DNA of 64,000 nucleotides, from assembly GCF_023585825.1 (NCBI RefSeq), contig NZ_CP097751.1, positions 1 to 64,000 on the forward strand. Reading direction: 5' to 3'. The position numbers and the translations under genes are program-made. This DNA is from Candidatus Blochmanniella camponoti (lineage in GTDB: Bacteria; Pseudomonadota; Gammaproteobacteria; Enterobacterales; Enterobacteriaceae). How positions within the stretch are numbered: position 1 is the first letter of the stretch; every line of letters begins with the position of its first letter. The notes under the pieces were generated by a model. That model was not told where the DNA came from. It was given only the letters and a program-made list of their open reading frames with translations, and did no database searches. Positions 1-64,000 of this stretch are shown here, piece after piece.

Positions 1-1
1 G

Positions 2-493
2 TTGCCCAACACCCCTAAAAAGAAAAATCAGAATACTGTCGAAAAAAATATACTAATACATGATAAATTAAATTATCAGTCTCATGAATCTAATGAACTC
101 AGTAATTTACTGAATACATTAATTAACAAAAAAAAATCTATAGAAAATAACAAAGAATTTAAATTAAACTTGACAACAAAAAAAAATGATAATGAGAATA
201 ATATTTCAAACGAAATTATTAAAAATAATGAAATTAATATGTATAAGCGTATGATCAGTGAATCAATACAAAAAAAATTTTATAACTTTTCGCATTATGT
301 TGGTAAACAATGTAATTTACGTATCAAATTAGCACCTGATGGCACATTATTATCAGTAACCGCTATATCTGGAGATTACGATCTATGCCAAGCAGCAATT
401 ATCGCCGCTAAATTAGCAAAAATTCCCAAACCGCCAAATTCAGATATTTATGAAATATTTAAAAACACAATATTAAATTTTTCTCCTCAATAA
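2..493 (+). CDS. tolA: TolA, C-terminal part (5' end outside window)
   Basis: The reading frame is already open at the window edge, so this is the 3' part of tolA; the TTG at base 2 is not a credible start. TolA spans the periplasm and links the TolQR motor to TolB and Pal at the outer membrane. The last ~80 residues match TolA domain III of E. coli closely (LRIKLAPDGTLL, KLAKIPKPP), and the two cysteines of its disulfide are kept (KQCNLR, DLCQAA). The preceding visible part is Asn/Lys-rich and low in complexity, in place of the Ala-rich helical linker of E. coli. tolB, pal and cpoB follow on the same strand. Confidence 0.93.
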   Translation: MPNTPKKKNQNTVEKNILIHDKLNYQSHESNELSNLLNTLINKKKSIENNKEFKLNLTTKKNDNENNISNEIIKNNEINMYKRMISESIQKKFYNFSHYVGKQCNLRIKLAPDGTLLSVTAISGDYDLCQAAIIAAKLAKIPKPPNSDIYEIFKNTILNFSPQ

Positions 494-573
494 ACAAAAT
501 ATTTACACATTTACAAAATAATAATAATATAAATGGTCCATTATAAATAATTCGTTTTCATTATAAAATTTTC

Positions 574-1935
574 ATGTATTTAATAATTAGAAAAACTCAT
601 AAACTGCCACATTGGTTGCAAAAAATATCTTTATCAATAGTGTTAATTATATTTTTATGGAAACCTGCGCTACTTGCAGATATGCATATTGAAATTACAT
701 GTGGAGTAAATGCTGCGCACCCCATTGCTGTAATACCTTTTACATGTGTTAGTAATCAGTATAACAAATCAATATCAATTGAAGATATAGCATCAATAAT
801 AGCTGCTGACTTACGCAATAGCGGCAAATTCAATACTATTCCTGTAGAATATTTACCACATAAACCTACTAAAGTATCCGATGTCATCCCAACTTTTTGG
901 GAAAAAATGGGTATTAATATTATTGTATTAGGAACAGTACATATAAACTACGATGAAAGTTATATTATTTCATACCATTTAATAGATACTTCTAACAACC
1001 CTGCGTTAATAATCTCAGAAAATCAATATTCAGTAGAAAAAAAATGGCTACGCTATGTAGCCCATTCTATAAGCAATGAAATTTTTGAAAAGTTAACCGG
1101 TATAAAAGGTGCATTTTGTACACGTATTGCTTATGTTTTACGCATTCATAATGATCAATATCCCTATGAGTTATATATTTCTGATTACGATGGTCACAAT
1201 CAAATTTCAATTTGCCGCTCGACAGAACCATTAATGTCTCCAGCTTGGTCTCCAGATGGAAAAAAAATTGCTTATGTTACCTTTGCTTCCGGACATTCAG
1301 AACTTGTTATTCAAACATTAAACACCGGGTTAGTTAATAATATTATTAGTTTTCCACACCATAATGGTGCCCCTGTTTTTTCTCCCGACTGCAAAAAACT
1401 AGCTTTTTCTTCATCCAAAACAGGTAGTTTAAATTTATATATTATGGATTTGGAATCTGGAGAAATTAAACAATTAACTAAAAATAGAAACAATAATACC
1501 GAACCTAGTTGGTTTCCGGATAATCAAAATATAGCCTATACTTCAGACCAAGGAGGCAGTCCACAAATATATAAAATTAATGTTAAAACTACTGAAATTC
1601 AAAGATTATCTTGGCTACATACTAGTAATCAAAATCCAAATGTTAGTTCAGATGGAACATTTATAATAATGGTTAATAGACATCAAGGAAAACAAAATAT
1701 TGCTAAATTAAATTTATTAACTGGACAAGAAGAAATATTAACAGATACACTGTTAGCTGATACTCCTAGTATAGCTCCCAATAATACTATGGTACTATAC
1801 AGTAGTATTAATAAGGATGTAACAACAACATCTAATTTAGAATTAATCTCTATTGATGGTCATTTTAAAGCTCATATACAAGGAGAGCAAGGAGATATAC
1901 GATTTCCAACTTGGTCCCCATTACATTTAGAATAA
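574..1935 (+). CDS. tolB: Tol-Pal system periplasmic protein TolB
   Basis: Periplasmic beta-propeller that docks on Pal and TolA and supports outer-membrane constriction during division. Its 453 aa compare with 430 in E. coli. A hydrophobic segment at residues ~18-34 followed by LLA-D looks like a signal peptide. The N-terminal domain runs to about residue 165 ([13 protein letters not shown]). The propeller repeats then follow, with the typical [24 protein letters not shown] and [10 protein letters not shown] blades. The start chosen gives a somewhat long leader before the signal core. It lies 80 bp after tolA and 59 bp before pal, consistent with a tol-pal operon. Confidence 0.96.
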
Positions 1936-1994
1936 GATAATAGCTATTTTCATTACAATTAATGATTTAAAAATAATGAACAATGGATATATAA

Positions 1995-2522
1995 ATGAAA
2001 CCAAATAATTTTTTTAAACAACTAATATTCGCGATAAGTGTGAGCGTAGTACTAACTGCATGTTCTTCATTATCTCAGTACGATACTGCTACTCCTAATC
2101 AAAAAAACATTGAATTAAATCATTTTAAACATCTTAGTACAAAGAATAATAGAGTAGTCGATGAACAAATACAATTAAAAACACAAGAATTAAAATCCAA
2201 TAATGTTATTTATTTTCCTTTAGATCAATATGATATTCCTTCTAATTTTTTTTACTCATTAAACATCCATGCCAATTTTTTATATAATAATCCATTGCAA
2301 CATATTAAAATTGAAGGTCATGCTGATGAACGTGGTACTCCGGAATACAATATTGCATTGGGTGAACGTCGAGCTAACTCTGTAAAATCATACCTCCAAA
2401 GTAAAGGTGTATTATCTGAACAAATGTTAACTATATCTTATGGTAAAGAAAAACCAGCTGTATTAGGACAAAACGAAGAAGCTTATTCTAAAAATAGACG
2501 TGTTGTATTAATATATAAATAA
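1995..2522 (+). CDS. pal: Peptidoglycan-associated lipoprotein Pal
   Basis: Outer-membrane lipoprotein that binds peptidoglycan and TolB. It is 175 aa, close to the E. coli length. The N-terminus is a lipoprotein signal with lipobox LTAC; Cys23 would be the acylated residue, processed by Lsp/Lnt and sorted by the Lol system (lolA and lolB are in this window). The OmpA-like peptidoglycan-binding domain covers about residues 65-175, with [12 protein letters not shown] and the RRV region near the end. It sits between tolB and cpoB. Confidence 0.97.
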
Positions 2523-2529
2523 TATCCAT

Positions 2530-3321
2530 ATGATTAAATATATTATACTATTTTTATGTAAATTAGATATAATCATCATAATGATGATATATTTTAATAT
2601 TACCAATAATAATATTGTATATGCTAAAGATGTAAATCATAAGATAGATAGCAATCAACGTATCAATCAATTACATCAGATATATGACGCACATAGTCAA
2701 TGCTTAATTCAAATGCAACAACAATTGGCTGAAAATCAACGAGATATTGATATTTTACGTGGACATATTCAAGATATGCAACATCACATATCAGAAATTG
2801 TAAATAATCAATCAGCATCACTTCAACATATCAATAATATTCCAAATAAACATAACAATATACACCATTCTAACAATATTCCTGATAAATTATCCAGTCA
2901 CTCAAACATTCAAAAATCCAAAAAAATGAATAATGCAATGATAATAGATGTAGATACTGCGTATAAACAAGCAGTATCATTAGTATTAGAAAAAAAACAA
3001 TATAATCAAGCAATAGAAGCTTTCCAGAATTTCATAAAAAATCATCCAGAATCAATCTACCAATCGAATTCGCATTATTGGCTAGGACAGCTTTATTACA
3101 ATAAAGGCAACAAACATGACGCTGCTCAGCATTTTGCATTAGTCGTAAAGAATTATCCTAAATCATTAAAAGCATCAGATGCATTATTAAAAATCGGTAT
3201 TATCATGCAAGAAACAGAACAAAAAGACAAAGCCAAAACAATATATAAACAAGTAGGAAAATTATATCCTAATAGCAATGCGGCAAAACAAGCTCAAAAA
3301 CGTCTAATACACCTATCATAA
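2530..3321 (+). CDS. cpoB: Cell division coordinator CpoB (YbgF)
   Basis: Periplasmic TolA-binding protein that in E. coli couples Tol function to septal peptidoglycan synthesis. The 263-aa product starts with a hydrophobic leader ending near VYA. A coiled-coil stretch (about residues 40-90, rich in Gln, Asn and Ile) corresponds to the trimerisation region. The C-terminal ~120 residues form TPR repeats (AIEAFQNFIKNHPES, HYWLGQLYYNKG). The linker is His/Asn-rich. It starts 7 bp after the pal stop codon, so it is surely co-transcribed. An AT-only 9-bp hairpin (3325-3344) lies just after the stop; it is a weak terminator candidate. Confidence 0.93.
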   Translation: MIKYIILFLCKLDIIIIMMIYFNITNNNIVYAKDVNHKIDSNQRINQLHQIYDAHSQCLIQMQQQLAENQRDIDILRGHIQDMQHHISEIVNNQSASLQHINNIPNKHNNIHHSNNIPDKLSSHSNIQKSKKMNNAMIIDVDTAYKQAVSLVLEKKQYNQAIEAFQNFIKNHPESIYQSNSHYWLGQLYYNKGNKHDAAQHFALVVKNYPKSLKASDALLKIGIIMQETEQKDKAKTIYKQVGKLYPNSNAAKQAQKRLIHLS

Positions 3322-4382
3322 TAGAATAATAATAAATTATTATTAATAATAAATTTTTTATCTTTCATATATTAGAAAATACAAAACAAATAAAATCCAC
3401 TTTAAATTTTTTAATTCTAGTTGAGACAAAATTTTTCTTCCAAAATAATAAAAACAACAACCTTACCCACTGCAATCCCAATTATTTATTAAGTTGCCAC
3501 GATTCAATCAACTATTATAATTATAATGGTGTTATTTTATTTATTCTTGATGAATACTCTTATTGTATTCTATACAAAAATTGAAATATCTGGAGATAAC
3601 AGATATTTTTAATAGAAACAATATGATCTAAATATAATTCTATATATAGATATCACAATTTAATAATGTGTATTACCACACATACAATTAATCAGTCTAA
3701 TTCATTAGATTAAATGTCATATTTAATATTTTAAAAAATCAATTAATTTTATATACTAAACAAAAACACATACCCATATGATATATGAGTACACTCATTT
3801 TGCTCATAACAAAATTAACAAAAAATGTTTAGAATAAGTAAATATTCTTTTGTTTAAAAAATATTTAATATATCTAAAATCTTTCTAAAATCTGTAGATT
3901 CAATTACTCAAGATGAATATTCATGATATTCATATAATTCGAAAATAATTACAAACAATCATAACAGATTTAAAAAACAAAGATCCTATCTCACGTTATC
4001 TGCCTCCAGCGTTCCCATTATACACTTTACTTAAAAACAAAGTATATTATAAATTTTGAAGATTATCAGTTAAAAATCTGATCAAACACACATAGGAAAA
4101 TAAAAAAAATAAAACAAAAGTTTTTGTGTTTTTATCCCACTTGTAATAAGACAGAATCCACAATCTTATTATTTTATAATGAAAACCTTGTTTTATACTT
4201 ACCAACAACATAATTAAACGGTAATTTTATCCGATTATATTTTATATATTCTTAACATGAATATATAAAATATATTCACATAAATTTACTATTTATCTAT
4301 AAGTATATAAAAAAATATATTTATAAAAAATTATGCTTTACGCAATCATCATTGTGTAAGAATGAATAATTTTGTTGTATAC
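3322..4382. other. 1.06-kb non-coding spacer between convergent cpoB and pgl
   Basis: No gene or tRNA is recognisable. In E. coli, cpoB is followed by a Lys/Val tRNA cluster, nadA and pnuC; none is seen here. One less AT-rich patch near 3961-4035 translates, with a frame change, into something reminiscent of the AroG N-terminus; this is reported as a weak finding. The rest is AT-rich with many stops on both strands. Confidence 0.6.
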
Positions 4383-5408
4383 TCATTTGCAATTCAACGC
4401 CATAATACTAATCCACATAGGACCCTTTCCTGATGAATAACGAGACAACATAGTTAATTTTCCATTATCTGAATCAATCTTATATAAAGAGATATAATTT
4501 GATTTTTGACCTGCGGCTACTAAAAACTTTCCCTGATAATCAATTGCAAAACCACGCGGTTGTTCCTCGGTGAGTTGATAACCAACAAATTTCAATTTTT
4601 TTGTCTTTTTAGAGATCTCCAAACAACTAATAATATTAACAGATCTATCAGAACAATATAACCAACGCCCATTAGGAGTGATATGTATATCAGCTGCCCA
4701 ACCTCGGTTAATGTTGATATTTTTAGGAATTATACTTACTGTTTGAACGATACTTGGAGTTTTTTGAAAATTATCATATTTGATAACATCAACAGTACTC
4801 GTTAATTCATTAATGACATATGCGTAACAATCGAAATCATAGAAAGTCATATGGCGTGGACCAGAACCAATATTCATTTTAATAATAGATGGATCGTATG
4901 GTGTCAACATTCCAAACGAATTTATGTTAAATAACCTAATAGCATTCTCCTGCAGACAAGGAACCCAAAGTAATGCTTTGAATTTATCTATATTTGCAGA
5001 ATGACACCCCAACAGACCTTCTATAATTTGTATAGGACTACTAAGAAGCATTCCTGACATACTTATAGGAATCACACTCACCGTGTGATTCCTATAAGAT
5101 GTGCAATACAAAAATGCACCCTTTTTGTCGCTAATCAAATGAGTGGGACTACTGAGGATCTCAATTGTTCCATTATCCGTTAACAACCCCATCTGATCGA
5201 TACGATAAGTAGTAATTCCAAAATTGGGACGTATTCCAACATATAAAAATCGTTTATTAGGATGCACAGCCATAGGTTGTGCATGTCCGTAAGTATATAT
5301 CACCTGCATTAATTCTAGTAGCCCATAAATACTATCTAATTTCCAAACGTGAATTTGTTGACTTTCCGGGCTCACTACATAAACAATTTGTATCATATAT
5401 TTATTCAT
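4383..5408 (-). CDS. pgl: 6-phosphogluconolactonase Pgl (YbhE type)
   Basis: Hydrolyses 6-phosphogluconolactone to 6-phosphogluconate in the oxidative pentose phosphate pathway; a cytosolic seven-bladed beta-propeller. The 341 aa compare with 331 in E. coli and the similarity runs end to end: SPESQQIHVW near the N-terminus, GCHSANI, AGxGPRHM-type SGPRHMTFY, WAADIHITPNGR, QPRGFAIDYQGKFLVAAGQKS, and GPMW near the end. The first Met is used; a start four codons later is also possible. It is divergent from gpmA and convergent with cpoB. Confidence 0.96.
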   Translation of the reverse strand: MNKYMIQIVYVVSPESQQIHVWKLDSIYGLLELMQVIYTYGHAQPMAVHPNKRFLYVGIRPNFGITTYRIDQMGLLTDNGTIEILSSPTHLISDKKGAFLYCTSYRNHTVSVIPISMSGMLLSSPIQIIEGLLGCHSANIDKFKALLWVPCLQENAIRLFNINSFGMLTPYDPSIIKMNIGSGPRHMTFYDFDCYAYVINELTSTVDVIKYDNFQKTPSIVQTVSIIPKNININRGWAADIHITPNGRWLYCSDRSVNIISCLEISKKTKKLKFVGYQLTEEQPRGFAIDYQGKFLVAAGQKSNYISLYKIDSDNGKLTMLSRYSSGKGPMWISIMALNCK

Positions 5409-5681
5409 TTTATAACATATATCAAATATAAATAAAAAATCATACTATATGTGGATCGTATTTCAGTATGGGACTACAAAGCCATTCTAATTTTTTAGAA
5501 TAATTCATAAAAATTATCACTTTTAAACTGCATTAAAATAAATATATTATTCATATATACATATATTAACAATTTAAGTTTATTTCGATATTACGCATCA
5601 CAGAATTAAATAGCCAATCTAAAACAAGCAGTATATACTTAACTTTGTATGTTCGTAAACAAAAAAATAAGAGAACAAATT

Positions 5682-6377
5682 ATGCATATAACTAAATTAG
5701 TTTTAATAAGACACGGAGAAAGTCAATGGAACAAAGAAAATCGATTCACTGGATGGGTTGATGTAGACTTATCAGAAAAAGGACGTGCTGAAGCGCAATG
5801 CGCTGGTAGAATATTAAAAAAAAATGGATTTTTTTTTAATTATGGATATACTTCGGTATTAAAACGAGCAATTCATACTTTATGGATCATATTAGATCAA
5901 TTAGATCAGGCGTGGCTACCAATAGAAAAATCTTGGCGACTAAATGAACGTCATTATGGGGCACTACAAGGATTAAATAAAGATGAAGCCATAAAAGAAT
6001 ATGGCTACGAAACAATTCAAAAATGGCGTCGCAGTTTCAATGTTATTCCTCCAAATGTTTGTGAAAATAATCAGTTTATTGCAACAAATGACAATCGTTA
6101 TGCTAACATCAGTACTGATGAATTACCTAGTAGTGAAAGTTTAGAACTAACCTTAACAAGAGTAATCCCTTGTTGGAACCGATCCATAATACCTCATATC
6201 AAAAAAGATCAAACAATTATTATCGTTGCCCATGGAAATTCCATACGCGCTATAATAAAGTTTCTCAATCACTTAAATGAATCAGAAATATTTCAAATTA
6301 ATGTGCCAACAGGCGTTCCATTAATATATGAATTTGACAGAAACGCAGATCCCATTCAACATTATTATTTAAAATAA
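5682..6377 (+). CDS. gpmA: 2,3-bisphosphoglycerate-dependent phosphoglycerate mutase
   Basis: Glycolytic enzyme interconverting 3- and 2-phosphoglycerate. The catalytic motif [10 protein letters not shown] gives the phospho-histidine; the second active-site histidine is in [13 protein letters not shown]. The ATG at 5682 is preferred over 5649: it aligns with the E. coli N-terminus and has a purine-rich AAGAGA upstream. The product is 231 aa against 250 in E. coli. The protein stops right after the YYL block, so the mobile C-terminal tail of the family is missing. It is divergent from pgl; ybhL follows. Confidence 0.96.
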
Positions 6378-6565
6378 TTATTTAAACAATAATTTATTTT
6401 CAGTTATTATTTTTGATAAAGTAAGATATACGCTTATTTAATGTTCATTTGAACTTCACATTTATTTTTAAAATGATGTAATGAAACATTTTGTTGATCA
6501 CATGATTTGCTTACGATATAATGCACATAAATTTTTTATTTCAATTATTTTTGAAGGTGATAAGT

Positions 6566-7276
6566 ATGGATCAATTTCCCCGTTTTCAAAACACAGCGTC
6601 AGAACAAGTCAACAACGCAATACAACCATATATCTTGCAAGTATTTGGGTGGATGTCTTGCGGATTATTGTTGACAGCCTTTGTTGCTTGGTACGCTTCT
6701 CGAACTCCGGCAATACTTCAATTATTATTTGCCAACCAAATAATATTTTTTAGTCTGATTATTGGTCAACTAGCATTAGTATTTGTTCTGTCTGGTATGG
6801 TAACACGATTAAGTGGTTCTTTAGCAACTACCTTATTTATGTTATATTCAATGTTAACAGGTTTAACCTTATCCAGTGTATTTATACTGTATACTACGTC
6901 ATCCATATCTAGCGCATTTGTCGTGACGTCCGGTATGTTCGGAGCAATGACATTATATGGGTATACTACTAAACGAGATTTAAGCAGTTTTGGTAATTTA
7001 TTATTTATGGCGCTAATTGGTATAGTACTAGCCTCAATGGTTAATTTATGGTTGAAAAATACAGCTTTAATGTGGCTCATTACATATGTTGGCGTTATTA
7101 TATTCGTCGGTTTAACTGCATATGATACTCAAAAACTCAAATCTATAGGAGCATCTTTATCTATAGACAATCATGATCAATTTCGTAAATACTCGATTAT
7201 AGGAGCATTAACTTTATATTTAGATTTCATTAACTTATTTTTAATGATAGTTCGTATTTTTGGAAATCGGCGTTAA
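6566..7276 (+). CDS. ybhL: YbhL, Bax inhibitor-1 family inner-membrane protein
   Basis: A seven-helix membrane protein of the BI-1/TMBIM family, closest to E. coli YbhL; its function is not firmly known (the paralog YccA modulates FtsH). About 236 aa, nearly all hydrophobic helices, with the conserved MFGAMTLYGYTTKRDLSSFG segment and the C-terminal GALTLYLDFINLFLM with an acidic residue. The start at 6566 is chosen because GAAGGTGA lies just upstream and MDQFPR aligns with YbhL MDRFPR; the in-frame ATG at 6521 lacks such support. The stop codon lies inside the first unit of a tandem repeat. Confidence 0.93.
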   Translation: MDQFPRFQNTASEQVNNAIQPYILQVFGWMSCGLLLTAFVAWYASRTPAILQLLFANQIIFFSLIIGQLALVFVLSGMVTRLSGSLATTLFMLYSMLTGLTLSSVFILYTTSSISSAFVVTSGMFGAMTLYGYTTKRDLSSFGNLLFMALIGIVLASMVNLWLKNTALMWLITYVGVIIFVGLTAYDTQKLKSIGASLSIDNHDQFRKYSIIGALTLYLDFINLFLMIVRIFGNRR

Positions 7277-7325
7277 CAACAATAGCTATATTTAACAACA
7301 ATAGCTATATTTAACAACAATAGCT
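7273..7325. repeat. 19-bp tandem repeat, 2.8 copies
   Basis: Unit TTAACAACAATAGCTATAT occurs at 7273-7291 and 7292-7310, with a 15-base third copy at 7311-7325. The first copy contains the ybhL stop codon; the third runs into the hairpin at 7307-7375. The copies are identical, so the duplication is probably recent. Confidence 0.95.
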
Positions 7326-7375
7326 CAGCCTATTGTTTGCATAAAACAATAGGCTGAGCTATTGTTGTTAAATAT
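7307..7375. terminator. Perfect 32-bp hairpin, likely bidirectional terminator
   Basis: Arms 7307-7338 and 7344-7375 are exact reverse complements with a 5-base loop (GCATA). It lies between convergent ybhL and ychF, where a two-way terminator is expected. The length of the stem is unusual, and its outer part is built from the neighbouring tandem repeat. Confidence 0.75.
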
Positions 7376-7401
7376 CATCCAAAATTTTTTAAGATAATAC
7401 A

Positions 7402-8478
7402 CTAAATTTGAAATAAAAACTTCAATATATCCCCATCCTTCACACAATAATCTTTACCTGCATAACATATTTTTCCAACTTTCTTTACACCTAATTCCCC
7501 ACGGTAAAAAATAAAATCATCGAACTTAATAATTTGAACGCGAATAAAACCCTTTTTAAAATCACTATGTACTTTTTTAGCCGCTTCTAATGCAGTCATT
7601 CCGCCTACATATATCCAAGCACGTGTCATATGTGAATTGATGGTAAAAAAAGTACGTAAATCCAACACAGAAAAAATGACACTAACTGTATCATGCAATA
7701 TGTCTGTTTGCTGTTTCATAGCTGTTTCAACACGATCACCTCTATTTTTTAATAAAGATAACATTGCACAACATGAAATTAATGGTATGCCATCATTAGA
7801 TGCAAATGCGCGCAATTTGTTTAAATAGATATTATTCGTAACAGATTTTTCATCAATATTAGCAAAATAAACAATTGGTTTGTTAGTTAAAAAATTAAAT
7901 TTTTCAATATTCGTTCTTTCTGTCTTAGAAAAATGTCCCCTCCTCAAAAGAACTCCGTCATATAAATAATCCAAACATTTTTTTAATACAAGTAGCTGCT
8001 GTTCAATATTTTCGTTAATAAGTTTATATTTTTTTTGTAAAGTACAAATACTTTGTTCGCACTGAGAAATATCAAATAATATAAGTTCAGTATTAACAAT
8101 ATCCACATCTCTACAAGGATCTATATCATTAAAAACATGAACAGTTTCGTTATCATCAAAACAACGTACCACATGACACAATACTTTTGTTGTTCGAATA
8201 TGATTTAAAATTTTGCTGCCTAGACCAATACCTTGAGCAGCCCCTTTTATTAAACCAGCAATATCTACAAATTTAATCTTACCATGCACTGTTTCATGTG
8301 ACGAAACAATATCTGTTAATTGATATACACGCAGATCAGGTATCTGAACCACAGATATATTGGGATGAATAGTACAAAAAGGAAAATTAGCTATTTTAAC
8401 AGGTGCATTAGTCAATATGCTAAATACAGTAGATTTACCTACATTCGGTAATCCGATAATACCACAATCAATTTGCAT
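7402..8478 (-). CDS. ychF: Ribosome-binding ATPase YchF (Obg/OLA1 family)
   Basis: P-loop NTPase that prefers ATP and binds the ribosome. Walker A is GLPNVGKST at residues ~6-14, followed by NFPFCTI, and by VDIAGLIKGAAQG as the G3 region. The C-terminal TGS domain ends in DGDILKFLF. The ATG at 8478 is chosen instead of a TTG five codons earlier because it aligns with the family N-terminus; this gives 358 aa against 363 in E. coli. pth lies upstream on the same strand, the same pairing as in E. coli. Confidence 0.95.
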   Translation of the reverse strand: MQIDCGIIGLPNVGKSTVFSILTNAPVKIANFPFCTIHPNISVVQIPDLRVYQLTDIVSSHETVHGKIKFVDIAGLIKGAAQGIGLGSKILNHIRTTKVLCHVVRCFDDNETVHVFNDIDPCRDVDIVNTELILFDISQCEQSICTLQKKYKLINENIEQQLLVLKKCLDYLYDGVLLRRGHFSKTERTNIEKFNFLTNKPIVYFANIDEKSVTNNIYLNKLRAFASNDGIPLISCCAMLSLLKNRGDRVETAMKQQTDILHDTVSVIFSVLDLRTFFTINSHMTRAWIYVGGMTALEAAKKVHSDFKKGFIRVQIIKFDDFIFYRGELGVKKVGKICYAGKDYCVKDGDILKFLFQI

Positions 8479-8563
8479 AAAATTTTTTAACAATCAAAAA
8501 ATACGTATTAAAATTCATTGTTGCAACCAATATTTTTATAATTTAAATTAAACATTTTTTTAA

Positions 8564-9166
8564 TTAATATTTCCATGCAACATCAGGCTTATAGGAATGT
8601 AGTTGATTCATAACTTTAATAAATTTTTTATTAACTATACTTTCAGTATGTAGTATTGCTTCATTAATTACATGGTTAATCCTATATTTCTCATAAGTAG
8701 TTGGTTTATTTAATACAAAGTCAATGACTTTACTTTTGTTACCAGGATGACCTATCCCAATACGTAAACGATAAAAATCATATTTATTATGAAGTTTAAC
8801 AATGACGTCCTTTACGCCACGATGACTGTTATTAACGTTTTTACCTAATTTAATACGCATTGCACCAGGCGGTAAATCAAGATCATCATGTGCAATCAAT
8901 ATTTCCTGTGGACATAATTGATAAAAATCAACACATTTAGATATTGAAAGTCCATTATTGTTCATATACGAATCTGGTATTAATAAATGTACAATATTGG
9001 TTTCTAATTTTAATCGCCCAATATATCCACACAATATAGTATTTTTACTTAGTATTACCTTATACCTTGTTGCTAAAGATTTAACATATCTGGAACCAAA
9101 ATTATGCCTGGTATTAAAATAACTCGTTTCAGAATTTCCTAATCCAGCAATAAGCTTAATAGTCAT
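8564..9166 (-). CDS. pth: Peptidyl-tRNA hydrolase
   Basis: Releases peptides from peptidyl-tRNA dropped by the ribosome. 200 aa, near the E. coli length. Conserved blocks: LIAGLGN at the start, TRHNFG with the catalytic His, MNNNG, HDDLDLPPG with the catalytic Asp, and RLRIGIGHPG. The ATG at 9166 matches the family start MTIKLI; an upstream GTG would add five residues. ychF follows on the same strand after an 85-bp gap. Confidence 0.95.
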   Translation of the reverse strand: MTIKLIAGLGNSETSYFNTRHNFGSRYVKSLATRYKVILSKNTILCGYIGRLKLETNIVHLLIPDSYMNNNGLSISKCVDFYQLCPQEILIAHDDLDLPPGAMRIKLGKNVNNSHRGVKDVIVKLHNKYDFYRLRIGIGHPGNKSKVIDFVLNKPTTYEKYRINHVINEAILHTESIVNKKFIKVMNQLHSYKPDVAWKY

Positions 9167-9289
9167 TATTATATACACCACTACGCAATTTTATAAATTT
9201 AAAATTTAATTAACCCCAATATTTACGTTATAAATATATTTTTAGTTGAACACACATACATATATTAAAAATCATTTGATATTTTCATC

Positions 9290-9322
9290 ATATAGGATTT
9301 AGTATTATACTAAATCCTATAT
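9290..9322. terminator. 15-bp perfect hairpin downstream of prs
   Basis: Arms 9290-9304 and 9308-9322 with a TTA loop. It lies about 85 bp past the prs stop codon, in the gap before pth, so it may end the lolB-ispE-prs transcript. No clear T-tract follows on the minus strand. Confidence 0.5.
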
Positions 9323-9408
9323 TATTAATATGATAGTAAAACGATTAACATGAAGAAAAATACAATATTTATATAAATTAATATTTTTATATATACAACA
9401 TAATCTTA

Positions 9409-10359
9409 TTAATGATCAAACATAGCAGAAATTGATTCCTCATTGCTAATACGTCGAATTGTTTCAGCAAGCATACCAGATAAAGTTAACACACGCACAT
9501 TAGACAAAGATTTTATTCTTGGTTTTAATGGAATAGTGTCGCAAACAATAATTTCATCTATCATAGAATTTTGAATATTCTCATAAGCATCTCCAGAAAA
9601 AATTGGGTGGGTAGTGTACGCAAATACTCGGCGAGCTCCTCTTTCTTTCAAAACATCTGCAGCTTTACACAATGTTCCCCCAGTATCAATCATGTCATCT
9701 ACCAATATACAGTCACGATTACATATATCTCCAATAATATGCATAACTTGAGAAATATTAGCGCGAGACCTTCGTTTGTCTATAATTGCCATATCAGTAT
9801 CGTTCAGTAATTTTGCAATAGCACGAGCACGTACTACTCCTCCAATATCTGGGGATACTACAATAGGATTATTAAAATTCTGTTGCATCATATCTTCCAA
9901 TAAGATTGGACTACCGAAAACATTATCTACTGGCACATCAAAAAATCCTTGTATTTGTTCAGCATGTAAATCTACCGTTAAAATGCGATCCACTCCTACA
10001 CTAGATAGAAAATTTGCTACAACTCTAGAAGTAATAGGCACTCTAGCAGATCGCACTCTTCGATCTTGACGAGCGTATCCAAAATAAGGAATTACAGCAG
10101 TAATTCTAGCGGCTGATGCGCGTTTTAATGCATCAACCATAACAATTAATTCCATTAAATTATCATTTGTTGGAGCACAAGTCGATTGAATAATAAACAC
10201 ATCTCCACCACGCACGTTCTCATTAATTTGAACACTTACTTCTCCATCACTAAAACGACCAACAGAAGCCTTACCGAGATTAAGGTATAATCTATTAGCA
10301 ATACGTTGGGCTAATTCTGGAATAGCATTTCCAGTAAACAGTTTCATATTTGGAAACAT
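9409..10359 (-). CDS. prs: Ribose-phosphate pyrophosphokinase
   Basis: Makes PRPP from ribose 5-phosphate and ATP, for nucleotide, His and Trp synthesis. 316 aa; almost collinear with E. coli Prs. Visible motifs: [39 protein letters not shown] (metal and pyrophosphate region), and the PRPP loop [14 protein letters not shown]. The C-terminus [11 protein letters not shown] is the same as in E. coli apart from the last residues. It is among the best conserved proteins in the window. It lies 72 bp after ispE in the conserved order lolB-ispE-prs. Confidence 0.98.
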
Positions 10360-10431
10360 CTCATAATTTATATCTTCTAATACTATTAAGTATTTATATC
10401 ATTAATAATGACAATGATAGTAAGGCATTTA

Positions 10432-11319
10432 TTATGCATAAAAAATTATACTACTATATGTAGTATATTTTAATAATTTTTGATGTAATGGAGATAGATT
10501 TATTCCACGTGTTATAATACTGTTGATCCATGATGGTAAATAACTTTGAACTTGATAAGCAAGATGTTCAGTCTTAAATTCAGAAAAAATACAAGATCCT
10601 GTTCCTGTAAGTCGTGCTAATGCGAATTGCGACAAACACGCAAAAAACATCTTTATTTCAGGAGATATTTTTTTTATAATTTCTTCGAAATCGTTATGAA
10701 ATGAAACAGATAATAACTCTCTCATCGAACGAGATGGAGAATAACAATGGTTCTCTAATTCATACATTTGAAAACCCCACGAAGTACTAATTTGAATCGG
10801 CGGAATGAGAATGAGGTACCATTTTTTAGGAACAAAAACCGGTGTTAATATATTTCCAATACCTTCAGCAAATGCTGAACGCCCGTACAGAAAAACTGGC
10901 ACATCAGCTCCTAGCATCAAACCTAAATGCATTAAAACGTGTTTGTTCAAATAACATCGCCATTGTTGATTAAGTACCATCAATACAGTTGCCGCATTAG
11001 AAGAAGCGCCTCCTAAACCAGAGCCGATAGGCAATACTTTATCAAGAAAAATATCTGCACCGAATACCGGTTTTTTATTTGGCCAGCAATAATGTTGTAA
11101 TAATTTTGCTGCTCGTATAATTAAATTATCACAACATACCAAATCATTCATAATAGTAAATAATCGAATTCTACCATTATTTGTGACAAGTATTTTGATC
11201 GTATCACCATACTCAATCAATTGAAACAATGTCTGTAAGTAATGGTAGCCATCTGCACGACGCCCAGTTACGTATAAAAATAAATTAAGTTTTCCTGGAG
11301 AGGGCCATTGATAATTCAT
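10432..11319 (-). CDS. ispE: 4-diphosphocytidyl-2-C-methyl-D-erythritol kinase
   Basis: GHMP-family kinase of the MEP isoprenoid pathway, phosphorylating CDP-methylerythritol. WPSPGKLNLFLYVTGRRADGYH forms the N-terminal motif (longer than needed; the key part is PGKLNLFL), PIGSGLGGASSNAA is the ATP-binding glycine-rich loop, and RLTGTGSCIF is motif 3. 295 aa against 283 in E. coli. The ATG at 11319 overlaps the lolB stop (ATGA), with GGAA upstream, indicating translational coupling. Confidence 0.95.
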   Translation of the reverse strand: MNYQWPSPGKLNLFLYVTGRRADGYHYLQTLFQLIEYGDTIKILVTNNGRIRLFTIMNDLVCCDNLIIRAAKLLQHYCWPNKKPVFGADIFLDKVLPIGSGLGGASSNAATVLMVLNQQWRCYLNKHVLMHLGLMLGADVPVFLYGRSAFAEGIGNILTPVFVPKKWYLILIPPIQISTSWGFQMYELENHCYSPSRSMRELLSVSFHNDFEEIIKKISPEIKMFFACLSQFALARLTGTGSCIFSEFKTEHLAYQVQSYLPSWINSIITRGINLSPLHQKLLKYTTYSSIIFYA

Positions 11320-11933
11320 CGTACATTCCAATTATTAATTACTAGCTTAATATGATGTTGATCATAATACGCATCCAATACTTTAGGTAAAATTGGTATA
11401 CTATTAGTATAATAATGACGATAATATATAGATATATTTTTATTGCCATAACAACAATTTACATGAGATAAACAGCCGATAGCATTCAGATTATATTCTA
11501 CATTACTACCAGGTAATCCAATTATCCATTGTTGTAATTGTTTCAAAAAATAGTTGAAATCCACAATCCATTTTTGTATTTCATTTTTTAAATTATTATT
11601 TTGACAAATTATACCATTTAAAATACAAACAACTCCATTTTCTACAGATATAGAAATTATAGTTAACCCGAAAATATTAAATAATTTCATGCAATAATTA
11701 TTATCATTATTATGAATCCAAATAAACCTAAAATGCATCTTCTTTTGGTGATTAACTGAATAAATAATAGTACCTTGTGTTTGATAATAAAATATCCGGG
11801 ATATTGACTTCTTATGATTATTCCACATACATACCAATTTATCTTCATACAAACTAAAATTATGATGATAAACACAGGAAACACAGATCAACATCACTAT
11901 ACCCAACACTCGAAAACACCTATGTTGATACAT
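11316..11933 (-). CDS. lolB: Outer-membrane lipoprotein receptor LolB
   Basis: Receives lipoproteins from LolA and inserts them into the outer membrane. 205 aa, close to the 207 of E. coli. A hydrophobic leader ends in a lipobox-like LICVSC, so the Cys would be acylated. The family block QWIIGLPGSNVEYNLN (E. coli QWILGLPGDATDYKLD) and the C-terminal IKLVINNW support the call. Overall divergence is high, as usual for LolB in reduced genomes. Position before ispE is as in E. coli. Confidence 0.9.
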   Translation of the reverse strand: MYQHRCFRVLGIVMLICVSCVYHHNFSLYEDKLVCMWNNHKKSISRIFYYQTQGTIIYSVNHQKKMHFRFIWIHNNDNNYCMKLFNIFGLTIISISVENGVVCILNGIICQNNNLKNEIQKWIVDFNYFLKQLQQWIIGLPGSNVEYNLNAIGCLSHVNCCYGNKNISIYYRHYYTNSIPILPKVLDAYYDQHHIKLVINNWNVR

Positions 11934-12609
11934 TTAAATATTAAAATTTAAAAAACTATTTGCGAAAACATAAATTTTATTTATTGCATTCACGTTAACA
12001 TTCACATCTTAAATGTAATCATCTATTCACTAATCAAGAGAAATAATGTTTTGAATTATCTAAATATTTATTAAATTTGTTATTTAACATTTTTCAACAA
12101 AAACACACAATTTTTTCTATTTAATTCTTTAAATCTCAATACTTTAATTTTCACTATTGATTCAGATATTCATATATACATATTGCTTTATTAAATAAAT
12201 AATCATAATGATTAGGTATCATTTAAATTAATAAAAAATTAAACACTGTTTTGATAATCTTAATTATATACACAAATACAATCCTTAATGACTGTTAAAA
12301 ATTAATTTAATAACAAATATTCATTACTCACAAGGTACATATGTATTAAAAAATAAAAATTAAATTATTTTATAAATAAAAAATATATGATACCATTCTG
12401 GTATGTTGATACTTTGATATTTTTTATAAACAAACGTGTATAGTTCTGTTAATATTCACATGTAAATATGGTTTAAATATAATTTATAGCATATAAAAAA
12501 ATCCATAATATCTTCAAAAACGCAATATATACTTAAATTATATTGGTAATTATTGATGTTATCAATTTTTATCTAAACAAAAATCCACCTCTCCTTAAGA
12601 TAAAGATAT
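11934..12609. other. 676-bp spacer between divergent lolB and prfA
   Basis: In E. coli hemA occupies this place (lolB divergent from hemA-prfA). I see no readable hemA remnant. Only short dyads are present (7 bp at 12202-12216; 6 bp around 12390-12404). Promoters for both genes are expected here but none is convincing. Confidence 0.5.
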
Positions 12610-13692
12610 ATGAATCCTATCATTGTCAATAAACTAATAGCTTTACAGGAACGTTTTAATGTATTAGAAAAATTGCTCAATAAACCCAATGCTATTGATG
12701 ACAAAAAACGTTTTTGTACCTTAGCTAAGGAACACGCTCGACTATCTGAAATAGTTGTTTGTTTTGAACGTTGGTTAGATATAAAACAAGAAATAATTAA
12801 TACAAAAAAATTGCTCGCAGATATAGATATGCATGATATCGCGCAAGATGAGCTAAAAACATTCTATTTAAATCAGCGTAATATTGAAAAGAACTTAAAA
12901 ATACTACTATTACCCACTGATTCCAATGATAAGCTAGGTTGTTTTATTGAACTACGCGCTGGAACTGGCGGAAAAGAAGCAGCAATTTTTACGGGAGAAT
13001 TATTTCGAATGTATGCTCGTTATTCAGAGGTTCGTCGATGGAAAATAGAAATTATCAATGCTACTTATGGAGAATGCGGTGGTTATAAAGAAATTATTGC
13101 TAAAATTCCTTATAGAGGTGCATATAGTCTCTTAAAATTCGAATCTGGAGGACATCGCGTTCAAAGAATACCACATACTGAATCTCAAGGTCGCATTCAT
13201 ACTTCCACTTGCACAATCGCTGTAATTCCAGAGATACCAGATATCGAATTGCCTAGTATTGATCCTCATGATTTAAGAATCGATACCTTTCGATCATCAG
13301 GTGCAGGAGGACAACATGTAAATACTACCGATTCAGCAATCCGTATTACCCATGTACCAAGTGGATTGGTTGTGGAATGCCAAGACGAACGCTCACAACA
13401 TAAAAATAAAGCCAAAGCATTATCAGTACTGGGTTCGCGATTGCATGATATTGAAATGAAACGTCGACAACAAGAAGTATCCTATACCCGGCGTAACTTA
13501 CTAGGTACCGGAGATCGATCTGATCGAATTCGTACATATAATTTTCAACAAGGTCGAGTTACTGATCATCGCATTTCTCTTACATCATATAAATTAAACG
13601 AAATAATGAACGGAGAATTAGATATATTGATACAACCTATCTTTAATCAACATCAATCCGATCAACTTAATAAATTATTAGAGTTAGAATAA
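12610..13692 (+). CDS. prfA: Peptide chain release factor 1
   Basis: Recognises UAA and UAG stop codons and triggers peptide release. 360 aa, the same length as E. coli RF1. The GGQ motif is at residues 233-235 ([13 protein letters not shown]). The codon-reading PxT motif is present as PHT within [15 protein letters not shown], where E. coli has [12 protein letters not shown] marks domain 2. The stop overlaps the prmC start by one base (TAATG), so RF1 and its methylase are co-translated. Confidence 0.97.
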
Positions 13693-14528
13693 TGACATGG
13701 GATCAATGGTTACATTGGGCCAATTTAAAACTAAAAAAATCCATCAGCCCAAAAAGAGACGCAGAGATTATTTTAGGCCAAGTTACCAAAAAATCTCGTA
13801 CTCAATTGTTAGCATTTGGAGAATCATTATTAGAATATGACACTATTATTCAGTTAAGATCTTTAATCTATCGAAGAAAAAAAGGAGAGCCTATAGCCTA
13901 TCTCGTTGGTTCAAAGGAATTTTGGTCCTTAGACCTTAAAGTTTCACCGGGTACGTTCATTCCTAGACCAGACACTGAATGCTTAGTAAAACATGTATTC
14001 GATTTATTAAAAGTATCTCACTTAAATGTTTTAGACTTAGGAACTGGAGTAGGCACAATAGCTTTAGCTCTTGCATCAGAACGACCAAACTGGAATATTA
14101 CAGGAATAGACTCTCAAAAAAAAGCATTATTTCTTGCTCATAAAAATAAGCTTTTACTTAATTTTAAAAATGTAAAATTTATATATGGAAATTGGTTTAA
14201 ATATTTAAGAAAGAAAAAATTTAATCTCATTGTGAGTAATCCACCATATATCGATAAAAATGATTCATGTTTACAATCTAGAGATATGGTTTTTGAGCCC
14301 AAAAATGCATTAGTATCAGAACAAAAAGGTTTAGAAGATTTAACAGTAATTTGCAAACATTCCACTCAACATTTGCGTCAAAATGGATGGCTGGTGTTGG
14401 AACATGGATGGAATCAAGGAAATTATATGCGCACGTTATTTTTTAAATTTGGATTTACTCATATCCATACAATACGTGATTATCATAATTATGAACGCGT
14501 AACATACGGAAAATGGAAATCCCATTAA
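13692..14528 (+). CDS. prmC: Release factor glutamine methyltransferase PrmC
   Basis: Methylates the Gln of the GGQ motif of release factors. 278 aa, as in E. coli. The SAM-binding loop LDLGTGVGTIALALA and the catalytic NPPY at residues 183-186 are intact. The N-terminal helical domain ends near the PIAYLVGSKEFW segment. It overlaps prfA by one base. Confidence 0.96.
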   Translation: MTWDQWLHWANLKLKKSISPKRDAEIILGQVTKKSRTQLLAFGESLLEYDTIIQLRSLIYRRKKGEPIAYLVGSKEFWSLDLKVSPGTFIPRPDTECLVKHVFDLLKVSHLNVLDLGTGVGTIALALASERPNWNITGIDSQKKALFLAHKNKLLLNFKNVKFIYGNWFKYLRKKKFNLIVSNPPYIDKNDSCLQSRDMVFEPKNALVSEQKGLEDLTVICKHSTQHLRQNGWLVLEHGWNQGNYMRTLFFKFGFTHIHTIRDYHNYERVTYGKWKSH

Positions 14529-14862
14529 AATATTATATTAATAAACACAAATAAATAGTACAATATTTAACTGACAGAATAATATGAGTTAAATAAATAA
14601 ATTAAAAACCAATAAAAAATCACAACTTGAATGCCCGTAAGAACAAGATATTTATATCTAAAAAAATCATATTTTTGCTGTATAAGTATTAAATTTAACT
14701 AATATTTTTTATTATAGTGGATTCCCTTGGTTAAATTATAGGTAATTAATGATCATTACGTGGCTGATACACTATGGTAATCTTTAATAAATATTAATAA
14801 TATTACTGATAAATTTTACAGTTTTATAATCTTAAAATTAAAAAAATATTGGAAATACATAT
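14529..14862. other. 334-bp spacer between prmC and kdsA
   Basis: In E. coli sirB2 and sirB1 lie here; both are gone and no remnant is readable. AT-rich sequence without a clear promoter or hairpin. Confidence 0.5.
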
Positions 14863-15696
14863 ATGCAACAATTAATAGTCAATATCTCTAATATAAAAGT
14901 ATCCAATAATTTACCGTTTGTGTTATTTGGAGGAATGAATGTTTTGGAGTCACGAGACATAACCATAAAAGTTTGCGAGCATTATGTAAACATAACTCAT
15001 AAACTCAATATACCTCATATATTCAAAGCATCTTTCGACAAAGCAAATCGTTCATCAATTGACTCATATCGTGGACCAGGATTAGAAGAAGGGTTGCGCT
15101 TATTTCAAGAATTACAGGAAATATTTGGAGTTAAACTTATGACTGATGTACATGAAATTTACCAAGTAAAAACTGTATCAGAAGTAGTAGACGTACTACA
15201 GATTCCTGCGTTTTTAGCTCGTCAAACTGATTTAATTGCATCTATCGCGCAGACTGGTATGCCAATTAATATAAAAAAACCACAATATATGAGCCCTACA
15301 CAAATCGTACATATTGTTAAGAAATGTCGTTCATTTAGCAATAAAAAAATTATTTTATGTGAACGAGGAACTTTATTTGGTTATGATAACTTGATAGTTG
15401 ATATGCTAGGATTCAACATAATGAATCACATTTCTAAAGGCTGTCCGATAATAGTAGATGTTACGCATGCTTTGCAAAGACGTAATCCATTAAGTCCTAT
15501 TTCTGGAGGAAGAAACAGACAAATTTATGATCTAGCTAGAGCTAGCACAGCGGTAGGCATAGCCGGGTTGTTTCTTGAGGCACACCCCAATCCCTGTCGT
15601 GCTAAATGTGATGGATCCTCTGCATTACCCTTAAATCAATTAGAACATTTTTTAACACAAATGAAAGCTATTGATGAACTAGTCAAATCTTTTTAA
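14863..15696 (+). CDS. kdsA: KDO-8-phosphate synthase
   Basis: Condenses arabinose 5-phosphate with PEP to give KDO-8-phosphate for lipopolysaccharide. 277 aa versus 284 in E. coli; the C-terminal tail is a few residues shorter. Conserved stretches: [48 protein letters not shown] [16 protein letters not shown], and [19 protein letters not shown]. With kdsB, lpxK and msbA in this window it shows that a KDO-lipid A outer leaflet is kept. Confidence 0.97.
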
Positions 15697-16903
15697 AATC
15701 TCACACTAAAATCTTGAATTAATAATAAAAAATGTTCTAATTGAAAATCATTTTTAAAAAAAAACACACAAATTTTTATATTTCATATAAAAATCTTGAA
15801 TTCATTTTATTTGCCATGCAATTAGGAATATTTACAATTTCTAAAATTACCATAATCATGATGATATCTGTTTAAAAAAATTTTTAATCAAAATATATAA
15901 ATTCAATAACACAATGTATACCAATTACAGTAAAAAAAATTATCATAAATTCAATATAAATAAATCAAACATTTAATGTTTTACAATTAAGTTTTACTGA
16001 GCTTAGTACCAATAATAAATAAGAATATGATCCTAAAACAACTTACAATATAACATTAACTCAAAAATCATAAAAAATGATATTTATTGATTTTCTAAAC
16101 TTTGTTAGATATCTATCATTTTTTTTGTTATCATTTATAAATTTTATTATTATAATATAGATTTTGAATTTTTGTTCATGTTCATCAATATTATTGCATT
16201 AATGATAATTAATGACAGATTATATCTATATCATGTATATGATATAACTTATTACGATTAGTGTGTTGACTTTTATAAAAAACCATATCAATAATATTGA
16301 AAATCTTACATCATTGAATGTATCAAGAATTATAATGATAAAATATGATTATTTAAACAAAAAATACAATGCAATAAAGTATACAAAATACTATTAAATG
16401 GTGTCTTATGTCTTTATGTAGTAAATAAAAAATAAATATATATATTAGTTACCTATAAATATTCGTTTTTTTAAAGAATTCTTGGGCATTTTATTGCAAA
16501 TAGACTTAAATTATCTTATATTTCATCAGATTTTTTAATTACATATTAATGAAAAATTTTAATACAGAATTAACTTGATTTTAAGCGTTAAATGTGTTGA
16601 ATAATTGATTAGAAAATTTTTTTTATTTTAAAAAACCATAATCTTTATAAACTCAAGATAGAAAGAATTATCAATTTTTACAAATAGACTGATTAAACCC
16701 AAATATAACAGAAACTACTAATCATAAGTTCCAGCATTTGGTAGAACATAAAAAAGAATCAACTTCTAAACATAAACCTCGTATACTTCTTATAAAATGT
16801 ATATGTATTAATTAAACAATTAATATTATTATTAATAATTGAAAAAACATCAGTTAAATTAAACATAGTTTTAGTGTTTTTATATTATTCACATATAATA
16901 ATA
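15697..16903. other. 1.2-kb gene-poor region downstream of kdsA
   Basis: No open frame of useful length and no RNA gene recognised. The sequence is very AT-rich with short homopolymer runs. It ends at a probable yebC relic on the minus strand and the thrS relic on the plus strand, so it is most likely eroded coding DNA. Confidence 0.5.
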
Positions 16904-17159
16904 TTATAATAGAATGAAATAAGTGTTACTATGTAAGGAAAATATTTCATAAGCATCCAATAAATTTAAAATCTTTACAAGTACTCTATTATTTTCTTCA
17001 ACGTAAATTATGTTGTCCCTATAATGTGATTTAGGGATAATAATTGAATATATAAATGATATATTTAATGATTCTACATGGTGTAGTATAGCATCCAATG
17101 AAAAATTGAAAATAGACTTAAAACGTTCAATACTATTATAACAAATGATTGTATGAAAT
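16904..17159 (-). pseudogene. Probable relic of yebC (3' part)
   Basis: An 85-codon open stretch without a credible start. Its translation resembles the C-terminal domain of YebC-type regulators: CYNSIERF matches the VYTSPEDF region, SIIIPKS the SMIPST region, EENNRVLVKILNLLDA the ETAPKLMRLIDML region, and HSN the YHN near the end. The match needs small insertions and deletions, and no YebC N-terminus is present because the frame closes 24 bp before the thrS relic. It could also be a chance open frame. Confidence 0.38.
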
Positions 17160-17183
17160 ATTTATAGTATGAATGAATCATGA

Positions 17184-17862
17184 ATGTTTGCTGTAACTTT
17201 ACGAAACGAAAAATCAATATAATTATATTGTATCTCTTCTATAACTTTATCGAGATACGCATTTCAATTTACGTAAAAAAATTATTTATTTAAGCAGACA
17301 ATGGTGAAGTTTATTGATATTGTTGATTTAATACATCATAATTTAAACATTGGGTTTATTATACAGACTATGATGTAAGATAACATGTGATTACTTTCTT
17401 GCGCGTGTTCATTAGAACACGCAGTGAAAAAATTAATCTATTATAATGCAAACCAAATAGTATTCAGTCCAACAACAAACATAGGATTTTATTATGACAT
17501 AGATCTCTATTATTACCTTCTCAAGATAACCTAGTAATTATAGGGAACACAGCTAATACTTGCTAATAAAAATACAAATATTATAACCAACGTTATCTAC
17601 AAGAAAACCAAATAAACTTTATCCATCATTTTCTGAAAATATATAAAATATCAGTTATAAATGAAAAATATTTACCTTATTGAATATGCCAGGTTATATT
17701 ATCATGAAAAATATATAAATATATATATCATGGACTACATACTCGATATCAATTTTTATCAGAATTTTAAATTATCTAAAATTTCTGAATTTTACTAAAT
17801 AGAAAACAGTAAAATAAAAAATTACACGTATTCGTGGTCTTTATAGAACTAAAAAAATAATA
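17184..17862 (+). pseudogene. thrS: Decayed 5' third of thrS (TGS and editing domains)
   Basis: One frame from the ATG at 17184 aligns with E. coli ThrRS residues 1 to ~190 at almost identical spacing but has stops (codons 13, 31, 65, 69, 117, 118 and more). Readable blocks: VTLRNEKS; KFIDIVDLIHHN (E. coli ELVDACDLIEND) at codons 42-53; LSCACSLEHAVKKL (HSCAHLLGHAIKQL) at 71-84; NIGFYYDIDL (DNGFYYDVDL) at 99-108; LYYHEKYINI (LYFHEEYVDM) at 171-180; and NFKLSKI. The four editing-site ligands are lost: His73 to Leu, His77 to Cys, Cys182 to Tyr, His186 to Tyr. A net one-base frameshift near 17797-17820 separates it from the open catalytic part. From 17184 to the thrS stop is 1924 bp, the length of a full thrS gene. 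Confidence 0.88.
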
Positions 17863-19107
17863 ATGTATAACGCACAAAATATGTCACAAATACTTAAAAA
17901 AAATGATCATCGCAACCTTGCGAAACAACTACACTTATACCATACACAAAAAGATGCTCCCGGTATGGTATTTTGGCATCAAAATGGATGGATTTTATTA
18001 CAAGAATTAAAAAAAATTATACGAGCGCAACTTAAAGTATATAAATATCAAGAAGTGAAAAGTCCTGCCATGATTAATCATACATTATGGAAAAAAACAG
18101 GCCACTGGGATAATTATCATGAACATATATTTACTACTTCTTCAGAAAGTCATGAATATTGTATTAAACCGATGAATTGTCCGGGACATATTCAAATTTT
18201 TAATCAAGGTATTAAGTCTTATAAAGATTTGCCTTATCGTATAGCTGAATTTGGAAATTGTCATAGAAACGAACCATCTGGGTCTTTACATGGACTCATG
18301 AGAACACGCGAATTTACCCAAGATGATGGTCACATTTTTTGTACAAAAACACAAATATTCGACGAATTAAACCACTGTATTAAAATGATGTATGATGTAT
18401 ATAATACATTCGGTTTTAAAACGATTTTAGTAAAATTATCTACTCGCCCTACAAAGCGAATTGGTACAGATTTGACATGGGATATGGCAGAACAACATTT
18501 ATCTACTGTACTTCAACACAATAATATTTCATTTCAATATCAACCTAATGATGGTGCATTTTATGGTCCTAAAATAGAATTTGCTTTACTTGATTCTTTA
18601 GATAGAACTTGGCAATGTGGTACAATACAATTAGATTTTTCTTTGCCAAATCTATTAAACGCACGTTATATCGATCATCATAATAGTCGCGTAGTCCCCG
18701 TAATGATTCATAGAGCAATCCTTGGTTCTATGGAACGATTTATTGGTTTAATAACAGAAGAATATGCAGGATTTTTCCCAACATGGTTAGCCCCAACACA
18801 GGTTGTGCTCATGAATGTTAGTGATCAACAATCTGAATATATTTCTGTTATAGAAAAAAAACTAATAAATAAAAAAATAAGAACAAAAGTAGACTTGAGA
18901 AATGAGAAAATAGGATTTAAAATTCGTTATTACACCTTACAACGTATACCTTATATGTTAATTTGCGGAAATAAAGAAATGAATCATAATACAGTAGCTA
19001 TACGTACATATCGAGGTCAAACATTAAAAAACTGCAACATTGACATATTTATAAAAAAATTATTACGTGAAATTAACAGTTACAGTCTTCATCAAATGGA
19101 GGAATGA
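17863..19107 (+). CDS. thrS: Threonyl-tRNA synthetase, catalytic and anticodon domains only
   Basis: Charges tRNA-Thr. The 414-aa open frame corresponds to E. coli ThrRS from about residue 227 to the end (642). The class II core is complete: motif 2 region [11 protein letters not shown], and the three zinc ligands of the aminoacylation site (Cys in KPMNCPGH, His in QDDGHIFC, His in [14 protein letters not shown]). The anticodon-binding domain follows ([23 protein letters not shown]). The TGS and editing domains are missing from the frame and lie decayed just upstream. No good ribosome-binding site precedes the ATG at 17863 and the next Met is six codons on, so the start is uncertain. The stop codon overlaps the infC ribosome-binding region. 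Confidence 0.92.
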
Positions 19108-19113
19108 CATATT
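19098..19113 (+). promoter_or_regulatory. infC ribosome-binding site with AUU start region
   Basis: GGAGG at 19098-19102 lies inside the end of thrS. Eight bases later comes ATT (19111), followed by a second ATT (19114). E. coli infC has the same GGAGGAAT context and the rare AUU start by which IF3 represses its own synthesis. No ATG or GTG start fits the homologous N-terminus. Confidence 0.8.
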
Positions 19114-19653
19114 ATTAAATTCGCAAAAAAAATACAATCAATACGATTACATCGTATTAACAGAGAAATTAGTTCTGCAAAAGTCCGTCTAACCGGAGTA
19201 GACGGAAAACAAATTGGTGTGGTTAGTTTATATGAAGCGCTGAAGCAATCCGAAGACATCGGTCTTGATTTAGTTGAAGTTAGCCCTAATTCCGATCCAC
19301 CTGTGTGTAGGATTATGAACTACGGTAAATTTTTATACGAAAAGAATAAATCTACAAAAGAACAAAAGAAAAAACAAAAGGTGATTCATGTCAAAGAAAT
19401 AAAATTCAGACCAGGCACTGATGAAGGAGACTATCAAGTCAAATTACGCAATTTAATTAAATTCCTTAATGAAGGAGATAAAGTCAGAATCACCTTACGT
19501 TTTAGAGGAGGAGAGTTGGCGCACCATCAACTTGGAGCAAAAATACTATACCGAATACGTCATGAATTACATGAGTTAACAACAGTAGAATTTTTTTCTA
19601 ATAAAATTGAAGGGCGCCAAATGACTATGATTTTAGCGCCAAAAAAGAAATAA
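19111..19653 (+). CDS. infC: Translation initiation factor IF-3 (AUU start)
   Basis: Binds the 30S subunit, prevents early 50S joining and proofreads start codons. The homologous frame runs upstream of the first GTG (19219) to an [21 protein letters not shown] aligns with E. coli RINGEIRAQEVRLTGLEG. Starting at 19111 gives 180 aa, at 19114 179 aa; E. coli has 180. The spacing to GGAGG favours 19111, the protein alignment 19114. Conserved blocks: [34 protein letters not shown], and [16 protein letters not shown]. Gene order thrS-infC-rpmI-rplT is the classical one. Confidence 0.93.
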
Positions 19654-19717
19654 TAATTTCACATTATCTATATATCAGCGTCGATGCATATAATGAAAAA
19701 ATTATAGGGATTAGTTT

Positions 19718-19915
19718 ATGCCTAAAATTAAAACACTTCAAGCAGCTAGCAAACGATTTAAAATAACAGCTTTAGGGAAATGTAAGCATAAACATGCTTA
19801 TATGCGACATATTTTAACAAAAAAATCTACAAAACATAAGCGTCATTTGCGTCAAAAATCTATACTCCCTAAAATTTATTTAACTACAATTATGAAGTAT
19901 TTACCATATATATAA
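19718..19915 (+). CDS. rpmI: 50S ribosomal protein L35
   Basis: 65 aa, as in E. coli, and highly basic: [15 protein letters not shown] at the start, [16 protein letters not shown] in the middle, LRQKSIL near the end. It lies between infC and rplT, as in other enterobacteria. GGGA lies about nine bases before the ATG. Confidence 0.96.
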
Positions 19916-19923
19916 ATTAATGC

Positions 19924-19942
19924 TATCCTAATAATTAGGATA
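19924..19942 (+). promoter_or_regulatory. 8-bp hairpin between rpmI and rplT
   Basis: Arms 19924-19931 and 19935-19942 with loop TAA, 46 bp before rplT. In E. coli L20 represses rpmI-rplT through structured mRNA, mainly upstream of rpmI and in the rpmI-rplT region. Whether this stem takes part is unknown. Confidence 0.3.
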
Positions 19943-19988
19943 AACTTCAATATATGCCATCGCTTACATTATTAGGAGAGCAATACAT

Positions 19989-20351
19989 ATGACACGAGTA
20001 AAAAATAGTGTAGTAGCCCATGCTCGCCATAAAAAAATTTTAAAACAAGCAGCAGGTTACTATGGCGCAAGATCACGTACTTATCGTGTTGCCTATCAAT
20101 CAGTTATAAAATCTGGACAATATTCTTATCGCGATCGTCGTCAGAAGAAACGTTTATTTCGTCGATTGTGGATTAACCGCATCAACGCTGCATCACGTAA
20201 ATATGGTATATCTTATAATTACTTAATAAATGGATTACAAAAGTCTGATGTGTGTATTAACAGAAAAATGCTTGCTGATATAGCTATTTTTGATAGAAAG
20301 ACTTTCTCTGCTTTAATCGATAAAGCAAAGATTAATTTAGAACATACATAA
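19989..20351 (+). CDS. rplT: 50S ribosomal protein L20
   Basis: 120 aa (E. coli 118). Basic N-terminal helix region [20 protein letters not shown], then [22 protein letters not shown], and LADIAIFD in the C-terminal globular domain. The strong AGGAG lies about ten bases before the ATG. It closes the infC-rpmI-rplT block before pheST. Confidence 0.97.
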
Positions 20352-20537
20352 ATCTACTCAATCAAAAATACATGTTCATGAAATATTAAATTCATAACGA
20401 TAATACAACAAACTGGTATTAATAAGATTTAATAATTAACACAGTTAATCAAATTGAAATATCACAACCAATTATTAATATATATTTTAAATTAATAAAA
20501 GATAGCACTATATGAATATAGTGACACGAGGATATTT

Positions 20538-21530
20538 ATGTCATTAGATCTGGTAAAGAAATTAGTTATACTAGCAAAATCAAATATAATGCAATCTAAT
20601 AATATAGATGCATTAGAAGCAACACGTATTAAATTTTTAGGTAAAAAAGGATACCTAAACCAACACATTAAAAATCTTAACGATACCCCATTAGATATCA
20701 AACCTAAATTAGGAGCAGCTATTAATCAAGCTAAAAAAGACATATACACATTATTTATTGAACGAAAAAATATTTTACAATCAAAAAATATAAAAAATAC
20801 CTTAATCACCGATACATTAGATATATCTTTACCAGGACGGTTATCGGATATAGGGACACATCATCCAATAACAAGTACCATAAAACGCATGAAGATTTTT
20901 TTTAACACTTTAGGTTTCTCCATAATACATGGTCCAGAAATTGAAGATGATTATTTTAATTTCGACGCCTTAAATATTTCTAAGTATCATCCTTCTCGAG
21001 ATGAACATGATACCTTTTGGTTTGACGAAAAACGTTTACTTCGTACGCACACTTCTGGCGTTCAAATACGTGCTATGACTAATAAAACCCCCCCAATTCG
21101 TATCATTTCTTTTGGACGAGTATATCGCAAAGACTATGATCAAAATCATACACCTATGTTTCATCAAATGGAAGGATTAATGGTAGATTCTAACGTTAAC
21201 TTTAGTTATCTAAAAAAAATATTGTATGATTTTTTATATAATTTTTTTGAAAAAGATATTACTTTACGTTTTAGACCATCTTATTTCCCATTTACAGAAC
21301 CATCGGCGGAAATAGATGTAATGAAACAAGAAACTGGAAATTGGTTAGAACTTTTAGGATGCGGTATGGTACATCCCAAAATATTACATCATGTTGATAT
21401 TGATACAGAAAAATTTTCAGGATTTGCCTTTGGAATAGGAATAGAACGATTAACGATGCTACAATACAATATTGACGATATACGAGTTTTTTTCAAAAAT
21501 GATTTACGATTTCTTGATCAATTTAAGTAA
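20538..21530 (+). CDS. pheS: Phenylalanyl-tRNA synthetase alpha subunit
   Basis: Class II catalytic subunit of the alpha2beta2 enzyme. 330 aa (E. coli 327). N-terminal coiled coil, then [34 protein letters not shown] (abbreviated: the RDxxDTFW block), [11 protein letters not shown], motif 2 [20 protein letters not shown], and motif 3 [19 protein letters not shown] lies before the ATG. No pheM-like leader peptide is visible in the 186 bp upstream, so the phenylalanine attenuation system of E. coli is probably gone. Confidence 0.97.
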
Positions 21531-21545
21531 TATAAGGATATTTAA

Positions 21546-23939
21546 ATGAAATTTAGTGAAATGTGGATACGTGAATGGACAAATCCGCCTATTAGTAGCA
21601 TTGAATTAGCTGATCAATTAACCATGGCTGGATTTAAAGTTAATGAATTAAAACCTGTTACTAATATTTTCTATGGAGTAGTTATTGGTGAAATTGTAGA
21701 ATGCAAAATGCATCCTGATTTACATAATGTGTGGATAACAAAAGTCAATAACGGGGATAATAAATTATTAAATATTGTTTGTGATGCTTCTAATTGTCGT
21801 AAAAATATTCGAGTAGTTGTTGCCAAAATAGGAGCAATACTACCAAATGGACGTAAAATTAAATTAAAAACGATACGAGGTGAACAATCAGAAGGAATAT
21901 TATGTACTTTTTCAACACTAGGAATCATTAGTCACACAGTAGGTATAATAGAATTACCTATAAATGCGCCTATTGGAGAAAACTTTTATAACTATTTACG
22001 TCTTAATGATAATATTATTGAAATCAACATTACTCCTAATAGAGGAGATTGTCTTAGCATAATCGGAATTTCTAGAGAAATAGCAGCTATAAATCATTTA
22101 AAATTAAAAAAAATAAAAATAGAATCAATTATTCCAACAATTAATGATACTGTCCCTATTTCTATTGAAGTTCCGGATGCATGCCCGCAATATTTGGGAA
22201 GAATTTTAAAAAACATTCATATTACTTCCCCCACGCCCTTATGGATAGCAGAGAAATTACGTCGCTGCGGAATCAGTTCAGTTAACATAGTTATAGACAT
22301 TGTTAACTATGTATTACTAGAACTTGGGCATCCAATTCATGTTTTTGATTATAAAAAAATTGACGGTAACATAATACGTATACGTTTTTCCGAAATCGGA
22401 GAAATTCTGACATTATCCAATAATAATAGTTTAAAACTATTACCAAATACAATAGTCATCGCTGATTGTAAAAAACCATTATCAATTGCTGGAACAATCA
22501 CTCCAAATAAATATTCTATTTGTTCTGAAACTCGTCATATAATATTACAATCTGCTTTTTTTACTCCGTCTGTTATCGCGAGTCAATCCACATTATATCA
22601 TATGCATGATCTTCATTCCTTTCGTTATGCACGAGGAGTAGACCCAAGTATATCTAAATTAGCTTTAGATCGTGTCACCTCATTATTAATAAAAAGCTGC
22701 GGTGGTTATCCTGGTCCGATAATAAACATGACTAACAAAAGTATGTTACCAAAACCTACCAATATTATATTAAATCGAACTAAATTAAACAAAATTATTG
22801 GATTTCGTATCTTAGATTCAGAAATCACACATATTTTAAAACGGCTTGGTTTTCAAATAGAATTTTCAGACAACATCTGGAAAATACTCCCACCAACTTG
22901 GCGTTTTGATATCTCTATAGAAGAAAATTTAATAGCAGAAATAATACGTATTCATGGATATAACAATATCCCTCGTGTTTCTCTTTGCACAAACTTAATA
23001 ACAAATCGGCCCCATGCATCAACCATACCGTTATCAAGAATAAAAAATTTATTGATAGATCGTGGTTATCAAGAAATAATGACATATAGTTTCGTAAGCT
23101 ATGATATTCAAAAATTATTACACCCACAAAAAATTCCATTAATTTTAAAAAATCCAATTACGTTAGACATGTCTACTATGAGGCTGTCTTTATGGTCTGG
23201 ATTAATTAAAACAGTAATATATAATCAAAATAGACAACAAAAACAAATGAAATTATTTGAAAGCGGTATATGTTTTATTCCACAAAAAAATGCTGAAAAT
23301 CAAATAAATCAAGATTTGATGATAGCGGGTATACGATCCGGACTCAGATTTAATGAACACTGGGATCTGACAAAAGTATGTCCAGTAGATTTTTACGATA
23401 TAAAAGGAGATGTAGAAGCTTTGTTAAACATAACTAATAAGTTACATTGTATTAGATTTAAAAAATATACACATCCCGCATTACATTCCGGTCAAAGCGC
23501 AGCAATTTATTTGAAAAACATATGCATTGGATATATTGGAATGATTCATCCTACTATACAAATGAAATTAAATTTACGTTCACAGGTACTAGTCTTCGAA
23601 TTGTCGTGGAATATGATTTCTCAATTTATATTATCTAAAATTACTACCATTTCTAAATTTCCTAAAAATTTCCGTGATATTTCTATAATAGTACCAAATA
23701 AAGTGGCCTCAGAATCTGTTATTATTGAATGTAAAAAAATTGCTAACGAAGATCAATTAATTGACATCAAATTATCTGATGTTTACAGAGGTCAAAACAT
23801 TGCGAAAGGTTTTAAAAGTTTTACTATTAGATTATTTTTGCAAAGTAAAACCCATACTTTAAAAGAAGAAGAAATTTCTGATATTGTTAACAAATGTTCG
23901 ATGATTTTGAAAAAACGTTTCCATGGCACCTTGAGATGA
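21546..23939 (+). CDS. pheT: Phenylalanyl-tRNA synthetase beta subunit
   Basis: 797 aa (E. coli 795), all domains present: N-terminal tRNA-binding EMAP-like domain ([29 protein letters not shown]), B3/B4 editing domain around residues 200-400, B5 domain, the catalytic-like core ([12 protein letters not shown]), and the C-terminal ferredoxin-fold anticodon-binding domain ([24 protein letters not shown]). In contrast to thrS, its editing domain is still in frame; whether its editing pocket is intact needs alignment. It starts 15 bp after pheS. Confidence 0.97.
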
Positions 23940-24524
23940 TAATACTCGTATTGTTATTATTATCATGTTTAAACCCTATTTTTCATATTATTCTAAAAAG
24001 AATGATCAATAAATGAATGTAGATAAATGTATTATCTATGTATACATGCCCTTTAATTCTTTTAATCGTTTAATCTTTCAAAAATATAAAACTCATGCAC
24101 TCCATATAGTAAGCATACATATGGATATGGAGAATAAATACTATATATAATTATATAACAATTAATTATTTAAAAAATAAAAATACCCATCTCTTGTTTT
24201 AAAATTCATTGAATAAAATTTCAAACTTATCTAAAGATAAAATGTTTAGCGATTTTACATATACAATATGATATCTCTATCACAATGAGAAATGAAAATA
24301 TATTATTGCAATAATATATAAAATAATGATGAAAGCTATATTCTCTGCCATCAATTAAGCTATTTGTACTGATTATATATAATTAAAAAACATATATAAA
24401 AATTTGTTTATAATACCGATAATTTAATAAAAAATAATTAAAAAATGATTATTATTAGTGATAATATAATTGTATCTTACATATAAGATTTGGCTTAAAT
24501 ATTAAATATCGACAAGGAGGAGCT
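23940..24524. other. 585-bp spacer between pheT and lplA
   Basis: E. coli has ihfA after pheT; no remnant is readable here. A short dyad (arms 23936-23944 and 23958-23966) overlaps the pheT stop and is only a weak terminator candidate. The ribosome-binding site of lplA (AAGGAGGAG) lies at the end. Confidence 0.5.
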
Positions 24525-25541
24525 ATGTGTTCTTTGCGGTTATTATTATCTGATTCTTACGATCCCTGGTTTAATTTGTCACTTGAAGAATATATTTTTA
24601 AAAATATACCTAAAAAGCAATCTATACTATTTTTATGGAGAAATCAAAATACAGTAGTTATAGGACGCGCTCAAAATGCATGGAAAGAATGTAATACTCG
24701 CCGTATGGAACGAGATGAAATTAAATTAGCTAGAAGAAATAGCGGAGGCGGCGCTGTGTTTCATGATTTAGGCAATACTTGTTTTACTTTTATTTCTACT
24801 CAAGAGCATTATGATAAGAGCGTATCCTCTAATATAGTTTTGAATGGATTGAGTTATATTGGGATTAAGGCTATCATTTCTGGACGAAATGACATTGTCA
24901 TACGTACAGAAAATGGAGAACGTAAAATTAGTGGATCTGCATATCGTGAAACATCTGGACGTAAATTTCATCACGGCACATTACTTGTACACGTTGATAT
25001 TGATAAACTTGCTTATTATCTTAATCCAGATTTTAAAAAACTAGAGACTAAAGGGATTACCTCTATTCGATCAAGAGTTGCTAATTTAAATGAATTAAAA
25101 CCTGGTATTAATCATCAAGAAGTATGTCTAGGATTAACAGAAGCATTTTTCCAACATTATGGAATGAGAGTAAAACCAGAAATATTATCTATGGATAATT
25201 TCTGTAAAATTCCAGAATTTTTTAAACAATTCAACAAACAACGTGACTGGAACTGGAATTTTGGCAGCGCTCCTGCATTTACACATCAATTGGATACCCG
25301 TTTTGATTGGGGCAGTGTAACGTTACATTGCGACATAGAGCGTGGAATCATTCGTCATAGTCACATTTTTACTGACAGTTTAGACCCAGATCCTTTAGAA
25401 ATATTAGCAACAAAATTAGTAGGTATCCCCTATAACAATAAAAGCATCCTATGTTGCTGCAAAGAATGGATGCAAAGCTGGCCTCAATACAAAAAAGAAT
25501 TATCAGAGCTTTCTAATTGGTTAATCAAAACAATATCCTAA
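24525..25541 (+). CDS. lplA: Lipoate-protein ligase A
   Basis: Activates free lipoate with ATP and attaches it to E2 and H proteins. 338 aa, the E. coli length. Motifs: SYDPWFNLSLEEY, LWRNQNTVVIGRAQN, the lipoate-binding RRNSGGGAVFHDLGN, the catalytic lysine region RKISGSAYRE, and HHGTLLVHVD. A very strong AAGGAGG precedes the ATG by six bases. It precedes the suf operon on the same strand but 486 bp away, so it is probably a separate unit. The gene suggests use of host lipoate or lipoate recycling. Confidence 0.97.
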   Translation: MCSLRLLLSDSYDPWFNLSLEEYIFKNIPKKQSILFLWRNQNTVVIGRAQNAWKECNTRRMERDEIKLARRNSGGGAVFHDLGNTCFTFISTQEHYDKSVSSNIVLNGLSYIGIKAIISGRNDIVIRTENGERKISGSAYRETSGRKFHHGTLLVHVDIDKLAYYLNPDFKKLETKGITSIRSRVANLNELKPGINHQEVCLGLTEAFFQHYGMRVKPEILSMDNFCKIPEFFKQFNKQRDWNWNFGSAPAFTHQLDTRFDWGSVTLHCDIERGIIRHSHIFTDSLDPDPLEILATKLVGIPYNNKSILCCCKEWMQSWPQYKKELSELSNWLIKTIS

Positions 25542-26027
25542 TCCACTGTTGATTTTTACTGGGCTCTAATTTTCATTAATTTTTGAGATTTTTAACATAA
25601 TTGCATACATGTAAATTGTACATATTGATTATAAGCAAATTCATATGAAATATTTTCGATTAATTTTTAAAAAACAAATCAATTATATGTGCTTTTATAA
25701 TATGCTATAATGATAGGAATCTCCAAGTGAGTTACATTTTACCATTTAAAATAAGAAAATCAATTTTAGAAGAATACCATAAAAACCTGTCTTTAATGCG
25801 CTGTTATTAAAATAAGATACTACACTAAATTTCAATAAGTATTATATATGTATGCAAATTTATAAAAATTAATATATGATGATAAATTATAATTTCTCAC
25901 ATAATTAGATATGTAGAATCATATCCTTGCATACACATCTTTATACTGTTATAAATATTTATACAATCAAAACGATTGAGCATTTACTATGGTAAAATGC
26001 TGCATAATAAATTTAAAGGAATTTATC
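25542..26027. other. 486-bp spacer upstream of the suf operon
   Basis: Expected to hold the suf promoter. A TATAAT stands at about 25706-25711, but no good -35 accompanies it and it would leave a leader of about 300 bases. No IscR-, Fur- or OxyR-like site is recognisable by eye. Confidence 0.4.
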
Positions 26028-26408
26028 ATGAAAAATGATATCAAAAAAAATATACACTGCATATCCAAAAAAAATGTTTCTTGGAATGGCCTAACACTAA
26101 CTGATGCGGCAGCGCAACAAATTCTTCGCTTAAAAAATAAAGATCCTAATATGTTAGGATTGAAAGTAACCATAAAAAAATCAGGATGCGCAGGATTTAC
26201 ATATCTCATGGATAAAGTTATATCATTAAATGATAATAGCCTAATGTATGAACATAACGGCGCTAAATTATTCGTGCCATTGTATGCCATGCCATTTGTT
26301 GATGGAACCGAATTAGATTATGTACGAGAAGGATTAAATCATATGTTTAAATTTAATAATCCTCAGGCTCAACATTCCTGTGGGTGCGGTGAAAGTTTTA
26401 GCATTTAA
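26028..26408 (+). CDS. sufA: Fe-S assembly A-type carrier SufA
   Basis: Carries Fe-S clusters from the SufBCD scaffold to apoproteins. The three conserved cysteines are present in SGCAGF and SCGCGES. The ATG at 26028 has AAAGGA eight bases upstream and is preferred over 25989; it gives 126 aa (E. coli 122). Matches include WNGLTLTDAAA, GAKLFVPLYAMPFVDGTE and YVREGLNHMFKFNNPQAQ. First gene of the complete sufABCDSE set. Confidence 0.96.
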   Translation: MKNDIKKNIHCISKKNVSWNGLTLTDAAAQQILRLKNKDPNMLGLKVTIKKSGCAGFTYLMDKVISLNDNSLMYEHNGAKLFVPLYAMPFVDGTELDYVREGLNHMFKFNNPQAQHSCGCGESFSI

Positions 26409-26422
26409 AAACAGGTATTATT

Positions 26423-27919
26423 ATGATACGCAATAACTCTAACATATATGATGTCAATAGAAATTTATCTAAAAATAACGATTCGTATTATAAGGAAGGT
26501 TTTTTTACTAAATTAAATAATGAAGAGCTCAAACAAGGTATTAATGAAGATATAATATATGCTATTTCAAAAAAAAGATTAGAACCAAAATGGATGCTAG
26601 AATTTAGGCTGGCAGGTTATAATGCTTGGTGTAATATGAAAGAACCGCATTGGTTAAAAGGAAGCTATCAAACACTCAACTATAATTCCTACAGCTATTT
26701 TTCTGCTCCAGCATGTACAACTACACAAAAAACCCACAAAGTACAAAAAAATACAAACACTCTTTTAAATAAATCAAAATACTTAACCACAGAAGTAGAA
26801 AAAACCTTTAACAAATTAGGTATCCCGGTGCATGAAAAAGGAAACGTAGCGGTTGATGCTATATTTGACTCAGTTTCTGTATCTACTACATTTCGTAATA
26901 CCTTACTAAAAAAAGGTATCATTTTTTGTTCATTTCACGATGCTATTCGAGATTACCCAGATTTGGTACGCCAATATTTAGGAACTGTAGTATCTTTTAA
27001 AGATAATTTTTTTGCCGCACTTAATGCTGCAGTTGTATCTGATGGTACATTTGTATACATTCCTAAAAATGTACGCTGTCCTATGGAATTATCAACTTAC
27101 TTTCGCATGAATTCTAAAAAAACTGGACAATTTGAACGTACTATTTTAATTGCAGATGCAGGTAGTTATGTAAGCTATATTGAAGGATGTTCAGCTCCAA
27201 TACACAATAATTATCAACTTCACGCAGCAGTTGTGGAAGTTATCGTACTAAAAGATGCTCAAGTAAAATATTCAACGGTACAAAATTGGTTTTCTGGCAA
27301 TCAAAATTCTCAAGGTGGCATTTTAAACTTCGTTACTAAACGAGCACTATGTTCTGGAGAAAATGCTAAAATGTCGTGGACTCAATCTGAATCTGGTTCT
27401 GCTATTACTTGGAAGTATCCTAGTGTAATTTTAAAAGGAAAAAACTCTATTGGAGAGTTTTTTTCAGTGGCTGTTACCAATGGTACACAACAAGCAGATA
27501 CTGGAACAAAAATGATTCATATAGGAGAAAATACACGTTCAACCATTATTTCAAAAGGAATTGCTCTTGGAAACAGCCAAAATACTTATCGAGGATTAGT
27601 TAAAATTACGAAAACTGCTTCAAATTCGCGCAATTTTACACAGTGTGATTCTATGTTGATAGGTAACAAATGTAGTTCTCATACTTTTCCTGTCATTGAA
27701 TCACATAACAATCATTCACAGTTAGAACATGAAGCTACAACTTCACGTATCAGCGATAATCAACTGTTTTATTGTCGGCAACGCGGAATTAATGAAGATG
27801 ATGCTATTTCTATGATTGTAAATGGATTTTGCAAGGATATATTTTCTAAATTACCCTTAGAATTTTCTGTAGAAGCTCAAAAATTACTAGAGATTACTTT
27901 AGAACACAGCGTTGGATAA
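26423..27919 (+). CDS. sufB: Fe-S scaffold complex subunit SufB
   Basis: Main scaffold subunit of SufBCD. 498 aa (E. coli 495). Strong matches: PEWMLEFRL-type PKWMLEFRLAGY, CPMELSTYFRMN, EGCSAPIHNNYQLHAAVVE, VQNWFSGNQ, and the C-terminal RGINEDDAISMIVNGFC. The conserved Cys of RQRGI-adjacent FYCRQRG is seen (YCRQRGIN). It starts 14 bp after sufA. The N-terminal ~50 residues are less conserved. Confidence 0.97.
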   Translation: MIRNNSNIYDVNRNLSKNNDSYYKEGFFTKLNNEELKQGINEDIIYAISKKRLEPKWMLEFRLAGYNAWCNMKEPHWLKGSYQTLNYNSYSYFSAPACTTTQKTHKVQKNTNTLLNKSKYLTTEVEKTFNKLGIPVHEKGNVAVDAIFDSVSVSTTFRNTLLKKGIIFCSFHDAIRDYPDLVRQYLGTVVSFKDNFFAALNAAVVSDGTFVYIPKNVRCPMELSTYFRMNSKKTGQFERTILIADAGSYVSYIEGCSAPIHNNYQLHAAVVEVIVLKDAQVKYSTVQNWFSGNQNSQGGILNFVTKRALCSGENAKMSWTQSESGSAITWKYPSVILKGKNSIGEFFSVAVTNGTQQADTGTKMIHIGENTRSTIISKGIALGNSQNTYRGLVKITKTASNSRNFTQCDSMLIGNKCSSHTFPVIESHNNHSQLEHEATTSRISDNQLFYCRQRGINEDDAISMIVNGFCKDIFSKLPLEFSVEAQKLLEITLEHSVG

Positions 27920-27972
27920 AATTTATAATGTAAGTACCTGCAGTAATCATAGCATTAAAAACAGGAGAAGTC

Positions 27973-28716
27973 ATGATGCTATTAATAAAAAATTTGAATG
28001 TAAGCGTAAAAAATGTATCTATTCTGAAAAAATTAAATTTAGAAATTAATCCCGGTGAAATACATATCATCATGGGACCTAACGGATCGGGAAAAAGTAC
28101 ATTATCTGCTACATTATCTGGTCAACAGGATTATGCTGTTACTAATGGAGAAATATTATTTAAAAATAAAAATTTATTACTCCTGAAGCCAGAAGAACGT
28201 GCGGGGGAAGGCATTTTTGTAGCATTTCAGCATCCAGTAGATATTCCAGGAATCAGTAATCAATCATTTTTACACCACGCTGTTAATGCCATACGTAAAT
28301 ATAGACACCAACCTCTTATGGATCGGTTTGATTTTATCCAACTCGTTCAAAAAAATATGGCATTATTAAAAATGCCTAATGACCTTTTGACTCGATCAGT
28401 AAACGTTGGATTTTCTGGAGGAGAAAAAAAACGTAATGATATTCTTCAAATGATGATGTTAGAACCATTATTATGTATTCTTGATGAAACAGATTCTGGT
28501 TTAGATATTGACGCAATAAAAATTGTTTATAATGGTCTTAATATATTAAGCGATAAAATACGTTCATTTGTGATTATCACGCATTATCAAAGAATTTTAG
28601 AGTATATTAAACCGGATTATGTTCATGTGCTACATAAAGGTCATATTGTAAAATCTGGTGATATCTCTTTAGTCAAAAAGCTTGAGGAAAAAGGCTATGG
28701 TTGGTTGGCTGGATAA
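27973..28716 (+). CDS. sufC: Fe-S assembly ATPase SufC
   Basis: ABC-type cytosolic ATPase that drives conformational change of SufB-SufD. 247 aa. Walker A GPNGSGKST, signature VGFSGGEKKRNDI, Walker B CILDETDSGLD, and the switch His in VIITHYQRIL. AGGAG lies before the start; Met1 or Met2 may be used. The 3' end overlaps sufD by 20 bases. Confidence 0.97.
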   Translation: MMLLIKNLNVSVKNVSILKKLNLEINPGEIHIIMGPNGSGKSTLSATLSGQQDYAVTNGEILFKNKNLLLLKPEERAGEGIFVAFQHPVDIPGISNQSFLHHAVNAIRKYRHQPLMDRFDFIQLVQKNMALLKMPNDLLTRSVNVGFSGGEKKRNDILQMMMLEPLLCILDETDSGLDIDAIKIVYNGLNILSDKIRSFVIITHYQRILEYIKPDYVHVLHKGHIVKSGDISLVKKLEEKGYGWLAG

Positions 28717-29986
28717 TAAAAATCGAGTATTAAACGAATGGTACGGATTATTTAAACAAAAAAATAATATTAATTCAAATTTGGCGCATAAATATTGGGA
28801 ACGCGTTAAAACACTTGGATTACCAAATATTAAAAAAGATAATTGGAAACATACTGCATTTGAAGAATTTTTAACATACAATTTTGAATTTTCTAAAAAT
28901 TTTGAATTAAATACTCCGCAATATGAAAAATTAAGTTTTCCAATAAATGCTTATCGCTTAACATTTATTAACGGTATATTTTCACCTGAATTAAGTGATA
29001 AAAATATCGATCCATGGATCCTCAAAATCAATCGTGATCCCAATCGTCATGACATGACTAATCCCATTCAACCAGACATGTTTTTATATTTAACTGAATG
29101 CTTAAGTGATGCCACAATACACATAAATTTACCTACGAAAAAAATCACAAAAAAACCATTATATTTACTATATATTAATGGAGGATCTAACGTAAAAAAT
29201 AAATTAGTTACATCTCATTATCATCATCATCTTCAAATCGGGCACGACTCTAACACATGCGTCATAGAACATTTCATTAGTATAAATAACAACGGACATT
29301 TCAGTGGCGCGCGCATGTCTATGACAACAGGAAACCGATCTAAATTAGATCACGTTAAATTAATATTTGAGAACAATGCAAGTTATCATATAGCACATAA
29401 TGATATTAATGTAGGACAATCTTCAAATGTAAACAGTAGTATCTTTGTTATTCTTGGTCCTAAATTTACATCCCATCGAACCAGCGCTCAAATCAATCAC
29501 TCAGGATCATCTTTATCATTACAGAGTTTACTTTTTCTATCAGAACAAGATATTGGGAACATATGCACTTATTTAGAACACAATAATCGAGAATACGCAT
29601 CAAGCAGGCAATTACATAAAATAATAGCATGTAATTACAGTACCGGTGTGTTTAATGGACTAATAAAAGTAAATCCAGATTCTATAAAAACTGATGGAAT
29701 AATGATAAACAATAATTTGTTGTTGAACAAAGATGCAATTATTCATAGTATACCTAAACTTGAAATTTACTCAGACGATGTAAAATGTAGTCATGGAGCA
29801 ACAATAGGCCACCTTGATACCAATCAGCTATTTTATCTAAGTACACGCGGTATTCCAAAAAAAGATGCTTTAAAAATGCTTATTTATGCTTTTGCTATTG
29901 AAATTATAGGATCACTTGAAAATGCTATGTTACAGGATCTTGTATTGACAAGAATCAATAAAGCTTTAGCAAGGATCATAATATGA
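28697..29986 (+). CDS. sufD: Fe-S assembly protein SufD
   Basis: Partner of SufB in the scaffold. About 429 aa (E. coli 423). Typical blocks: DNWKHTAFE, HHLQIG, CVIEHFISIN, LEHNNREYASSRQLHK, the DDVKCSHGATIG motif with the conserved Cys and His, and RGIPKKDALKMLIYAFA. ATG 28697 aligns with the E. coli start and has GAGG upstream inside sufC; a TTG five codons earlier is less likely. The stop overlaps the sufS start (ATGA). Confidence 0.96.
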   Translation: MVGWLDNKNRVLNEWYGLFKQKNNINSNLAHKYWERVKTLGLPNIKKDNWKHTAFEEFLTYNFEFSKNFELNTPQYEKLSFPINAYRLTFINGIFSPELSDKNIDPWILKINRDPNRHDMTNPIQPDMFLYLTECLSDATIHINLPTKKITKKPLYLLYINGGSNVKNKLVTSHYHHHLQIGHDSNTCVIEHFISINNNGHFSGARMSMTTGNRSKLDHVKLIFENNASYHIAHNDINVGQSSNVNSSIFVILGPKFTSHRTSAQINHSGSSLSLQSLLFLSEQDIGNICTYLEHNNREYASSRQLHKIIACNYSTGVFNGLIKVNPDSIKTDGIMINNNLLLNKDAIIHSIPKLEIYSDDVKCSHGATIGHLDTNQLFYLSTRGIPKKDALKMLIYAFAIEIIGSLENAMLQDLVLTRINKALARIII

Positions 29987-31209
29987 TAATTTATCCTATA
30001 GAAAAAATTAGATCAGATTTTCCTATATTAAACCGAATGATAAATAAATACCCTCTTACTTATCTTGATAGCGCCGCATCTGCTCAAAAACCTAATATTG
30101 TCATAGACTCACAAACTCATTACTATCGTAATGAATATGCTGCCGTGCATCGAGGTATTCACACGTTGAGTACTGAATCAACTAATCAAATGGAAACAGT
30201 ACGCTTACGTATAGCCAATTTTATCAACGCATCTAAAGAAGAAATTGTTTTTGTCAAAAGTACTACTGAAGCTATTAACCTAATTGCCAACAGTTGGGGA
30301 CACAATTTTGTAAATTATGGGGATAATATTATTATTAGCGAAATGGAACACCACGCCAATATTATTCCATGGCAAGTATTATCAAAACATAAGAACATTG
30401 TACTACATTATATACCATTAACTCCTAACGGTACATTAGATATATCTAGATTATCCGAACTTATAGATAATCGTACTCGACTCTTATCGATATCACATAT
30501 CTCTAATGTTTTAGGAACAATTAATCCATTAACAGAAATAATTAGTATAGCACGAAAAAAAAGTGATACTCTAATTTTAATAGATGGCGCGCAAGGAATT
30601 GTACATCAATTAGTAGACGTACAAAAATTAGATTGCGATTTTTATGTATTTTCTGGGCATAAAATATACGGACCTTCTGGTATTGGCATTATGTATGGAA
30701 AAAAAGAATTACTTCAAAAAATGCCCCCATGGATAGTAGGAGGCGGAATAGTAAGAAATGTAAGTTTAATTCAAGATACAACATTTATAGATTCTCCTTT
30801 GAAATTTGAGTCAGGATCTCCTAATATTAGTGGTATCATAGGATTAGGCAATGCTATTGAATACATCAATACAATAGGTGTTGATAACATTTACAATTAC
30901 GAAGATCAATTAATGCGTTACGCTATAGATACATTAAAAAAAATTCCAAATCTAGTATTATATGGACCAAGTACACGAGTTGGTATTATTGCTTTTAATT
31001 TAGGAATACATCACTCATATGATGTTGGAATGTTATTAAATCAATATGGCGTTGCCATACGCACAGGACATCATTGCGCAATACCTATTATGAACTATTT
31101 TAAAGTACCGGGTATGTGTCGCGCATCCTTAGCTATGTATACAAACAAGGAAGATATTGATCGTTTAGCACATGGACTAATTAAAGTGCAACATTTACTG
31201 AACCAATGA
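29983..31209 (+). CDS. sufS: Cysteine desulfurase SufS
   Basis: PLP enzyme that takes sulfur from cysteine and passes it to SufE. 408 aa (E. coli 406). PLP lysine in FSGHKIYGPSGIG; the persulfide Cys in RTGHHCAIPIM; substrate Arg region CRASLAMYTNKEDID. DSAASAQKP lies near the N-terminus. Start overlaps the sufD stop, so translation is coupled. Confidence 0.97.
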   Translation: MIIYPIEKIRSDFPILNRMINKYPLTYLDSAASAQKPNIVIDSQTHYYRNEYAAVHRGIHTLSTESTNQMETVRLRIANFINASKEEIVFVKSTTEAINLIANSWGHNFVNYGDNIIISEMEHHANIIPWQVLSKHKNIVLHYIPLTPNGTLDISRLSELIDNRTRLLSISHISNVLGTINPLTEIISIARKKSDTLILIDGAQGIVHQLVDVQKLDCDFYVFSGHKIYGPSGIGIMYGKKELLQKMPPWIVGGGIVRNVSLIQDTTFIDSPLKFESGSPNISGIIGLGNAIEYINTIGVDNIYNYEDQLMRYAIDTLKKIPNLVLYGPSTRVGIIAFNLGIHHSYDVGMLLNQYGVAIRTGHHCAIPIMNYFKVPGMCRASLAMYTNKEDIDRLAHGLIKVQHLLNQ

Positions 31210-31227
31210 AAAATTACTCTAATAACG

Positions 31228-31662
31228 ATGATAAATTTTCCAACAAAAAACCAATTATTACAAAATTTCTTAAGTTGTATTAATTGGGAAGAAAAATATA
31301 TATATATAATCGATCTTGGAAAATTATTACCTGCATTCCCAGAAAATATGCGCACGCAAAAATATCTAATTTCTGGGTGCCAAAGTCAAACATGGATTGC
31401 TTTGACTACTACCTCTATTATGTCATCCCATGACAAGTCAATCAAATTATACGGATACAGCGATTCTTCTATCGTTAAAGGGATTATCACAATAATATTC
31501 AGCTTATATCAAGGATTAAGTTTACAAGAAGTCGCCAACTTGGATGTTAAACCTTTTCTAATAAATCAATTACAATTAAAACAAAACCTAAGCATGTCCC
31601 GATCTCAAGGAATACACCTGATACTAGATTCTATACAATCTCAAGCCAAATGCTCTATGTAA
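31228..31662 (+). CDS. sufE: Cysteine desulfuration protein SufE
   Basis: Accepts persulfide sulfur from SufS and delivers it to SufB. 144 aa (E. coli 138). The sulfur-accepting Cys is in SGCQSQTWI; NWEEKYIYIIDLGKLLP and SRSQGIHLI also match. It ends the suf operon. A hairpin followed by T-rich sequence stands 30 bp after the stop. Confidence 0.96.
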   Translation: MINFPTKNQLLQNFLSCINWEEKYIYIIDLGKLLPAFPENMRTQKYLISGCQSQTWIALTTTSIMSSHDKSIKLYGYSDSSIVKGIITIIFSLYQGLSLQEVANLDVKPFLINQLQLKQNLSMSRSQGIHLILDSIQSQAKCSM

Positions 31663-31691
31663 ACTATAGCCATCCCAGATGGAATCTTATG

Positions 31692-31721
31692 TATACTATC
31701 TAATTGTAATTAGATAGTATA
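31692..31721. terminator. Hairpin between sufE and lpp, bidirectional terminator
   Basis: Perfect 14-bp inverted repeat (31692-31705 and 31708-31721, two-base centre, effectively a 12-bp stem with a six-base loop). T-rich sequence follows on the plus strand (ATTAATTTTTATTTTT). It lies between convergent sufE and lpp. Confidence 0.75.
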
Positions 31722-31772
31722 TTAATTTTTATTTTTAAAGAATTATATATACTGTCTCCACATCTTTTCCCA

Positions 31773-32009
31773 TTACTTATGATAAGAAGTAATTTGATTG
31801 TCAATACGTTGATTAGCTCGTGCTGCTTCATTTTTTGTTTTTTCTATTTCAGGACGCAAAACATCAATGTCGCTGCTTATTTGATCAATTCTTTCGTTTA
31901 AATCATGTACTTCAGAAGATAATTCTTTTATTTTAGTTGTGCTCGCACAACTAACCAATACGAAAGAACTCAAAATAATTGCAGAACATATTAATCTATT
32001 ACGATTCAT
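31773..32009 (-). CDS. lpp: Major outer-membrane (Braun) lipoprotein Lpp
   Basis: Links the outer membrane to peptidoglycan. 78 aa, as in E. coli. Lipobox VLVSC gives acylated Cys21; the heptad-repeat helix follows (LSSEVHDLNERIDQISSDI), and the C-terminal Lys78 for the peptidoglycan crosslink is kept (TSYHK). AARANQRIDN is nearly the same as E. coli. GGGAGAG lies eight bases before the ATG. tRNA-Val lies upstream on the same strand. Confidence 0.97.
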   Translation of the reverse strand: MNRNRLICSAIILSSFVLVSCASTTKIKELSSEVHDLNERIDQISSDIDVLRPEIEKTKNEAARANQRIDNQITSYHK

Positions 32010-32273
32010 CTTTAATACTCTCCCATATTAAACGTACTTTAATGATTTAACTCATATAAAAATATAATTAGTAGATAATTATTTATTAGTTTTTAACAGA
32101 CACTCTATTTTCGTATAATATTGATTGCGTTGAATTGATCATCTGATCATTAAAAATAGAATCAATTTGATCTAATACAATATTAAGTAATAATCTTTTT
32201 ATTTAATTTCTTGCGCTACATATAAACAAGATCTTACTATCATTTTAATTTAATAATGCTTGTCAATAACTAA

Positions 32274-32347
32274 TGCGTTCTAATGGACTTGAACCATCGA
32301 CCTCTACCATGTCAAGGTAGTGCTCTAACCGACTGAGCTAAGAACGC
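32274..32347 (-). tRNA. tRNA-Val (anticodon GAC)
   Basis: The minus strand folds into a standard cloverleaf: acceptor GCGTTCT/AGAACGC, D-arm GCTCAGTCGGTTAGAGC, anticodon stem CTACC/GGTAG with loop TTGACAT (anticodon GAC), T-arm with GGTTCAAGTCC. Discriminator base A. The terminal CCA is not encoded (ATTA follows), so it must be added by tRNA nucleotidyltransferase. Confidence 0.95.
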
Positions 32348-32643
32348 ACAATGATACAATTTTAGTAATCCATGATCAAATAGACTGTATTATTAATTTA
32401 CATTATCTATTTCTTACCGTCTTACAAATTAAACAAAATGATTTATTAAAAACCACACTTATATGTGGTAAAATACATGTAATTTTATCATACGTCAAAT
32501 GTTTTAAGAATATCTTATATTACGAAAGTACATTTTTATCACATTGATTTAAAATCATTTCAAAGTGATATTTAACAAAAAAGAGATATATGCTATAATA
32601 GCATTATATAATTTAAAATAATATTAAATAGTATTTGAAAGAT

Positions 32644-33270
32644 ATGTTTTCAGGTATTATACAAGCTATTGTTCCAGTACATACAATTTATGAAGTAACT
32701 AATTTTAAAACATATACGGTTATATTACCCACATATCTACTCTCAAATTTAAAAATTGGTTGCTCTATATCAAATAATGGATGCTGTTTGACTGTTATCG
32801 CCATAAAATATAATTTAGTTAGTTTTAATGTAATACATGAAACACTAAAACTAACTAATATGGGTATATTAAAATTAGGAGATTTAATCAATATAGAAAG
32901 ATCGATTGGTTATCATTCTGAAATTGGTGGGCATTTAATGAGCGGACATATTGACTGTACTGGAAAAATTATAAAAATAATTACTTCAAAAAACAACAAA
33001 ATAATATGGTTTAGTATAAAAAAAAAATATCTTAAAAAATATGTTTTGCAACAAGGATCAATTGGTGTAGACGGAGTAAGTCTTACAGTAAGTAAAATAT
33101 TCAATAATTATATACGTATTTGTTTAACTCCATACACTGCAATACAAACAACACTTGGTGAAAAAAAAATAGGCGATATAGTAAATATTGAAGTTGACAT
33201 TATTATAAAATCTGCTATAAACAGCTTTGAAAGGAAATGGTCTGTTATTAATTTTCAAAAAAATAATTAA
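32644..33270 (+). CDS. ribE: Riboflavin synthase alpha subunit
   Basis: Dismutates 6,7-dimethyl-8-ribityllumazine to riboflavin (gene also called ribC in E. coli). 208 aa from the ATG at 32644, which aligns with MFTGIV of E. coli; a TTG three codons earlier is possible but unlikely. Two lumazine-binding repeats are visible: MFSGIIQAI with NNGCCLTV, and IGGHLMSGHIDCTG with GVDGVSLTV. No FMN riboswitch is recognised upstream; only a 6-bp stem around 32452-32469. Confidence 0.95.
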   Translation: MFSGIIQAIVPVHTIYEVTNFKTYTVILPTYLLSNLKIGCSISNNGCCLTVIAIKYNLVSFNVIHETLKLTNMGILKLGDLINIERSIGYHSEIGGHLMSGHIDCTGKIIKIITSKNNKIIWFSIKKKYLKKYVLQQGSIGVDGVSLTVSKIFNNYIRICLTPYTAIQTTLGEKKIGDIVNIEVDIIIKSAINSFERKWSVINFQKNN

Positions 33271-33430
33271 TATTTATCAACATGCGGATTTTGTGAACAC
33301 AAAATAATTATGAGAAATTAAGAAGGATTTATGTTAAAACATTAAATGCTTCATCTATTAATAAAAAAAAATAATATTTACATAATTAAGCTTCACTAAG
33401 TATAATTTTAACTTTTAACACAAATACAAC

Positions 33431-33763
33431 ATGAACAATGCAATAGAAAAAATTAAAAATCAAATAAAAGAAAATCCTATCGTTTTATACATGAAAGGCA
33501 CACCTAGCGCTCCTAAATGTGGCTTTTCATCAAAAGCCGCTCAAATATTGTCTACTTATACTCAATCATTTTTTTATATTGACGTATTGATTCATGTAGA
33601 TATTAGAAACGCTCTGCCAATATTTTCTAATTGGCCTACTTTTCCTCAATTATGGATAGAAGGAAAATTAATAGGTGGATCTGACATCATAATCAACATG
33701 AGTCACAGCGGTACGCTAAAAACTTTAATTGATCAGGTTAAACTAAGACATAATTTGAATTGA
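33431..33763 (+). CDS. grxD: Monothiol glutaredoxin Grx4
   Basis: CGFS-type glutaredoxin that binds and transfers [2Fe-2S] clusters. 110 aa (E. coli 115). LYMKGTPSAPKCGFS carries the active-site CGFS; WPTFPQLWIEGKLIGGSDI holds the glutathione-binding TFPQ/GG parts. It complements the Suf set located 2 kb away. No clear ribosome-binding site. Confidence 0.96.
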   Translation: MNNAIEKIKNQIKENPIVLYMKGTPSAPKCGFSSKAAQILSTYTQSFFYIDVLIHVDIRNALPIFSNWPTFPQLWIEGKLIGGSDIIINMSHSGTLKTLIDQVKLRHNLN

Positions 33764-33766
33764 ATC

Positions 33767-33797
33767 TGTTTAATTCTCTTTAAAAGAGAATTAAACA
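33767..33797. terminator. 14-bp hairpin between convergent grxD and rnt
   Basis: Arms 33767-33780 and 33784-33797 are perfectly complementary with a TAA loop, three bases after the grxD stop. The stem is AT-rich and no long T-tract follows, so termination strength is uncertain. Confidence 0.6.
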
Positions 33798-33925
33798 TTA
33801 TAGTAGCTACTATATAGATACATAAAATTTAGATAAGTGTAGTAAAAATATGTTTTATATTCAAATTTATAACTTTTCTTTATAACACAAGAAAATCGTA
33901 AATAAATATCGGGTATTTAATGGTA

Positions 33926-34579
33926 TTAAGACTCGGTACAACAAGGAGTTAATGGCCAACCGCCAAGTCTTTTCCATTTATTTACCAATTCACAAAATAA
34001 CATTGCGGTTCGCTCAGTGTCATATAATGCAGAATGCGCTTTGTTCTTATCAAAAAAAACACCCGCACATGCACATGCCTTAGCCAATACAGTTTGCCCA
34101 AATACTAATCCACTTAAAGTCGCTGTATCGAACATAACAAAAGGGTGAAATGGATTATTTTCCATAAAACTTACGCGTTCTATTGCTGCCATTAAAAAAC
34201 TGTGATCAAAAAAAGCATTGTGTGCTACGATAATAGCACGATTACATCCTTGAGTTTCGATGCCCTGGCGCACCATTTCAAAAATTTCATGTAATGCTTC
34301 TTGCTCTGTCACTGCAGCTCTTAAAGGACTATTTAAATCAATTCCATTAAACGCTAATGATTCTGGTTGAATAATAGCTCCAGGAAATGATTTAATATGA
34401 AAATTAAGAGAACCATCTACACACAACCAACCATATTCGTCCATTTTAAGTGTAGCAACAGCAATTTCTAATAAAGCATTAATATTAGCGTTAAGACCTG
34501 CTGTCTCTACATCAACTACAACCGGATAAAACCCACGAAATCTTGCTCGAAGAGTATTGCGATCATCTTTACAAATCAT
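33926..34579 (-). CDS. rnt: Ribonuclease T
   Basis: DEDD-family 3'-5' exonuclease that trims tRNA and other stable RNA ends. 217 aa from the ATG at 34579 (E. coli 215); the frame is open further upstream but that part has no homology. Exo motifs: [31 protein letters not shown]. The RNA-end Phe residues FFDHSF and the [10 protein letters not shown]-terminus are conserved. Confidence 0.95.
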
Positions 34580-35353
34580 ATTTATTATGAGATATAGTAC
34601 ATTACATAAACAGTTAATACTATCATAAATTCTAATTACATTTTCATATTCATCATGCAAAAATGATTGTTTGAATATTTCATGCAAAATAGTAAATAAC
34701 TATGTTTTTAAAACAACGTATTTTTTATCTAAAATAGAATTTTTATATAATTACATCCTAAATTAAAATATTTATTAATTTTTAAGATAGTCACGTATGT
34801 CGATATTCATTATTTAATCACTACAAGATATTAAAATCTACAGCAAACAAACTACAATTTATTTATATAACAACAGATGCTTAACAAAGATATACATAAC
34901 CCAGAAAAAATAATGAATAACACCAAGTTGATCTATAAAAACACACTTCTTTTAGTAATTCAATTGTTTGCGATCGAATTCCCAATGATAGTATTGTAAC
35001 ATAAATAACTAAACAAACAATTTTTTTAAATAATTATTATATTATAATTATAATTTTTATTTATTTTATATTAAGTATATTCCATTCAATAAATTATTTT
35101 TAATACTTGTATTAAAAATAATTTACACACAACAATAAATGTATGTTATACTTTAATGAATTAAATTATACATAATAACGTATCTAATTGATAAACTATG
35201 ATAACAATCGTTGTACAATAAATTCTATTAAATTATATTAGAGTCATATTATAGATACGATTATCTCTATAGTCGCATGTGTATATATTTTTATCCACTT
35301 GTCTAAAACAAAATTCTAAAATAAAATAGACTCAATTATAAGGAAGGAAAAAA
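34580..35353. other. 774-bp divergent spacer between rnt and slyA
   Basis: No gene found. Contains a 17-bp perfect hairpin (35090-35125), reported separately. The ribosome-binding site of slyA (AAGGAAGG) is at the end. SlyA of enteric bacteria binds AT-rich palindromes near its own gene; no TTAGCAAGCTAA-like box is seen. Confidence 0.5.
35090..35125. repeat. 17-bp perfect inverted repeat upstream of slyA
   Basis: Arms 35090-35106 and 35109-35125 with a two-base centre (TT). It sits about 230 bp before slyA in a divergent spacer, where no terminator is needed for the flanking genes. Confidence 0.9.
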
Positions 35354-35788
35354 TTGGAATCACCATTAGGATCAGATTTAGCACGCCTTGTAAGAATATG
35401 GCGTGCTTTAATTGATCATCGTTTAAAACCTTTAAAACTTACACAAACACATTGGATTACATTGCATAATATTTGTCAATTACCTCCAGAACAATCTCAA
35501 ATACAATTAGCAAAAGCCATAGGGATAGAACAACCATCTCTAGTACGAACACTCGATCAACTTGAAGAAAAATCGTTAATTATAAGACATACTTGCGTGA
35601 ATGATCGACGAGCTAAACGAATTAAATTAACTGATAACGCTAGACCTGTTATTAATGAAGTAAATCGTGTTATTTCCATCACTAGAAATGAAATTTTCAG
35701 CGGAATTAGCCATGAGGAAATAATTTTTCTAAGTAAAATTATCTCTAAATTAGAAAAAAACATTATCAATTTACATAATAAAAATTAG
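35354..35788 (+). CDS. slyA: MarR-family transcriptional regulator SlyA
   Basis: Dimeric winged-helix regulator; 144 aa, as in E. coli, and highly similar: [20 protein letters not shown] at the start, [17 protein letters not shown] as recognition helix region, [10 protein letters not shown] as the wing. The start is TTG at 35354 with AAGGAAGG upstream; slyA of enteric bacteria is also known for a TTG start. In Salmonella and E. coli it counteracts H-NS. It is the only DNA-binding transcription regulator in the window. Confidence 0.96.
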
Positions 35789-35859
35789 AAAATATCATAT
35801 ATATTAAAGAATTACATACTTGTTAATAACATTAAATAAATTTTTATATCTTATTTTAC

Positions 35860-35889
35860 AGATATCATATAAGTATATATATGATATCT
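35860..35889. repeat. 12-bp hairpin downstream of slyA
   Basis: Arms 35860-35871 and 35878-35889 with a six-base loop, 71 bp past the slyA stop, in the slyA-pdxH spacer (35789-36121, otherwise featureless). It may be a terminator, but no T-tract follows. Confidence 0.55.
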
Positions 35890-36121
35890 ATCACTAAGTG
35901 TGCTGAAATATATCATCATTTATCAATTAAGTAAATAATTGACTCTTTTTTAACTTACATAAATATGCACTTAAATATTTATCAATCAATTAAACTTTAT
36001 TATAAGAGATTTAAAACCAATAAAACTACTATTATAGCCCTTGTAGTACTTCTTGTTTGTTTTAGATACACACAAAAATGTGTTATTCTATTTTGCAACA
36101 ATCAATATAATACCATATTTT

Positions 36122-36772
36122 ATGCTAATAGACAAAACTAACATTTCTAACATCAGACGAGAATATATATCTGGACAATTGCGCCATACAGATTTAACTA
36201 ATCAGCCTATTCAGTTATTTTCAGTATGGTTGCATCAAGCGTATTTTTCAAAAATACCTGATCCTACTGCAATGTGTTTAGCTACAGTAGATCACACTGG
36301 TCAACCTTATCAACGTGTGGTATTATTGAAGAGTTTTACTAATAAAGAAATGATATTCTATACTAATCTTAATAGCCGAAAGGCTATGCATTTAGCCAAT
36401 AACCCAAAAGTTAGTTTATGTTTTCTTTGGAATGTTATAGATAGACAGGTAATAATAACAGGAAGTGTGAATAAACTTCCAGAAAAAGAAGTATTAAAAC
36501 ATTTTTATACACGCCCAAAAAACAATCAAATTAGCGCATGGGTATCTAATCAATCTAAAGTTATTTCTTCTAAAGATTTACTAGAAAATAAATTTTTAGA
36601 ATTCAAAAAAAATCATCTCCATAAAAAAGTACCATTTCCCGAATTTTGGGGTGGATATAAAATTAATATAAATAGCATGGAGTTCTGGCAAGGCGGAACA
36701 CATCGATTACATGATCGATTCATATATCAACGATATAAACATACATGGCGTATTTACCGTTTATCTCCGTAA
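36122..36772 (+). CDS. pdxH: Pyridoxamine 5'-phosphate oxidase
   Basis: FMN enzyme making pyridoxal phosphate. 216 aa from the ATG at 36122 (E. coli 218); the in-frame ATG at 36053 would add 23 unrelated residues. Motifs: RREYISGQLR, DPTAMCLATVDHTGQPYQR, VLLKSF, FYTNLNSRKA, the FMN contacts EFWGGYKI and EFWQGGTHRLHDR. PLP is needed by SerC and SufS in this window. Confidence 0.95.
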   Translation: MLIDKTNISNIRREYISGQLRHTDLTNQPIQLFSVWLHQAYFSKIPDPTAMCLATVDHTGQPYQRVVLLKSFTNKEMIFYTNLNSRKAMHLANNPKVSLCFLWNVIDRQVIITGSVNKLPEKEVLKHFYTRPKNNQISAWVSNQSKVISSKDLLENKFLEFKKNHLHKKVPFPEFWGGYKININSMEFWQGGTHRLHDRFIYQRYKHTWRIYRLSP

Positions 36773-36896
36773 TTACAATTACAATTTCAGTGAATTTTAT
36801 AATATATAAAAAATATAACTAAACTTAATAAAACAGTATTGATTTTTATCAAATACATATAAATACTCTTGATTGCTGTACTAAAACTATACTTGT

Positions 36897-38180
36897 ATGA
36901 ATAATAAAAATATTGATATAATACAACGTTTGTACGAACGTGATTTAATAGCACAAATTACAAACCAAGAAGCATTAATTAAGATATTAAAATCAAAATC
37001 CATTACTTTATATTGCGGGTTTGATCCGACATCTGACAGCTTACATATAGGACACTTAGTTCCACTGTTATGTTTAAGACAATTCCAAACATTTGGACAT
37101 CGTCCTATAATTTTACTAGGCGGGGGTACTGGATTGATTGGAGATCCAAGTTTTAAAGACTCTGAACGAAAACTCAATTTAATTGAAACAGTACAAAAAT
37201 GGATAGAAAAAATCAAATACCAAGTATCTTTGTTCGTAGATTTTTCTCACAGTCAATATTCGCAAGCCTGTATAGTTAATAATTACGACTGGCTATCTTC
37301 TATATCACTCTTAACATTTTTAAGAGATATTGGTAAATTTTTTTCTGTAAATAAAATGATAAATAAAGATGCTATAAAAAAACGATTACAACAAAATAAT
37401 TATGGAATTTCTTATACTGAATTTTCCTATAATTTATTACAAAGTTATGATTTTACCTATTTACATAAACATTATAATGCAATACTCCAAATTGGTGGTT
37501 CTGATCAATGGGGTAATATTATATCAGGTATTGATCTGATACATCGCATATATAAAAGAACTGCTTACGGACTCACTATGCCTTTGCTTACCAAATCTGA
37601 TAACACTAAATTTGGAAAAACAGAAAAACATACTATATGGTTAGATGCAAAAAAAACTAGCCCTTATACATTTTATCAATATTGGATCAATACTTCTGAT
37701 ACAGAAGTATATCGTTTTCTTAAATTTTTTACCAACATCGATGTAGATACGATCAATATTTTAAAAAAAGAAGATAAAATGAAAAATACAAAACCACAAG
37801 CTCAAATTATATTAGCAGAGGAAATTACCCGATTAGTTCATGGAAAATCAGGATTAAAAACGGCTCAAAAAATTACTAGCAATCTATTTACAGGACAAAT
37901 ACATAAACTCACTTTAAATGATTTCGAACAGCTATTTCAAGATGGCATACCGACTATACCACTGAAAGCAGGTATTACATTACAACAAGCATTGGTAGAA
38001 TCTAAATTAGTAGCGTCTCGTGCACAAGCACGAGAATTAATTTCATCTAATAGCATCACTATAAACTCAAAAAAACAATTGAAAACAGAATATATTTTTT
38101 GTGCCACCGACAGATTATACGATCGATTTACGCTGTTAAGACGCGGAAAAAAACACCACTGCTTGATTATATGGGAATGA
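36897..38180 (+). CDS. tyrS: Tyrosyl-tRNA synthetase
   Basis: Class I synthetase. 427 aa (E. coli 424). [16 protein letters not shown] carries the HIGH motif; GGSDQWGNI and the KMSKS equivalent KFGKT are present. The C-terminal S4-like RNA-binding domain starts near [20 protein letters not shown]. It follows pdxH, the E. coli order. Confidence 0.97.
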
Positions 38181-38217
38181 TTTAGTTTAGATAATATACT
38201 TGTTATGTATATAACTA

Positions 38218-38241
38218 TTTATATTTGCAAACAAATATAAA
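38218..38241. terminator. 10-bp hairpin between convergent tyrS and nth
   Basis: Arms 38218-38227 and 38232-38241 around loop CAAA, 37 bp after the tyrS stop. It fits a weak two-way terminator. Confidence 0.5.
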
Positions 38242-38312
38242 CAAAATTTCACACAATATCTTATTACACCATGCGTAACATTTTATTTATGTAACTTTTA
38301 CTGTAATATAAA

Positions 38313-38942
38313 TCATTTTTTTTCCTTAAATTCACATAAATCTTTAATCACACAAACACGACAATTTGGTTGTTTAGCTCGGCAAATATTTCTACCATGT
38401 AGTACTAACCACTGATGACAGTTTCTTTGAAATTCCTTTGGTACTACTGACAATAATTTCTTTTCTACAGACAAAACATTATTTCCTGACGCAAAACAAC
38501 TACGATTACAAAATCTAAATACGTGTGTATCTACTGCAATTGTAGGCCAACCAAAAACTACATTTAAAATAATATTAGCAGTTTTACGTCCAACTCCAGG
38601 TAAAGATTCCAAACCAACACGACTTGACGGTAATATACCGTTGTGTTTATCTATCAACAAACGACAAGTTTTAATAATATTTTTAGATTTAGTATTTGAT
38701 AAACCAATAGATTTAATATAATTTTTAACCCCATCTACACCCAAACGTAGCATATCTTGTGGTGTATTAACTACTTTAAACAAACTCTTTGTTACTTTGT
38801 TAACTTGTACATCGCTTGTTTGAGCCGACAGTAATACTGCAATCAATAACTCAAATTCCGATCGATAAACTAATTCAATAACTGGATGAATATTATTATC
38901 CCGTAATTTACATAAAATCTGATAACGTTTAACGCGATTCAT
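38313..38942 (-). CDS. nth: Endonuclease III
   Basis: Base-excision repair glycosylase/AP lyase for oxidised pyrimidines. 209 aa (E. coli 211). Helix-hairpin-helix LPGVGRKTANIIL with the catalytic Lys, the catalytic Asp in AVDTHVFR, and the [4Fe-4S] ligands C-x6-C-x2-C-x5-C near the C-terminus. It is a likely client of the Suf pathway. Confidence 0.97.
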   Translation of the reverse strand: MNRVKRYQILCKLRDNNIHPVIELVYRSEFELLIAVLLSAQTSDVQVNKVTKSLFKVVNTPQDMLRLGVDGVKNYIKSIGLSNTKSKNIIKTCRLLIDKHNGILPSSRVGLESLPGVGRKTANIILNVVFGWPTIAVDTHVFRFCNRSCFASGNNVLSVEKKLLSVVPKEFQRNCHQWLVLHGRNICRAKQPNCRVCVIKDLCEFKEKK

Positions 38943-39034
38943 TTATTAATAGCACTTAATTATTTCATAACGTTTTATTAAAAATACTTATAATACTTAT
39001 TGTTATTCAATTTACTATTCAGTTCTAATAATAA

Positions 39035-40435
39035 TTAAAATAATTCTGAAGAATTAATCATATTTTCTGGGCAAACCCACAAGTCAAACTGTTGCTCATC
39101 GACATAACCCAATTGTAATGCAGCTTCCTTTAAACTTAACCCTTCCGAATGCGCTTTCTTAGCAATTTCTGCTGATTTGTCATATCCAATATATGGACTC
39201 AACGCAGTAACCAACATAAGTGAACTATTAAGTAATTCTTTAATTCGTTCACGCTTTGGTTGAATACCTACAATACAGTATTTATGAAAACTTTCTATAC
39301 CATCTGCCAGTAAACGTACCGATTGTAAGAAATTATATATAATCAATGGTCTATATACATTTAATTCAAAATGTCCAGATGCACCTCCAATATTTATACT
39401 AACATCATTTCCAATAATTTGAGAACACAACATAGTCATAGCTTCACATTGCGTTGGATTAACTTTTCCAGGCATAATCGAGCTACCTGGTTCATTTTCA
39501 GGAATGCTTAATTCACCTATACCACATCTAGGACCAGAAGATAATAAACGCACATCATTAGCAATTTTCATCATAGAAACGGCTAAACCCTTCAAGGAGC
39601 CATGACTGTGCACCAATGCATCACATGTCGATAATGACTCAAACTTATTCGGTGCGCTAACAAAATTATGTTTAGTAAGAAATGATAATGCGTCAACAAC
39701 ACGGCCGGCGTATTCTGGATGAGTGTTTAGACCTGTCCCCACTGCTGTTCCGCCTAACGCTAATTCACATAAATGAGGTATCGTAACTTCTATATGGTCT
39801 ATGTTATGTTGCAGCATAGATACCCAAGCAGAAATCTCTTGCCCCAAAGTCAATGGAGTAGCATCTTGAAGATGAGTACGACCAATTTTAATAATGTTAT
39901 TAAATTTAACAGATTTATCAAATAAAGTGTTTTTTAACATCTTAACTTTAGGTATTAATTGCTCATTTAAAGTAACTACCGCTGCAACATGCATTGCGCT
40001 AGAAAAAACATCATTGGAACTTTGACTTTTATTGACATGATCATTTGGATGAATAAATTTCTCATTCACATTTTGTTCGCTGCTTAATAATTTATTAGCT
40101 CGATTAGCTAAAACTTCATTCATATTCATATTGCTTTGAGTTCCAGATCCAGTTTGCCAAACTGATATTGGAAATTCGTCCTTATGCACTCCAGATAGTA
40201 CCTCACCTGCTGATTGAATAATTGCTTGAGCCCGTTCACGATCTATCAGTTTCAAATCATAATTTACTTGTGCTGCCGCCAGCTTGATTTGGGCCAACGC
40301 TTTAATTAACGAGAAAGGAATTTTTTCATTAGAAATATTAAAATATTTTAATGCGCGTTGTGTTTGCGCTCCCCATAATCGATCGTTCGGTACTAAAATT
40401 GCACCCATAGTATCTTTTTCAACACGCATCGCCAT
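39035..40435 (-). CDS. fumC: Fumarate hydratase class II
   Basis: Iron-free fumarase of the TCA cycle. 466 aa (E. coli 467). Signature [40 protein letters not shown], and the catalytic His in the latter. ATG 40435 or the second Met may start; GAGGTGGC lies before it. Upstream lies a divergent spacer with a 15-bp hairpin. Confidence 0.98.
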
Positions 40436-40468
40436 AATAATGCCACCTCACTTAATTATAAAAATATT

Positions 40469-40503
40469 AATTGATTATATTAACGGTATTAATATAATCA
40501 ATT
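40469..40503. repeat. 15-bp perfect inverted repeat, fumC / inverse autotransporter spacer
   Basis: Arms 40469-40483 and 40489-40503 with loop CGGTA, 34 bp before the fumC start on the minus strand and 175 bp before the divergent gene. Being between two divergent genes, it is more likely an operator or a leader structure than a terminator. Confidence 0.88.
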
Positions 40504-40677
40504 GTTTGTATCATATATACAAAATAAATGATATCATTTTAAAGTTACATTTTTATTCAAAACAGTGATTATTTAATTTATAATTTTTATATGTTAATTA
40601 CTTGTATATAACAACAAAACAAAAATATAAATATACTGTATATACACAATATAAAATACGTTAATTAAAATTAAAAC

Positions 40678-42681
40678 ATGCCGACATTTATTATATTAGG
40701 AATAATATTTCAAATATTGATATACAACAAAATCGCTTGGTGTAGCACACTCAAGGAGTGTATTCAATCCAACGTTAGTAGTAACATATTGCACGATGAT
40801 TTATATCAAAAAGAGATGAAATTACACACTCACGACCATATACATCATACTCTTAATTTTTATCCCTATACAACGAATAAACTACGCGTTCATGCATATA
40901 ATTATCGATCCCCCTTTTCTTCTACTTACAAATCTAAAATGCAATTACAAAACGATTCAATCAATATGTTTCATTCGTTTTACACGCAACGTAGCAAACA
41001 CAAAAAAAAATTATCCTTTATGCAATTAGGGGTACACAATCTTTTATCAGAACAAATTTTTAATTTTGGAGGGGGAAAAAGACATCTAACTAATGATAAA
41101 TACGCTATTGGATATAATACTTTTTATCATTGTCCTATTTCTAAACCAAGCAGTCAACCATACTCAATTAATGTTGGTGTAGAATGTTGGTTATATAATA
41201 CATTATTCATGTTAAATAATTATTATAACCTAGATAACATTTTTGATCCTGAAACATCATTAGAAAAATGTAACATACATTATCCAAGAAGTGGTCATCA
41301 ATTATACATACAAACTAAATTTCCACACTTTTTAGAATTTACTGGAAAAATAAAATTGGAACAATTTATTTATGAAAAAAAATATAAAAAAATTTTCAAT
41401 AAAAAAAATAATGACTATTATTTATCGTTAGATCTGAATTATCAACCCATTCCCATGTTAGGTTTTAGCATAAATAATATTTTTGTAAATAAGCAATACA
41501 ATAATACTATTTTTCGAGTATTAATAGATTACCAATTCGGTACTCCTATTATAGAACAAATTTATTATACTAATAATAACAAAAATAAATCAATACTAAA
41601 TAACCTTGATACTATAATACAACCGTTTATACCTACGATAATTCCGCATCACGATTATATTTCCATAAACGATCATAATCACCTTCCATCCTTGCGGTAT
41701 ACTCACAAAATAACAGGCTATCCTGGAGAAATTAAAATCATTAAAGTCGATGACAATAATGATAAATATGTACGATGGGATTTTGAGTCATTGGAAAATC
41801 ACGGAGGTAATATTGTTGCAATAGCAAATAATACTTATGCGCTCTATTTCCCCAACTATCCTATTAAACAAGAAAACAATATTTTTGTTTCATACATTAC
41901 TAATAATGCAACACAATCTCATCAGGAACAGAAAAAACAAAATATACATATTGTAGTAAAAGATTTTTCACAAAAAAAATTATCGAATACGAATACACAA
42001 AAAAAAGATGCGTCTATTATTAACATTAATAATGATTCTGGAATTAACGTTACAGAAAATACAGCTGAACATACATTAAATTATCATGACGATGATCAGC
42101 ATAGTAGCATAAAGAATAATATAGCAGTCTCAAATTTCTTTGCGCCACAGCCACAGCATGATGTATATAATACTCCAACAGAAAACGCTCAGAATACTAT
42201 AACAGAAGATAATCACATATTTTTAGCTCCTCCTCCCCCTCCTCCCATTCCTTTTCCTTTTTTAGAAAAAGATTCATCGGCATCTATAGCATCATCAACA
42301 CTAAACGATATATTGCCATCGAACCAATCTGTATCCCACGAAGATCAACAAACTCATTCTGAAAAAAATGCAGATAATGAAGGAACGCATGATGCTTTTT
42401 TTAAATCTTCTAAAATTGAACTCAATCAAAGTGATGACTTATCGTATCGTTTATTTGAGCATAGGCAGTCTAAGTTTGCTTCATTGGGTACTACAGAACA
42501 CATAAATAAACTTGAAAATACCATAAAAGAACGAAGAAAAACTAGACACCTCAGTGATATGGAACAAATATTTGTCAAACTAAATCTAGCGCAATCTTCA
42601 TCATCTATTAGCGAAGATTACGCTACAGACGATAGTAGCGATAGTTTTAATTCCACAAATAAAGAAGAGCAGTATCATTAG
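40678..42681 (+). CDS. Inverse autotransporter (intimin/invasin class), proline-rich tail
   Basis: 667 aa. A hydrophobic N-terminus ending near AWC suggests a signal peptide. Residues ~110-300 match the inverse-autotransporter beta-domain: FMQLGVHN, GGGKRHL, YAIGYNTFYH, GVECWLYNT, GHQLYIQ, KIKLEQFIYE, NYQPIPMLGF, YQFGTPI. One degenerate passenger-linker domain follows (VRWDFESLENHGGNIV; E. coli YeeJ-like IEWDxSxLxxxGG). No LysM domain and no Ig-like array. The rest is low-complexity, with six prolines at 518-523 (APPPPPPIPFPF), then Ser/Asp/Glu-rich sequence with a basic helix (INKLENTIKERRKTRHL). The barrel would sit in the outer membrane with the tail outside, facing the host cell. No symbol is assigned; the passenger function is unknown. 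Confidence 0.82.
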   Translation: MPTFIILGIIFQILIYNKIAWCSTLKECIQSNVSSNILHDDLYQKEMKLHTHDHIHHTLNFYPYTTNKLRVHAYNYRSPFSSTYKSKMQLQNDSINMFHSFYTQRSKHKKKLSFMQLGVHNLLSEQIFNFGGGKRHLTNDKYAIGYNTFYHCPISKPSSQPYSINVGVECWLYNTLFMLNNYYNLDNIFDPETSLEKCNIHYPRSGHQLYIQTKFPHFLEFTGKIKLEQFIYEKKYKKIFNKKNNDYYLSLDLNYQPIPMLGFSINNIFVNKQYNNTIFRVLIDYQFGTPIIEQIYYTNNNKNKSILNNLDTIIQPFIPTIIPHHDYISINDHNHLPSLRYTHKITGYPGEIKIIKVDDNNDKYVRWDFESLENHGGNIVAIANNTYALYFPNYPIKQENNIFVSYITNNATQSHQEQKKQNIHIVVKDFSQKKLSNTNTQKKDASIININNDSGINVTENTAEHTLNYHDDDQHSSIKNNIAVSNFFAPQPQHDVYNTPTENAQNTITEDNHIFLAPPPPPPIPFPFLEKDSSASIASSTLNDILPSNQSVSHEDQQTHSEKNADNEGTHDAFFKSSKIELNQSDDLSYRLFEHRQSKFASLGTTEHINKLENTIKERRKTRHLSDMEQIFVKLNLAQSSSSISEDYATDDSSDSFNSTNKEEQYH

Positions 42682-42795
42682 ATACATTTATACTTTAAAT
42701 TATTAAATTAATTATTTTTTAAAATTTCAAGAATATACTCATTAAGTAACGTATTAAATATCGTCAATATAGACATCAAATAGTTAGCAATAATT

Positions 42796-43407
42796 TCAAT
42801 TTAGTTTCATAAGATTATCATGAGTTCGATCCCGTATTCCTAACCAAGTAGGAGAAATATTGGTATCAATCCCAAATAAACTTAGAGCTCTTGCCACAGT
42901 GTAACAAATAACGTCATCTATAGTTTTTGGATGTGTATAATATGCAGGAACAGGCGGCATAATTACTGCTCCAAATTCTGTTAATTTAACCATTGTACGT
43001 AAATGCCCCAGATGCAATGGAGTTTCCCTGATCATTAACACTAGTTTGCGTTTTTCTTTCAACATTACATCTGCAACACGACCAATCAATGATGATGTCA
43101 TGCCTGAACTAATTTCTGACATAGTTCTAATGGAACATGGAGCAATTAACATACCTAGAGTTGGATATGATCCGCTAGCAACTGATGCTCCGATATCTTG
43201 CGGAAAATGTACAACATCCGCTAATTCATATACAGATTGCTTGCTCATCTTTAATTCTTGTTGTAATGTAATCAAAGCATTTCTAGTCACGATAAGATGA
43301 GATTCTATATTCATAGAACATTTTTTTAAAATAGTCAATGCGCGGATTCCATAAATCCCACCAGATGCCCCTGATATTCCTACCACTAGACGTAATTGTT
43401 GCTGCAT
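42796..43407 (-). CDS. ubiX: Flavin prenyltransferase UbiX
   Basis: Prenylates FMN to the cofactor used by UbiD in ubiquinone synthesis. About 203 aa from the ATG at 43407 (E. coli 189). FMN-binding LVVGISGASGGIYGIRAL, the Ser/Cys-containing LIAPCSIRTMSEI, ETPLHLGHLRTM, and MPPVPAYY are conserved. UbiD is not in the window. An upstream in-frame start (43446) has no homology support. Confidence 0.95.
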   Translation of the reverse strand: MQQQLRLVVGISGASGGIYGIRALTILKKCSMNIESHLIVTRNALITLQQELKMSKQSVYELADVVHFPQDIGASVASGSYPTLGMLIAPCSIRTMSEISSGMTSSLIGRVADVMLKEKRKLVLMIRETPLHLGHLRTMVKLTEFGAVIMPPVPAYYTHPKTIDDVICYTVARALSLFGIDTNISPTWLGIRDRTHDNLMKLN

Positions 43408-43746
43408 AATTATTTTTACACTCCACGTTAACATAAACAAATACACTTATGATTTTTAATAACTATCACGATACATAACATTAAAAAATATTTTTAATAT
43501 GATATGATGAATTAAAAAATATTATACATATATTCTAAATTTTAATACTCACATTATAAGGAGCCATAATAATATCATGATTAATATAGTAATCAAAGAA
43601 ATCCTTAAATTACATATTAGTAACATATATGCTTAATATAAATTAAGATAAATCGCTTAAAACTCTCCTATGTATTTATTTTCAATGATAATTAAATTCA
43701 TTCGTATTATAATTAATAAAAAATTCACCTACGCAGCCATAATCAG
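43408..43746. other. 339-bp spacer between kdsB and ubiX
   Basis: AT-rich, no gene, RNA or strong hairpin seen. It may contain the ubiX promoter on the minus strand. Confidence 0.5.
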
Positions 43747-44529
43747 CTATGTATAAGTAGTATATTTATTTTTTTTAAATACAGTATTAACACGGCTCAA
43801 TGATTCTGGAGTATCCACACTAATATTAAATACATCATCAATTACAGAAACATGTATTGTCTCTCCATGCCATAGTACTCGAAGCTGTTCAAGGTGTTCC
43901 AGCTGTTCCAATGGACTTTTAGCCCATGCAATATAACGATGCAGGAATTTAACTCGATATGCATAAATACCAATATGACGTAATAGCGTCTTAGGGAATT
44001 TACTATCTAGATGATTTACAAAATCTCCTGTGTTCCATGGAATCATAGAACGAGAAAAATAAAGAGCATCGCTATTCATGTTTATAACAACTTTGACTAC
44101 GTTATCATCGCGTGCTTCTTCGAAAGAATTCAATGGTGTTGCTAACGTAGCCATGGAAATAGTACTCATTGAACACAAAATACTTGCTACTTGACGAATC
44201 ATAATAGAAGAAAGCAAAGGTTCATCGCCTTGAAGATGTACGATAATTTGATCATCTGAAAATTTATAATTGATAGCTACTTCTGCAAGACGTTCAGTAC
44301 CTGACTGATGAGTAGATCGTGTTAAACATACTTCACTTGCGGATTGTTCTGATTCAATGACTCTCGCTATACAAGAACTATCCGTAGCAATGATTACTTT
44401 ATTAGCTCCAGAATCTAAAGCATTTTCCATGACACGAACAATCATAGGCTTACCATTAATATCTGCTAAAGCTTTCCCTGGAAAACGCGTCGAAAAAAAT
44501 CGAACAGGTATAATTACTACAAAATTCAT
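43747..44529 (-). CDS. kdsB: CMP-KDO synthetase
   Basis: Activates KDO with CTP before transfer to lipid A. 260 aa (E. coli 248). N-terminal nucleotide-binding IIPVRFFSTRFPGKALADINGKPM, then VHLQGDEPLL, FSRSMIPW, HIGIYAYR, and LEQLRVLWHGETIHV. It lies 11 bp after ycaR in the order msbA-lpxK-ycaR-kdsB. Confidence 0.97.
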   Translation of the reverse strand: MNFVVIIPVRFFSTRFPGKALADINGKPMIVRVMENALDSGANKVIIATDSSCIARVIESEQSASEVCLTRSTHQSGTERLAEVAINYKFSDDQIIVHLQGDEPLLSSIMIRQVASILCSMSTISMATLATPLNSFEEARDDNVVKVVINMNSDALYFSRSMIPWNTGDFVNHLDSKFPKTLLRHIGIYAYRVKFLHRYIAWAKSPLEQLEHLEQLRVLWHGETIHVSVIDDVFNISVDTPESLSRVNTVFKKNKYTTYT

Positions 44530-44540
44530 ATTTTTCCTTA

Positions 44541-44708
44541 TTATAATATAAAATTACGAGCATCTTTTTTTAAGAGAACCGGGATTCCTTTTCTTATTGG
44601 AAAAGCCAAATTATCAACATTGCAAATTAATTCTCTTTTTTCTAAATCGAAAGATAATTTCGAATGACATACAGGACACACAATGATCTTCAATAACTGA
44701 TATTTCAT
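44541..44708 (-). CDS. ycaR: YcaR, small Trm112-like protein (UPF0434)
   Basis: A 55-codon gene in the kdsB-lpxK gap. The translation begins [18 protein letters not shown] and continues with [21 protein letters not shown], close to E. coli YcaR ([33 protein letters not shown]). The CPVC pair and the later Cys are kept. Gene order lpxK-ycaR-kdsB is the E. coli order without ycaQ. A second ATG directly upstream (44711) is an alternative start. Function unknown; the Trm112 family partners methyltransferases in other organisms. Confidence 0.93.
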
Positions 44709-44922
44709 CATAATATTATTAAATCGATTAAATGTTTAACTTATACATATTATATACAACGAAACTGTTATATATATTCTATAATTTAAAATGATAATTT
44801 TTATCATTTAAATATTTTATTTTTGTTATATATGACACTATCATATATATAAACAACACTTAAAATATTATTTTTTATCTTTCTCCTACGAGGGTTATCA
44901 TATTGTTGTGAAAATGCAATTA

Positions 44923-45933
44923 CTATACATTAAATTTTGAATCCTTATAATATCTAATCTTATTTTCCACTGTGCGCAATAGATTATGCGTATCTATCTT
45001 ATTGATTTTCACTTCTGTATGCACATACCACCAATTATCGTGAGCAAAATCTATGCATTTAACTGCATCTTTTTCGGTCATTAGTAATATCTCATTTTTT
45101 TTAGTCAGGGGTGTTAACATTTTTTCAGAATACACGTGATGATCAGAAAATGAAATTGATCTGATCGGAATGATCCCATACCTTCGTAAGGTATCAAAAA
45201 ATTGTGTAGGATACCCAATCCCTGCTATAGCTACAACATTATTTAAAAAATAAAGAGGTCTACGCTCTCCCGTTAATATATTGACTACAGCAATAGGACA
45301 TAACCGCATTAATACTTCTCCAGATTGTATTCCTACTTCTGATCCATTTGCGATAATTGCTTGTACCGTATGAAGTCTGTTAATGCGTTCGCGCATAGGA
45401 CCCGCTGGTAACCAACAACCATTTCCAAATCGAAGCACACTATTAACTATTACCCATTCTATATCCCTAAAAAGCGCATAATGTTGTAATCCATCATCAC
45501 TTATTATGATATCCAATTCTTGTTTTCTCAATAATGCAGCGACTGCATCAGCACGTTTTGGAGAAACAGCGACCGATACTCCAGTTCGTTTCCAAATTAA
45601 CATGGGCTCATCACCACATTCTTCACTATGACTATTCATATTAATAATTATTGGATAATTATTTGATTTACCTTTATATCCTCTCGAAATTACCCCAACC
45701 TTCCAACCACGACGTTTCAAGTGTTCTACTAACCATAATACCATCGGAGTTTTCCCGTTCCCTCCAATTGTTAAATTACCAATAATTATTATTGGTACCG
45801 AAAATCGATATACTTTTCGCCATCCATACTGATAACTAATACGATTAAGTGTACTGATTAAACCGTATAACCAAGAAAATGGTAATAAAAATAAATAAAA
45901 AAACGATGATTTAAACCAAATACGATCAAACAT
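44923..45933 (-). CDS. lpxK: Tetraacyldisaccharide 4'-kinase
   Basis: Phosphorylates the 4' position of the lipid A disaccharide precursor at the inner membrane. 336 aa (E. coli 328). N-terminal membrane helix LLPFSWLYGL, P-loop VGNLTxGGNGKTP-type IGNLTIGGNGKTP, DDGLQHY, RFGNGCWLPAGPMRER, and TEKDAVKC. The ATG at 45933 overlaps the msbA stop (ATGA), showing translational coupling of lipid A synthesis and export genes. Confidence 0.96.
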   Translation of the reverse strand: MFDRIWFKSSFFYLFLLPFSWLYGLISTLNRISYQYGWRKVYRFSVPIIIIGNLTIGGNGKTPMVLWLVEHLKRRGWKVGVISRGYKGKSNNYPIIINMNSHSEECGDEPMLIWKRTGVSVAVSPKRADAVAALLRKQELDIIISDDGLQHYALFRDIEWVIVNSVLRFGNGCWLPAGPMRERINRLHTVQAIIANGSEVGIQSGEVLMRLCPIAVVNILTGERRPLYFLNNVVAIAGIGYPTQFFDTLRRYGIIPIRSISFSDHHVYSEKMLTPLTKKNEILLMTEKDAVKCIDFAHDNWWYVHTEVKINKIDTHNLLRTVENKIRYYKDSKFNV

Positions 45934-47687
45934 CAAGAAGAAAATTGTAATTTATATAATTGAGCATAAATCCCTTGGCGACGTATCAAAACCTTATGCA
46001 CACCACGTTCCATAATATAACCATTTTCAATTACCAATATTTCATCTGCATTTTCAACGGTAGATAAACGATGAGCTATAATCAAAGATGTTCTATTTTT
46101 TTTTAACGTATCAAGAGATTTGTGAATAATGTGCTCTGACGCAGAATCTAAAGCAGAAGTAGCTTCATCGAAAATTAAAATAGGACAATCCCGTAACAAA
46201 GCACGTGCAATTGCAATACGTTGACGTTGGCCACTAGACAATAGTATCCCATTTTCTCCTATAATAGTATCTAATCCGTTTTTCATTTGAGAAATAAAAT
46301 CCATAGCACATGCCATACGCGCTGCAGTTTCAATAGATTCTCTAGAATAAAAATTTCTGCGAGCGTACGCGATATTGTTTGCGATAGTATCATTAAATAA
46401 ATGAACATTTTGAGATACCATAGCTATTTGATTACGCAACGAAGAAAGTTTATAATCATTTAAATTGAAACCATCAAGCAATATACGTCCTTTATCTATA
46501 TCATAAAAACGAGTTAATAAGTTTACGATAGTAGATTTTCCAGAACCAGATCGACCTACCAGAGCAACAGTTTTTCCTGCTTCAATAGAAAAATTGATTT
46601 TAGAAAGCGATGGTGTACTTTTTTCAGGATAAAAAAAAGTAACATCATCAAAAATAATATGTCCCTGTACTCTTGTAATGTCGAGTATGCCTTGATCTTT
46701 TTCTGTTTCTAAATCTAATATGGAAAATAAAGTTTGACAAGCTGCCATTCCGCGTTGAAATTGAGCGCTGACATTAGTCAAGGACTTTAATGGCTTCATC
46801 AAAACTATCATAGATGAAAAAATAACAGTAATAGTTCCAGCAGTAAGCATTTCCATAACACTTGGAATACTAGCCGCGTACAACACAAACGCTAACGCTA
46901 ATGATGCAACACATTGAATCAATGGATCAAAAATAGATGAAGTTTGCACCATCTTCATACTTTGTTGTCTCATACGATTACTGACGCAATTAAATCTATC
47001 TTTTTCTGTGTGTTGCCCTCCAAATATTAACACTTCTTTGTGTCCTTGTAGCATTTGTTCAGCGCTGCTGGTTAGTTGGCCCATGGCACTCTGCATCTTC
47101 TTACTGATTGTTCTAAATCTATGAGAAACAAGCTTAATAGTGATGGATACTATTGGTGCAATTAGCACTAAAATTAATGATAGTTGCCAACTATAATAAA
47201 ACATCATTATACACAAACCAATAATAGATGCTCCTTCTCGAATAACAGTAACCAAAGCTCCAGAAGAAGAAGAAGCAACTTGATCGGAATCATAAGTAAT
47301 TCTAGATACTAATGTACCAGTAGATTGTTTTACAAAAAATGAAACCGGCATATTCATGATATGTTTAAACAATGCACGTCTCATTTGCATTACTACCTTT
47401 CCGGATACCCATGATATGCAATAAGTAGACGCAAAACCACTAAAACCGCGAATACCCATTAATCCTACTAAAGCCAACGGCATCCACACAAATACATCTC
47501 TATTAGCTTTTCCAAATCCATCATCAAGTAAAGGTTTTAATAAAGCTAACATTAAAGCATCACTTGTTGCATTCAAAATCAGAGTAATAGAAGCAACAAC
47601 TAATCCTACTCTAAAAGGAAAAATTATTGGCCAGAGACGACGAAAAGTTTGCCAAGTAGAAGAATGATTTTTATTGTACTGCAACAT
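45933..47687 (-). CDS. msbA: Lipid A export ABC transporter MsbA
   Basis: Homodimeric exporter flipping lipid A core across the inner membrane. 584 aa (E. coli 582). Six-helix domain to about residue 320, with FYYSWQLSLILVLIAP; ATPase with Walker A LVGRSGSGKST, Walker B ILIFDEATSALD, and switch His in IIAHRLST. The signature is LLSSGQRQR, one Gly of LSGGQ replaced by Ser. Overlaps lpxK. comEC/ycaI and ihfB, its E. coli neighbours, are absent. Confidence 0.97.
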   Translation of the reverse strand: MLQYNKNHSSTWQTFRRLWPIIFPFRVGLVVASITLILNATSDALMLALLKPLLDDGFGKANRDVFVWMPLALVGLMGIRGFSGFASTYCISWVSGKVVMQMRRALFKHIMNMPVSFFVKQSTGTLVSRITYDSDQVASSSSGALVTVIREGASIIGLCIMMFYYSWQLSLILVLIAPIVSITIKLVSHRFRTISKKMQSAMGQLTSSAEQMLQGHKEVLIFGGQHTEKDRFNCVSNRMRQQSMKMVQTSSIFDPLIQCVASLALAFVLYAASIPSVMEMLTAGTITVIFSSMIVLMKPLKSLTNVSAQFQRGMAACQTLFSILDLETEKDQGILDITRVQGHIIFDDVTFFYPEKSTPSLSKINFSIEAGKTVALVGRSGSGKSTIVNLLTRFYDIDKGRILLDGFNLNDYKLSSLRNQIAMVSQNVHLFNDTIANNIAYARRNFYSRESIETAARMACAMDFISQMKNGLDTIIGENGILLSSGQRQRIAIARALLRDCPILIFDEATSALDSASEHIIHKSLDTLKKNRTSLIIAHRLSTVENADEILVIENGYIMERGVHKVLIRRQGIYAQLYKLQFSS

Positions 47688-48373
47688 TTATGTCCCTGCA
47701 GTCATAATTTATTTCATACGAAACATGCGAATACATCGCAATCAACACACTACAAATATTGAACACTTCAAATACACTAAGGTTCGTGAAAAATCTTACA
47801 ACATAAATATGCATAAAAACAAAAACTACTATATCTATATATAAATATTATTTATTGAATATATATAAACGTATTCCTAATCTTTAGTATATCTAACAGT
47901 CTGTGTAATTAAATGTGATTTTCACGACGAAAAAGAATTGAATGCTCATTCATATATATTAAACTATTTTATTGTAAAACCTCACTATCAACACCAATGA
48001 TATGACAAGCATTAACTTAAGAGAACTTGAATAAGTAAATGTTATTTACTTATTCATATTATTCTATTTTAATATCAAATTAAATTTTTTATCTCTTTCA
48101 CTAATAAACAACTAGGGTAACTTATTTCAAAATAAAATAAATATACAACATTAAAATTTCATTCTTTTTTATCTACTCAAGTAATAACCTCATTATATTT
48201 AATACATAATCCTTAATTACAACACAAGCAATCTAATTACCACACATAACCATATTAAAATTTATATATAAATATGAAATATTTATTCACTTAGTTTATT
48301 TCTTGTTACCTATAACTATCTCATTCTAACATATTAATAGATTTTATATATAAAAATTATTTAATAAAAACAA
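47688..48373. other. 686-bp spacer between rpsA and msbA
   Basis: ihfB and ycaI lie here in E. coli; no remnant is readable. A 13-bp perfect hairpin (48028-48056) is listed separately. Otherwise AT-rich and featureless. Confidence 0.5.
48028..48056. repeat. 13-bp perfect hairpin in rpsA-msbA spacer
   Basis: Arms 48028-48040 and 48044-48056 with a GTT loop, about 320 bp downstream of the rpsA stop and 340 bp upstream of msbA. It may be the terminator of rpsA or of a lost gene; no T-tract follows on the minus strand. Confidence 0.6.
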
Positions 48374-50068
48374 TTACTCGTTTTTAGTCGCCGCTTTAAA
48401 TGCTTCAACCATGACACTAGAAAAATTTTTATCTTTCTCTTTGATATGATTATCAATAATGTTGACTTCTGGTTTTTGAATTGGATCGCATATATTACAT
48501 ACAGATAAATTGACGATTCTATTTTTACGATCTATCCCATCTATCGTTGCTGATATGTCATTGCCTATGTGTAATGACATATAGGTTTTCTTATGAGTAG
48601 ATTTATTATTTGATACGGCAGGAATAGATAAATAACCAATTACCATATTATCATCCAATGTGACAGTAGCTCCCCCTTTTTCATCTACAGAAAGAATCTT
48701 TCCAGATACCATACTTCCTTTTTTATGAGCAGATAAATACACATTTAAAGGATCTTCCGTTAACTGTTTTATACCCAAAGAAATACGTTCACGTTCTGCA
48801 TCGACTTGCAGGACTACGGCAACTATTTCGTCACCCTTTTTATACTTATTTACAGCCTCTTCATTAGATAAATACCAAGAAATATCAGAAAGATGCACCA
48901 AACCGTCAATCCCTCCTTCTAATCCTATAAAAATACCAAAATCGGTAATTGATTTTATCCTTCCCATAACCCGATCGCCGCGATTATACATGTCTGAAAA
49001 CCTCTGCCATGGATTAATTTTACATTGTTTTAATCCTAAAGAAATTCTTCGGCGCTCTTCGTCAATATCTAATACCATTACTTCAACAGATTCTCCTACC
49101 GTCACTACTTTAGAAGGATGAATATTTTTATTAGTCCAATCCATCTCAGATACATGTACTAACCCTTCTACTCCATCTTCGATTTCAATAAAACACCCAT
49201 AATCAGTTAAATTAGTTACTTGTCCTATCAATTTACTTCCTTCTTTATGGCGTTGAACAATAGCCGCCCATGGATCTTCACCTAATTGCTTTAGACCCAA
49301 AGATACGCGAATACGCTCTCGGTCAAATCTTAATACTTTAACAATAATTTCATCTCCAACATTTACTATATCACTGGGATGTTTGACGCGTTTCCATGCC
49401 ATGTCAGTAATGTGTAACAACCCATCTACGCCTCCTAAGTCGATAAAAGCGCCATAATCAGTTAAATTTTTAACTACCCCTTTAATTTTAATTCCTTCAT
49501 GTAATTGATTTAACAATTGATCACGTTCAACACTATTTTCAGATTCAATCACTGCGCGACGCGACACTACAACATTGTTGCGTTTATGATCTAATTTGAT
49601 TACTTTAAATTCAAATGCTTGCCCTTCTAGAAATGAAGTGTCACGTATTGGTTTAACATCTACCAAAGAACCAGGTAAAAAAGCGCGTACGCCATTTAGT
49701 TCAACAGTAAATCCTCCTTTTACTTTTCCATTAATAATACCTGTAACAGTAGTCATATCTTGGTGTGCTTGTTCTAATGATACCCAAGATTCATAACGTT
49801 TGGCTTTTTCACGAGACAAAACAGTCTCCCCAAACCCATCTTCTACCGCATCTAATGTAACATCAACATAATCACCAATTGAAATCTCTAATTCTCCTTG
49901 AGCATTATAAAACTGCTCAATAGGAATAGCAGATTCTGATTTTAATCCTGCGTCGACCAACACAATATCTTTAAAAATAGCAACAACAACTCCACGAACA
50001 ATGGATCCAGGACAAGTTTCTACTTTTTTTAAAGATTCTTCAAATAGCTGAGCAAACGATTCTGTCAT
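48374..50068 (-). CDS. rpsA: 30S ribosomal protein S1
   Basis: Binds mRNA leaders with six S1 (OB-fold) repeats, all visible, e.g. [60 protein letters not shown]. 564 aa (E. coli 557). The ATG at 50068 gives the family start [13 protein letters not shown]; an in-frame ATG five codons earlier is less likely. Repeat six is the most diverged. It lies 75 bp after cmk, as in E. coli. Confidence 0.97.
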
Positions 50069-50143
50069 TTTTATAATCTTCAATTTTCAAATTAACGTCC
50101 ACCGCATTCCATGTTTGATGGGGTTATAAAAAATATATCATAA

Positions 50144-50863
50144 CTATCCTTGATTATGCGTAGTATTATATAGTACTCTCGATGAGAATACTAGACTCTC
50201 TCTAATATACATAAGTACTTTAGATTTTACTTCTTCAGCAGATAAATGAGTAGAATCTAATATTAATGAATCAATCGCAGGCGTTAACGGTGCTGATTTT
50301 CGGTTATAATCACGTTCATCTCGTTCTCTTATTTGTGAGAATAAAAACTTAAAATTAACATCAAAATTTTTTTTCTGCAACTGATGTAATCTACGGCGCT
50401 CTCTCTCCTTAAAAGAAGCATAAAGAAAAATTTTCAATTCCGCATTAGGAAATACTACCGTTCCCATATCCCGCCCATCAGCAATAAGTCCTGGACATTG
50501 ACAAAATGTACGTTGATATGTCAATAAATTTTTACGTACCTGCGAAAAAGCAGCAATTTTAGATGCGTAATTTCCTATAGTTTCTGTATAAATATCCTTT
50601 TTAATTTCTTTACCATTAAAGGATTCAAAAAAACTATTTTTTCTATTTATAAAACTTATCTGTATCTCTTCCGCAAGTACTGCTACTTTTTCTTCACGAT
50701 TAATATCAATTTTATTTTCCAAAGCTGCTAATGCTAACACTCGATAAATCACTCCCGAATCCAATAAATTCCATCCAAGAATTTTTGCTAATGTCCTAGA
50801 CAAAGTCCCTTTCCCTACTCCACTTGGGCCATCAATAGTAATAACTGGAAATATATTGTTCAC
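50144..50863 (-). CDS. cmk: Cytidylate kinase
   Basis: Phosphorylates CMP and dCMP. P-loop [29 protein letters not shown], and [13 protein letters not shown] are conserved. The start is taken as GTG at 50863: CAAGGGG lies six bases upstream (50870-50876) and the N-terminus aligns with E. coli, giving 239 aa (E. coli 227). In-frame ATGs at 50893 and 50884 would add ten or seven unrelated residues. Part of serC-aroA-cmk-rpsA. Confidence 0.94.
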
Positions 50864-50990
50864 AATTATCCCCTTGTAGCGCATAATCTTCACTATATAA
50901 TAATTATTTAATATTTTGATAAAATTGACTGCTCATAAATTTCATATGTACGGTTTAGATTATATATGAACACCACACTGTATAGAATAC

Positions 50991-52289
50991 TTATTGCAAT
51001 ACACTAATACTAGATAATTGTGTAAAAAAATCTGGAAAAGTTTTATCGGTACACTTAGGATTGTTAATTATAATAGAGACATCCGATAATGCCACCAAAG
51101 AAAAACACATCGCTATACGATGATCATCGTAAGTATTAATATAAGCTGATTCTATTTTAACTGGAGGAGTAATTTGTAAATAATCGTAACCTTCCACAAT
51201 CTCCGCTCCTATTTTACGTAATTCAGTAGCCATTGCCGCTAGTCGATCGCTTTCTTTAACTCTCCAATTATAAATATTACGTAATATTGTAGGACCATTA
51301 ATAGAAAATAACGCAGTAATAGCGAGAGTCATTGCTGCATCTGGAATATTATTAACATCTAAATCAACAGCATTCAAATCAGCTCCACGAGTACACTCTA
51401 TATAATTAGAGCCCCACGCAATCTTTGCTCCCATACTTTCTAATATATTCGCAAAATAAATATCTCCTTGTTTACTATTGTGACCGACTCCTATAACTCG
51501 AACAGTACCCCCTCGAATAGCTGATGCTGCTAAAAAATAAGAAGCACTCGAGGCATCTCCTTCCACTAAATAATCCCCAGGTGATTGATATGTCATATTT
51601 CCTTTACAATAAAAAACACGATAATTGTCATGTTGTATGTTAATTCCAAAAATTTTCATAAGAGACAAAGTCATATCAATATATGGTCTGGATACTAATG
51701 TTCCGTCCACTTTAATAAGAGTGTCTCGATAAGCTAATGGCGTCATCATAAGCACAGATGACAAAAATTGACTAGAAATACTCCCTTTAATAAAAATTTC
51801 ACCTCCATAATACCCTCCATACAATCGTATGGGAGGGTAACCATCACGTTCCATATACTCAATACGCGCTCCTCCTTGTCTTAAGGCATCTACTAAGTGT
51901 GCAATCGGCCTATCTTTCATGCGAGGACGACCGGTGAGCACGACATTTTGAGTCTTTACAGACAATGCCGCAATAAGAGGTCTCATAACAGTCCCGGCAT
52001 TTCCCAAAGACAAAATTAGTTGATTGTTATTTTTTGATTGAATCGGACCGCCAACACCATTAATTTCGCAAGTTTTTCTATTATTTGAAAGACAGTATGA
52101 TACTCCTAGATTACGTAAAGCATCCAGCATACAACGCACATCATCACTATCCAACAAATTAGTTAACTGAGTAGTACCTGTAGCTTGAGCTGCTAACAAC
52201 AATGCTCGATTTGATATACTTTTAGAACCAGGAAGATGAATGGTTCCCTGTACTTTTTTTATAGGAGCTAATTTAATAAAATCATTCAC
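50991..52289 (-). CDS. aroA: 5-enolpyruvylshikimate-3-phosphate synthase
   Basis: Sixth step of the shikimate pathway. 432 aa (E. coli 427). [31 protein letters not shown] (the Gly of the PEP site is kept), [32 protein letters not shown], and [12 protein letters not shown]. Follows serC with a 129-bp gap. Indicates aromatic amino acid precursor synthesis, presumably of use to the host. Confidence 0.98.
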
Positions 52290-52418
52290 TTTTCACCAAC
52301 TTTTTATATAAAATATTCAATTTTTGAAATTAATAGCCCATAATACACCATTTACAATAATAATATATGATTGTATTTAACGATTTAACACATGGATATA
52401 ACAATCGATTGAATCTAA

Positions 52419-53507
52419 TTAGCGATATTTTTCAGAAAATAATTTCATAAATCTAATTAATTGTTTTACACCTTCTAATGTCATAGCATTATATAAAGAT
52501 GCCCGCATACCCCCCACTACTTTATGTCCTTTCAAACCATACAATCCGAAAGATATTGATTCTTTTAAAAAAAGATCATTTAATTTATTGTTTTTTAAAA
52601 AAAAGGCGATATTCATATATGAACGATTAGATAGACTAATATTATTATAATAGAAATTACTAGAATCAATAGCATCATATAAAAGAGCTGATTTTTCTTG
52701 ATTACGTTTATTAATTTCCTGCAAGCCTCCTTGTGTTTTTAACCATTTAAACATTAAACTAGCAACGTACCAGGACATGGTAACAGGCGTATTAAACATT
52801 GAGAAATTATCAGCTAAAATTTTATAATTTAAAATAGACGGGACTACTCGGTAAGGTTCTTTCAATAAATCTTTTCTGATAATTATTACAGTCAAACCAG
52901 ATATTCCAATGTTTTTTTGAGCCGTAGCATAAATTATACCAAAACGGTTTATTTTCAATGGACTCGAAAATAAAGTTGAAGAACAATCTGCTACCACTAT
53001 TTTATCAGAAAAATTTGGGGTTTCATATACAGCTATTCCATCAATAGTTTCATTAGGACAATAATGAATATACAGACTATTTTCAGAAACATCCCATTTA
53101 GATATAGGTTGAATATTATATAATCCATTTTTTTTGCCGACCACATTAATTATACGTGGATCACAATATTTTTTTGCTTCTATTGCTGCACTGTATGCCC
53201 AATACCCAGTTTTTACATAATCAACTCTTTCTGAAGATGTTTTTAATAAATTCATAGGAATCGCAGAAAATTGTGCACGAGCTCCACCATGACAAAATAA
53301 AACTTCATAATTTTCTGGAATATCGAGAAGATCGCGCATATCTTGTTTCGCTTCTTGCATTAATTGCACAAATTCTTTACTACGATGACTTATCTCTATG
53401 ACGGATATGCCCATATTATTCCAACTATATAACTCTTCTTTAAATTGCCTTAAAACTTGTTTTGGCAACATTGCCGGACCCGCGCTAAAATTGAATACTT
53501 TATTCAT
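52419..53507 (-). CDS. serC: Phosphoserine aminotransferase
   Basis: PLP enzyme for serine synthesis, also acting in the pyridoxine pathway. 362 aa, as E. coli. [45 protein letters not shown], the PLP lysine in AQKNIGISG, and the C-terminal [19 protein letters not shown]. First gene of the serC-aroA-cmk-rpsA run. Confidence 0.97.
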
Positions 53508-53843
53508 ATAATAATCGATTATAAATAATTAAATTAATTAAAACAGTATCCTTCATAATGAACTACTATTGAAAACAACAATTAAAAAATATTAAAATAA
53601 TGTTAAGCAACATACTGTATTGAAATTTTCATTCAATATAATAAAATGAAGACTATTATTTTAGCATAAATAACATTTTCAAGTGCAATGAACAAAATAA
53701 AATGTTTATCAAAAATAATGAATTTTTCTTATTATCATCTTTAATTCAAAGATCTAGTTACTCATAATAAATATATACATTTATTTATTTAACAAAATAA
53801 TAACAATTAATTAAATCAAAAACCTATATTTAAAAATTAACAT
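53508..53843. other. 336-bp spacer between serS and serC
   Basis: No gene. A short dyad (TATTGAA/TTCAATA) lies near 53619-53639. Likely holds the serC promoter; no clear -35/-10 pair was found. Confidence 0.45.
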
Positions 53844-55130
53844 TCAATTAATATGTGTTATATCACTCATATAAGGATATAGCACCGAAGGAATCGCCAC
53901 GCGTCCATCTTCTAATTGATAATTTTCAAGCACCGCTGCCAATGCTCGACCTATTGCTACTCCAGAAGCATTTAAAGTATGCAATAATCTTGTTTTTCTA
54001 TGCATTCTTCCTTTATATCGCGCTCTTATACGACGCGCTTGAAAATCTCCAACGTTTGAACAAGAAGAAACCTCACAATAAGCATTATGTGCTGGAAGCC
54101 ATACTTCCAAATCATACGTTTTGCAAGAAGAAAATCCAATATTTCCTGTGCATAATAATATTTTCCTGTAAGGTAATTTAAGTAATTGCAATACTTGCTC
54201 CGCATGACCAGTTATTTCTTCTAATATCTGCATAGATTTATCTGGATGTACTACTTGAACCATTTCAACTTTATCAAATTGATGCATCCTAATTAATCCA
54301 CGAGTATGATGGCCATATGATCCTGCTTCATAACGGAAACATGGAGTATGAGCAACCATCTTAATGGGTAATTCTTCTTCATCAAGAATTACATCACGAA
54401 CTAAATTTATTAGAGGCACTTCAGCAGTAGGTATTAATGCGTATGGATTGGTTCCAGATTGTAAGTGTTGAATATGAAACAAGTCTTCATAAAATTTTGG
54501 TAATTGACCTGCACCATATAAAGATTCTTGATTTACTAAATATGGTAGATAATACTCTTCGTATCCATGACGCTTAACATGCAAATCTATCATAAATTGA
54601 GACAAAGCGCGATGCAAATGTGCTATTTGTCCTTTCATTACGATAAAACGTGTTCCAGTCAATTTTGTTGCATTAACAAAATCTAAATCATTATTTAATG
54701 CGCCCAACGCTACATGATCCCGTATTGGGAAATTATATTGACCCGGCTTACCCCAACGCATAATTTCTAAATTATCTTGATCTCTAAATCCATAAGGCAC
54801 TTGATCATCTGGAATATTCGGTAAAGATAACTCAAATTGTTTAATCCTGTTTTTTAATGCTTTATTTTCAAGTTTAAGAGAAGTTAATTTTTTTCCTAAA
54901 ATATATGCTTCTTGACATAAAAATTCTACATTTTCTCCACGAGACTTAGCTATTCCTATAATTTTAGCCTTAGCTTTACGTTCGGTCTGTAAACTTTCGG
55001 TTTTCTTTTGTAAAATTTTTCGCAAACTCTCTTGCTGACGAAATTTATTAATATTTAGTATAAACTTTCTGCGAGCAAGCTTTTTAGCAACCAAATCAAG
55101 ATTACTGCGCAACAAATTGGGATCAATCAT
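53844..55130 (-). CDS. serS: Seryl-tRNA synthetase
   Basis: Class II synthetase. 428 aa (E. coli 430). N-terminal tRNA-binding coiled-coil arm (about residues 25-105), then [25 protein letters not shown], motif 2 [22 protein letters not shown], and motif 3 near [17 protein letters not shown]. It lies upstream of serC on the same strand and downstream of lolA, as in E. coli apart from the missing rarA. Confidence 0.97.
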
Positions 55131-55905
55131 ATCTAACCTATACTATTCGTTTTATCATATACTAATTTTACTAATAATATATTTTTAACAACCACAACAA
55201 ATTTATACTATTATAACAAATTCATACCATATTATTATTTATTAAAATTTACAATATCATATAATTTACTATACCAAATGTAAAATATTATGATTTATTA
55301 TGTTAATGATGATATTTCAAATGCGTATATGCACTTTCCTAATGCCTATCCAATTTAACTCTTTAAAAATATCTAAAAACAATTAATGTTTGTATGCAAA
55401 ATACATTTGCACACTATGCATACAGCAACACTACTTTATAGCATTTTTTTAATTCTTTTGTAAAAACAATACCTCTCTCATATATAAACACACCTATATA
55501 TTATATAGGTAATAACTTGAAAACAATTCAAATGAATTTACTGCATCTTTATTAAAGAACAAAGATATATGTCATATATATACGACTTTTAAAATCATAT
55601 TTATTCTCATAATAATACTTCCATTATCTTTCGATGATACAAAATATGTGCTCTGTTAATATTTCGTGAAAACTAATATAGAAACAATACAATAATCAAA
55701 TGCGTTTTATTATTATGGAATGTCAAATATAACATTTTCTAAATTTCTTTTATTATATAGATATCGTAATACACGTCAAACTCCTTACAACATATCAATA
55801 AAAATCAACTGAACATGCTTTATATGATTTTTGATAAATATCTCACATAAAAAATAATTTTTTTTATTTATTTAACAAAAATTTAAATTAATTATCTAAT
55901 AGATA
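55131..55905. other. 775-bp spacer between lolA and serS
   Basis: rarA occupies this place in E. coli; no remnant can be read. An 8-bp stem (55492-55499 with 55503-55510) is the only structure noticed. Confidence 0.5.
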
Positions 55906-56523
55906 TTATTTTCTTTGATCGTCTAGTTGAATGTCCTTAGAAGGAGCGAAATAAAACTTACTTATATCAATGTCATTATTATTTTGATCTAATAAATAGT
56001 AATCTACATGTTGTCCTTTTTCTTCGAAAATACTAAATTTCTCGATTGTACCCCGATCAGTGATTTTAATTCTACATTCTTTTAAATTAAAATTATTACT
56101 TATCGGTATTAAATAAAAAAAATCCCCTTGTTGGGATACAGTATATTCATTCCATTCATATATATTATTACCAGAAAACAACATAAAAAAAATATTATCA
56201 GAAAAGTTTCGCAACCAATACGCAGTAACTTGTTTGATAGAAGGAATATAAAACCAAAGTGTTTTCCCATCAGATATTAAAAAATTTTCTTCAGGGGATA
56301 TCATATGCCAATTAAATAAATTAGGACGTTTTATCCATAATTCTCCACGATATTCTAACACCACATTGTTATCAGAATTAATAACTTTCTGAATAAAATG
56401 CACGTAAAAATTATTTATTTTTTTAAGGCGGTTTTGTAAGACAAAAACAGATGTATCATCAGCTACTACTGTAATAGCTATAATAACGCTTAAAAAAACA
56501 GCATATATTATCTGTTTCGTCAT
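55906..56523 (-). CDS. lolA: Periplasmic lipoprotein chaperone LolA
   Basis: Carries lipoproteins from LolCDE to LolB. 205 aa (E. coli 203). Signal peptide ending near VVADD. Conserved: LWIKRPNLFNWHM, SDGKTLWFYIPSIKQVTAYWL, and the C-terminal VDDQRK-type LDDQRK. Partner LolB and substrates Pal and Lpp are in this window. It follows ftsK, as in E. coli. Confidence 0.96.
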   Translation of the reverse strand: MTKQIIYAVFLSVIIAITVVADDTSVFVLQNRLKKINNFYVHFIQKVINSDNNVVLEYRGELWIKRPNLFNWHMISPEENFLISDGKTLWFYIPSIKQVTAYWLRNFSDNIFFMLFSGNNIYEWNEYTVSQQGDFFYLIPISNNFNLKECRIKITDRGTIEKFSIFEEKGQHVDYYLLDQNNNDIDISKFYFAPSKDIQLDDQRK

Positions 56524-56640
56524 TCTGAATTAATTATCTCCATTATCATTATATATTTGTTTAAATAAACAATAATATTATTATATCTGTATATACACAT
56601 CCCTATACAAGATATAATAATTCTGATTATTCAGAAAGGA

Positions 56641-58965
56641 TCATGAACTAATCGTTTGATTTTTCCAAAAATTAACTACTGCACGTATTTCTCGATCTTC
56701 TATGAAGGCTCCATGTACCCGAGTAGATATGGAAGAGTGAGGTCCTAAATATAACATATCGCCCATACCTAATAAGGATTCTGCTCCGGATTGATCAAGA
56801 ATAGTACGAGAATCTATTTTACTTGATACAGTAAAAGCTATACGAGCTGGAATATTTGCTTTAATTACTCCAGTAATTACATTCACTGACGGTCTTTGAG
56901 TTGCTAATATTACATGAATTCCAGCAGCTCGAGCCTTTTGTGTTAAACGAATAACTAATTCTTCCACTTTTTTTGTTGTAGTCATCATCAAATCTGAAAA
57001 TTCATCTACAATAATTACAATATACGGTAATTTATCTAATGTATTAGAACAAAATGCAGTATCATTATTCACGTATTTGCTGATAATATTATTTGTTGCA
57101 TATTTTTTAGAATAACATTGTGTTATATAGCTGTTATAATTTTCTAAATTTCGAACACTAAGCATAGCCATCAATTTATAACGACGCTCCATTTCCTTTA
57201 CACACCATTGTAATACTTCATAAACTTCTTGGGTATTGGTAATAATTTGTTTTAAAAGATGAGGAATACCTGAATATATTGATAATTCTAAAATTTTAGG
57301 ATCAATCATAATAAAACGCACTTCTTCTGGTGTAGCCTTATATAAAAGACTAATAATCATAGCATTAATCCCCACAGATTTACCTGATCCAGTAGTGCCA
57401 GCAACTAATAAATGAGGTAGAGATTTAAGATCTATAATTAACGGCTGTCCAGATATATCCTTTCCCAAGACCAACGCTAATGGAGTATTGATATTCCTAA
57501 ACTGATCTGAACCAATTATATCTCCTAAATATACTGTTCTTCGCTGTTTATTAGGAATTTCTAATCCAACATATGGAGTGCCCGGAATTACATCTACCAC
57601 TTTAACAGAATTTGTGTATAAAACACGAGCTAAATCGCGTGATAAATTAGAAATTCTTGACGATTTTATACCCGGTGACAAATTCAACTCAAATCGAGTA
57701 ATTACCGGTCCAGGAACAATATTAGCCACATTTGCTACAATGTGATATTCTAGTAGTTTCGATTCTAGAAATTGAGAAATTTTTTTTAATTCCAAGAAGT
57801 CTATCGTTGTTTTTTCTGAAGAAGATGTAGTCAATAAGTCTATATTTGGAAAAGTAGCAGCGCGATTGTTATAACATGGAATAGGATGTCCCGTGGGGAC
57901 TTTTTTATATTTTAACAAAGGTACATGTTGTTTTATGTTTTTTTTAACAAACATGGGAATTTTTTGATCAATATTATTTCTATCAGTACGTATTACATTT
58001 AAATCTTGTATCAATGATACATTATGTTTTTGTTCTCTTTTGTCAACACAATGTATATTGTTATTACTACTACAAATTGTTTGGTCAAATTTATTATTTT
58101 TTACAGAACAATTTTTGCCTTTAGAAACAACGTTAGTCACATATTTTTTTTGATAATAATTGTAACCTTGACTAAATATCTTAATCGCTGAAATGCATTT
58201 CATTTTAAAAAAATTATTTTTTAAAATAGGATTAAATTGCTTAGTAGATCTGCTAATGTTTTTAGATACATCAGGGATGATTTGTATGTTTAATAAATCA
58301 TTTTTTAAATTTTTTAAAAAATTAGGATCCTGTGTAGAAAAAACCAATGGATACATAAGTCGTTTAGCACACGATTTTTGATGAATAAATTGATATCGAT
58401 ATTTTTTCTTACAAAAAAATAATGCACTTAAATAGCGTAAATAATTAAATAAGTGATTCTTAATAGTTTTTAAAATCATCCCAAAAAATTTATTAAAAAA
58501 CACTGTAATATCAATAATTCCAATGAAAAAAAATAAAATTATGCTGACATGATGAGTCATTTTTTCATAAGATGAAATAATATCATACGATATGCTTCCT
58601 ACTATGCCGCCAGAAGAAAAATAAAAAAAATTATCGATTGTTATATGAGCTAATCCACAACACGCGAATAATAATATCAATATGCCTATTAATTTAAATA
58701 TAAAAATAAAAACAGTAATACGCATACCCTGCACACAAATTTTCCAAAGATAAAAAAACAGAAATAAAGGAATTACATACACTGGAATACCAAAAATAAA
58801 AAATAAGAAATCAGAAATTTTCGCTCCTAACATACCTCCAACATTATGAATAGATCCATCCCACGTAGTCTGTAACCAGCCAGGATCTGCAGGATTAAAA
58901 CTAATTAATGAGATAATTAAATATAATAAAGTTATACTTACACCAATCAATATAACATTAATCAC
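56641..58965 (-). CDS. ftsK: DNA translocase FtsK, shortened, no gamma domain
   Basis: Couples division with chromosome segregation. 774 aa against 1329 in E. coli. Four N-terminal membrane helices to about residue 170 (LISFNPADPGW, IHNVGGMLGA), a reduced low-complexity linker (to ~380), and a RecA-like motor with Walker A LLVAGTTGSGKSVGINAM and Walker B YIVIIVDEFSDLMM, ending with LDQSGAESLLGMGDMLYLGP and VVNFWKNQTISS. The winged-helix gamma domain that reads KOPS and activates XerD is missing; no remnant fits in the 117 bp before lolA. Start is GTG (58965); a stop lies four codons upstream, so the N-terminus is ~20 residues short. Confidence 0.94.
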   Translation of the reverse strand: MINVILIGVSITLLYLIISLISFNPADPGWLQTTWDGSIHNVGGMLGAKISDFLFFIFGIPVYVIPLFLFFYLWKICVQGMRITVFIFIFKLIGILILLFACCGLAHITIDNFFYFSSGGIVGSISYDIISSYEKMTHHVSIILFFFIGIIDITVFFNKFFGMILKTIKNHLFNYLRYLSALFFCKKKYRYQFIHQKSCAKRLMYPLVFSTQDPNFLKNLKNDLLNIQIIPDVSKNISRSTKQFNPILKNNFFKMKCISAIKIFSQGYNYYQKKYVTNVVSKGKNCSVKNNKFDQTICSSNNNIHCVDKREQKHNVSLIQDLNVIRTDRNNIDQKIPMFVKKNIKQHVPLLKYKKVPTGHPIPCYNNRAATFPNIDLLTTSSSEKTTIDFLELKKISQFLESKLLEYHIVANVANIVPGPVITRFELNLSPGIKSSRISNLSRDLARVLYTNSVKVVDVIPGTPYVGLEIPNKQRRTVYLGDIIGSDQFRNINTPLALVLGKDISGQPLIIDLKSLPHLLVAGTTGSGKSVGINAMIISLLYKATPEEVRFIMIDPKILELSIYSGIPHLLKQIITNTQEVYEVLQWCVKEMERRYKLMAMLSVRNLENYNSYITQCYSKKYATNNIISKYVNNDTAFCSNTLDKLPYIVIIVDEFSDLMMTTTKKVEELVIRLTQKARAAGIHVILATQRPSVNVITGVIKANIPARIAFTVSSKIDSRTILDQSGAESLLGMGDMLYLGPHSSISTRVHGAFIEDREIRAVVNFWKNQTISS

Positions 58966-60552
<1,587 letters not shown>

Positions 60553-61050
60553 TAATACAACAAAACAAATAAAACAAAATTTCAAATAAAACTATCCATT
60601 AACTTTTAAATAAAATATATAATTATTCGTACTAAAAAATCTAAAAATAAAAATTAATATTTAACAAGTGAAAGCTAATGTTTAACGTTATTCAAAATAC
60701 GTAGTAACAACATTGAATAAATATATGAGGTTCACTATAGCAAACATATAGTGAATATATTACAACCTGAATACATAAAAGACAAAGCAAAAAATAGGAT
60801 TTGTACTGAAGCAATAGTATATATGTTGAAAGTAAATAAAAAAGTAACTAATTTTTATAATATAGATCCCATTATAGTCTATTATTATAGTTGTAATTTA
60901 GTAATTGTATTTGACAGAAAAAAATAAACTTTTCTAATAAATTTATAAAAATTAATATTTAAATTATCGTATGAATAAAATCAACACTTGATTAGCTTTT
61001 AATCTTATGAGAAAATTCCGAATCGTTTATTTAATTTTTTAGAGATCATA
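60553..61050. other. 498-bp spacer between trxB and infA
   Basis: No tRNA (E. coli has serW near infA) and no gene. Contains a 9-bp stem (60731-60739 with 60747-60755), possibly the end of trxB, and a candidate promoter at 60911-60940. Confidence 0.5.
60911..60940 (+). promoter_or_regulatory. Candidate sigma-70 promoter of infA
   Basis: Perfect -35 TTGACA at 60911-60916, 18 bases, then TAATAA at 60935-60940 as a weak -10. It would start transcription about 105 bases before infA. In so AT-rich a sequence a chance match is possible. Confidence 0.35.
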
Positions 61051-61269
61051 ATGACAAAAGAAGACAGTTTCGAAATGCACGGTACAGTATTAGATACCTT
61101 GCCTAATACGATGTTCCGTGTAAAGTTAGAAAACGGACACGTCATTGTAGCACATATTTCTGGAAAAATAAGAAAAAACTACATTCGAATATTAACAGGA
61201 GACAAAGTCACCGTTGAACTGACACCATACGATTTAAGTAAAGGAAGGATTATTTTCCGTAGCCGATAA
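61051..61269 (+). CDS. infA: Translation initiation factor IF-1
   Basis: 72 aa, as E. coli; a single S1/OB domain that blocks the A site during initiation. [22 protein letters not shown] at the start; the C-terminal half ([35 protein letters not shown]) is nearly unchanged. Convergent with the receptor gene that follows. Confidence 0.98.
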
Positions 61270-61427
61270 CAATCAAAATTTAATTTAAACTTTTATATAT
61301 ATGCACCGTTAAATCCGCTATGAACACAAGTCCATCTATTAGTTTTGTTTCAAAAATCATGGTAAATTCATACATACCCATTATATCAATCACATTAATA
61401 TAAACCAAGATGTTTATTATCTTTTGT

Positions 61428-63572
61428 TTATAACTCCATACCTAATCTAATCCACCAGGTACGCCCTGGTTCATAAATCAGAGTACCAGAAGGATATCCA
61501 AGTCGTTTATGAACACACGAATTCAAATATTCTCTATAATTATGATTTAGTAAATTGTCTACACCAATGCTAAATTTATAAAATTGAGAGCTTTTCCATG
61601 CAAAATTCATGGATAATATTCCAAATCCTGAAGTATTACAATTTACACCTGTATGAGGCAACATGTTTCTAGAAACAAAAGACCCCGGTGACATCAACGA
61701 ACTATTAACAGATTGCGCCAACGCCAATCTCCACTTAGCAGCTATACTGTAACTTCCTCGTATCCATTGACATGTAACTCTTCCCTCCAATGGAGGAGTT
61801 CTAAATAAAGTGCAGCCATCATCAATATTCATGCCCCAAACCCATGATATATTAGTTGCAGTGTGCCAATGCTCATTAAATTGATAATTTAATCCTACTT
61901 CAGTTCCGCATATTTTAGCATGAATGTTCTCCGCGTAACTAATACTATCTTGTATGGTATCATCGTTGCGATAATCACATACGATAAAATCTTTAACATA
62001 TCCAGCATAAGATGATATCCATCCATTTATTTGTAGATGTTGAAAACACGCTCCTATATCTATCTGAACAGTTTTTTCAGGTTTTAATTTTAAAATATCA
62101 TCTATATTAATGTTTTCACCGGATTTAGTATAAAATAGCTCCCAATAATCAGGCAAACGAAAACTTGTTCCTACACCAATATAATATGACAACAACGGAT
62201 TGATATTATCCTCATAGCGTATAAACCCAGCAGGATATACTATACCATGTCGTTTATATTTAGAACAATTATTAAAATTAATTACACTATATTCCAGTCG
62301 TGTCCCTCCCACAAATCTTCTGTTTGACAATGAATCCACGATCAATTCGGTAAATATACCCGTGTCTCGAGAGACAATGTCCGTTTTCCAATTAGAATTA
62401 GATTCCATATGTTCTCTATGTGTATTAATTTGAACATCTGCGCCACTATGACATTTGATATTATCCCACTGAGATACAGCAATACCTCGTGCACCCCATA
62501 TTAATCGATCAACATTATTATTAATATTACCACTAAACCCACAACATTTTTCAGTAGATAATTCTGTATTACGAGACACAGTGTCAGCCATAATATGATT
62601 TACATAATTATGCCAAGCTTGTAATTCAATTTTATCTAATATTTTGCTGATATCTAAAGCTTCTATTTTCATTCCATAACTTTCTCTAGCAAAACACAAC
62701 CCATCCATAGATCGAGCGGCATAATTTGCAGTACCATTTCCCTGTCCTAGGCTGACTTCTAGATATGTATCTGAACTCAAATTAAATGACAAAATCGCAT
62801 CAGCGTTCCATTTATACCACGCAGAATGTACCTGGTCTTTATTGCCATCATGATAGTCGTCTGAACGAGAAATATTGCCTATTAATCTAATATAGCCGTA
62901 TTTACTCCCCATAACACTATCTATATTTTTATCTATTTTATTATTTGCACCGATTGTTACATTACTACGCAATTGAATTTTTGATTTATCAAATCTAGGA
63001 TGATATCGTTCAAATTGCAACGTACCCGCAGATGTTACAGGACCCCATAGTACTGTTTGAGGGCCTTTAATGATATTTAAAATATCAAAAGTCTCGGGAA
63101 AAATATAAGCACTAACAGGATCCATATGAGAAAAACAAGCACCAAGTATTTCTCCGTTATCCATCAAAATACGTATTCGAGATCCAAACATTCCCCTAAA
63201 CACTGGTTCGTTATTTACTCCTCCATTACGAATAGCAGAAAATCCAGCAATACTTTTTAAATAATCAGAAACATCAATTACATACAACGACTGCAAAGTC
63301 GTTGCAGGAGAATCACTAAAAATCAATGGGGAATTTTTTGACGAAATAACAGTTATGACGTCATCATGCATTTTTCCTTGGAATAATATAGGTAGTTTTT
63401 GTACGCCACTAAATATTGATATCGAAGTATCTTTAGGTTTACTACTAACAGATACATCATTTGAATTAGCTTGAGAATTATTAACAGTAAATATGATTAA
63501 CACAAAACATATCAAAAATAATATCATATGAATTAATATTTCATTACTATAAAAAAATTTACTATATACCAT
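61428..63572 (-). CDS. TonB-dependent receptor, OprC-type copper receptor
   Basis: 714-aa outer-membrane beta-barrel. Hydrophobic leader at residues ~16-35 (start could also be Met16), TonB-box-like DDVITV at 70-75, plug domain ~85-195 (DYLKSIAGFSAIRNGG, VFRGMFGSRIRILMDNG, IKGPQTVLWGP), then the barrel to a C-terminal aromatic-poor MEL. It matches the OprC/NosA copper-receptor family rather than siderophore receptors. The copper ligands described for Pseudomonas OprC (CxxxM and HxM) appear as Cys146-x3-Met150 and His326-x-Met328. TonB, ExbB and ExbD are not in the window. No symbol is assigned; iron or another substrate cannot be excluded. Confidence 0.86.
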   Translation of the reverse strand: MVYSKFFYSNEILIHMILFLICFVLIIFTVNNSQANSNDVSVSSKPKDTSISIFSGVQKLPILFQGKMHDDVITVISSKNSPLIFSDSPATTLQSLYVIDVSDYLKSIAGFSAIRNGGVNNEPVFRGMFGSRIRILMDNGEILGACFSHMDPVSAYIFPETFDILNIIKGPQTVLWGPVTSAGTLQFERYHPRFDKSKIQLRSNVTIGANNKIDKNIDSVMGSKYGYIRLIGNISRSDDYHDGNKDQVHSAWYKWNADAILSFNLSSDTYLEVSLGQGNGTANYAARSMDGLCFARESYGMKIEALDISKILDKIELQAWHNYVNHIMADTVSRNTELSTEKCCGFSGNINNNVDRLIWGARGIAVSQWDNIKCHSGADVQINTHREHMESNSNWKTDIVSRDTGIFTELIVDSLSNRRFVGGTRLEYSVINFNNCSKYKRHGIVYPAGFIRYEDNINPLLSYYIGVGTSFRLPDYWELFYTKSGENINIDDILKLKPEKTVQIDIGACFQHLQINGWISSYAGYVKDFIVCDYRNDDTIQDSISYAENIHAKICGTEVGLNYQFNEHWHTATNISWVWGMNIDDGCTLFRTPPLEGRVTCQWIRGSYSIAAKWRLALAQSVNSSLMSPGSFVSRNMLPHTGVNCNTSGFGILSMNFAWKSSQFYKFSIGVDNLLNHNYREYLNSCVHKRLGYPSGTLIYEPGRTWWIRLGMEL

Positions 63573-64000
63573 ATGTATGCTCGTAACTATTACATTCTTT
63601 TAAAGATACTAATATCATGTATTACAATATATATTAAAAACTCAATTTCTTCTAATATAAAATCAGATAAATAGATAACATTAACAATCTCGATTAAAAT
63701 CGATCGTTTCTGACTAAATACCTAATCTTAAAATTATTTACAAATATCATAATGCTTAAAGAGAAATTGAGATCTATATAACATTGAACTTATAACATTG
63801 CACTAAACACTGAGAAAATTAAAGTACTCACTATACTATATCCTCAACTGCAGTTTAGTTAACACGTCTTATTTAATTTATCAAAAGAATCAACTGCTCA
63901 AATCAAATATCGTCTTGATATTGATTTGAGCAATACACATACTAATATGCTAGATTTTTATTAAATGTTGTTATACTATCAAAAAAAATAAATTGTAAAC
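63573..64000. other. Terminal 428 bp, upstream of the copper receptor
   Basis: No gene to the window edge. Should contain the receptor promoter on the minus strand; no Fur, CueR or CusR-like box is recognisable by eye. A hairpin near the edge is listed separately. Confidence 0.45.
63895..63932. repeat. 12-bp hairpin near window end
   Basis: Arms 63895-63906 and 63921-63932 are perfect complements; a further four-pair stem inside the loop continues after one bulged A. It contains more G and C than its surroundings. It may be the terminator of a gene beyond the window or a leader structure. Confidence 0.65.

Follow-up and report, generated by a model that had tools for sequence, protein, structure and literature searches.

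The window that we analysed is the first 64,000 nucleotides (bases 1–64000) of a single-contig genome of 790,946 bases (G000) from Blochmannia, an obligate symbiont of carpenter ants and their kin. The gene order around thrS, which encodes threonyl-tRNA synthetase (ThrRS), is prfA, prmC, kdsA, thrS, infC, rpmI, rplT, pheS, pheT. The genes from thrS to pheT were identified by comparison with E. coli, and the three upstream of thrS are ones that we take to be prfA, prmC, and kdsA.

The sole long thrS frame in the list of open reading frames spans 17863–19107 and has 414 codons. Pfam finds just two domains in its product, tRNA-synt_2b and HGTP_anticodon, which confirms the claim of an earlier note on this DNA that the frame covers only the catalytic and anticodon-binding domains. 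In the intact ThrRS of the congener G007, Pfam finds tRNA_SAD too, plus a match to TGS that is below the threshold. The other features of the locus are listed in Table 1.

Table 1. Features at and near the thrS locus (positions in the window)
Feature	Coordinates	Strand	Remarks
Non-coding, AT-rich stretch that separates kdsA from the thrS remnant	15697..17183		about 1.5 kb; four-fold-level divergence
Open reading frame	16904..17098	-	64 amino acids
Former thrS leader, where intact congeners have the hairpin and ribosome-binding-site-like motif	17033..17166	+	among the most diverged stretches, in part because little of G004 aligns at 17033–17075
Decayed TGS (N1) and editing (N2) domains	17184..17855 (end approximate)	+	stops, frame-breaking indels, four editing residues replaced
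Alternative upstream start of the live frame (ATG 17863)	17863..17880	+	414 codons from here
Live thrS, limited to the class II catalytic domain and the anticodon-binding domain	17881..19107	+	408 codons, counted from ATG 17881 (conserved)
pheT (PheRS beta)	21546..23939		putative editing pocket altered

The live gene probably starts at ATG 17881. This codon (MSQ...) is present in all five of the sister species that have the truncation (G000, G002, G004, G006, and G008). ATG 17863 is in frame in just two of them (G000 and G008); G006 has it in another frame, and G002 and G004 lack it, which is why we prefer the downstream start. Neither codon is preceded by an evident ribosome-binding-site-like motif, but such a motif is found for just 13 of the 42 ATG frames of at least 150 codons in the window, so its absence from thrS is not unusual.

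The product is identical to E. coli ThrRS at 262 of 399 positions of the core. The zinc ligands C334, H385, and H511 (E. coli numbering) are retained, along with R363, Y462, and Q484, and these six catalytic-site residues are identical in all 20 of the ThrRS that we aligned. The class II core, the zinc ligands, and the anticodon-binding domain point to the catalytic function of a bacterial ThrRS; the rest of the full bacterial architecture (TGS, tRNA_SAD, and H73/H77/C182/H186) is absent from this gene. The core aligns with the 401-residue ThrRS chain of PDB entry 1EVK (query 15–414 on chain 2–401), which is a structure from E. coli according to PMC4041444. That entry and others of the same sequence are an engineered core with the same domain boundary, whereas the Blochmannia enzyme is natural and its charging activity is putative. 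Overall, the gene product is very probably a threonyl-tRNA synthetase that is reduced to its aminoacylating core.

We searched the genome for a second, complete thrS, which would have undercut the earlier note, and did not find one. One candidate (G000:C1:727308-727796) turned out to be ProRS: it adjoins a match to tRNA_edit, in a frame of 589 residues.

A dead N-terminal half upstream of the live gene

The earlier note placed the old start at 17184, and we found an ATG there that is homologous to the start of the intact genes. From 17184 onwards, the DNA aligns over its full length with the N-terminal half of thrS from intact congeners. In a single frame with many stops, the remnant matches residues 16–224 of ThrRS from the congener G010 (tblastn, E = 8e-24) and residues 43–205 of E. 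coli ThrRS (E = 7e-8), as the note had described for E. coli. It was also right that all four editing residues (H73, H77, C182, and H186) are replaced. In contrast, the "single net frameshift" that was said to separate the dead and live parts describes only the net result. A nucleotide alignment to the intact thrS of G007 shows 17 indels, of which 14 break the frame and largely compensate for each other (the exact number varies with the alignment), so the separation did not arise in one event.

Several lesions are common to the five sister species at identical columns: codon 22 is a stop, three indels break the frame, and C182 is replaced by tyrosine (C182Y; the aligned codon is TAT in all five). 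At the other editing positions, the codon that aligns with H77 is TAT in four sister species and TGT in G000, the codon at H73 is CTT or TTT in the five, and H186 is kept, as CAT, only in G004. Because the stop and the three indels are at identical columns, the inactivation of the N-terminal half probably predates the split of the five species. One of the three indels (a 1-base gap) is in an alignment column where G001, which is poorly aligned there, has a gap as well. Since intact species sit between G001 and the five on the tree (see below), we attribute this to coincidence or to the poor alignment, unless the history of loss is more complex.

Errors of sequencing or assembly could mimic a broken gene. 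We found nothing that favors this. The stop, the three frame-breaking indels, and C182Y recur at identical columns in five separate genomes, which have diverged from each other to graded extents, so we consider the chance of error to be negligible.

The remnant is also diverging as expected for DNA without function. Among the five sister species, pairwise identity is 70–92% for the remnant, 71–94% for four-fold sites of the live core, and 70.5–90.5% for the upstream intergenic DNA, and the three are at similar levels pair by pair. Codon positions 1 and 2 of the core are 95–98.5% identical. In the intact species, the N-domain is constrained: across the first 205 codons, identity is 82–95% at positions 1 and 2 and 58–83% at four-fold sites. 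Since the remnant changes about as fast as four-fold sites and the core remains under constraint, we conclude that the upstream N-half is dead DNA and has not been recoded. The comparison of sister species, the shared lesions, and the neutral drift thus bear out the central claim of the earlier note, that this ThrRS lost its TGS and proofreading domains and that the dead half is still readable.

Could the upstream half still be used? Editing might be restored by transcriptional slippage, by frameshifting, or by a separately translated N-terminal fragment. According to PMC4389277 (which counts 3 pseudogenes in B. pennsylvanicus), certain frameshifted genes of Blochmannia may be rescued when transcription slips on homopolymers, and A/T runs are frequent in the region. 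However, such a rescue would have to contend with the stops, the 14 frame-breaking indels, the replacement of all four editing residues, and divergence at about the four-fold rate. Also, no plus-strand open reading frame of at least 60 amino acids lies between 15697 and 17862 (from kdsA to the live gene). This makes continued use of the upstream half highly improbable.

As another way of detecting the remnant, we compared the chained score of the interval from kdsA to the core with the scores of 200 dinucleotide shuffles per genome. None of the 200 shuffles reached the real score in G000, G006, G002, or G004. For G008, 17 of 200 did, so its score does not beat the shuffles, yet its DNA alignment to the sister species is clear. 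Beyond the five, G001 has a weak remnant at the same place (E = 9e-6; 1 of 200 shuffles). We did not detect a remnant in G003, G011, G013, or G009, where 168, 56, 159, and 34 of the 200 shuffles, respectively, reached the real score.

Farther upstream, the non-coding DNA between kdsA and the remnant (Table 1) is possibly an older gene that has been erased. The congeners with intact thrS likewise have 1.0–1.3 kb between kdsA and thrS.

The loss of the N-terminal half might also affect regulation. ThrRS of E. coli needs its N-terminal region to repress its own mRNA (PMC7373986), and this part is absent from the G000 enzyme. All four intact congeners have, immediately before the start, a predicted hairpin and then a ribosome-binding-site-like motif. 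The loops of these hairpins have no evident threonine anticodon, and the hairpin of G005 differs in sequence. In the outgroups G017 and G021, the hairpin loop contains CGT or GGT, which we read as what a mimic of the threonine anticodon should have. In the clade of five truncated species, this leader is one of the least conserved stretches (Table 1). Because the N-terminal domain is missing, and because the hairpin and the motif would precede a dead start, leader autoregulation of the E. coli type is probably gone in G000.

Distribution of full and truncated ThrRS

We examined ThrRS in 14 genomes of Blochmannia, including G000. Four of these (G005, G007, G010, and G012) encode a full ThrRS of 642–644 residues in which the four editing residues are all present. 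The remaining ten have truncated ThrRS, in open frames of 402–423 residues. Similarly, PF07973 (tRNA_SAD) is found twice in each of the four genomes with full ThrRS, while each of the other ten has a single match, in an AlaRS-sized frame. The alignment to thrS of related symbionts that the earlier note proposed includes intact orthologues from 4 of 14 genomes, with the remnant legible upstream of the truncated gene in G000.

To place these states on a tree, we used 13 neighbouring proteins and left out thrS, because a tree of the ThrRS core lacked the resolution needed for placing G001 and G005. (Three of the genomes, G008, G017, and G021, have fewer than half of the columns filled.) Of the 13 inner branches, 11 were starred. 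The clade of five truncated species is sister to the full-length G005 and then to the full-length G012, G007, and G010. Outside these are the truncated G001, G003 with G011, and G009 and G013 in either order. A single clade of all ten truncated genomes is rejected (p-AU = 2.6e-10), as is a clade of eight that excludes G009 and G013 (p-AU = 7.7e-5).

If loss is one-way, then these results suggest that the N-terminal half was lost 4–5 separate times in the genus: five times on the tree as drawn, or four if G009 and G013 are sisters. For G003, G011, G013, and G009, the evidence for separate losses is the tree, since these genomes have no detectable remnant.

Alternatively, the domain could have been lost once, early on, and then regained in the full-length species, perhaps by transfer. 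If loss need not be one-way, the minimum is three state changes, which would require regain, and three is fewer than 4–5 losses. The lack of a detectable remnant in the four genomes just mentioned, and the 1-base gap that aligns between G001 and the five species, would also fit with regain. However, the N-domain of the full-length species is in place and in one frame, and it does not resemble E. coli or the outgroups G017 and G021 more (52–59%) than the core does (62–70%). Also, G001 lies outside the full-length clades and carries a weak remnant in the same place. We consider regain to be rather unlikely and we prefer repeated loss.

Across the wider family, ThrRS matched in all 246 genomes, three of which are of Blochmannia; among the matches listed, all run from E. 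coli residue 1 to 641–642. We also considered a set of reduced genomes: 72 genomes of the family, from 45 genera outside Blochmannia, that are at most 1.2 Mb. In 17 of these 72, the N-terminal half is absent from the ThrRS match. For 16 of the 17, the match begins at E. coli residue 233–243, and for the other (G145), it begins at residue 172 and runs through stops. These 17 genomes span 11 genera, three of which also have representatives with a longer ThrRS (G248, G251, and G226). Among N-half-bearing loci, of which we fetched 30 from the 72 genomes, all four editing residues are kept in 11. Given that 17 of 72 genomes lack the N-half and that just 11 of 30 loci have all of the editing residues, decay of the residues and removal of the domain at the same linker are, by these counts, both common in the family's reduced genomes.

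We searched for remnants in five of the 17 (G018, G020, G145, G149, and G114). For G018 and G020, 10 and 3 of 200 shuffles, respectively, reached the real score. G145 was considered as a further fossil, but no remnant was found there. We left G233 out of the 17 because a frameshift explains why its match starts at residue 172 and its N-half is readable, so this is not a fossil either. The thrS of G233 is split around residues 161–172 with both parts readable, which could be a fresh break or an assembly error. Another relative, G019, has a full-length ThrRS with K, Y, F, and Q at the four editing positions, or decay without removal of the domain.

Proposed fate of any misformed Ser-tRNA-Thr

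The earlier note offered two possibilities: either the symbiont tolerates the misincorporation of serine at threonine codons, or another factor clears the errors. It suggested looking for a free-standing editing protein, and we did not recognise one in any of the 14 genomes. Specifically, in the ten truncated species, tRNA_SAD (PF07973) occurs only in AlaRS-sized frames. Neither DTD (PF02580) nor the archaeal ThrRS editing domain (PF08915) was found in any of the 14, and tRNA_edit (PF04073) was found in 13 of 14, solely inside frames of 576–611 residues, which is the size of ProRS. (Unlike the other 13, G011 has no detectable editing domain of the ProRS type.)

A protein that we do not recognise, or one derived from the host, could still maintain fidelity by editing in trans. 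Free-standing editors of the ThrRS-ed and ProXp-ST types exist elsewhere (PMC7373986), and import from the host would be invisible in the symbiont's genome. But given that the 14 genomes lack DTD, ThrRS-ED, and free-standing tRNA_SAD, and have tRNA_edit only in ProRS-sized frames, we think that editing in trans is quite improbable.

Or, the core itself might have become more selective, by sharper rejection of serine or by pre-transfer editing, so that the domain is redundant. Mitochondria have ThrRS without editing, and one of the solved relatives of the core is a mitochondrial enzyme (3UGQ, E = 6e-80). We take 3UGQ to be MST1 from yeast, which presumably lacks the N-terminal editing domain; it is distant in sequence but likewise keeps the core. 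MST1 reportedly has pre-transfer editing or a selective core. On the other hand, the catalytic residues that we checked are the same in truncated and full enzymes, and no column of the core separates the two (12 truncated and 7 full rows, which gives little power). Because no column separates them, we see no sign of compensation in the core. This is weak evidence, as independent losses could have involved different changes. Still, we consider a more selective core to be unlikely.

Because no known editor of Ser-tRNA-Thr was found, tolerance seems the better reading of the earlier note's two possibilities. We propose the following account. An ancestor of the five sister symbionts lost the TGS and editing domains through stops and frameshifts, as the comparison of their genomes shows. 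Translation would now begin at a methionine codon in the linker ahead of the catalytic domain, given the conservation of that codon. The core would still activate threonine via its zinc site and charge tRNA-Thr, since the catalytic residues are conserved, purifying selection continues, and the core matches the crystallised core from E. coli. Any misformed Ser-tRNA-Thr would be hydrolysed by no enzyme that we recognise. The cell might tolerate this because the replacement of threonine by serine is mild, and because its own synthesis supplies threonine but apparently not serine, which should keep the ratio of serine to threonine low. And, if loss is one-way, it would have recurred 4–5 times in the genus under relaxed selection. 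We put the probability of this explanation as a whole (a core-only ThrRS, a dead N-half, tolerated errors, and repeated loss) at roughly 0.88.

The genome content is consistent with a low ratio of serine to threonine. Threonine synthase (ThrC) is present in all 14 genomes. We did not find a convincing SerA in any of the 14; there are weak matches (27–33% identity) in 13 of 14, in frames of 377–388 residues, and none in G013. These weak matches are probably PdxB. This would fit with the SerA query finding nothing in G013, which we take to be B. obliquus, as a pdxB pseudogene has been reported for B. obliquus (PMC4389277). Given the presence of threonine synthase and the lack of a convincing SerA, a low ratio is likely and may make editing dispensable. 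A low ratio cannot by itself explain why four species keep editing, because it is expected for all 14.

Results from E. coli bear on how costly the errors might be. The C182A substitution in ThrRS causes little growth defect, while mutating the editing cysteine of AlaRS inhibits growth at elevated temperature (both reported in PMC10057733). Oxidants disable editing by E. coli ThrRS, and serine then inhibits a protease-deficient strain, which is rescued by threonine; wild-type E. coli appeared to tolerate serine with the same oxidants (PMC4041444).

Known systems and the editing sites of other synthetases

The loss of editing in host-restricted bacteria has been described before (Melnikov et al. 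2018 PNAS, as discussed in PMC11020763, PMC7373986, and PMC10057733). As in those systems, part of the editing machinery of a synthetase has eroded in a reduced, host-bound genome while aminoacylation is kept, and judging from the sequences, ThrRS from G000 belongs with the editing-deficient ThrRS of host-restricted bacteria: its editing domain is absent, its genome is reduced, and its core appears to be under selection. What differs from the systems in those accounts is that the whole N-terminal half is lost yet legible, that full and truncated states are found within one genus, and that there were apparently several losses.

In Mycoplasma, the editing domains of ThrRS, LeuRS, and PheRS are degenerate or missing (Li et al. 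2011; PMC4014445, PMC7373986, PMC10057733). These too are natural editing-deficient synthetases, with more than one synthetase affected. But as described in these sources, mistranslation in Mycoplasma was measured, at leucine and phenylalanine codons, whereas our case is known from sequence and concerns a mutualist of ants whose relatives keep the domain. The split ThrRS-cat/ThrRS-ed of some archaea also include a short ThrRS without an editing domain, but none of the 14 genomes has an archaeal-type editing domain or DTD, so Blochmannia does not share that arrangement.

Among the papers listed in our literature searches, none describes this case in Blochmannia. The kind of phenomenon, loss of synthetase editing in host-bound bacteria, is already known; the evidence within this genus is unusually clear. 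A trend that was known between groups is caught here inside one genus, with intact, fossilised, and erased states, repeated loss, and a relative order of lesions. Two questions become testable: whether symbionts lose editing because threonine-to-serine errors do no harm in a cell that makes threonine but not serine, and whether the proteomes of sister species with and without editing differ in accuracy.

We also checked the editing sites of other synthetases, and G000 gives a pattern in which the sites for alanine, isoleucine, and valine are kept while others are lost. The tRNA_SAD domain of AlaRS scores above the cut-off in all 14 genomes. Its editing residues are kept in G000, and across the genus the exact strings NHSAT and CGGTH are found in 12 and 13 of 14 genomes, respectively. 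The editing residues of IleRS and ValRS that we checked are also kept in G000.

For LeuRS and PheRS beta, we looked at the presumed editing residues, on which a literature search found no useful paper. In LeuRS from G000, T248 and D345 are kept, but T247 is methionine and T252 is isoleucine, so that YTTRPDTFMG in E. coli becomes YMTRLDIFMG (in G000:C1:759000-763000). Across the genus, all 14 genomes have D345, and in 11 of 14, including all four with full ThrRS, T252 is replaced by isoleucine. In PheRS beta from G000, G318, E334, T354, and A356 are replaced by T, Q, D, and H, and H265 is kept, which suggests that the pocket for editing tyrosine is degenerate. Most of the readable congeners have similar changes, and E334 is kept in just 1 of 13 readable rows from the genus.

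Tentatively, and at somewhat less than even odds, G000 combines three compromised proofreading steps: deletion in ThrRS, a degenerate pocket in PheRS beta, and an altered threonine-rich motif in LeuRS, with the sites of AlaRS, IleRS, and ValRS kept. As stated in one review (PMC7373986), the loss of three editing activities is not known from any Mycoplasma. If the sites in LeuRS and PheRS are inactive, then there would be three losses in one genome, which would exceed the limit of two synthetases in Mycoplasma. A genus with both full and truncated ThrRS would then let one ask, as in a natural experiment, what level of mistranslation a mutualist can bear.

Finally, ProRS from G000 has the substitutions H369Y and T257A, and it keeps K279 and D350.
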